Shown: piece by piece, positions 1 to 27,372 of the stretch
Layout: each line of letters opens with the position of its first letter
Position numbering within the stretch: the stretch's first letter is position 1
Source of the DNA: a virus
Length of the DNA: 27,372 nucleotides
IMG/VR virus record: IMGVR_UViG_3300022745_000128
Location: 1-27,372 of that record
Direction: 5' to 3' (one strand)
Translations under genes and position numbers: made by a program
The notes under the pieces: model-generated
What the model was told of the DNA's origin: nothing
The model's database searches: none
Seen by the model: the letters and a program-made list of their open reading frames with translations, nothing else

Positions 1-99
1 CTCGTACAAGGCCAAGGCAAGCGTCTCGTCCTTGATGTCCTTGTTGGAGACACCAAGAACAGCACGAATCTCGTCGTAGGAAGTGTAGTCGGTCAGCAA
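1..99 (-). CDS. Head-tail connector/adaptor protein, N-terminal part
   Basis: This gene runs off the left edge; only the first 33 codons are visible. The start is probably TTG at 99, because a GGAG-type ribosome site lies about 6 nt upstream (rc of 106-111). The visible N-terminus begins M-L-T-D-Y-T-S-Y and continues with D-E-I-R-A-V-L-G-V. That pattern is familiar from small helical head-tail adaptor proteins encoded just after the major capsid gene in siphoviruses, which fit onto the portal ring to complete the head. The position downstream of the capsid gene supports this reading. Family assignment rests on a short stretch, so it is moderate. Confidence 0.6.
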   Translation of the reverse strand, partial: MLTDYTSYDEIRAVLGVSNKDIKDETLALALYE

Positions 100-188
100 A
101 ATAAACTCTCCAAATCAGCCCGAGTATTTTGACAGAGTGGGAGCCTTGGGATGTGACAAGGTGGAGCTTGGTGCGCGTTTGGGGTGTG

Positions 189-220
189 CTTATACAGCAG
201 GTACAAGAATTTCGGGTCAA
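189..220 (-). promoter_or_regulatory. Possible weak promoter before the connector gene
   Basis: On the minus strand TTGACC (215-220) is followed by TATAAG (189-194). The spacer is 20 nt, longer than ideal. It lies between the duplicated terminators and the connector gene, where a restart promoter would be useful. Otherwise the gap 100-226 shows no gene I can support. Confidence 0.25.
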
Positions 221-221
221 C

Positions 222-253
222 AAAAACCCCGCCGAAGCGGGGTGATCTTATTT
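222..253 (-). terminator. Rho-independent terminator (copy 2)
   Basis: A 6-bp GC stem with a TTCG tetraloop on the minus strand (arms 227-232 and 237-242) is followed by a run of T. It terminates leftward transcription. About 30 bp here repeat the copy at 324-354 almost exactly. Confidence 0.75.
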
Positions 254-323
254 CCAAATAAGGGGCCCTTTCGGGCCTCTGGCGAAACCTACTACCCAGA
301 CTGGCCGGACTTCAGATTCTTCG

Positions 324-354
324 AAAACCCCGCCGAAGCGGGGTTATCTTATTT
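324..354 (-). terminator. Rho-independent terminator (copy 1), end of the head operon
   Basis: The stem CCCCGC/GCGGGG (328-333, 338-343) has a TTCG loop on the minus strand and a T-run after it. It starts immediately after the stop of the 71 aa gene, so it ends the transcript of the head genes. Confidence 0.85.
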
Positions 355-564
355 GGCCTTGGACTTCGTGACCGCCTCTTTTGGAGGCTCTACCTCACCT
401 GTGGGGTCGGGAATCTCCACGATCGCAGGTTGAGACAAGATGGCCACCGTGGGAGTGGCTTTGGTGGCCACCCCAGGCTGCAAGTACACACCGGCTTCGT
501 GATCGAAGAAGGGATAACTTGCGGTCAGTCGGAACCATTTTCCTTTAGGGTCATGAATTTGCAT
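349..564 (-). CDS. Small protein downstream of the capsid gene
   Basis: A 71 aa protein of unknown function. It has a compact N-terminal part rich in aromatic residues (K-G-K-W-F-R-L near residue 7, then S-Y-P-F-F-D-H) and a Lys/Pro/Glu-rich, probably disordered C-terminus ending K-S-K-A-K. It lies between the capsid gene and the head-tail connector, directly before a terminator, where phages often encode small head-completion or connector-accessory proteins. The start ATG at 564 has no strong ribosome site, but the strong hairpin just upstream may shape its translation. It should be made from the head transcript. Function is inferred only from position. Confidence 0.65.
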   Translation of the reverse strand: MQIHDPKGKWFRLTASYPFFDHEAGVYLQPGVATKATPTVAILSQPAIVEIPDPTGEVEPPKEAVTKSKAK

Positions 565-572
565 GTGTCAGA

Positions 573-592
573 GGGCCGGGTTTCCCCGGCCC
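573..592 (-). terminator. Strong hairpin after the capsid gene
   Basis: A perfect 8-bp stem (GGGCCGGG at 573-580, CCCGGCCC at 585-592) with a 4-nt loop starts 8 nt after the capsid stop. No T-run follows on the minus strand, so it is more likely a partial terminator or an mRNA 3-prime stabiliser that keeps capsid mRNA abundant. Confidence 0.6.
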
Positions 593-599
593 GCTCCTA

Positions 600-1802
600 T
601 CAGGCAATCGTCAGGATGTCGAAGCCACGCAGTTCGCTGTTACCCATGGTGCGGTAGCACAGTTCGCTCCAGTCGTAACGCAGGGCAGTGCTGCGCTGCA
701 TCACGAAGTTCTCGCTGGCCGCATAGTTAGCAGCGGCGTTCGTCACCTTGGTGATGGCAGAGCGGCTATCCAGAGCCCACACTTGACCTTCGGGCACGGG
801 GCCACCAGCAGCGTAGTCGTCCACGATGAACCACTTGACGTCGTTGCCGAAGCCAGCGTTCACGGCAGATGCCTGCGGGTCGATACGAGCCAGCGTGGGG
901 TCATAGTTGGTGGTGCCAGGGCGGCCAGTGCGACCTTCAACTTGCAGGTAGGTGCCCACGGTACCGATCACGAAGTCAACCTTGCGGTACTTGCGATTGC
1001 GAGCCAGGAACTTCACCCAAGCCTTGTGGGTCAGCACGCCACCGGTGGCAGCGGCGTCCAAGGATGTGGAAGTCACAGCAGCCACAGCGCCAGTGTTCAG
1101 GTCGTTGTCGCCCAGGAACAAGGAGCTCAGGTAGTCGTACACGCGGCTGTCCTTCTCGACTTCCATGAAGCGAGCGGTCATCAGGGCCACCATGTCCAAG
1201 GTGCTGGCACGCAGGGCTTGGTCGGAGAACTCCATACCAATCGACCACACGGGCAGACGACGGATACGGTCAGCGGTGCTGAACTTCAGGACCGTGGCGG
1301 GCGTAGCGTTTTGGGCGATACGTTGTGCACGGGCTTGCTCGGGACCACCAGCAGTGCCGTAGTTGATGACGGGCTGCTCGAAGTTCTCGTTGGTCACAGA
1401 GATGTTCTGGCCAACCATCTGGTCGAACACAACGGTGTCAGTCACGCGGTCCTTGGCAAGCTGGGACTCGATGGCGGCCAGCAGAGCGGGCGGGAACAGC
1501 GTGCGGGAGGCAGAGCCGAAGGGGGTGCCAGCGTCGGTGGTATTGATACCAGCAGAAGCCTTGCCGCTCAGGATCTCGTCGATGGTGGAAGCACGCAGGC
1601 CGAAGGGGTTTTTGCCGGGGAGGGCAAGACCTTCAGAAGCGCACAGCTGCTGGAACGCAGTACCGATTTTGAGGTCGGCGTTGGCGTGTTCACGATTCAG
1701 GAAGTGCTCAACGCTGAGGTTGGCTTCCAGAGCTTTTTTGTGGACTTCCGGTCCGACAGCAACTTGCTGGGTGTTGCCGGAAGCGTCGATGTAGGCTGCC
1801 AT
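600..1802 (-). CDS. Major capsid protein
   Basis: A 400 aa protein that forms the phage head shell. Its length, the aromatic and acidic mid-part (residues about 160-330), the C-terminal segment with R-Y-D-W-S, and its place after protease and decoration genes all fit an HK97-fold major capsid protein of the lambda gpE-like or related classes. The start ATG at 1802 has a clear GAGGAG site 8 nt upstream. There is no long N-terminal delta domain, which fits the presence of a separate nested scaffold in the protease gene. The strong downstream hairpin may raise its mRNA level. I am confident of the role, less so of the exact family. Confidence 0.88.
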   Translation of the reverse strand: MAAYIDASGNTQQVAVGPEVHKKALEANLSVEHFLNREHANADLKIGTAFQQLCASEGLALPGKNPFGLRASTIDEILSGKASAGINTTDAGTPFGSASRTLFPPALLAAIESQLAKDRVTDTVVFDQMVGQNISVTNENFEQPVINYGTAGGPEQARAQRIAQNATPATVLKFSTADRIRRLPVWSIGMEFSDQALRASTLDMVALMTARFMEVEKDSRVYDYLSSLFLGDNDLNTGAVAAVTSTSLDAAATGGVLTHKAWVKFLARNRKYRKVDFVIGTVGTYLQVEGRTGRPGTTNYDPTLARIDPQASAVNAGFGNDVKWFIVDDYAAGGPVPEGQVWALDSRSAITKVTNAAANYAASENFVMQRSTALRYDWSELCYRTMGNSELRGFDILTIA

Positions 1803-1822
1803 TTCGTATTACTCCTCAGAAA

Positions 1823-2305
1823 TTAAAGACGTTCGATCACGACGGTGGTGCCAACAGCACCAGTACCGACGGGACCAAGAGACACAACGCGCCACGCGAA
1901 GCGGAAAATGCCAGTTTGGGAAGTGGCCTTCACGACTTTGGGGAAGTCGGTCATAGCGGTACCCTTGGCAGTCACAGTGCCAGCCACAACGTAGTCGCCA
2001 ACAGCGAGAACGCCAACTCCGGGGGTAGCTTGCAGACCATCAGCGCGGGCATAGATGCGACAGTCGTCGGTCACGATGCCGCCGATGGAATAGCCGTTTT
2101 GCGTGGCGGACTCGACGGAAGACACTACGCCTTCAATCTCGTCACCGAGGGCGCACAGGTTGTAGCGGGACTCGCCCACCAACTTCACCAGCTTGCCTGC
2201 GTCAACGCTAGAGAAATTATCGCCAACTGCATTTCCAGCACCGAGACGAACGGTGATGGACTCCTCCGAGGGAGCGGTAGGAACAATGTAATGATCGCGT
2301 GCCAT
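1823..2305 (-). CDS. Head decoration/stabilisation protein
   Basis: A 160 aa Gly/Val/Ala-rich protein, probably all-beta, encoded directly before the capsid gene. It begins M-A-R-D-H-Y-I-V and carries repeated short beta strands with G-D-Y-V-V-A-G near residue 105. Size and position match head decoration proteins (gpD-like or other capsid-cementing proteins) that bind the outer surface of expanded capsids. The start at 2305 is preceded by AAGGAG with 8 nt spacing. The fold is inferred from composition and gene order rather than from a diagnostic motif. Confidence 0.7.
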   Translation of the reverse strand: MARDHYIVPTAPSEESITVRLGAGNAVGDNFSSVDAGKLVKLVGESRYNLCALGDEIEGVVSSVESATQNGYSIGGIVTDDCRIYARADGLQATPGVGVLAVGDYVVAGTVTAKGTAMTDFPKVVKATSQTGIFRFAWRVVSLGPVGTGAVGTTVVIERL

Positions 2306-2317
2306 GAAAAATACTCC

Positions 2318-2812
2318 TTATTTCGAGGCGGGAACAGATCGAGCCAACACAGCAAAGAGAGGGTTGGAAGCAGTTTCGCCTTTCGGCTTGCCACCTTCAA
2401 CCGGGGCGGTTGCTGCGACCCCACCCACCTTAAACTTCTCAGAGTACACGGCAGACAAGCGTTTGTGCTCGGCAGCCAGTGCTTCACCGGTGAATGCGGC
2501 ACCGTTGGCAGCGCCGCCCAGGGCAACCGCCATGTAGTCTACGCTCACGCGGACAACCGATTCAAACTCGGCATAGAGGGCAGCTTGACCATCGGCTTTT
2601 TCCGTGGCGGCTTTGGATTCAGCACGAGCAGCAACTGCGTCGGCTTGGGCCAGCTTCAGCTCATCGCGCAGGAAGGACACCAGGGCGCCTTCAGTCTGAA
2701 CAGCAGCAACAGGAGCCGGAGTAGCTTCGGGGGCCACAGGCTCTGCGGGGGCCACATCAGCTACTGCGCTGGTATCTTCCAGTGTAGCTTCGGGCAAAGT
2801 AGGTTTGGTCAT
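2318..2812 (-). CDS. Nested capsid scaffold protein (Nu3-like), internal start in the protease gene
   Basis: An in-frame ATG at 2812 (begins M-T-K-P-T-L-P) has AAGGAC 6 nt upstream. It would give a 164 aa protein identical to the C-terminal third of the protease. The predicted product is Ala/Glu-rich, with a helical stretch around D-E-L-K-L-A-Q-A, as expected for an internal scaffold. This is the same arrangement as lambda C/Nu3: the scaffold is made in excess from the nested start and shares its C-terminus with the protease so that the protease is recruited into the prohead. The nested start is read from sequence; its use is inferred. Confidence 0.6.
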   Translation of the reverse strand: MTKPTLPEATLEDTSAVADVAPAEPVAPEATPAPVAAVQTEGALVSFLRDELKLAQADAVAARAESKAATEKADGQAALYAEFESVVRVSVDYMAVALGGAANGAAFTGEALAAEHKRLSAVYSEKFKVGGVAATAPVEGGKPKGETASNPLFAVLARSVPASK

Positions 2813-3706
2813 ATCATGTCCTTGACTCAGATGTGCGGAATTATCAATCACCGAAGAGGCCGAACCAACAGAAGCACGCTGTTTTGGCTTCATACTGGCA
2901 GCAACTGATGCTGCGTATTTTAGAGCATCCTCGTACGTACCGACGGCATCTACAAGGCCAACATCCAAATTTTGTGAGCCGATGAAGACACGTCCTTGGG
3001 CCATCTTGGCATCAGCTTCCATCGGGCTCACGCCGCGCCGGTCAGCCACATGAGCCAAGAACGGCTTGTAGAGGTGGTCAACCTGCGACTGCAAGGTGGC
3101 CTGTCCATCTGCCGACAAGGGTTCCATCGAGTTCGTGTTGGCTTTGTACTTGCCAGCACGCACGACCGTCACGGTGATGCCGTCCTGCGCAAGCTGCTTG
3201 CTGCGCTCGGCGTGCACCTGAAGCACACCGATTGAACCGGCCACGGTGGTATCACTCACGGTCACGTGCGAGCCGGTGGAACCCAGCCAATACGCAGCGG
3301 ACGCCATGGTGCCATCACTGAAAGTGGTCACGGGCTTGATCTTACCGGCATCAGCCAGGAACTTGGCCGTGTCGGACACGCCCGCAACCTGCCCGCCACC
3401 AGAATCCACGTTGAGCAAGATGGACTTGACGTCCGGGTGGACAAGGGCTTCCACCACAGCCTGGCGCACATTGTCGTAGCCCGTCACGCCGAAGAAGCGC
3501 ATCCAGCCAGCATCTCCTTGCACCAGAGGGCCTTGGATGTCAACAACACCCACGTTGCCAACCCGGTGCCACATCGGGGGCATCTCAGGGGCTTTGTCGG
3601 ACGCGGCGGCAGCCATGGCCACAGCCTTGTCCGAGCATGACAGCACGTATTCATAGCTGTCTTGGGTACCGCACCAAAACGGTTGGGGTTCGATACTGGC
3701 TCTCAT
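2318..3706 (-). CDS. S49-family (SppA/ClpP-like) prohead protease fused to scaffold
   Basis: A 462 aa head maturation protease of the lambda gpC type. An ATG at 3706 with GGAG 5 nt upstream is preferred over a GTG at 3712 that overlaps that site. Residues about 50-260 are a crotonase-like S49 peptidase. The Ser nucleophile is about residue 136, in a stretch reading M-A-S-A-A-Y-W. The Lys general base is likely about residue 188, in G-K-Y-K, 52 residues later, the spacing seen in SppA enzymes. The D-S-G-G-G motif near residue 101 is the oxyanion turn. After residue 298 comes an Ala/Glu/Pro-rich low-complexity part with coiled-coil character that acts as scaffold. It should degrade scaffold and process the prohead. 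Confidence 0.92.
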   Translation of the reverse strand: MRASIEPQPFWCGTQDSYEYVLSCSDKAVAMAAAASDKAPEMPPMWHRVGNVGVVDIQGPLVQGDAGWMRFFGVTGYDNVRQAVVEALVHPDVKSILLNVDSGGGQVAGVSDTAKFLADAGKIKPVTTFSDGTMASAAYWLGSTGSHVTVSDTTVAGSIGVLQVHAERSKQLAQDGITVTVVRAGKYKANTNSMEPLSADGQATLQSQVDHLYKPFLAHVADRRGVSPMEADAKMAQGRVFIGSQNLDVGLVDAVGTYEDALKYAASVAASMKPKQRASVGSASSVIDNSAHLSQGHDMTKPTLPEATLEDTSAVADVAPAEPVAPEATPAPVAAVQTEGALVSFLRDELKLAQADAVAARAESKAATEKADGQAALYAEFESVVRVSVDYMAVALGGAANGAAFTGEALAAEHKRLSAVYSEKFKVGGVAATAPVEGGKPKGETASNPLFAVLARSVPASK

Positions 3707-3717
3707 TTCCACTCCAA

Positions 3718-4218
3718 TTAGGCCAAGATGTCTGTAAGCAATAGGGCGAGAATATCATCATCCGACAAGTCATGCCGCCCTTCTGCGAGGATTTTACCCA
3801 CTTGTGTCGCATGTTCCACGTACACCACGCGAGTTTGTGCTGCTCCGCTGGCCAGCAAGTCCCCAGCTTCGTACTCGTGCACCGCTGGGAGCAAGCGTAC
3901 TTGGGCGCTGCCTGATGCTGTGATCTCCCCAATCAGGTGGTCGTACCGGACTGCCGGGATCTTGATCTCGGCAGACACAAACTTCATGGTCGCCGGGGCG
4001 TACTTGTGCAAGCCTCTCAACGGCCCGTCAAGTGTCTTCGGGACGGCAGTGGGCGCGAACCCTTGAACGGCCAGCAGCTGCGGGCTGTAACCTACACCCT
4101 GGACTGACACCGGATTATGGTGCCCGGCAATAATCAAGCCGATCAGGCCAGCGGCCGCTACCTGAGCGACCCCGAAGCCAATACCTTGGGCCGCTGTGGC
4201 CCGTGGGTTGATTCTCAC
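3718..4218 (-). CDS. Unknown phage protein with N-terminal hydrophobic segment
   Basis: A 166 aa protein with no recognised family. Residues about 12-32 form a Gly/Ala/Ile-rich hydrophobic stretch that could be a membrane or amphipathic segment. The remainder looks beta-rich and acidic at the end (D-L-S-D-D-D). The start GTG at 4218 overlaps the TGA stop of the 300 aa gene (GTGA), so it is likely translated by coupling, and it has no clear ribosome site of its own. It sits between virion proteins and the protease gene, suggesting a small virion or assembly role, but nothing in the sequence proves this. Confidence 0.6.
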   Translation of the reverse strand: MRINPRATAAQGIGFGVAQVAAAGLIGLIIAGHHNPVSVQGVGYSPQLLAVQGFAPTAVPKTLDGPLRGLHKYAPATMKFVSAEIKIPAVRYDHLIGEITASGSAQVRLLPAVHEYEAGDLLASGAAQTRVVYVEHATQVGKILAEGRHDLSDDDILALLLTDILA

Positions 4219-5117
4219 GCCGTGCGCGTAACGGTCACGATGCCGTTCACGTCCGTGATGCTCTGCACCATGTCACCAGCCAGTCGGGTATCCACCGATA
4301 CCACCAAGGGAACAGCGGGGTCAAGGCCGTGGATCTCGTACATGCGGCGCAGGTAGTCGTGCTCCACCGGCGTGAGGCCAACACCATTGGCCAGCGTGGT
4401 GCCCACACCCAGCATGGCATCCTTGGCCGTCGTCGTGCTGTTGAGCAGGTATTCCCACGTGGCTTGAGCAATCTGTTGCAGCGGGGGCGTGGACGAGTAG
4501 TCGCCAGAGGCAAGTCTAGTGGACACAGCCGCATCAAGTCTGGCCAGCTCGACAGCCAGCTCGGTACGCACCGCAGCAGGCATGAGGTCGATGAGCGTGG
4601 AAAGATGATCGAACTCAGCCATGTAAATCCCCTGCCGGGTATCAGCTTGTGAGGTGGTTTCCAGTGCAGCGAAGTCAGTGGCAAGTGCCAGCTTGACGGC
4701 TGCCGCGATGTCGAGGGCCGTCGGGCCTTGGTTCGCACCACCGGCCGTAGCGATGGTGATGGCCTGCACCGGCTGCTGGCGATTGATCTGAACGGTGAAG
4801 TTGCCAAGCGTTGGCACAAAAGCATCAGCCGCACCGCCATCTACCAGCAGAATACCACCCGTCACGTTTAGGGTATGGTCAGCCTCTTGAGGTCGGATGC
4901 GCCATCCGTTCATCAAGTAGCAGTAATATGGGATGTACGTCCCAGCCGTAGCGTCGATGGGGTCGCCACCGATGATGCTGAAGGCTGGGAGGTACTTGCT
5001 GTTGTCAGCAGAAGCATGCCAGCGAACCCAATCGCTCCACAGGTCTTGAACCGAGAGGCTCGTCGTCCCTGTGGTGAGCGTAATCAGCCGGGTTTGGCCG
5101 TCGAATTGGGTTGCCAT
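4215..5117 (-). CDS. Predicted virion structural protein, 300 aa
   Basis: A 300 aa protein of a type I recognise from other tailed-phage genomes but whose role is not established. The N-terminal about 130 residues look like a beta-rich domain: F-D-G-Q-T-R-L-I-T-L near the start, then W-S-D-W-V, N-S-K-Y-L-P-A-F, and the well-kept P-Q-E-A-D-H-T-L-N-V-T-G-G-I-L-L-V-D-G-G segment around residues 78-96. The C-terminal half is helical (residues about 165-270) with a short strand-rich tail. It follows the 461 aa gene closely and overlaps the next gene by 4 nt. A role in the virion surface or tail is inferred from the context. Confidence 0.7.
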   Translation of the reverse strand: MATQFDGQTRLITLTTGTTSLSVQDLWSDWVRWHASADNSKYLPAFSIIGGDPIDATAGTYIPYYCYLMNGWRIRPQEADHTLNVTGGILLVDGGAADAFVPTLGNFTVQINRQQPVQAITIATAGGANQGPTALDIAAAVKLALATDFAALETTSQADTRQGIYMAEFDHLSTLIDLMPAAVRTELAVELARLDAAVSTRLASGDYSSTPPLQQIAQATWEYLLNSTTTAKDAMLGVGTTLANGVGLTPVEHDYLRRMYEIHGLDPAVPLVVSVDTRLAGDMVQSITDVNGIVTVTRTA

Positions 5118-5129
5118 GCAAAAAGCCTT

Positions 5130-6515
5130 TTACAAGTAGGCGCGGTCTTGTTCCGCGACCAGAGCAATTGTAATGCCCTTGGCTCGCGTAATGGTTGCAC
5201 CGAATTGTACAGGTTTGGCACTGCCGGGTCGGCCAGCAATCACGGTCACATTCGCGTCAGTACCTGCTGTACGGCCACCCTGCGCGTTGCCGTCGTAGTC
5301 GTACGTGAAGGTGATCGCTCCGCTGAACGAGCCTGCGATGTCCACACCTGCGGAGTCCTTGACGGTGACTGCACCAGCCTCGCCGAAGTCGTCCAGCACG
5401 CCGGGTAGAGTGGTGAAGAACATGCGGTAGTAGCTGCCCGCGCCGATGAGAGGGCTATTGGGCACAATGCTGCCAGCCGACAGGAAGGAGTAGTAACGGT
5501 CAACGCTGTTCTGATCCTTGAACACGACGCGGTTGATGTCGTTTGCGTTGATGTTGTTGATGAACACACCCTGCGTGGTCTTGAGCGTGTCACCCTCGAA
5601 GGACAGCAGCGCGTCGGCGGTCTTACCGATCACAGTGCCCGAGCCTTGGTCGATGTCGCTGTTCTGGCGAAGCAGGTACTGCACCTTGGTGTAAATCTGC
5701 TCCAGCGTCGCGCCGTTGCCCTCGATCACAACGCGGAACGGGTAGTTCGTGCCGTTGATCGACTTGTTCTGGTTGGACGCGTAGTAGGTGACGCTGATAC
5801 CGCTGTAGGGGGCGCTGCTCATGGCGGCGTCAGCAGCGGCGATCTTCGTGTCAACCTCGTTGGACAGCAGCAAGTTGACGATGTACGCGCCCGTGCCTGT
5901 CTTGCCGGTGTCGGAGAGCACGCTGTCCTTGTACTTGTAGCCCTGCTCGCGCACGAAGCCACGGAAGTACGCACGGTTGTCGAACGCACCGTTGCTAGAG
6001 TCACCGTACACCTGCACGCCGATGTTGGCCGCGTCGGTGAAAGTGAAGTCGGTGGCCGCGCCGCCGCTGGTCTTTTGGTAGTACAACTGCGAGCCAGTGT
6101 TGACCGTGCCCAGAGACACGATGCCCACGTACACGCGGTTGAGCGTTCCGGTGCTGGTGATCGCGCCGGGTGTGGTGGGGCTCCACTCCTCCCAACCACC
6201 ATCACGCATCATGTTGCGCGTGGCATCGTCTGCGGGCTTCCATCCGGTATAGAACTGACCGTCGAAACCGAAGCGGTACTGACCCGAGAGTGCGTCAATC
6301 GCGTACATCACGAACGGCGAGTCCTGATACGACGCCGTTTGCCAGAGTTCGATGAACTTCGAGTAGATAGCTTGGAGACTTACACCATCCTTGGCGATCA
6401 AGCCGTTGGTCGTAGAGCCTGTGGCACTTGCAATAAGTGTGAACGTGCGGTTAGTCTCGTCAATCGTCAGGTTTGTCCCGACGATCAGTTGAGAGCGGTT
6501 GGTTAACTTCGCCAT
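5130..6515 (-). CDS. Predicted virion structural protein, 461 aa
   Basis: A 461 aa beta-rich protein of a family I recognise only as uncharacterised phage virion-type. It opens M-A-K-L-T-N-R-S-Q-L and has a conserved-looking stretch around residues 40-110 with W-K-P-A-D-D-A-T-R and M-M-R-D-G-G-W-E-E-W. Further on it is Gly/Thr/Tyr-rich without membrane segments, as expected for an appendage or baseplate-type protein. It is translated from ATG at 6515, preceded by AAAGG, and lies 21 nt after the 873 aa gene. The three genes 6537-9158, 5130-6515 and 4215-5117 form a unit and probably interact in one structure. Confidence 0.75.
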   Translation of the reverse strand: MAKLTNRSQLIVGTNLTIDETNRTFTLIASATGSTTNGLIAKDGVSLQAIYSKFIELWQTASYQDSPFVMYAIDALSGQYRFGFDGQFYTGWKPADDATRNMMRDGGWEEWSPTTPGAITSTGTLNRVYVGIVSLGTVNTGSQLYYQKTSGGAATDFTFTDAANIGVQVYGDSSNGAFDNRAYFRGFVREQGYKYKDSVLSDTGKTGTGAYIVNLLLSNEVDTKIAAADAAMSSAPYSGISVTYYASNQNKSINGTNYPFRVVIEGNGATLEQIYTKVQYLLRQNSDIDQGSGTVIGKTADALLSFEGDTLKTTQGVFINNINANDINRVVFKDQNSVDRYYSFLSAGSIVPNSPLIGAGSYYRMFFTTLPGVLDDFGEAGAVTVKDSAGVDIAGSFSGAITFTYDYDGNAQGGRTAGTDANVTVIAGRPGSAKPVQFGATITRAKGITIALVAEQDRAYL

Positions 6516-6536
6516 GACATGAGCCTTTCAAGTTGG

Positions 6537-9158
6537 TTAAGCGAATACGCGGTCTGCAGTTTGTGCCACAGGGATTGTGGCGGCGGTTGTCGTGAGTTGG
6601 TAGTTCCGCACATAGTACGGGACGTATCCGCTCAGGAAAATTCCAATGTCGATCGGCTGGGTCGTTGTGTAGCCGTAGGTGTAGCTCGACGACGGGATGC
6701 TGTCGCCTGTGTCGAGCACCGTGGTCGTTCCCGCTTGGTACACCACCACGTCCGAGCCCGGCTGCACACCAGTCACCGTCAGGCCCACCGTGTCAAGGGG
6801 GTACAGCGCGGCATTTTGCAGGGCAAGTGTTGTGGTGCCGTTTACCACCATTGTGGAAATGACGTTGCTGGTACTGGCGATGGTGCAAGTGATGCGGAAC
6901 CGGAACTTCAAGCCTGTGGTCGGGCTGATACCCGTCTCGGCGGCCAGGTTGGCGTTGCTCAGGGTCTTGAACGTGCCCGAGAAGCCAGCACCCTTGTCCA
7001 TGTCGTACTGGATGGTATGGTTGGTGGGCACGTTCGTGCCTGTGGTGGCAAACGATGTCGCGCCGTTCCACCCCAGCATGAAGTACGGCATTGTCCAAGT
7101 GATCTGGTCACCAGCGGACTGCATCACGACGGAGCCAGTGCTCGTGAACTTCGGCGTGCCACTGTCCACGGTGTACGTGCCAGACGTGGATGTGGACTTC
7201 TCAGTGAACACGAGGGCCACTCGCGTCGTGGTGTCGCCAGTGAAACTGTCCCAGAAGTGCATGCCGTCAACGTGCGTGTAGGACGTGGGCACCGCCCCGC
7301 TGTTCTGGCGGTTGCCGCGCACGGTGCTGTTGTACCAGTTCGGGCCTTGCGTCAAGGTGGCGTCAGTGTTGTAGCAGTTCTGGAACCGGATGTTCTGCGT
7401 GGTATTCGTGCTCGATGCCAGCCCAAGGCGGAGGTTGGTGAGCCAGTTGCGTTGAAACCGGATGTTCTTGTTCAAGCCGCCATCCGAGAACAGGTAACCG
7501 GGGCGGGCGCCCGCCACACTGCCACCGTCCAGAGGGGATGCAGATGAGCCAAACCCGGTCACTAGGAGGTCGGAGCAGGTGTTCATGTAAACCCAGCCGC
7601 CCAGCGGATGCACGTTAGCCACCCCAGGCCAAGTGGTCACGTTGGTCAGAATGCCAGCTCGGCAGTTGGCCATAAGCTCCACCGCCTGCGTCGAAACCGT
7701 CGTGTTGGTGGTGGTCGCCTTCGGATTGTCTGCGTAGTACACATTCGTCACCGACCAGTTCGAGCAAGCCGACATGATGAGACGCTTGCCCACCAGGTAT
7801 ATGTTGGTCACAGTGAGGGAGTCGCAGGTGTTGAAGAACACCGGGCCCGCGAGCGCAGTCGCGTCTTGTGCGAACATGCCCTTCACGTTGTCCAAAACCC
7901 ACCCACCGTACAAGTTCACGAAGTAGATTGCATAGCCTGCGGTGCTGACCTGCTGGGAGCGAACACCTGTCAAGCGTTTGGCGGTGCCACCGGTCAAGCA
8001 TTGCTGGAACACAATGGCATTGGAAGCGTACGGGCTGGCCTGGTTGGACAAGCCTACCATCACCCCATCGATGTCCGGAGGTGTAGAAGGCTCAGCCAAC
8101 ACGAACTGCTCACAGGTGTGCATGTCCCGGATGTACACCGAGTACGCCTGCTGGATGTTCATGTACCAGCAGCCTCCGACGCGCCGAATGTCCACCGCGC
8201 CGGATGAGTTTGTGGCAAGCTCGTAGCGAGTGCCCATCGTCAAGTTTGGGGTGCTGTTGACCGCGTACCCAATCAGGCCATTGGTGCTCGATGTGATGAT
8301 GTTGGGCAAGCGGATTTTGCACCCTGCGGCGGGCAAATCCCCGGCGTTCGCGCTGTTCGTGTCGAGGCCGAACGTCAGCAGGCCAGTCGAGTTCACCCAG
8401 CAAAAGCGAGAGCGTGAGTCCGTTCCTATGTTGGCCGCCAGGAACATCTGCCCAGCATTCGGCCAGTGCTCGTACACGCCTGAACCGGGGGCCGTCTCCA
8501 CCTCTACGCCAGGGTAGCCCATCGTCTGCAAGGACGCACCCTGCATGAAAGCTGGTAGCTGGATGGTCTGCCCACGCACACCGCTGGTGGTGGCCAAGGT
8601 GCCCGAATCATCGATGATCGGGTAGAACCAGTCCCCGTTGATGGTCAGCTTGTTGAGCCGGTTGACCGTCAAGGTCATGGACTCCACGCCCACCACCTCG
8701 ATGAAACTGCGGATGGGCGCGACGGCAATCGTCACGACCTGTCCAGAAGACAAGGTGGCCGTACCAGTCGTGAACGTGCCCCCAGTCATTCCGCGCAGCT
8801 TGATCCACGTCCCGGTAGTCCAAGTGCCCCCAACTGTGCCTCCGTGGCGCTGCATGGCCATGAGGAACTCAGCAGTCACACCGCCTTGCGTGATCGTCGC
8901 ACCAGCGGCAGGTACAGCCCCAGTGGCGGCAGACACGTACATCTGCCAGACGTTGTTGCCGTCAATGGTCATCGTCCCGCCAAGGGTAGATGACAGAGAG
9001 ATGTTGGCGAACGCTCCCGTAGTCGTTGTGGCATTCGGGCCATAACGGGTATCGCTGTCGATGATAAGCGCACCACCGTTCACGTTGTAAGTGTCCGACC
9101 CTGTTTTTCCGGTCAGGGCCGTGAAGTTCTGCGTTGCAGTGATCGTGAATGTTGCCAT
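6537..9158 (-). CDS. Large beta-rich virion appendage protein, 873 aa
   Basis: The largest protein in the window (873 aa). It is strongly Thr/Ser/Gly/Asn-rich, with many short strands ending in N or G. The middle part, about residues 320-640, shows recurring N-I/V-x-x-x-N-C type turns typical of right-handed beta-helix proteins such as phage tail spikes or surface fibres. The C-terminal about 150 residues look like Ig-like or fibre-tip domains (V-T-G-V-Q-P-G-S-D-V-V-V-Y). A likely role is host-surface binding or head decoration by fibres. Its place between portal and protease genes is unusual for a receptor-binding protein. No catalytic signature was recognised. The start ATG at 9158 has GGGATAAG upstream. 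Confidence 0.72.
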   Translation of the reverse strand: MATFTITATQNFTALTGKTGSDTYNVNGGALIIDSDTRYGPNATTTTGAFANISLSSTLGGTMTIDGNNVWQMYVSAATGAVPAAGATITQGGVTAEFLMAMQRHGGTVGGTWTTGTWIKLRGMTGGTFTTGTATLSSGQVVTIAVAPIRSFIEVVGVESMTLTVNRLNKLTINGDWFYPIIDDSGTLATTSGVRGQTIQLPAFMQGASLQTMGYPGVEVETAPGSGVYEHWPNAGQMFLAANIGTDSRSRFCWVNSTGLLTFGLDTNSANAGDLPAAGCKIRLPNIITSSTNGLIGYAVNSTPNLTMGTRYELATNSSGAVDIRRVGGCWYMNIQQAYSVYIRDMHTCEQFVLAEPSTPPDIDGVMVGLSNQASPYASNAIVFQQCLTGGTAKRLTGVRSQQVSTAGYAIYFVNLYGGWVLDNVKGMFAQDATALAGPVFFNTCDSLTVTNIYLVGKRLIMSACSNWSVTNVYYADNPKATTTNTTVSTQAVELMANCRAGILTNVTTWPGVANVHPLGGWVYMNTCSDLLVTGFGSSASPLDGGSVAGARPGYLFSDGGLNKNIRFQRNWLTNLRLGLASSTNTTQNIRFQNCYNTDATLTQGPNWYNSTVRGNRQNSGAVPTSYTHVDGMHFWDSFTGDTTTRVALVFTEKSTSTSGTYTVDSGTPKFTSTGSVVMQSAGDQITWTMPYFMLGWNGATSFATTGTNVPTNHTIQYDMDKGAGFSGTFKTLSNANLAAETGISPTTGLKFRFRITCTIASTSNVISTMVVNGTTTLALQNAALYPLDTVGLTVTGVQPGSDVVVYQAGTTTVLDTGDSIPSSSYTYGYTTTQPIDIGIFLSGYVPYYVRNYQLTTTAATIPVAQTADRVFA

Positions 9159-9161
9159 CGC

Positions 9162-9341
9162 TTATCCCAAAATCGGCCATTTGTTGAGCGGACACTTGGA
9201 GTTAGTCAGCAACACCTTGCCTGACAAGGGGCACTTGCACTTGCCGCACACCGGACGACCAAACAGCATGACGCGTTCTGCACACCCGGTGCAGATGGAT
9301 TCTCGACTTTCGCGCTGCTCTTTGGTCGTGATGATGCTCAT
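9162..9341 (-). CDS. Small zinc-ribbon protein
   Basis: A 59 aa protein with six cysteines in the order C17, C20, C32, C35, C37 and C50, including C-T-G-C and C-G-K-C. This suggests one or two zinc-binding knuckles. It resembles small phage zinc-ribbon proteins of the DUF6171 kind, with the C-terminal K-C-P-L-N-K-W segment. The ATG at 9341 overlaps the TGA of the HNH gene (ATGA), so translation is coupled. It could be a nucleic-acid-binding partner of the HNH nuclease or a structural adaptor; the sequence does not decide. Confidence 0.7.
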   Translation of the reverse strand: MSIITTKEQRESRESICTGCAERVMLFGRPVCGKCKCPLSGKVLLTNSKCPLNKWPILG

Positions 9342-9679
9342 TCAGTGGCCCTACCAGCGATTAACTGCCGAACGCGCTCCGCGTCCGCTTCAACACTGGG
9401 ATTGTATGCGCGAAAGTTGCCGCCGTGCCCGATGGCCAAGTGGCAGTTGATGAACTTCGTGCCTTCACACAAAGTGATGAGATTTGTCAGTTCCAACTCC
9501 AGCTCCGGCTGCAAGTGAAACGGTTTCTTGTGATGCACTTCCACCTTGTCCGTACCGCCGCACACGGCACACGCCGGGTACATGGACAAGTGGTGCTTAC
9601 GGGTGGTGGGCCATTTCGACGATCGCTTGTTACCCAAGTCGGTCTTGCCCTGTGCCACGTCAATCAAGTGGGTCAGCAT
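9338..9679 (-). CDS. HNH endonuclease
   Basis: A 113 aa HNH nuclease. A zinc knuckle C-A-V-C-G-G at residues 38-43 is followed by the catalytic V-E-V-H-H-K-K-P block (about 46-53), a central N-L-I-T-L-C (about 67-72), and a final C-H-L-A-I-G-H-G-G. The beta-beta-alpha-metal fold and zinc site appear complete. In many phages an HNH protein in the terminase/head operon helps the large terminase cut concatemers at cos sites. This gene is in the same operon but five genes from the terminase, so a homing-type endonuclease is the alternative. The start ATG at 9679 has GGAGG upstream. Confidence 0.88.
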   Translation of the reverse strand: MLTHLIDVAQGKTDLGNKRSSKWPTTRKHHLSMYPACAVCGGTDKVEVHHKKPFHLQPELELELTNLITLCEGTKFINCHLAIGHGGNFRAYNPSVEADAERVRQLIAGRATE

Positions 9680-9711
9680 ACCTTCCTCCTATGCAAGTGG
9701 AGATTACCGAG

Positions 9712-9742
9712 AAAGGGGTCAGCCTTGTGAGCCGACCCCTTT
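9712..9742 (-). terminator. Hairpin between coiled-coil and HNH genes
   Basis: A 13-bp stem counting two G-T pairs, with a 5-nt loop (arms start at AAAGGGGTC and end at GACCCCTTT). It ends in only three T on each strand, so it is a partial terminator that would reduce transcription from the coiled-coil gene into the HNH and tail-type genes. Confidence 0.6.
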
Positions 9743-9754
9743 ACACGTCACGGA

Positions 9755-10612
9755 TTAACCCATAGCCAAGCCCATGCGGCCACGCAGGGCAGCACGGAAG
9801 CTCTGACCGATCACGGCGCAGTTGATGTTCTGGACTTCAACCTTGGTGAGGTAGGTGTTGCCAGCAGCGGCGACATCCGAAGCCAGAGCGGCGACGGCGG
9901 CGTTGGCAGCAGCGGCAGAGGCTCCAGCGGCGGTTGCAGCGGCCTGAGCAGCAGCAGCATTAGCCAGAGCGGTCTGAGCCGTAGCAGCAGCGGCTTCGGC
10001 AGCAGCTTGGGCACCGGCGATGCCAGCGGCTTGGGTTTGCAGGGCCTCTACAGCAGCTTGCAGGCTGGCGATCTGGCTGGCTTGGTTCGCGTCGTTACCG
10101 GTCAGGTTGGCGACGGAGGTGTTCAGCGTGGCGATGCTGGCAGCAATGGCAGCGCAGTCGCAAGCACCGGCTTGACCAGCGTCAATAGCAGCTTGAATCG
10201 TCACCAGAGACTGGGCCATGCTGTCCACTTGGGACTGCACTTGGGCGATCTGGGCAGCATTGGCGGAGTCGCCGTCGATGCGGTTCTGCGTTTCAGCAGC
10301 CAGAGCAGCTTGCACGCTGGCAACGGTAGCAGCCAGGTCAGCAACAGCGGTAGAACCTTCGAGGCTCGTCACGCGGCCAGCCAGAGCGGTCAACTGCGCC
10401 ACGATGGCCTGAGCAGAAGCAGCGTCACCAGCAGTGTTGGCGGACAGCAAGCTGTTCAGGGTGTTGATCTGGGCTTGAACAGCGGCGATGTCAACGCCTT
10501 CAAGGGCCAGAACGGTATTGATTTTCTCGTTAACCGCTTGGCCAACTTCGTCACCGAAGGTGGTAGCGATACATTGGATCAAGACGGTCAAGTCGTCGTT
10601 ATAGGCAGCCAT
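9755..10612 (-). CDS. Alanine-rich coiled-coil protein
   Basis: A 285 aa protein made largely of alpha-helical heptad-like sequence rich in Ala, Gln and Thr. Residues about 45-250 carry repeated A-x-x-x-L/A-x-x patterns, and a long Ala run lies near 200-250. A short break with C-D-C lies near residue 151. The N-terminus (to about residue 45) and the basic C-terminus (R-A-A-L-R-G-R) look globular. Such proteins form trimeric or rod-like fibres or assembly chaperones in phages. It shares the operon with portal and virion genes, and AAAGGA precedes the start ATG at 10612. A whisker, fibre shaft or internal head protein are equal possibilities. Confidence 0.7.
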   Translation of the reverse strand: MAAYNDDLTVLIQCIATTFGDEVGQAVNEKINTVLALEGVDIAAVQAQINTLNSLLSANTAGDAASAQAIVAQLTALAGRVTSLEGSTAVADLAATVASVQAALAAETQNRIDGDSANAAQIAQVQSQVDSMAQSLVTIQAAIDAGQAGACDCAAIAASIATLNTSVANLTGNDANQASQIASLQAAVEALQTQAAGIAGAQAAAEAAAATAQTALANAAAAQAAATAAGASAAAANAAVAALASDVAAAGNTYLTKVEVQNINCAVIGQSFRAALRGRMGLAMG

Positions 10613-10644
10613 GGAAATTTCCTTTGCAAAAGATTTTCCACCAC

Positions 10645-10821
10645 TTACGCGGGTGGGTTAGCGTCACCAGTGCAAGCCGTACCGTCAAGCACCGCTTGCA
10701 GTTGTTGAATCCGTGCCACCTGCGCCGCCACCTCAGCTTCAATCATGCAGCGCAGGATGTCGCCTATCTGTGACCCTACATCCGCAAACGCACAGTTGAG
10801 CTTTTCCTCAAGTTCGTTCAT
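10645..10821 (-). CDS. Small coiled-coil protein with two cysteines
   Basis: A 58 aa protein starting M-N-E-L-E-E-K-L at ATG 10821. It has Cys at residues 10, 25 and 50 and an amphipathic helix between about residues 18 and 46. Its N-terminal pattern (Cys, then F-x-D-x-G-x-x-I) loosely resembles the first residues of the coiled-coil protein encoded just downstream, which suggests the two may pair or share ancestry. The gap between the neighbouring genes is just filled by it. No function is known. Confidence 0.55.
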   Translation of the reverse strand: MNELEEKLNCAFADVGSQIGDILRCMIEAEVAAQVARIQQLQAVLDGTACTGDANPPA

Positions 10822-10836
10822 TTAAAGTCCAGTGCT

Positions 10837-11220
10837 TCAGAGGTAGATGGCGAAGTCGCTCAAGTGTACCTTGAAAGTATCGTTGGTCGAACTGACATCT
10901 TCACCCAGATCAAAGACAAGCAGGGTCTTGTAGTCCGAGTAAATCTGGCCGTATCGGGCGCGGATGGTCGCCCCTTTCCAGGCAGCCATACCGGAAAACT
11001 GAAGGACTGCAAAATCCCCATCCGTCCCTACCACAGGACTGGCGATCTGCACACCCCCGGCCCGGTACCCCTGGGCCTTGATCTCGTTGACAGCACTGTA
11101 CTTGGCCGTCGTGATGGGCAAGGGCTCTCGGAACAAGGCCAGGTAGTATGTCCCGTGCTTCCAGTCTCCGGCCAGCATCGCCTTGCGAGCTGGCGTGACC
11201 CACTTAGCGCTGCTCGCCAT
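10837..11220 (-). CDS. Small portal-adjacent protein
   Basis: A protein of about 127 aa, predicted mixed alpha/beta, with no recognised motif. Three ATG codons in a row lie at 11226, 11223 and 11220. A GGAG site is best spaced (7 nt) for the third, so 11220 is chosen. The gene overlaps the end of the portal gene by 17 nt. The middle part (Y-Y-L-A-L-F-R-E-P near residue 26, and G-Y-R-A-G-G-V) looks like a virion-type beta protein. Portal-proximal position suggests a head or connector function. This is inferred from position only. Confidence 0.65.
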   Translation of the reverse strand: MASSAKWVTPARKAMLAGDWKHGTYYLALFREPLPITTAKYSAVNEIKAQGYRAGGVQIASPVVGTDGDFAVLQFSGMAAWKGATIRARYGQIYSDYKTLLVFDLGEDVSSTNDTFKVHLSDFAIYL

Positions 11221-12973
11221 CATCATGCTCCATTACGATCGAGGAGAGTCGCCCATCCTCGTCCCGTGTAACCTTCAAGGTCTTCGGGCCGCGCTCCTTG
11301 AGCAAGGTCAGCTTGACCTCGCTGGGTGCCACGCTCACGTTCACGGGCTGGCGCGACTGGCTCGCCACTGCATTTTGCATGGCCCAAGCCAGATCGGACA
11401 CGGACTTCGTGGTGTTGTCCGTCGTCTGCTTGGCATGAGCCAATGCGTCCTGAGCAAGTGAGTGGCTGTTGTGCAGCATCGCCGTCAAGTTGGGGTCTAC
11501 CTCCGCCTTCGCCGGGCCTTTGGGCTGCTGCGGGGTACTCTGGCCATCGCGCATGGTGCTGGTCTGGCTGTTCGGGTTTTGCTGCGGGGCGGCTGGGGCT
11601 GTCTTGAACATGGTGCCGGACAAGGGTTTGAACCCAGCCGGGGGCAAGTTTCCAGTCAGCTTGATGCAAGCCTCCTCATCCGTAATCAAGCCAAGAGACA
11701 GCTGCTCCAAAATCCGCGACTGCTCCATGCTGCGGTATGCTTCGAGCTCGCTTTGGGGGCGCATGTCGAGGTCGGCGTAGCGGAACTCCACATACACGTC
11801 CTGTCCGAACAAGCGAACGGCTTGAGTCAAGGCGCGGCTCAGCAAGGTGTTGAGCATGGTTCGCACCATCTCCGCGTTCTTCAGGAACAGCATGGTGTCA
11901 ACGCTGGCGGTCGTACCACTGCCGTTGCCTCGGCCAAGCACGGCCGGAAGCGTCTTCGCACCCGCTTGCAGCTTGGAGTTAATCATGTCCTGCACGGACT
12001 TCATGGTGTTGCCGGGGTCGGTACCACCGCTATCGCTCTTGAGGTAGCTGTACTCCACCGTGTCGAAGGAGATCAAGGCATCTTCGGGGTTCAAGCCGTT
12101 GATGGTGCTCTCCAAGCCGGAAATCAAGTCCGACATGAACGAGTTGATCTTGTCCGGGTCGTTCAGAATCTCGGGGGGCGCACTCTGGCGCACGCGCTCC
12201 TCGATGATGCTGGCCACCAACCGGGGATGGATGGCACGCTTCATGACGCGGCGCAAGTCGTTCAGGAAGGCGCTGTCGGCTAGCACAGCCTGCACGGCCG
12301 ACTCCAGCGGGCTATCCGAATACGGCGTCAGCAAGCTCTGGTCCTGGTTGAAGATGAACACCGTCGGGATGTCAAGGTCGATCTCCTGCCCACCTATGAC
12401 CTGCACAGGGCGAACGCCAATATCGTCCTCGTAATAACGGATGGAGGGCGTGTGCACGGGCACCAACCGGGTAGGCATGCGGGTCTTATCGAGCACCAGC
12501 TCCAGACTGGAGCTGCCGTACAGCAGAAGTTCCTTGCCGAGAGTAGCGGACAGCTCCGGCAAGGATGAGAAGCTGTTGTAGCCAAGGTTGGGGTCGCCCA
12601 CGAACGTGATGCGGCGCAGAATCTCGTTGGCAATCTGCGTGCTGTCTGGGCTCACGATGCCATCGGTCGTACGGGCCACCACCGTGAAACGCTCCGGGAT
12701 GCCGATACGCAGATATGCGTTCATAGTGGCAGACAAGTCCGGGCTTGCGGCTGCCAAATCCCGGATAACTTGCTTGGTTGTCTGGCCAAGCCGCATCTCC
12801 AGTATGTCGGACTGGGCAAGTCTTCGGTCAGGCTTAATCAGGGCGCTGGTCTGCTTGGCGATCTGCGTCTTGTAGCCCGGAATGCTCGTCTGCGTAGGCT
12901 TTACCTTCGCAGGAGGCAGAGCAGGCAGCTTGGCTGCTGCCCAGATACCGCTGATTTTGTCTAAAATGGCCAT
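11204..12973 (-). CDS. Portal protein
   Basis: A 589 aa portal protein that would form the dodecameric ring at the packaging vertex. It has the typical layout: an N-terminal extension, a clip/stem region in the middle (about residues 230-330, with Q-S-L-L-T-P-Y-S-D-S-P-L), a long helical crown region, and a Gln/Pro-rich C-terminal tail (about residues 460-510) before a charged end. Its place directly after the large terminase, the R-Y-Y-E-D and L-L-L-Y-G-S-S-S-L-E-L segments, and its length support the assignment. It starts at ATG 12973, 32 nt after the terminase stop. Confidence 0.88.
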   Translation of the reverse strand: MAILDKISGIWAAAKLPALPPAKVKPTQTSIPGYKTQIAKQTSALIKPDRRLAQSDILEMRLGQTTKQVIRDLAAASPDLSATMNAYLRIGIPERFTVVARTTDGIVSPDSTQIANEILRRITFVGDPNLGYNSFSSLPELSATLGKELLLYGSSSLELVLDKTRMPTRLVPVHTPSIRYYEDDIGVRPVQVIGGQEIDLDIPTVFIFNQDQSLLTPYSDSPLESAVQAVLADSAFLNDLRRVMKRAIHPRLVASIIEERVRQSAPPEILNDPDKINSFMSDLISGLESTINGLNPEDALISFDTVEYSYLKSDSGGTDPGNTMKSVQDMINSKLQAGAKTLPAVLGRGNGSGTTASVDTMLFLKNAEMVRTMLNTLLSRALTQAVRLFGQDVYVEFRYADLDMRPQSELEAYRSMEQSRILEQLSLGLITDEEACIKLTGNLPPAGFKPLSGTMFKTAPAAPQQNPNSQTSTMRDGQSTPQQPKGPAKAEVDPNLTAMLHNSHSLAQDALAHAKQTTDNTTKSVSDLAWAMQNAVASQSRQPVNVSVAPSEVKLTLLKERGPKTLKVTRDEDGRLSSIVMEHDDGEQR

Positions 12974-13005
12974 GGATTACGTCCTTTTGGGCACATTGTA
13001 AGGGC

Positions 13006-14682
13006 TTAGTGTCGGGTACGGAAGCTGCGCACCAGCGACATGCCTCGGTGCAAGGCTCCTCCTTGAGCAGTAGCACGCAAGCGGCAAGCCAGCATGAGGT
13101 AGAGCAAGGCGAAGTGCATGTGATCCTCGCCTTTGCTGCTTTTCACCCACTGGTAGGTGATCTCGTTGTTGCGGTCGAACACCTGCTGGCGGCGCATATC
13201 GGTGTAGTGCGCGTTGTACGCCTCCGACCTCGGCCCCTGATGGATGACAAGCGATCTGTCCTTGAACATCTGCATGATCGAGTCCAAGGCTACCGTCCGA
13301 TTGACCTTGACCATGCGCAAGTTCATGCGCCCGGTCGTGTGGTCTGCGTCTCGCTGGGCCACGGTGTACATATCGGTGCTTTTCGTGGTCACGAACCCGG
13401 CTCCGTATGCGTTTTTGTCGTAGTCGGTGATGCGCCGCACCAAGTCTGTCTCTGGCTGGGCGTCGTGGACGGAAATGAGCACCCGGTATTTCGCGCATAG
13501 CTCGCGTCGGCGCTGCTCGAAGATGGCAAGCGGGATCTCCTCACGGTGCACCACCAGCAACTTTCCGTCAAGAGTCATGCGGCCAATGCTCACGGTGCAA
13601 GTGATGTGACCCATATCGCACCCCATGTAGTGCACTTCCGAACTATTGAGGTCACCCTCGTAAGCACAAGCGGCCACATCGCTGGGGGAGATCTGGTCGT
13701 CCGAGGTTTCAGCCTCGATGCCAAGCACCTGATTGTGGAACTCCGCCTTCGTGTTGAACTCCGTGGACGAGCGCACGATGTAATCTGGTGTCAAGATGCC
13801 GTAAGCTGTCGCGGGGCTTACGTAGTAGGTGGCCGCCTCGTGCTGGTCAAGGTGGTTTTCGATCACCCATTCAAGTCTGGAGCGGTCGAGTTGGGGGTCT
13901 TTCCCGCACTTTGGGCAAGCCCAGTGCGCTTCCTGCCACCGAACATCCTTCAGGTTGCTGCGGGTGATGTCCATGAGGCTACCGCTGTAGCCGGGGATCT
14001 GCATGTGGGTGTAGTACTCGGGCAAGAACCGGTGACCACAGCAAGTGCAAGTAGCAAAGTGGCGGTAGCGGCGGCTGGTCTCGGCTTCCTTGGAAATCCC
14101 GACTCCGGCGATGGTTGGGGTCGAGAAATTGCGAATCAGGCGGTGTTTGCTGGCCTGCAAGCGGGAACGGAACTGGAGCAAGGTGTCCGGGTCTGACCGG
14201 TCGATCTCGTCATTGACCAGCATGTCGGCGGAAATGGACAAGGCTGCTGTTTCGGATCGTGTTCCACGGATAAACAGGAAGTTGGTGCCCAGTTGTTTGA
14301 GCTCGGAGTTGTTGACTTCGGGGTTGACCAAGCGGCGCAGTTCCGGGCTGCCCATGAGCAAGGGTGCCATCTTGGTCGTGGATAGCTTTACGGCGTCCGT
14401 GGCGCTTGGCATCGTGTAGATCACGTTCAAAGGGCGCTGCGTGGCAAGTGCGGCAAGGGCGTGGCACATAGAGACCGTGGACAAGCCGATCTGGGCGCAC
14501 TTAACCACGTTGACGACCCGGGCAGGGTTGTCGATGATGTCGGCCTGGAAGCTGTATTTCCCGCTCAGGTCAATGAGTTCGCCTTCCAAGTAGATGTTCT
14601 TTTGCACCCACTTGGACAAGGTTGAGAGTGTATAGGTACCAGCAACGGCGTCTCGGACGCGCTGGAGGTGGTCAGCGAACAT
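13006..14682 (-). CDS. Terminase large subunit (GpA type)
   Basis: A 558 aa packaging motor of the lambda gpA class. The ATPase part has a deviant Walker A at residues 61-69 (K-C-A-Q-I-G-L-S-T, as in the gpA family) and Walker B at 154-159 (M-L-V-N-D-E). A zinc-binding insertion is visible in the middle: C212, C214 and C215, then C256 and C259. The nuclease part begins about residue 350 with D356 in the G-C-D-M-G-H motif and a second acidic motif around V-H-D-A-Q-P-E-T-D. The C-terminal H-M-H-F-A-L-L-Y segment completes the family pattern. It pumps DNA into the prohead through the portal and cuts the concatemer. It starts inside the end of the preceding gene (11-nt overlap). Confidence 0.94.
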   Translation of the reverse strand: MFADHLQRVRDAVAGTYTLSTLSKWVQKNIYLEGELIDLSGKYSFQADIIDNPARVVNVVKCAQIGLSTVSMCHALAALATQRPLNVIYTMPSATDAVKLSTTKMAPLLMGSPELRRLVNPEVNNSELKQLGTNFLFIRGTRSETAALSISADMLVNDEIDRSDPDTLLQFRSRLQASKHRLIRNFSTPTIAGVGISKEAETSRRYRHFATCTCCGHRFLPEYYTHMQIPGYSGSLMDITRSNLKDVRWQEAHWACPKCGKDPQLDRSRLEWVIENHLDQHEAATYYVSPATAYGILTPDYIVRSSTEFNTKAEFHNQVLGIEAETSDDQISPSDVAACAYEGDLNSSEVHYMGCDMGHITCTVSIGRMTLDGKLLVVHREEIPLAIFEQRRRELCAKYRVLISVHDAQPETDLVRRITDYDKNAYGAGFVTTKSTDMYTVAQRDADHTTGRMNLRMVKVNRTVALDSIMQMFKDRSLVIHQGPRSEAYNAHYTDMRRQQVFDRNNEITYQWVKSSKGEDHMHFALLYLMLACRLRATAQGGALHRGMSLVRSFRTRH

Positions 14683-15046
14683 CTTGGGGGAATTTTTTGG
14701 TGTAGAGATCGAAGAACTTGTCCTGCATGGGCTGGGGCATGGACTTCAGGGTCTCGATCAGGATGAGCTCGATGTCCTTGATGCGCTGCGAGCTGTAGAG
14801 CTCAGTCTGCAACTTCGTGAGTTGGGTCAAGATCGTGGTCATGCTGTTCATGATCTGCGCGATCTGGTTGGGTGGCACGTCGTCGCGGTAGGGCAAGGTC
14901 TCTCGCAGGGCAAGGGCGGCGTTGTAGTTGTCCAGCAGTTCCGAGTGGATGTCCAAGGTCTCCGCTGTCACCGTGCGGAACACCGTGGATTGCTGTGGAG
15001 GCTCTTGTTGGGTGTCTCCGTGCAAGTCGAGGTTTTTAAGCGCCAT
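14672..15046 (-). CDS. Coiled-coil protein, probable small terminase component
   Basis: A 124 aa protein with an extended N-terminus (about residues 1-35) and then strong amphipathic helices (I-A-Q-I-M-N-S-M-T-T-I-L-T-Q-L-T-K-L-Q near 60-80, and a second helix to residue 115). This is typical of oligomerisation segments. It overlaps the HTH gene upstream and the large terminase gene downstream by 11 nt each, with AAGG before its ATG at 15046. In lambda-type phages the gene before the large terminase is the small terminase. Here the HTH lies in the neighbouring gene, so recognition and assembly parts may be split between the two products. Confidence 0.62.
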   Translation of the reverse strand: MALKNLDLHGDTQQEPPQQSTVFRTVTAETLDIHSELLDNYNAALALRETLPYRDDVPPNQIAQIMNSMTTILTQLTKLQTELYSSQRIKDIELILIETLKSMPQPMQDKFFDLYTKKFPQDVR

Positions 15047-15326
15047 TTCGTGCCTTCGCCTTGTACCGAAAGATAGTGCGCGTCGAGCAATGGGCTATCC
15101 GGGCGGCCTCCAAGGTGGGGGTCGTGGAGGCAAGCTGGGTACGGAAGGCCCTGCGGGCGGCGTTTAGCTCGGATTTTTTGGGTTTTTTGGGGCGGGGTGG
15201 GCGCGGGAGTATCTGGTAGAGGTACCCGATGGGGATGTTGTAGCGGGCGGATAGCTCTTTGGAGGTGATCTCAAAGCGTAAATAAGCCGCACGTTCTTCG
15301 ATGGGGATGCGCTGGATTGCACTCAT
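15036..15326 (-). CDS. Helix-turn-helix protein, first gene of the head operon
   Basis: A 96 aa basic protein with two HTH-like stretches: about residues 22-40 (K-E-L-S-A-R-Y-N-I-P-I-G-Y-L-Y) and about residues 72-90 (E-A-A-R-I-A-H-C-S-T-R-T-I-F-R-Y), joined by a Pro/Lys linker. It is the first gene after the promoter at 15438-15467, with a 5-prime leader of roughly 100 nt. The ATG at 15326 has no strong ribosome site. Its position before the packaging genes suggests either the DNA-recognition part of a small terminase or a regulator of the operon. The sequence alone cannot choose. Confidence 0.65.
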   Translation of the reverse strand: MSAIQRIPIEERAAYLRFEITSKELSARYNIPIGYLYQILPRPPRPKKPKKSELNAARRAFRTQLASTTPTLEAARIAHCSTRTIFRYKAKARNGA

Positions 15327-15437
15327 ACGCGGATTATGAGGCGAATTGTCGCTAAATTAGTGACATTTTGAGTGTAAATGTGCGAAAAGTTTTAAAAAAT
15401 TTTGTATATGGCGGAAGGGGGAGAGGCGACACGCCAA

Positions 15438-15467
15438 ATTATACCACACAAATACCCTATACGTCAA
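15438..15467 (-). promoter_or_regulatory. Sigma70-type promoter of the leftward head operon
   Basis: On the minus strand TTGACG (15462-15467) and TATAAT (15438-15443) are separated by 18 nt. An extended TGg precedes the -10. It is the best promoter match in the window and points at the packaging genes. Confidence 0.8.
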
Positions 15468-15478
15468 CCATATGCACT

Positions 15479-15531
15479 GTTACACACTATTACACATTGT
15501 TGTAACCAAACAACACTTTCTCATGTATAGT
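15479..15531 (+). promoter_or_regulatory. Possible rightward promoter with operator-like dyad
   Basis: A dyad GTTACA (15479-15484) and TGTAAC (15501-15506) lies upstream of TATAGT (15526-15531). No -35 with good spacing was found, so a repressor- or activator-dependent promoter for the gene at 15602 is possible. The rest of 15327-15601 holds only the leftward promoter and its leader. Confidence 0.35.
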
Positions 15532-15601
15532 TCAGGTCATGGAAGAACTAAACACACTAGTAACTCCATACAAAAGCACACTAACCACAAAGGAAACCAT
15601 C

Positions 15602-16129
15602 ATGTCGAACGTCGTCACATTCAACGCCTATACCGTTGCCAAAGGCAAGTCTCCCGAAAAGCTAGCTCACGCCATCGCGCAGGGTGCAGACGCTGGCACT
15701 ATGCTTGCAATTGGCAAACATCGCAAGGCGATCATTGATACGCTCGCCCAATCAGGCGAACAGGCCACTATCACGGCACTGTCACACGGCAACATACGCC
15801 CCGCGTGTGCCGCCCTTACGGACCTCAGCGGCAAGGCTGTCACCCTCATGGAAATCGACGGCAAAGCGCCGTATTCTGAATTCCTGCGCATGGGCGCAGC
15901 TCTGGCCCAGTTCCCACAGTTGACCAAAACAGGTAAACCCACGAGCGCAGCGAAAGCGCTCGCAAAATTCACCGAGTGGCGTGACGCTGCTAGCGCCATG
16001 CGTGCTGAACGCATGGCAGGCAAAGCTATAGATATAACAAGTCCAGTAGAGAGTTTCTACCCCGGCGCTGCCGAACTCGCGGCTGATAAGGCACTGCCCG
16101 GCGCGACCGGCCAAGCGATGCCCGAATAA
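15602..16129 (+). CDS. Unknown protein, first rightward gene
   Basis: A 175 aa protein with no recognised family. The ATG at 15602 has AAGGA 7 nt upstream and is preferred over an upstream ATG at 15539 that lacks a site. The product is Ala-rich and mostly helical (A-H-A-I-A-Q-G-A near residue 22, A-A-K-A-L-A-K-F-T-E-W-R near 126), with no membrane segments or cysteine motifs. A short low-complexity C-terminus follows. It is the first gene on the rightward side of the divergent control region, where phages often encode regulators, but no HTH was recognised. The structured RNA candidate follows directly. Confidence 0.7.
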   Translation: MSNVVTFNAYTVAKGKSPEKLAHAIAQGADAGTMLAIGKHRKAIIDTLAQSGEQATITALSHGNIRPACAALTDLSGKAVTLMEIDGKAPYSEFLRMGAALAQFPQLTKTGKPTSAAKALAKFTEWRDAASAMRAERMAGKAIDITSPVESFYPGAAELAADKALPGATGQAMPE

Positions 16130-16647
16130 TCCGTTACCCACAAGCCTCTAATAGGGGTTTATCTAAGGAAAAACCCTAGGGAAACCTAGGGAAAACCCTT
16201 AGATAAGCTTCTAACCCGCTGCGGATCACCGCACTTAGTTAATCGGGTTTGTTCATTGTCGCATTTTATGATGGCCCACGGGCCATCGGAACTATGCCCT
16301 AAGGGGTCATGGTATCCGATGCACAGTGATTCAAACGTGACAACGATTGATTCGGGTATTCTTTAAAAATTTATAGATAGCGCGGCCATTGTACGTGTCC
16401 ACTATTCGGACATAGGGTCAACCGCGCGAGTTGTCAGGGCAAGAACCCATACCCCGAGGTATGCGCGTATAAGACTACACAAGGTGTGGCATCGGCATAT
16501 CTTGCATGGTATGGATGTGCGCGGGGAAACCGCGTTTAGTGCACCCACAAAGCACCGACAACTATAAAGAACGGCATTTATGCCAAGAACGTGTAACCCA
16601 GCAGGACTCGGAGCACGTAACCCCTAGATTGTCTGGAAAATGATGTA

Positions 16648-16878
16648 TTGGTGACAATGCATAGCATAATCATGCGGTTTCTTGACTCAATAAGCGGTCT
16701 GAAACAAGCGGCCTACAGGCGTGAGGGATTATCAATACCCGCAGGATTCATTCTTGCGGCATACGATAAAGCTACCCCACAATGTGCCACACCACTTCAC
16801 ACCCTACTTATTAAGCTTTTAAACCAGAGTACGGCAATTCGCAAGGTTTTAATAGAGAACCCGATTACAAGGGTATAA
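16648..16878 (+). CDS. Doubtful small gene inside the structured region
   Basis: A 76 aa reading frame with TTG start at 16648 and internal Met codons, and no good ribosome site. The amino-acid composition is protein-like in the second half (I-P-A-G-F-I-L-A-A-Y-D-K), with no motif. It lies entirely within the hairpin-rich stretch and before the terminator, so it may be a chance frame in an RNA gene. Listed so that it is not lost. Confidence 0.28.
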   Translation: MVTMHSIIMRFLDSISGLKQAAYRREGLSIPAGFILAAYDKATPQCATPLHTLLIKLLNQSTAIRKVLIENPITRV

Positions 16879-16935
16879 AGCACCCGCGATAGTGCGGAAT
16901 TAGATAACGACGGGGCCTAACCAGCCCCCGATAGC

Positions 16936-16951
16936 GCGGTTGAGAAACCGC
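16936..16951 (+). promoter_or_regulatory. Antiterminator-like hairpin
   Basis: GCGGTT (16936-16941), loop GAGA, AACCGC (16946-16951). The 3-prime arm is the same sequence that forms the 5-prime arm of the following terminator, so the two hairpins cannot coexist. This layout is that of an attenuator. Confidence 0.5.
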
Positions 16952-16985
16952 CTAAGTGCATATTCGTGTGCTTAGGCGGTTTTTC
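16946..16985 (+). terminator. Rho-independent terminator
   Basis: An 11-bp GC-rich stem (AACCGCCTAAG 16946-16956, CTTAGGCGGTT 16971-16981), extended by G-U pairs, is followed by a T-run. It lies 28 nt before the next gene. Confidence 0.88.
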
Positions 16986-17012
16986 ATAGTAGATATTATG
17001 CGAGGTTAAATT

Positions 17013-17558
17013 ATGGATTCACTATTTGAACAATTTGAAGGCGACGATCTTTGTCGCCTAGCCGAATGCCTCAAAGCAATCGAAGCCGCCGGAAAGCGCG
17101 TCGATAAGTACACGCACGCTGGGGTAAATCAGTCGAGCGGGAATGTCTGGGTTATGCCTGAGGATTGGCCCGGATGTGTCTATTGTTCCATTGGATTTGA
17201 TGTCGCATGGGGCTATTCTTGCCCGGAATGCGGAAATGAGCACGATTTTGAAACATTTGAGGAAATGTCCGAATACGCTGATCGTTACGCATCGTCTTGC
17301 AAAGCATGCAAACCAAAATTTGTCGCAGGCTGGAACATGCCCGGATACCTACCCGATGCCGATCCGGTGGAATTCGATACATCCGACGATGCGATGGACT
17401 TCATCCGGGATGAAATGCGCAAGGATGCTGAGGAAAACGCACCAGAGTTTGAGGTGGGTGCACTACTTGCACGGATTGACACGTTCGCTGCCGATGCCAA
17501 GGGAGAATTTGGCGTAGGCTTTTTGGCATATCACTACTTTGTGATGATGGAGGCTTGA
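17013..17558 (+). CDS. Cysteine-rich zinc-binding protein, unknown function
   Basis: A 181 aa acidic protein. A first pair C-V-Y-C (about residues 55-58) is followed by C-P-E-C (about 70-73) and C-K-A-C (about 96-99), enough for one or two zinc sites. A second part has G-W-N-M-P-G-Y-L-P-D-A-D-P (about 105-117) followed by a helix in D-D-A-M-D-F-I-R-D-E-M. I have seen that arrangement in uncharacterised phage and mobile-element proteins. GAGG lies 7 nt before ATG 17013. It is the first gene after the attenuator-like terminator and the head of a chain of small genes. No catalytic role is claimed. Confidence 0.75.
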   Translation: MDSLFEQFEGDDLCRLAECLKAIEAAGKRVDKYTHAGVNQSSGNVWVMPEDWPGCVYCSIGFDVAWGYSCPECGNEHDFETFEEMSEYADRYASSCKACKPKFVAGWNMPGYLPDADPVEFDTSDDAMDFIRDEMRKDAEENAPEFEVGALLARIDTFAADAKGEFGVGFLAYHYFVMMEA

Positions 17559-17561
17559 ATC

Positions 17562-17642
17562 ATGATAAACCTATTTCAAGCATTTATTCTTGCTGCCGTT
17601 TTCATGGCACCACTTGTTTTTGATTTTTTTATGAGAGGTTGA
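17562..17642 (+). CDS. Tiny membrane peptide
   Basis: A 26 aa peptide from ATG 17562 with GGAGG 8 nt upstream. It is almost entirely one hydrophobic segment (F-I-L-A-A-V-F-M-A-P-L-V-F), with a single basic residue near the end, and so is probably membrane-inserted. It lies 3 nt after the previous gene and next to the following one, so the three are co-translated. Phages use such peptides for lysis control or superinfection effects; which applies here is unknown. Confidence 0.55.
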   Translation: MINLFQAFILAAVFMAPLVFDFFMRG

Positions 17643-17643
17643 A

Positions 17644-17913
17644 ATGTATAACCCATTCAAGCCAGAAATACCCGGCAATATCGTCGGATGGCGCAACCCT
17701 ACCCCCAGTGAAATCCGATTTGGGCATGGTGCGATTCATTACGCCGAATTTGATCCCGAATTGTGGACATACTATATTTGCGGAAACAAGAAATTCGCCA
17801 ATCCAAAATCGGCGAAAGAATATGCGATTAAAAAAGGCATTTTCGCTGGGATTGATAAAAAGACTAAAAAATGGATCAAAAGCCCATTTGATGGACTTCG
17901 TTATAACCGATAA
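17644..17913 (+). CDS. Small basic protein, unknown
   Basis: An 89 aa protein starting M-Y-N-P-F-K-P at ATG 17644, one base after the previous stop, with GAGG upstream. It is aromatic-rich in the middle (W-T-Y-Y-I-C-G) and Lys-rich toward the end (K-K-T-K-K-W-I-K). This looks like a compact nucleic-acid- or protein-binding domain. No family was recognised. AT content is higher than in the head genes. Confidence 0.65.
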   Translation: MYNPFKPEIPGNIVGWRNPTPSEIRFGHGAIHYAEFDPELWTYYICGNKKFANPKSAKEYAIKKGIFAGIDKKTKKWIKSPFDGLRYNR

Positions 17914-17942
17914 ATTTTAGAAAACCACAATTCAATTTAATT

Positions 17943-18245
17943 ATGCGAGACTACATCTACATCGGCTCGGCCCCTGCTGACGCCCCCATCGCCCAGTTGG
18001 GCTTCCCTGATTTCGAACGGCTCCAGTCCATCGAAATTGCCCACTACCTTCGTATGTTGCGCGCTAAATTCCCTCTTCCCGATTTTCGGGTCAAGCGGGA
18101 GAGCCATGACTTTGGCTCGTACCGCGAAATCGTCGCTTACTTTGACGATGAGAACGAAGACCAAGTCCAACAGGCATACGAGGCCGAGTGTTATTTCGAC
18201 AAGTGGGACGACCAAGCGCTTGAGGCCATCCGTGCTGCAAGTTAA
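17943..18245 (+). CDS. Phage/plasmid-type hypothetical protein
   Basis: A 100 aa acidic protein that begins M-R-D-Y-I-Y-I-G-S-A-P-A and has a central D-F-G-S-Y-R-E-I-V-A-Y-F-D-D block. That combination is familiar from small uncharacterised proteins of phages and plasmids. No catalytic residues stand out. The ribosome site before ATG 17943 is weak (AT-rich leader). Its end overlaps the next gene, which suggests coupling. Confidence 0.75.
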   Translation: MRDYIYIGSAPADAPIAQLGFPDFERLQSIEIAHYLRMLRAKFPLPDFRVKRESHDFGSYREIVAYFDDENEDQVQQAYEAECYFDKWDDQALEAIRAAS

Positions 18246-18441
18246 CACCAACAACCAGCTCCAGTACAAGTTCAAGCCTCTGGACTTATACGTGAGCCAG
18301 ACTGACGCGCAGACGGTCATCTACAGCCTTAAACCGGCCTACACACAGCACAAGCTCCCGTGCAGCCGGTATGCCCTCTCCACGGCCCACGGCAGGGCCA
18401 TCCTCGTCGAACACCTAAATATGAAAGGTTTACTGCCATGA
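18232..18441 (+). CDS. Small unknown protein with GTG start
   Basis: A 69 aa protein read from GTG 18232, which has GAGG 6 nt upstream and overlaps the previous gene by 14 nt. It is basic, with N-T-N-N-Q-L near the start and C-S-R-Y-A-L-S-T-A-H-G-R in the second half. No motif is known. It ends in an ATGA overlap with the next gene, which supports its reality. A longer frame in the same phase from 18037 lies inside the previous gene and is not used. Confidence 0.55.
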   Translation: MLQVNTNNQLQYKFKPLDLYVSQTDAQTVIYSLKPAYTQHKLPCSRYALSTAHGRAILVEHLNMKGLLP

Positions 18442-18575
18442 GCATCGTAATGTCCCTCTGCTTCGCTTCCATGTTTATCCTGGCCGGGGAGGCGTCTGTC
18501 GCCTCTGTCATTGTCGCTGCCATCACCGTTGTGCTTGGCGTGGTCGTTCAGGCCATCGAGAGCCGGACGCATTGA
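18438..18575 (+). CDS. Small membrane protein
   Basis: A 45 aa protein from ATG 18438, which overlaps the previous stop (ATGA). It is almost all hydrophobic: M-S-L-C-F-A-S-M-F-I-L-A-G and then V-I-V-A-A-I-T-V-V-L-G-V-V-V, probably two short membrane helices joined at G-E-A-S. The tail is E-S-R-T-H. It is possibly a partner of the tiny membrane peptide at 17562. Function unknown. Confidence 0.55.
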   Translation: MSIVMSLCFASMFILAGEASVASVIVAAITVVLGVVVQAIESRTH

Positions 18576-18643
18576 GAGGGGCTACGTCCGGCTGAACTTC
18601 AGACACTTGCCCTGAGCAAGCCTACAACCTCCATCGCACCCTT

Positions 18644-18943
18644 TTGACACCCACACAAACTCTCGCCAAGGCCCTTGAAACGGCCCATACACCGGCTCTG
18701 GCCATGCAAGCGGCCAGGGAACTGCGCCGACTCGAAAAAGAGCGCTTGGATATGCTCCATGCCCTTGCTGACAGCATGAGCGCGTCTCCTGTCTGGAGTT
18801 CGGGCCGGAGTTCCGGTCATGGGCGGGTATCTTGGCGGTTGAGTTTTAGGTGGGCTGGGGCTTTGGCTTTGTCTTTGGCTTTGTCTGGGGCTTTGGCTTT
18901 GGCTTTGGCTTTGGGTTTGGCTTTGGCTAGATCAACGGCATAG
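18644..18943 (+). CDS. Doubtful gene ending in a repeat-made hydrophobic helix
   Basis: A 99 aa frame from TTG 18644 without a ribosome site. Residues about 5-45 form a charged amphipathic helix (A-A-R-E-L-R-R-L-E-K-E-R). A Ser/Gly/Arg linker follows, and then about 25 residues of Ala/Leu/Gly encoded by a hexanucleotide repeat. The last part would make a good membrane helix. It could be a real membrane protein whose helix grew by repeat expansion, or an open frame kept open by the repeat. Confidence 0.35.
   Translation: MTPTQTLAKALETAHTPALAMQAARELRRLEKERLDMLHALADSMSASPVWSSGRSSGHGRVSWRLSFRWAGALALSLALSGALALALALGLALARSTA
18857..18928 (+). repeat. Imperfect hexanucleotide repeat (GGCTTT)n
   Basis: A block dominated by GGCTTT units with a few variants (GTCTTT, GGGGCTTT, GGGTTT). 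It contains no stop in the frame of the doubtful gene. Such arrays expand and contract by slippage. Confidence 0.85.
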
Positions 18944-18957
18944 GCTAGATCAACGGC
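18925..18957 (+). repeat. 15-bp direct repeat
   Basis: GGCTAGATCAACGGC occurs at 18925-18939 and again at 18943-18957, an 18-bp period, right after the hexanucleotide block. The following 18958-19080 is C/A-rich with no feature seen. Confidence 0.8.
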
Positions 18958-19086
18958 CATGCAAGCCTCAAAACCCCGCACAAGCCTTTAAACCCTGTCC
19001 AAGCACCCTAGCCCTACCCAAGCCCTAAAAATCGCTTCCAGACCCGTTCTGGCAAGTCCTAGACCCCTTTATCAAAGAGAACCACC

Positions 19087-19311
19087 ATGAAAAACTACGG
19101 CGTATTCGTAATCGACCCCGAAACCTCAGTTCGCTACCGCTTGAAAGCCTTTGCCAACTTGGACAATGCAGTCAAACTCGCACAAAAATCAAATGGGCAA
19201 GTCGTTGACCTACTCAACAACACGCTTTATCAATCAATTGGTTACTTGTTAGGCCCTAAATTCAAGCGAAGCAAGCGTATCGACAAACTTAGTGCGCAGA
19301 TTTTCGCATAA
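19087..19311 (+). CDS. Small basic protein, unknown
   Basis: A 74 aa protein from ATG 19087 with AAAGAG upstream. It begins M-K-N-Y-G-V-F-V-I-D and has an alpha/beta look with F-A-N-L-D-N-A-V-K-L-A. The C-terminal half is strongly basic (P-K-F-K-R-S-K-R-I-D-K), consistent with nucleic-acid binding. No family was recognised. It stands alone between repeat-rich DNA and the AT-rich gap. Confidence 0.65.
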   Translation: MKNYGVFVIDPETSVRYRLKAFANLDNAVKLAQKSNGQVVDLLNNTLYQSIGYLLGPKFKRSKRIDKLSAQIFA

Positions 19312-19925
19312 GTTGGCACAAAAATTATTGACAGGTAGTGAAAATTGCGCGAAACGTACTGAATTATGCTGCTATTCCGTACGCTATGCAAGCCTTAAGT
19401 ACACCTAAACCAAGCAAAACTACTACTGACAAGCCCCAAAAACCGCGCAGATGCAAGCCCATTCTGTCATCTTCCGAAAATTAGCCTTGCCAAAAGGACG
19501 CGGTTTTACACAAAAAACTGTCACTTTGTAACAAGAAGTAACAGTAAGTTGGGTTAGTACTTACTATCGACTTATCCACAAGCCCCTTTATAAAACAACA
19601 ACTTACTTGGATAAGGTACTGAAGTCAGAGATCAAAAATCGGAAAACAAAATAGTCAAATAGTTTGTTTTGTTTCAAGAAAACAGTGACTTAGAAGCTCA
19701 ACTTTTGACTTCGGCGAGTGTTTTAGGGAAGAAAAGTCAATTTATTTTTTGTCCGATTTCCCTCCTTATAGTGTTTTTCAAAACACCACTCGGATTTTCA
19801 CACCTTATCCACGTAAGTCGTTGATTTATATAGAAACCCAAAAAACACCAAAAATGCACCATTTTGGTGCATCGTCCAATTTTCCTACCACATCCGGCTT
19901 GCACTGTCAAGAAATTTTTGCTTCC
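19312..19925. other. AT-rich gap with DnaA-box-like sites, candidate origin or control region
   Basis: No gene is supported in this stretch. It holds an exact DnaA box TTATCCACA at 19572-19580, TTATCCAAG on the other strand at 19606-19614, and TTATCCACG at 19805-19813. It also has dyads at 19771-19786 (GTGTTTT/AAAACAC) and 19854-19872 (ATGCACCA/TGGTGCAT), and long A/T-rich tracts. Together these are what a replication origin often shows. An isolated TTGACA at 19328-19333 has no matching -10. Confidence 0.45.
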
Positions 19926-19966
19926 TGACAGTTTCCTGTCATTTTTCGCCTTATCTAGTATACTAG
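19926..19966 (+). promoter_or_regulatory. Promoter with operator-like repeats for the 19984 gene
   Basis: CTGTCA (19936-19941) and TATACT (19959-19964) are spaced 17 nt. The -10 lies inside the palindrome CTAGTATACTAG (19955-19966). TGACAG/CTGTCA form a perfect dyad (19926-19941), and a further CTGTCA lies near 19905. The layout suggests a repressible promoter. Confidence 0.6.
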
Positions 19967-19983
19967 TATCTGGTACTGACATC

Positions 19984-20529
19984 ATGTTCACATCTAAAGT
20001 CCCTCACATCTACCCTACCGACTACAGCACAATCCTTGCACTTGCCACACGAACTAGAGGCAAACCCACCCACTCAAAGAACCACCGACTGATAATCACA
20101 CCCACATCAGTTGAGGTACTCTTGCACAGCACCAACATCCTGATCTACCACAACGACAACACCCTCACCATAACCAATGGCGGGTGGGACACCCCGATGA
20201 CCGCCGTGTACCTGAAGGCTTACACCGCCTTGCCCCACCTTGCCTTGTCCAGACCCACCCGCATAACCCTTGCCCCCACGCCCATCGTGCACCGGCCCCG
20301 GTCTGACTTCACAAAGACAGTCCGAGTCCCCAAGCTGCCCGAGGCCATGAAAGGTATGAGCCGACAATTCCAAGACGGCCCCTACTACCTCCGCAACCTT
20401 GCCCAACCCACTACCAAAAGGAAGTACGCCTTACGACACCACTACTACGACGCCTTCAAGGACAAGGAAGTGCCCTATACAGGCCCTGAAATCTTCGTGG
20501 GCGAGCCCGGATACGTCCCACTTGTCTAA
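19984..20529 (+). CDS. Unknown protein, 181 aa
   Basis: A 181 aa basic, Thr/Pro/Tyr/His-rich protein read from ATG 19984. That ATG follows the promoter by about 15 nt, so the leader is very short and the ribosome site weak. The N-terminal half looks beta-rich (L-I-I-T-P-T-S-V-E-V-L-L-H, then L-I-Y-H-N-D-N-T-L-T-I). The C-terminal half holds K-R-K-Y-A-L-R-H-H-Y-Y-D. No family was recognised. Codon use shifts here to a C-rich style that continues through the VWA gene, suggesting that 20000-24600 share an origin. Confidence 0.65.
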   Translation: MFTSKVPHIYPTDYSTILALATRTRGKPTHSKNHRLIITPTSVEVLLHSTNILIYHNDNTLTITNGGWDTPMTAVYLKAYTALPHLALSRPTRITLAPTPIVHRPRSDFTKTVRVPKLPEAMKGMSRQFQDGPYYLRNLAQPTTKRKYALRHHYYDAFKDKEVPYTGPEIFVGEPGYVPLV

Positions 20530-20579
20530 ACCCCCCAAACCAAACCCCAACCCAAACCCCAACCAAACCCAAACCAAAA
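20528..20579. repeat. C/A-only tract with G-quadruplex potential on the minus strand
   Basis: Fifty-two bases with only C and A, built from CCAAACC-like units. The minus strand carries five runs of three or more G separated by short T-rich loops, which meets the usual quadruplex pattern. It fills the gap between two genes. Confidence 0.75.
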
Positions 20580-20589
20580 GGAACCAACC

Positions 20590-21201
20590 ATGTCCGACCA
20601 ACTCACCCCCGCCCAAGAAGCCCTTGCTGGCCCCTACGTTGCCAAGTACACCGCCATTGGCCTGCGCACCACCCCCGAGAACACGCAAGACCGAGCCATC
20701 GCAGCCAAGGCCGCTGAAGCGTTCTTGCGGGCTGACGCCAACTTCAACCAGTCCCGCACCTGCATCCACATCGACACCGCGTCCGACCCCGACCTCACAC
20801 TTGCCCTCGGCCCCGACCACGAAGGCCAAGACATGAAGGCCATGTACATCGTGACCGGGACTTGGCCCCACTTGGTTGCCCTTGCCAAGAAATTCACCGG
20901 CAAGGACGATGTATCAGACGCCTTCTGCGTCTCGCAGTACGCTGCCCATGCCCCGGCCCACGCCACCTTCATGCGGGACGTGCTGGGAGTCAAGGGCATC
21001 GACGTGCAGACTGACGCCTTGGACGGCTTCTCCCGGCACTGCGGCGTCACCTTGATCTACGAGAAGGCCATCTTCGTTGGCGACCCACCTGTAGCCTTCA
21101 AGGAAACCGCCGATGGCAAGCTCGACCCCATTTACACGAACGCCGAAGCCCATCAAGCAGGCTTGACCACGCCTGAAGGCTTGCCCTTGGCCGATGCCTG
21201 A
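20590..21201 (+). CDS. Unknown protein, 203 aa
   Basis: A 203 aa soluble-looking protein from ATG 20590 with AAGGA 7 nt upstream. It has helices in the first 50 residues (E-A-L-A-G-P-Y-V-A-K-Y), a mixed middle with C-I-H-I-D-T-A-S-D-P-D, and a later R-H-C-G-V-T-L-I-Y-E. No motif or family was recognised. It is the gene before the 10-bp repeat array and the MoxR-type gene, in the same C-rich codon style, so it may belong to that module. A 10-bp hairpin follows its stop. Confidence 0.7.
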   Translation: MSDQLTPAQEALAGPYVAKYTAIGLRTTPENTQDRAIAAKAAEAFLRADANFNQSRTCIHIDTASDPDLTLALGPDHEGQDMKAMYIVTGTWPHLVALAKKFTGKDDVSDAFCVSQYAAHAPAHATFMRDVLGVKGIDVQTDALDGFSRHCGVTLIYEKAIFVGDPPVAFKETADGKLDPIYTNAEAHQAGLTTPEGLPLADA

Positions 21202-21232
21202 TAGCCTTGATAGCCTTGCCCCCACCACAACC

Positions 21233-21262
21233 CCCACAGGCCCGCCCAGAACGGCCTGTGGG
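21233..21262. terminator. Strong hairpin after the 20590 gene
   Basis: A perfect 10-bp stem (CCCACAGGCC, GGCCTGTGGG) with a 10-nt loop starts 31 nt after the stop at 21201. No T-run follows, so termination is uncertain; an mRNA end-stabiliser is possible. The remainder of 21202-21410 has no convincing gene. Confidence 0.45.
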
Positions 21263-21410
21263 CCTCCAAATGACCCTTGGCAAGCCCAAACCCCTATCCA
21301 CCATCTCTAATCGCTGGCTGCCCCTTCCCTGCGGCTCCAGCCCACAAGAGATGAACCCAGTCGGCAAGCGCGTGTTCAACAGGCTTACCAAGCTGTGGAA
21401 AAAGCACATC

Positions 21411-21490
21411 TAGCCGCATCTAGCCGCATCTAGCCGCATCTAGCCGCATCTAGCCGCATCTAGCCGCATCTAGCCGCATCTAGCCGCATC
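21411..21490. repeat. Eight exact tandem copies of TAGCCGCATC
   Basis: A 10-bp unit repeated eight times without error, directly before the MoxR-type gene. The period is near one helical turn, so identical sites would line one face of the DNA. Because 10 is not a multiple of 3, TAG falls in every rightward frame, so no translation can pass through. Confidence 0.95.
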
Positions 21491-21514
21491 TAACCCCAAC
21501 CCCTAGGAACCCAA

Positions 21515-22549
21515 ATGTCCAAACTCTCAATCGAACAATCCGCACAAGCCATCTTGTCATGCCCCGCCGTGACTTTCTCACTCGAAGGCCCACCCGGTGT
21601 AGGAAAAACGCACGGCATTGCCGCCCACTTGCGTGAAGCCGGGTACAACGTGCACATCATGCCTTGCCAGAACATTCCGGCGGAGGACACCGCAGCCTTG
21701 CCCGTGGTCAAGAAAAACGGGACTGTGGAATTCGCCACCCCTGAGATGTGGCATCCCGCACCCAAGACCGCCTTCATCTTGGACGAGTTGTGGAAGGCCC
21801 CCGACGACATTCTCAATGCCTTCTTGCCTATGGTGCACGGTTTCCCCCGCACCTACATGCACCACGAGTACCCCGAGGACACCATCGTTGTCGTGACTGG
21901 AAACGCCGCCGAGTTCCGTGTGGGTGACAAGTTCAAGCCGCACATGGGCAACCGCGTGGTGTCTATCGAGGTGGACGACCCGACACTTGCCGAGGCTACG
22001 AAAGTCATGCTTGACCGGGGTGTGGATGCTCGCATCATCGAATGGGTGCGCGTCAACCCACAGGCCTTGAAGTCTTTTGACCCGCAGGCTCAGACGAGGC
22101 CCGAGACGGAGTTGACGAGCTACTACGGGTACGACCAGCGCCACCCCAAGCGCAAGTTCTGCTCGATGCGCAGCTTGGAGCTTGCCTCCAACATCATCAA
22201 GGCCGTGCCCGACAGTGTGCGCCAGCCCTGCTTGCAAGGTGCTATCGGCCAGAAAGCGGCTTCCAACCTTGAACACTTCCTGCGGGAGTCCGCCGAGTTC
22301 ATCCCGCTTGCCGACATGGTGGCCGGGACTGCGAAAGTGCCCAAGCAACTGTTCGATCGTCGGCTTGCTGCGATCACCGCAGCGTCCGGGCTTGATGAGA
22401 GCAACTGGAAGCCGCTGCTCAAGTACGCGGAGCGACTTGGTTCGGAGTTGAAGCAAGTGTTCCTGCTGAATGCAAGCCGCAAGAAAGTGAGTGCCGACTT
22501 GCTGGTGAAGTCCCAGACTTGGCGAAACGAGCTTGCTGTAATCTTGTAA
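21515..22549 (+). CDS. MoxR/CobS-like AAA+ ATPase
   Basis: A 344 aa AAA+ ATPase. Walker A is G-P-P-G-V-G-K-T at residues 25-32, Walker B is F-I-L-D-E at 87-91, and the sensor-1 Asn is N130 in V-V-V-T-G-N. A C-terminal helical part follows. It fits the MoxR/CobS group, whose hexamers remodel proteins together with a VWA-domain partner. Such a partner, the metallopeptidase-like/VWA gene, lies downstream at 23407, separated by three to five mini-genes. AGGA lies upstream of ATG 21515. Tandem stops (TAA, then TGA one base on) end it. Its phage-specific substrate is unknown. Confidence 0.9.
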   Translation: MSKLSIEQSAQAILSCPAVTFSLEGPPGVGKTHGIAAHLREAGYNVHIMPCQNIPAEDTAALPVVKKNGTVEFATPEMWHPAPKTAFILDELWKAPDDILNAFLPMVHGFPRTYMHHEYPEDTIVVVTGNAAEFRVGDKFKPHMGNRVVSIEVDDPTLAEATKVMLDRGVDARIIEWVRVNPQALKSFDPQAQTRPETELTSYYGYDQRHPKRKFCSMRSLELASNIIKAVPDSVRQPCLQGAIGQKAASNLEHFLRESAEFIPLADMVAGTAKVPKQLFDRRLAAITAASGLDESNWKPLLKYAERLGSELKQVFLLNASRKKVSADLLVKSQTWRNELAVIL

Positions 22550-22551
22550 TG

Positions 22552-22584
22552 AAAGGAGGGCCGGGCTTTCGCCCGGCTTGCATG
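22552..22584 (+). promoter_or_regulatory. Shine-Dalgarno to start spacer occupied by a hairpin
   Basis: AAAGGAGG (22552-22559) is followed at once by a 7-bp hairpin GCCGGGC/GCCCGGC (22560-22577) and then TTGC and the ATG of the first mini-gene at 22582. With the hairpin folded, the site sits about 4 nt from the ATG; unfolded it is 22 nt away. Confidence 0.65.
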
Positions 22585-22758
22585 AGACTTGACAATCCGG
22601 ATGTCCGAGTGTGGGGCCAAGTGTGGGGCCGAGTGTGGCTCCAAGTGTGGATACAAGTACGGGAACGAGTACTGGACCGAGTGCGGTCCCAAGTACAGAA
22701 ACAAGTGCGGGACCGAGTGCGGGGCCGAGTGCGAGTCCGAATTAGGAGCAGACCATGA
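22582..22758 (+). CDS. XDQV-repeat mini-protein 1
   Basis: A 58 aa protein, first of the array. It starts M-R-L-D-N-P-D-V-R-V-W and continues as four-residue repeats of the kind W-G-Q-V, R-E-R-V and L-D-R-V. The C-terminus is basic and ends I-R-S-R-P. The family is unknown to me. No cysteine, signal or membrane segment is present. Its stop TGA overlaps the ATG of the next unit (ATGA at 22755). The start is preceded by the hairpin spacer described separately. Confidence 0.75.
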   Translation: MRLDNPDVRVWGQVWGRVWLQVWIQVRERVLDRVRSQVQKQVRDRVRGRVRVRIRSRP

Positions 22759-22955
22759 GACTTGACAAGCCGGATGCCCGAGTGTGGGACCAAGTATTGG
22801 ACCAAGTGTGGTTCCAAGTGCGGAACCAATTGCAGGACCAAGTGTGGGTCCGAGTGGGGTTCCCAGTGTGGGATCAAGCGCGGAACCAAGTACGGGACCA
22901 AGTATTGGACCAAGTGCGGAACCGAGTTACACGCCGAGTGAGGAGCAGACCATGA
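22755..22955 (+). CDS. XDQV-repeat mini-protein 2
   Basis: A 66 aa paralog. It starts M-R-L-D-K-P-D-A-R-V-W-D-Q-V and includes L-D-Q-V, F-Q-V, R-N-Q-L and R-D-Q-V units. The tail is R-R-V-R-S-R-P. AGGAG lies 6 nt before ATG 22755, inside the end of unit 1. Its middle, with V-R-V-G-F-P-V-W-D-Q-A, is nearly repeated in unit 3. Stop overlaps the next ATG. Confidence 0.78.
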   Translation: MRLDKPDARVWDQVLDQVWFQVRNQLQDQVWVRVGFPVWDQARNQVRDQVLDQVRNRVTRRVRSRP

Positions 22956-23110
22956 GACTTGACAAGCCGGACGGCCCAGTGTGGGTCCGAGTGGGGTTCC
23001 AAGTGTGGGATCAAGCGCGGGACCAAGTGTGGGACCAAGTGCGGGACCGAGTACTGGACCGAGTGCGGGGCCAGGTGCGGTATCGAGTGCGGAACCAAGT
23101 TTCCCACTGA
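22952..23110 (+). CDS. XDQV-repeat mini-protein 3
   Basis: A 52 aa paralog starting M-R-L-D-K-P-D-G-P-V-W. It lacks the usual R-S-K-P tail and ends Q-V-S-H at a stand-alone TGA, so the coupling chain breaks here. A 50-nt stretch (23047-23096) is identical to one in unit 7 at 25253-25302, on the far side of the VWA gene. Confidence 0.75.
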   Translation: MRLDKPDGPVWVRVGFQVWDQARDQVWDQVRDRVLDRVRGQVRYRVRNQVSH

Positions 23111-23132
23111 ACCACAAGTTAGGAACAACCAA

Positions 23133-23282
23133 ATGTACTTATCCATTCCAAACCCATGTAGAACAAGAGTGTGGGGCCTAGTACTGTACTCAACCCAACA
23201 CGTAAGGGCAGCATGGAAGCCAGTCCTTGCACCTGTACGTGCTAGTACATACCTAAGATGCAACTTGATGACCCCCGATTGA
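23133..23282 (+). CDS. Degenerate mini-protein between array and VWA gene
   Basis: A 49 aa frame from ATG 23133 with AGGA 8 nt upstream. It keeps only R-V-W-G-L-V from the repeat pattern (near residue 12) and then reads Y-S-T-Q-H-V-R-A-A-W-K-P. It looks like a decayed or diverged array member. It overlaps the next frame by 25 nt. Confidence 0.45.
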   Translation: MYLSIPNPCRTRVWGLVLYSTQHVRAAWKPVLAPVRASTYLRCNLMTPD

Positions 23283-23452
23283 CATCCTCCCTGCTCCACA
23301 CGGTGTGGGACACAGCGTCCGATCAGGTATCGAATCAGGTGTGGAACCAACTCACTAAACTCCTGTGGCAGGCTTGCCACCTAACAACCTCAACCATCAA
23401 AGCATCATGTTCACTCAAGACGACCTCTCCAAACTCACTAAATCCCTTGTGA
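23258..23452 (+). CDS. Diverged XDQV-type mini-protein overlapping the VWA start
   Basis: A 64 aa frame starting M-Q-L-D-D-P, close to the array start M-R-L-D-N-P. It contains V-W-D-T-A, S-D-Q-V, S-N-Q-V and W-N-Q-L, the family pattern. The C-terminal third runs over the first 46 nt of the VWA gene in another frame. The ribosome site is poor. It may couple translation of the array to the VWA protein, or be a remnant. Confidence 0.45.
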   Translation: MQLDDPRLTSSLLHTVWDTASDQVSNQVWNQLTKLLWQACHLTTSTIKASCSLKTTSPNSLNPL

Positions 23453-24630
23453 CCCGCTTGCCGCACATCGAACCCTTCCTGTTCGTTATCCCGATGCGTG
23501 TCCTCTCACCCGAGGAGTATCAGGCCAAGATCCCCGCCCCATACCCGCAGACAGCGGCTTGCACATCGACCGAGTTCCTGTTCCAGTCGGAGTTCATTGC
23601 CCAAGCCCCGCCCCCGCAGCAGCGCGGCTTGATCTTGCACGAGATTCTGCACGGTGCGCTGGAGCACTTGTCCCACCCTTGGCGTGACAAGACGATCACC
23701 GATGAGTCATTCTTTCGCTTGCGCAACATCGCACAGGATGTGGTGGTGGAGAACTTTGTGGCCGAGCTGTCCGAAGCCGACCAGCCTGGAGTTGCCCCTG
23801 CCGATAGGTACATCCAGAACTTCCTGCCCTTGCCCGACAGCTACTCCAAGTACAAGGGCTGGAACTGGCGGGATGTGTACGACGACTTGCGCTCGCAAGC
23901 CGATGTGCAGCCCAACGATTCATTCGATCACCACGGGTACGGTGGAGACGACACCCCCGAGGCCGCACAAGCCCGAGCCGAGGCCGAACGCTTGTGGAAG
24001 TCCGCCCAGAAAGCCTCCGAAGCTGCCCGGCAGACCTTGGCTGGCAACGCTCCGGGAATCGACAACATCGCTATCACTGCGGCTGCCGAGAAAGTGCGCT
24101 GGCAAGACACCCTTGCCGACTTCCTGCAATCCATCCCCAGCCCTGAGCGCAAGACTTGGACCAAGGTGCGCCGCCGTCCGTTCTGCACACGTCAGGAGTA
24201 CCACCCGTCCAAGACCGGTGAACAGCCCGCCCTTGACCATGTGTACCTGTTCGTTGACACGTCCGGCTCCATGAGCGGAACCTTGAACACCGTGGCCGCC
24301 GACATTCTTGGCCTGATGCGGGCCGTACAAGTCAACACGCTGGAGATTGTGTATTACGACGTAGGAGTGCAGCGCCGGGACGTGATCGAATTCGACGACA
24401 TGGAAGGCTACACCATCACCTCTATGCCCGGAGGCGGAGGCACGGCAGTGCGACCTGCCATGGAAGAAGTGATTGGCAGTCCCGATTACGTTGCGGGTGC
24501 TCCATTCGTGGTGCTGACCGACGGATACGACGACTACAACATCGGCAGCTTGCCCACTGGCCCACTTGTCTGGCTGTCCTATGAGAAGCCCGTTAAAAGC
24601 GATCAGGGTGTGTCCCTGCTTGTCAAGTGA
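23407..24630 (+). CDS. Metallopeptidase-like and VWA-domain protein
   Basis: A 407 aa protein from ATG 23407 (the longer GTG start at 23365 is less likely). The N-terminal part resembles DUF2201-type metallopeptidase-like domains, with H-E-I-L-H at residues 78-82 followed by G-A-L-E-H. The C-terminal part is a von Willebrand A domain with a complete metal-binding site: D284-x-S286-x-S288, T346 in G-G-G-G-T, and D372 in L-T-D-G. The middle is a helical linker. Such proteins work with MoxR-type ATPases as co-chaperones, as in CbbQ/CbbO and CobS/CobT. Its GTGA stop is the start of unit 4, which ties it to the mini-gene array. Confidence 0.88.
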   Translation: MFTQDDLSKLTKSLVTRLPHIEPFLFVIPMRVLSPEEYQAKIPAPYPQTAACTSTEFLFQSEFIAQAPPPQQRGLILHEILHGALEHLSHPWRDKTITDESFFRLRNIAQDVVVENFVAELSEADQPGVAPADRYIQNFLPLPDSYSKYKGWNWRDVYDDLRSQADVQPNDSFDHHGYGGDDTPEAAQARAEAERLWKSAQKASEAARQTLAGNAPGIDNIAITAAAEKVRWQDTLADFLQSIPSPERKTWTKVRRRPFCTRQEYHPSKTGEQPALDHVYLFVDTSGSMSGTLNTVAADILGLMRAVQVNTLEIVYYDVGVQRRDVIEFDDMEGYTITSMPGGGGTAVRPAMEEVIGSPDYVAGAPFVVLTDGYDDYNIGSLPTGPLVWLSYEKPVKSDQGVSLLVK

Positions 24631-24767
24631 GACTTGGTAAACAGGATGTTCGAGTGTGGGTCCAAGTGCGGGACCAAGCGCTAGGTCGAGTGTGGGGCCA
24701 AGCGTGGCTCCCCGTGTGGGACCCAGTACAGGGACAAGTGTGGGACCGAATCAGGAGTAAGCCATGA
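24627..24767 (+). CDS. XDQV-repeat mini-protein 4 (GTG start on the VWA stop)
   Basis: A 46 aa paralog beginning (GTG) [11 protein letters not shown]. Its start GTG shares bases with the TGA of the VWA gene, so it is translated by reinitiation after the VWA protein. Repeat units include V-Q-V, R-D-Q-A and W-G-Q-A. The tail is I-R-S-K-P. Stop overlaps the next ATG. Confidence 0.7.
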   Translation: MRLGKQDVRVWVQVRDQALGRVWGQAWLPVWDPVQGQVWDRIRSKP

Positions 24768-24916
24768 GACTTGACAAGCCGGATGTTCGAGTGTGGGGTC
24801 CAGTGTGGGACCACGTGTGGTCCCACGTGCGGGGCCAAGTACTGGGCCAATTGTGGGACAAAGTGTGGGTTCAAGTGTGGGTCCAGGTTGGACACCGAAC
24901 TAGGAGAAAACCATGA
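24764..24916 (+). CDS. XDQV-repeat mini-protein 5
   Basis: A 50 aa paralog starting [11 protein letters not shown]. It is more diverged in the middle, with H for Q in W-D-H-V and W-S-H-V. The tail is R-T-R-R-K-P, the least regular of the set. AGGAG precedes ATG 24764. ATGA overlap with unit 6. Confidence 0.72.
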   Translation: MRLDKPDVRVWGPVWDHVWSHVRGQVLGQLWDKVWVQVWVQVGHRTRRKP

Positions 24917-25161
24917 GACTTGGTAAACAGGATGTCCAAGTGTGGGGCCAAGTGGGGAACCAAGTGTGGAACAGAGTGTGGGGCCAAGTGCGGGACCAAG
25001 TGTTGGACCAAGTGTTGGACCAAGTGTTGGACCAAGTATGGGACCAAGTGTTGGACCAAGTGTTGGACCAAGTGTTGGACCAAGTATGGGACCAAGTGCG
25101 GGACCAAGTGTTGGACCAAGTATGGGACCGAGTTACACGCCGAATCAGGAGCAAACCATGA
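24913..25161 (+). CDS. XDQV-repeat mini-protein 6, the longest and most regular
   Basis: An 82 aa paralog beginning [11 protein letters not shown]. Residues about 27-72 are nearly pure X-D-Q-V with X being R, L or W. The DNA has 12-nt units with a 48-nt block copied exactly twice (25003-25050, 25051-25098), so it looks recently expanded. The tail is R-R-I-R-S-K-P. AGGAG precedes the ATG; the stop overlaps unit 7. Confidence 0.8.
24991..25128. repeat. 12-nt tandem repeat inside unit 6, with two 48-nt copies
   Basis: Units of the form TGGGACCAAGTG or TTGGACCAAGTG run in phase with the codons, about eleven in a row. No stop occurs in the three forward frames, which is why several false reading frames appear here. 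The 48-nt block 25003-25050 equals 25051-25098. Confidence 0.92.
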
Positions 25162-25334
25162 GACTTGACAAGCCGAACGTACGAGTGTGGCTCCAAGTGG
25201 TGGTCCAAGTGCGGTATCGAGTACGGGTCCAAGTGTGGGACCAAGTGCGGGTCCGAGTACTGGACCGAGTGCGGGGCCAGGTGCGGTATCGAGTGCGGAA
25301 CCGAGTTACACGCAGAATCAGGAGCAAACCATGA
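25158..25334 (+). CDS. XDQV-repeat mini-protein 7
   Basis: A 58 aa paralog starting [11 protein letters not shown]. It is Arg-rich, with R-Y-R-V, R-V-Q-V and L-D-R-V. It shares a 50-nt identical stretch with unit 3 across the VWA gene. The tail is R-R-I-R-S-K-P. ATGA overlaps at both ends. Confidence 0.76.
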
Positions 25335-25483
25335 GACTTGACAAGCCGGATGTCCGAGGGTGGTACCAAGTGCGGGTCCAAGTGCGGGTCCGAGTGTGGG
25401 ACCAAGTACGGTATCGAGTGCGGGACCAAGTGCTGGACCGAGTGTGGAACCAAGCCCCACACCGAATCAGGAGCAAACCATGA
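25331..25483 (+). CDS. XDQV-repeat mini-protein 8
   Basis: A 50 aa paralog starting [11 protein letters not shown]. It has G where the others have V at residue 10. Repeat units include V-Q-V, R-V-R-V and W-D-Q-V. The tail is H-R-I-R-S-K-P. AGGAG and ATGA coupling on both sides. Confidence 0.75.
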
Positions 25484-25668
25484 GACTTGACAAGCCGAAT
25501 GCCCGAGTGTGGTACCAAGTGCGGTACCAAGTGCTAGGTCGAGTGTTGGACCGAGTGTGGGACCAAGTGCAGTACCAAGCACTAGGTCGAGTGTTGGACC
25601 GAGTGTGGGGCCAACTTGCACGCCGAATCAAGTTTCACGCCGAATCAGGAGCAAACCATGAGACTTGA
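25480..25668 (+). CDS. XDQV-repeat mini-protein 9, tail changed by a duplication
   Basis: A 62 aa paralog starting [12 protein letters not shown] short duplicated segment (CACGCCGAATCA occurs twice, at about 25619 and 25636) shifts the frame at the end. The R-I-R-S-K-P tail is lost; the protein ends in a different tail and stops 11 nt inside unit 10 instead of on its ATG. Confidence 0.68.
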   Translation: MRLDKPNARVWYQVRYQVLGRVLDRVWDQVQYQALGRVLDRVWGQLARRIKFHAESGANHET

Positions 25669-25798
25669 CAAGCCGAATCCCCAAGTATCGGACCAAGTGT
25701 GGGTCCAAGTGTGGGTCCAAGTACCGGACCAAGCGTGGGACCAAGTGTGGGACCCGGTGTGTACCCAAGTACTGCACCAAATCAGGAGCGAACCTTGA
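25658..25798 (+). CDS. XDQV-repeat mini-protein 10, last clear unit
   Basis: A 46 aa paralog starting M-R-L-D-K-P-N-P-Q-V-S-D-Q-V. It has V-Q-V, P-D-Q-A and W-D-P-V units and a Cys-containing variant near residue 35. The tail is I-R-S-E-P. Its stop TGA overlaps a TTG that opens the next frame (TTGA), preceded by AGGAGC. Confidence 0.7.
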   Translation: MRLDKPNPQVSDQVWVQVWVQVPDQAWDQVWDPVCTQVLHQIRSEP

Positions 25799-25935
25799 AA
25801 TTAGGAGTAAGTGCCAGATCACACATGTCATCCGTCTTCTACAGTATTCGCGCATCTACAACATTAGGCCCTGACCTAATCCAAATTCCAATCTTCTATA
25901 AATGCTTTATAGGTATTAAAAATGAAACTAGGTAA
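25795..25935 (+). CDS. Small coupled gene after the array (TTG start)
   Basis: A 46 aa frame from TTG 25795, with AGGAG 6 nt upstream in the same arrangement as the array units. It begins (TTG) M-K-L-G-V-S-A-R-S and has no XDQV repeats, being instead Ile/Ser/Phe-rich (Y-S-I-R-A-S-T-T-L-G). It may be a diverged relative or a foreign gene joined by the same start-stop arrangement. Base composition turns AT-richer here. Confidence 0.45.
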   Translation: MKLGVSARSHMSSVFYSIRASTTLGPDLIQIPIFYKCFIGIKNETR

Positions 25936-26047
25936 ATACAAACTGCCCATTGAAGTGTCGTTCAGTGACCTGCTGTACTGGTGGGACCCCATGTTTTCTC
26001 TGTCCCACGACCTGTACCACACCAGCCTTGAGGGGCTAAAAAAGTGA
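25922..26047 (+). CDS. Small coupled gene, M-K-L-G-K start
   Basis: A 41 aa frame from ATG 25922, overlapping the previous gene by 14 nt. It starts M-K-L-G-K-Y-K-L and has a Trp/aromatic middle (L-L-Y-W-W-D-P-M-F). The M-[RK]-L-G-K start recalls units 4 and 6, but no repeat follows. It ends in an overlap with a very short frame from GTG 26044 to TGA 26088. Confidence 0.45.
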   Translation: MKLGKYKLPIEVSFSDLLYWWDPMFSLSHDLYHTSLEGLKK

Positions 26048-26087
26048 GCAATGTGGTCTGCGAATACTGCAACCCAGGAAGAATTTG

Positions 26088-26237
26088 ATGAGATTAGGAC
26101 GCCGACGACCGACTGGTACACAGTACGACGTGTACCGAAAGTGTGCAACCGTACCCATGGACTTGCTCAACAAATCATTTTCCATGCTATGGACTACGGT
26201 ACGCGACCACGTATGCAGAAGGATTTTCATACCGTGA
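26088..26237 (+). CDS. Small basic protein in an overlap chain
   Basis: A 49 aa frame from ATG 26088 with AGGAAG 6 nt upstream. It starts M-R-L-G-R-R-R-P-T-G, again the array start M-R-L-G. It has a basic N-terminus and a helical part M-D-L-L-N-K-S-F-S-M-L-W. Its TGA overlaps the GTG start of the next gene (GTGA). A longer competing frame (26051-26491) covers the same DNA; this reading is preferred because of its ribosome site and coupling. Confidence 0.45.
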   Translation: MRLGRRRPTGTQYDVYRKCATVPMDLLNKSFSMLWTTVRDHVCRRIFIP

Positions 26238-26491
26238 CCACTTCAAAGTTCTCGACATTAAGACAGCCCACTGAGCCGATGCCCGACAACTGGGCTTGGA
26301 ACGATGGATTCCCCACACTAGCAGCAGTTGCTGCATTTTTTATAGCATGTTTCACAGTCTACTGTTTGTGCGAATTTATAGCAAAGCGTGTCCGACGCTT
26401 GTTTAGTGGTACAGTCCCCCACCCAGAGCAAGTGAAGATACTTTTGAATAGGGCTAACCGAGGCGTGCGACGGAGACCAAGATGTCTGTAA
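26234..26491 (+). CDS. Small membrane protein
   Basis: An 85 aa protein read from GTG 26234, with one clear membrane helix (about residues 27-50: L-A-A-V-A-A-F-F-I-A-C-F-T-V-Y). The C-terminus is basic (A-K-R-V-R-R-L-F) and probably cytoplasmic. The frame could also begin at ATG 26051, giving 146 aa; the membrane part is the same in either case. It overlaps the next gene by 10 nt. Function unknown. Confidence 0.55.
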   Translation: MTTSKFSTLRQPTEPMPDNWAWNDGFPTLAAVAAFFIACFTVYCLCEFIAKRVRRLFSGTVPHPEQVKILLNRANRGVRRRPRCL

Positions 26492-26703
26492 CACTATACG
26501 GCGTACCTGACCCAGACCCTGCGCTGCTTGACGCGGTTACCGAGTGGCTGGGTGACAGGGACGCCATGATACTGTGCCACCAGCGCAAACCGATCGATGC
26601 CAGACCTTGCCAATACCCCGGCCTCCTGCGATACGAGATTGTCATCAACGGGACCGCATATGCGGCGTACCAAGAACGCAATGGAAAGATTTACCTACCT
26701 TGA
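26482..26703 (+). CDS. Small unknown protein
   Basis: A 73 aa protein from ATG 26482 with GGAG 8 nt upstream. It has a compact alpha/beta look: M-S-V-T-L-Y-G-V-P-D, a helix L-L-D-A-V-T-E-W-L, then Y-E-I-V-I-N-G-T-A-Y. No motif. It overlaps genes on both sides, as in the rest of this chain. Confidence 0.6.
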   Translation: MSVTLYGVPDPDPALLDAVTEWLGDRDAMILCHQRKPIDARPCQYPGLLRYEIVINGTAYAAYQERNGKIYLP

Positions 26704-26767
26704 ACAGACTAGCGACGCAATACCCTGGATTCAGCCAGAGGTCAAAGAGCAGCTACGCGCAGCGTAG
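26681..26767 (+). CDS. Tiny coupled peptide before the TnpB-like gene
   Basis: A 28 aa frame from ATG 26681 (M-E-R-F-T-Y-L-E-Q), ending 15 nt before the TnpB-like start. It overlaps the previous gene by 23 nt. The ribosome site is weak. It may serve only to bring ribosomes to the next start. Confidence 0.4.
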   Translation: MERFTYLEQTSDAIPWIQPEVKEQLRAA

Positions 26768-26782
26768 CATTAAGGAGTTGAC

Positions 26783-27372
26783 ATGCAACTGACATATAAA
26801 TTTCGGCTACGGGATACAGCCGACAGCGAATTGCGCCGACAAGCGCGTGCCGTCAATTTCGTTTGGAACTACTGCAATGAGACACAGCAGCAGGCCGTCA
26901 AGCGTGGACGCAAGTGGTTGTCCAAATACGACCTTCAGAAGCTGACTGCTGGGGCTTCAAAAGAGTTGGACATTCACGCGCACACCATCCAAGGTGTTTG
27001 CTGCAAATACGACGACAACCGCAAGACCCACAAAAAAGCTTGGCTTCGATGGCGAAGTAACAAAAGGTCGCTTGGATGGGTGCCGTTTAATACAGGTCAC
27101 GTCATCTACAAAAACGGCGCATTTTGGTTTCGTGGACGCGCATATAAAGCGTGGGTAAGCCGAGACCTCGAAGAAGGACAAAGCTTTGGAGCAGGCAGTT
27201 TCAGCCAAGATAGTCAAGGGCATTGGTTCATCAATCTCCCCGTCGAGGTGGAATCAATCGAATCCGTTGGCGGCGATGCCGTTGGCATTGATTTGGGCCT
27301 AAAAGACTTGGCCAACATCAGCAACGGTAGCAAGATAGAGCACCCTCGTTGGTATCGCAAGATGCAAGAACG
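26783..27372 (+). CDS. TnpB-like RNA-guided nuclease family protein (IS605 OrfB), cut by the right edge
   Basis: The first 196 residues are visible; the gene continues past the window. AAGGAG lies 6 nt before ATG 26783. The N-terminus M-Q-L-T-Y-K-F-R-L-R and N-F-V-W-N-Y-C-N-E (residues 25-33) are typical of the OrfB/TnpB helical part. A beta-strand region (F-W-F-R-G-R, residues 114-119) follows, then the first RuvC motif G-I-D-L-G-L-K-D with catalytic D170. The remaining catalytic residues and the zinc finger would lie outside. No TnpA is seen upstream. The gene is tightly joined to phage genes, so it may be a domesticated copy. Confidence 0.85.
   Translation, partial: MQLTYKFRLRDTADSELRRQARAVNFVWNYCNETQQQAVKRGRKWLSKYDLQKLTAGASKELDIHAHTIQGVCCKYDDNRKTHKKAWLRWRSNKRSLGWVPFNTGHVIYKNGAFWFRGRAYKAWVSRDLEEGQSFGAGSFSQDSQGHWFINLPVEVESIESVGGDAVGIDLGLKDLANISNGSKIEHPRWYRKMQE

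Follow-up and report, generated by a model that had tools for sequence, protein, structure and literature searches.

The window analysed here is a phage record from IMG/VR, taken at its full length of 27,372 bases. Within it, a noncoding stretch runs on the plus strand from the stop codon of an upstream gene (16129) to about position 16990, between that gene, which encodes 175 amino acids, and the next gene (Table 1). These are the boundaries that a sequence-only reading had given for a possible structured RNA, and they can be kept. The terminase genes are divergent from the RNA locus, with the GpA ATPase at 13006-14682 on the minus strand. The gene immediately upstream is a conserved neighbour of the RNA in five relatives (L005, L006, L028, L029 and L110). 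Its product has no PHROG match and nothing above cut-off in Pfam, and a structure model of low confidence (pLDDT 67) found no match in a search of the PDB. On the plus strand, the sequence immediately before the RNA shows no evident sigma-70 promoter.

Table 1. Features of the RNA locus, in window coordinates
Feature	Position	Strand	Remarks
Large structured noncoding RNA, about 850 nt	16130-16986	+	Fold, homologs, compensated pairs, G-U excess
Gene for a small alpha-helical phage protein, 175 aa	15602-16129	+	Immediately 5' of the RNA
Hairpin P0, post-stop, variable in length	16153-16212	+	6 of 17 pairs doubly changed
Closing long-range helix, 5' strand	16214-16220	+	Pairs with 16933-16940; consensus columns 111-117 with 847-854; mostly invariant
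Closing long-range helix, 3' strand	16933-16940	+	Consensus structure
5' domain: small hairpin and long branched arm	16222-16344	+	Kept out to L028, L029 and L110
Internal long-range helix, 5' strand	16354-16365	+	Pairs with 16565-16571 and 16620-16623; overlaps boxA; invariant
boxA-like element TTCTTTAAAAATTTATAGA, proposed NusB/NusE loading site	16359-16377	+	Likeness to rRNA spacer
Middle domain, two covarying arms	16380-16563	+	Double changes at the alignment columns given in the text
3' core, highly conserved	16564-16898	+	Identity to G002 90-95%; middle domain 72%
Covarying hairpin with GUGA/GCGA loop, inside the 3' core	16643-16662	+	Double changes
Intrinsic terminator, 20-bp stem and U run	16941-16986	+	Conserved in 3 of 3 full-length copies

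Several other features of the window and its relatives deserve mention. A 0.93-kb insert (17005-17941) lies precisely where the gene 3' of the RNA begins; it carries an endonuclease VII/HNH-like ORF (17013-17558) and a 90-codon ORF, is flanked by ATTATGCGAG repeats, and is missing in relatives. Further along, arrays of a 12-bp repeat (CCAAGTGTGGGA) lie on both sides of a VWA-domain gene (22600-23100 and 24740-25760) and form a series of small ORFs, each of which starts with AGGAG...ATGAGACTTGACAA and encodes repeats of the VWDQVLDQV type. Several TnpB-like ORFs are present as well, in the related genome G003 (L015:11027-11872 and L015:13326-14528) and in the window (26783-27370). The closest plasmid relatives of L015:13326-14528 are found in Paraburkholderia and Polaromonas, and these TnpB relatives would also point to Burkholderiales, which are probably the hosts. 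Because of this likely host group, we infer that the phage clade comes from freshwater-type metagenomes.

The plus strand of 16130-16986 folds at -320.8 kcal/mol, whereas dinucleotide shuffles average -245.6 (sd 6.2); with a z of -12.15, the excess of structure is far beyond chance. The strong terminator expected at the end of the stretch is present, and its stem and U run are conserved. Both of the long-range pairings proposed earlier are found in the consensus structure, but they are nearly invariant, so that covariation can lend them little support. A repeated GATAGCGCGG motif, which had also been pointed out, fared less well: the window has exact copies at 16376 and 16930, yet the repeat is not conserved. 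In relatives the first copy reads GACAGCGCGG or GACAGCACGG, tracking its own local stem, so that the repeat looks coincidental.

Covariation among homologs, which the sequence-only reading had asked for, is present both over the full length and in the 5' domain. RNAalifold on the three distinct full-length sequences, the only full-length copies that can be aligned, yields 263 pairs, 20 of which carry double compensatory changes; those of the middle domain fall in alignment columns A2 293, 309, 343, 345, 359, 361, 368, 369, 374, 389, 435 and 438. In this alignment 98.8% of the cells are paired, as opposed to 35-47%, with 0-3 double changes, when the 3' partners are slid. Between the window and L006, 39 of the changed pairs stay paired and 5 are lost (27.6 and 35.4 under the null), and 19 are doubly changed, where the null has a mean of 2.4 and a maximum of 9 in 2000. 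Because the consensus structure comes from the very alignment on which it was tested, the comparison was also made with the minimum free energy structure of the window alone, which again gives 19 double changes in L006, with 40 changed pairs kept and 29 broken. For the 5' domain together with hairpin P0, six sequences could be compared: 94.2% of the cells of 64 pairs are paired and 27 of the 64 pairs are doubly changed, while none of 500 shuffles scores as high on any measure and slid controls reach at most 6 double changes. The stretch is noncoding, covarying and more stable than its shuffles, as a large structured noncoding RNA is. With fold, conservation and covariation strongly supporting the structured noncoding phage RNA of about 850 nt that had been suspected here, we regard the existence of a real and new family of large structured phage RNAs as nearly certain.

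The element is shared with three IMG/VR records, namely L005 (94% DNA identity) and L006 and L007 (84%), the latter two being identical to each other across it. L007 belongs to a genome of 72.4 kb (G003) that has terminal repeats of 100 bp or more and is therefore probably complete, and in which no tRNA and no Rfam RNA were found. In DNA, the window and L006 (G002) are 72% identical over the 5' and middle domains; the figure is 90-95% for the 3' core and 95% for the terminase gene. Deeper relatives (L028, L029 and L110) came from a terminase-alignment search and a flanking-protein search. Terminase identity is 54-55% for L028 and L029, and the product of the flanking gene is 57-60% identical in all three. 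L110 carries the RNA in full length (L110:5514-6500) with its own terminator, whereas L028 and L029 both end inside it. These two are contigs from one metagenome, and in both the RNA is cut off at an identical base (positions 1-60), which suggests a shared or variable 3' part.

A model of the 5' domain (R1) recovers L028, L029, L110 and the close members at E<=1e-34; beyond known members it gives only an insignificant 14-bit match in L031. A model of the 3' core (R2) finds nothing in L110, L031, L042 or L050. The distant phages L031, L042 and L050, and the partial L032 and L034, have the same layout of a small gene, a post-stop hairpin and a noncoding stretch, the last of about 0.9-1.4 kb where complete. 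The wider set is either a single family that evolves fast or a modular family. As the 3' core is unrecognisable in L110, L031, L042 and L050, the RNA could be modular, combining a conserved 5' domain and boxA with differing 3' parts. A motif TTCTA-N5-CGGATAGAGTAGA occurs in the 3' part of the RNAs of L110 (6291-6313) and L031 (about 3473-3451, minus strand), with flanks that differ yet are self-complementary (ACAATC/GATTGT and GGTC/GACC); these two contigs are the only ones in the whole viral collection with the pattern. By blastn, the RNA has no match in phages; a 17-mer search gave the known relatives only, plus chance matches inside genes in L013 and L014. In the stretches examined of the terminase relatives Seuss, JWF, EAb13 and SHOU24 (25-27% identical over the terminase) R1 has no match, and a degenerate pattern of the 5' domain and boxA that covers all six known members has none in 84,980 bacterial and archaeal genomes.

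The boxA-like element is 18/19 identical to the boxA of the 16S-23S spacer of Comamonas odontotermitis (TTCTTTAAAAATTCATAGA), and no other site reaches 14/19 to this spacer boxA in the window or in the complete 72-kb G003. All 7 independent lineages have the pattern TC[AT]TTAA[AC]A where the untranslated stretch begins. Multiplying the per-sequence shuffle frequencies gives 5.6e-15, which is an order-of-magnitude guide only, because the pattern was first noticed in these same sequences. A boxA usually precedes the RNA that it serves, whereas the window copy lies 230 nt into the untranslated region, where it is predicted to be paired. It matches the published gamma-proteobacterial consensus GYTCTTTAANA (PMC5725501) at 10/11 positions. 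Like the boxA of rRNA operons, at which NusB/NusE load, it precedes untranslated structured RNA; unlike it, the phage copy is inside a noncoding RNA that is not rRNA, and its binding of NusB/NusE is putative. Nus factors also promote the folding of rRNA (PMC5725501), and a boxA within a kilobase of untranslated, folded RNA would fit both known boxA roles. Second boxA-like elements were seen at L031:4940 (minus strand), before the small gene, and at L050:1926 (minus strand), further down the noncoding region.

In one distant relative, L050, the syntenic noncoding stretch matches bacterial LSU rRNA (54.6 bits, E 1.9e-13). A second search did not show the match again, but a separate blastn comparison with E. 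coli 23S rRNA bears it out, with 70.8% identity over 89 nt at 2101-2187, which is the L1 stalk. This fragment (L050:1281-1367, minus strand, inside the long noncoding region) has compensated stem changes, with GGUGG/CCACC becoming AGCCG/CGGCU as read from the sequences. The L1 stalk (H76-H78) occurs in this distant relative only; an Rfam scan finds no match to it in the window RNA. As such, the fragment in L050 may be taken as a lead toward a translation-related role, not as proof of one.

Could the stretch be something other than a free-standing RNA? A protein-coding reading would have to rest on 16648-16878, the only ORF of at least 60 amino acids in the stretch, which is an open frame of 76 codons in the window and in G001. 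This frame begins with TTG, is truncated by two 1-nt deletions in L006 (G002), and before the first deletion has 6 non-synonymous and 3 synonymous codon changes. The earlier judgement that no convincing gene is present is thereby upheld, and coding of this frame, which had been named as the finding that would overturn the RNA, did not come true in the computational test; of all the alternatives we consider it the least probable. The perfect hairpins and the nearby terminase genes would also suit an element acting at the DNA level, for instance in packaging or as a replication origin, with inverted repeats that mimic RNA. The variable pairs, however, hold 75 G-U against 15 A-C cells, as expected for RNA and indicating that the plus strand is the functional RNA, and the excess of fold is on one strand (z -5.68 for the complementary strand), so that a DNA element is very improbable. 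Still less probable is a mobile intron-type ribozyme with a homing endonuclease, to which the endonuclease VII/HNH-like ORF that follows the RNA on its 3' side might lend some colour, as that ORF is part of the separate, repeat-flanked insert found in the window only, relatives have the RNA without it, the RNA has no match to group I or group II introns, and no gene is interrupted. Frame breaks, G-U excess and separate insert thus led us to reject the three readings.

Two further alternatives accept an RNA at this site. The sequence-only reading had compared it with GOLLD and ROOL, phage RNAs of similar size that are often near tRNAs, have no known function and both form RNA cages (PMC12286853). 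The comparison was right as to kind, a large ornate phage RNA, but membership of either class, which that reading had left unconfirmed, is not supported, and both the models and the tRNA context speak against it. The GOLLD model (RF02032) and the ROOL model (RF03087) match none of eight records (the window and seven related ones) at E<=10, and the latter matched no control genome either. Scans with Rfam 15 (group I and II introns, OLE, HEARO, rRNA and others) leave the window RNA with nothing above gathering score; RF01998, which is group-II-D1D4-1, was rejected, and the RNA matches no Rfam 15 family. Furthermore, no tRNA was found in the window, in L005 or in the 72-kb G003. With GOLLD the present RNA shares its phage location, a length of at least 800 nt, an ornate fold, long-range helices and the division into a conserved and a variable half (PMC12286853), but it has a boxA and directly follows a phage gene; with ROOL it shares being a large ornate phage RNA of unknown function, but differs in size and motifs and in not being near tRNAs. 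It is of the same kind as these RNAs but a member of neither, and a GOLLD or ROOL so divergent that the Rfam models miss it is highly improbable, more so than a DNA element and less so than an intron. The alternative that deserves most weight, though we consider it unlikely, is a leader or antitermination element, put-like or a boxA leader, that acts in cis to control the downstream genes. The boxA is a transcription-control signal, and the 5' domain and boxA are conserved furthest, whereas the 3' part could not be recognised in the far relatives. However, a strong, conserved terminator closes the stretch before the next gene, which in relatives begins about 20 nt past it; no part is better conserved within the close group than the 3' core; and 850 nt is far above the size of known put or boxA leaders.

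We thus favour, as a probable though by no means assured explanation, a noncoding RNA family that loads host Nus factors through its boxA and ends as a folded scaffold or ribonucleoprotein. Transcription would proceed on the plus strand behind the small gene, presumably as a co-transcript with it, and the boxA in the nascent RNA would load the host Nus complex (NusB/NusE) as on rRNA. This complex would keep the polymerase going across a kilobase of untranslated RNA, and may help folding by holding the 5' part near the polymerase while the long-range helices form. The transcript is predicted to stop at the terminator, and the mature RNA might then act as a folded scaffold or ribonucleoprotein, its final activity being speculative. 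To judge from the sequences compared, the boxA/Nus mechanism is likely. What the RNA does once made is a matter of speculation; the role we prefer is one that brings it into contact with the host's translation machinery, since the element resembles rRNA and a 23S L1 stalk occurs in one relative. Contact with ribosomal components would be the most informative hypothesis for the downstream activity. A bolder proposal, which we put forward only tentatively and as possible rather than probable, is that this new class of phage RNA borrows the host's rRNA production line: a copied rrn boxA would load the Nus antitermination and folding complex, some members would display pieces of rRNA, the 23S L1 stalk being one, and the RNA would in this way engage ribosomal proteins or ribosomes during infection.

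Phage RNAs of the GOLLD and ROOL type are striking and their function is unknown, and the present RNA adds a further, apparently unrelated class. Here a functional clue can be read from the RNA itself, with a boxA of host type in all the relatives inspected and, in one of them, a 23S L1 stalk. The conserved 5' domain provides a usable search model, and the boxA and L1-stalk clues make the function, production and folding of a giant phage RNA directly testable.

Follow-up and report, generated by a model that had tools for sequence, protein, structure and literature searches.

Arrays of overlapping tetrapeptide-repeat mini-genes in phages and their link to the DUF6745 family

TALE effectors consist of nearly identical short repeats, each variable at two positions, and follow a modular code. 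Diversity-generating retroelements place hypervariable codons in a constant frame. The mini-genes described here resemble both in part. With TALE effectors, by analogy only, they share near-identical short repeats and two variable positions per repeat; unlike them, they have four residues per repeat, a single-helix prediction and many separate genes. With diversity-generating retroelements they share hypervariable codons in a constant frame, whereas the changes seen in the arrays fit gain, loss and fusion of units. The tetrapeptide repeat of the mini-genes also occurs inside long proteins matching DUF6745 (PF20530; five proteins, 7.6e-7 to 3.9e-40), which carry an X-[DNA]-Q-V repeat with the same frozen-codon 12-bp expansion. 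There the repeat lies within one protein of 340-620 aa, whereas in the arrays each mini-gene stands on its own and the core nearby has no repeat. A repeat-less phage homologue of DUF6745 is known from a cultured phage, gp174 of Microcystis phage Ma-LMM01 (L482 6947-8083), and no period-4 ORF was found within ~16 kb around it; this cultured phage could offer a way into laboratory work. In the library searched, no paper mentioned DUF6745 or the repeat strings.

The window analysed here is a viral record of 27,372 bp. Its minus strand carries head, portal and terminase genes, and further genes lie on the plus strand. Table 1 lists the ten proposed mini-genes, which encode 46-82 aa in X-D-Q-V tetrapeptides; all were confirmed, and so were the seven exact 4-base ATGA overlaps between units. 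They do not form the one contiguous tandem array of the original prediction. They lie in two blocks (22582-23110 and 24627-25798), and the stretch from 23111 to 24626 holds a degenerate unit and the DUF2201/VWA gene that splits the array in two. Two extra junctions had been proposed between units. Both the TTGA (25795) and the GTGA (24627) exist, but the GTGA lies between the VWA gene and the unit that opens block 2. A Shine-Dalgarno site had been noted in each junction; AGGAG precedes the other units but none was found at 22582 and 24627. The common R-[IV]-R-S-[KR]-P end is present but not universal, as the units at 22952 and 25480 deviate. Degenerate units after block 2 (25795, 25922) begin [ML]-K-L-G. 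Besides the division into two blocks, the original prediction overlooked that DUF6745 proteins contain this tetrapeptide as their internal repeat and that a repeat-less DUF6745 gene is the usual neighbour of such arrays.

Table 1. Positions of the mini-genes, degenerate units and neighbouring features in the window.
Feature	Position	Strand	Remarks
DUF6745-like gene	20590..21198	+	203 aa, diverged, repeat-less, C-terminally truncated; E=3.3e-10 and 34.3 bits in hmmsearch with a profile of phage DUF6745
MoxR-like AAA ATPase (phrog_1297)	21515..22549	+	bystander; shared with no other array locus
GC-rich hairpin	22558..22579	+	between AAGGAGGG and ATG of mini-gene 1; centroid -17.5 kcal/mol, z-score -1.3, not significant
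Mini-gene 1	22582..22758	+	58 aa; MRLDNPDVRV..RIRSRP; no AGGAG ahead
Mini-gene 2	22755..22955	+	66 aa; ATGA overlap, AGGAG; AlphaFold2 single helix 8-63
Mini-gene 3	22952..23110	+	52 aa; ATGA overlap, AGGAG; ends ..NQVSH
Degenerate unit	23258..23452	+	64 aa; MQLDDPR..SDQVSNQVWNQL; between blocks
DUF2201 metallopeptidase/VWA gene	23365..24630	+	421 aa; Pfam DUF2201 2e-10, DUF2201_N 1e-7; bystander
Mini-gene 4	24627..24767	+	46 aa; starts at GTG within the GTGA overlap with the VWA stop; Shine-Dalgarno match absent
Mini-gene 5	24764..24916	+	50 aa; ATGA overlap, AGGAG
Mini-gene 6	24913..25161	+	82 aa; ATGA overlap, AGGAG
Mini-gene 7	25158..25334	+	58 aa; ATGA overlap, AGGAG
Mini-gene 8	25331..25483	+	50 aa; ATGA overlap, AGGAG
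Mini-gene 9	25480..25668	+	62 aa; ATGA overlap, AGGAG; shifted tail
Mini-gene 10	25658..25798	+	46 aa; AGGAG; 11-base overlap with mini-gene 9
Degenerate unit	25795..25935	+	LKLGVSARS..; TTG start, TTGA overlap, AGGAG
Degenerate unit	25922..26047	+	MKLGKYKLPIE..; overlaps stop of preceding unit

The MoxR-like ATPase and the VWA protein were considered as functional partners of the mini-proteins and ruled out, both genes being missing from other array loci. A 10-mer, CATCTAGCCG, stands in 8.6 exact copies at 21407-21492, immediately upstream of the ATPase gene. The hexamer GGCTTT is repeated 11.7 times at 18859-18928, with an Ala/Lys-rich frame on the reverse strand. At the right end of the window, a TnpB-like transposase gene (phrog_506) begins (26783-27370) and runs off the end.

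The same array was sought in other viruses. A scan by protein pattern found 10 relatives in viruses, and two DNA-pattern scans gave at least 119 and at least 120 stretches. The pattern of starts and overlaps recurs in at least ~95 further viral loci, each array with its own start, end and junction. Among the matches listed, 98 loci including the window encode 335 distinct mini-proteins with a mean of 13.6 tetrapeptides. Starts and ends are phage-specific (MKLKSV..RTIHR, MKQV..KENLK, MNSVK..EDLENE and others). Junction length is near-constant, usually one per phage, at -4, -8, -14 or -17. The largest array (L510 1-19001) comprises ~70 diverged head-to-tail mini-genes of the form MINTDCVEV..VWxKVFR, mostly with -4/-8 overlaps, in a 347-kb phage. 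When two mini-gene start patterns were run against 84,980 cellular species genomes, 0 and 31 matches were obtained and no clear array. One Gammaproteobacteria MAG contig ends in a possible array fragment (L156 1972-2142), which is perhaps phage DNA. BLAST found no array in cultured phages, which is weak evidence because BLAST masks such repeats.

The mini-proteins had been taken for paralogous repeat proteins of no described family, and the database searches support this. They gave no Pfam match above the family cut-off, only weak matches in PHROGs and none in NCBIfam or PADLOC. The DUF6745 domain itself was not found in them above the Pfam cut-off; since they have only the repeat region in common with the family, we do not count them as members. 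The DUF6745-like gene of the window had no match in PHROGs. With PADLOC, neither a mini-protein nor this gene was matched, and weak matches alone were obtained for a phage DUF6745 (0.019) and the AAA ATPase (0.0021).

In the window, the DUF6745-like gene lies ~1.4 kb upstream of the array with the ATPase gene in between, and its product is a candidate core partner of the mini-proteins. Clustering of neighbouring genes showed a repeat-less DUF6745 homologue near the arrays, always on the strand of the array where clustered. It was present in 34 of 95 array loci among the matches listed, and in 9 of the 10 loci with at least two mini-genes and 3 kb of sequence available to either side. By alignment, the repeat-less phage DUF6745 has a short linker in the region where repeat-bearing forms carry the repeat. 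A reciprocal scan was started from DUF6745 alone. Of the 41 short DUF6745 genes in the non-redundant set, 32 had mini-genes nearby, compared with 1 of 16 repeat-bearing ones (Fisher p ~1e-6), and 203 of 216 mini-genes were on the DUF6745 strand. In the one repeat-bearing case (L295), the mini-gene was probably called wrongly because stop-to-stop frames were read. Nine or ten short DUF6745 groups had no detectable mini-gene. We also searched whole contigs of 20 records, nearly all of them arrays with no DUF6745 in the piece first examined. The gene was present in 9 and was not found in 11, including contigs of 102 kb and 76 kb, all 11 being linear and possibly incomplete. In the 347-kb phage, the DUF6745 gene sits in a gap of the 70-gene array. 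Overall, the array and its DUF6745 link are well supported.

A 116-aa protein with an HSETGH motif is encoded alongside DUF6745 in 72 of 79 DUF6745 loci; it also emerged from the clustering of genes next to the arrays. It is conserved as AQGD..AHSETGHNHVM..RRQREYxPEGFRR (e.g. L242 4053-4415 and relatives), and its conserved His residues might bind metal. Other tetrapeptide inserts of DUF6745 are XDSV, XSAT and XNAV (L305, L320, L322, L311), with XSQL in cyanobacteria. Other sampled cellular DUF6745 proteins had no clear repeat.

AlphaFold2 (monomer) predicted mini-protein 2 as a single long helix over residues 8-63 with a mean pLDDT of 87. By helix geometry, the hydrophobic stripe of this helix spirals, because a V at every fourth residue drifts ~40 degrees per repeat. 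In a structural model of DUF6745, the repeat region was of low confidence, and the DUF6745 fold had no PDB match.

Close relatives differ in the array. Between L109 and L134, 5 of 7,478 sites differ outside the array. Inside it, 80 of 2,243 differ and there are 12-bp indels, and one gene of L109 has the appearance of two L134 genes joined together. Several further pairs also differ more inside the array than outside, and some pairs are identical. Where contigs are near-identical, part of their difference in the array may come from misalignment or misassembly of the repeats. Positive selection had been considered from these comparisons and was dropped, since the same signal arises when units with differences at X/D alone are shuffled.

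The split of DUF6745 into a core and separate helices is well supported by the genomic evidence, and docking of the helices on the core in trans is the most economical reading. We propose that in the mini-genes the repeat module of DUF6745 has become separated from the core, multiplied and diversified, and that it works in trans on a core lacking the repeat; to this we give an even chance of being right. A single mRNA would carry the mini-genes, and translation would pass from one to the next by coupled re-initiation at stop/start overlaps of 4-17 bases. The core, with its short linker in place of the repeat, would receive interchangeable helices. In each four-residue turn, Q and V would form a constant face, and X and D, which vary in composition, a surface for recognition. 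Through the 12-bp repeats, recombination could gain, lose or fuse units without breaking the frame, and the array would thereby serve as a fast-changing repertoire, of which changes in unit number and a likely in-frame fusion are seen. The most likely target would be a variable component of the host or of a rival phage. The fuller version, a constant DUF6745 core armed by any of dozens of recombination-made helix proteins from a translationally coupled array for modular recognition, is tentative and in our judgement falls short of an even chance. In favour of the split, internal (cis) and separate (trans) repeats alike show a single nearly frozen QV hexamer per array; against it, co-location and either/or occurrence could come from shared regulation or inheritance.

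A different possibility is that the 12-bp DNA repeat itself matters, as a selfish expansion or a DNA element, and that the open frames are a by-product. Each array has one nearly frozen QV hexamer, third codon positions included, against local codon use; in most loci the GTC share of Val codons is 0.8-1.0 in the array versus roughly 0.05-0.4 elsewhere in the locus. Other frames are also often open. However, the consensus hexamers of 93 loci among the matches listed take seven forms, all CARGTN and thus all Gln-Val, so consensus variation between phages is limited to wobble sites. Starts, stops and overlap lengths are conserved as well, and the 70-gene array has lost the DNA repetition but kept the frame, the start motif and the V phase. 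A chance open repeat or a DNA-only element was rejected on the strength of the wobble-only variation across phages and by this diverged array, and we consider the DNA-repeat explanation very improbable. That the array is more than chance is borne out by independent viral arrays that keep their own junctions, with mini-genes in 0 of 80 PhoH control loci. Neither of the two outcomes named beforehand as refuting the first suggestion was seen: the start and overlap pattern is present in other phages, and the frame is preferred across them. The frame preference shown by the hexamers is accompanied in the 70-gene array by pN/pS values of 0.41 for the N-terminus, 0.71 for Q, 0.78 for V and 1.26 for X/D, which are modest and alignment-dependent. 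The X and D codons are most variable at positions 1 and 2. Hypervariable X/D beside frozen third positions can be read as recent unit turnover plus diversifying selection. From recurrence, starts, junctions and frame, we infer that the mini-genes are translated.

If the mini-genes are translated, their products might instead be inhibitors or decoys that mimic the repeat of host DUF6745 proteins and block them, the variation on both sides being an arms race and the phage DUF6745 a dominant-negative second part. The same tetrapeptide repeat does occur in DUF6745, a family that is also cellular; the arrays look virus-restricted, and variation at X/D is strong. However, the arrays occur with a repeat-less DUF6745 of the same phage and hardly ever with repeat-bearing forms, so a split of the phage's own protein fits better. 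Most sampled cellular DUF6745 proteins also have no clean XDQV repeat, and DUF6745 has no PADLOC match. We regard the decoy explanation as unlikely. The mini-proteins could also act alone, for example as self-assembling helical filaments or mixed-length scaffolds, DUF6745 being merely a frequent operon neighbour. Long uninterrupted predicted helices, the many lengths and copies, a mean net charge near zero and the array contigs in which DUF6745 was not detected all agree with this, but it gives no reason why a locus has either the internal repeat or the array, and we consider it improbable.

If the split of DUF6745 is true, the arrays would be an undescribed viral way to hold a large and quickly changing set of protein parts, and up to ~70 coupled mini-genes per phage would serve one core protein. 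Modular recognition, if true, would amount to a repertoire at the protein level with a logic like that of a cassette library. The arrays would also account for a group of low-complexity genes in phages that are easily missed in annotation. For DUF6745, a family of bacteria and phages, what the repeats bind would be the first testable handle.
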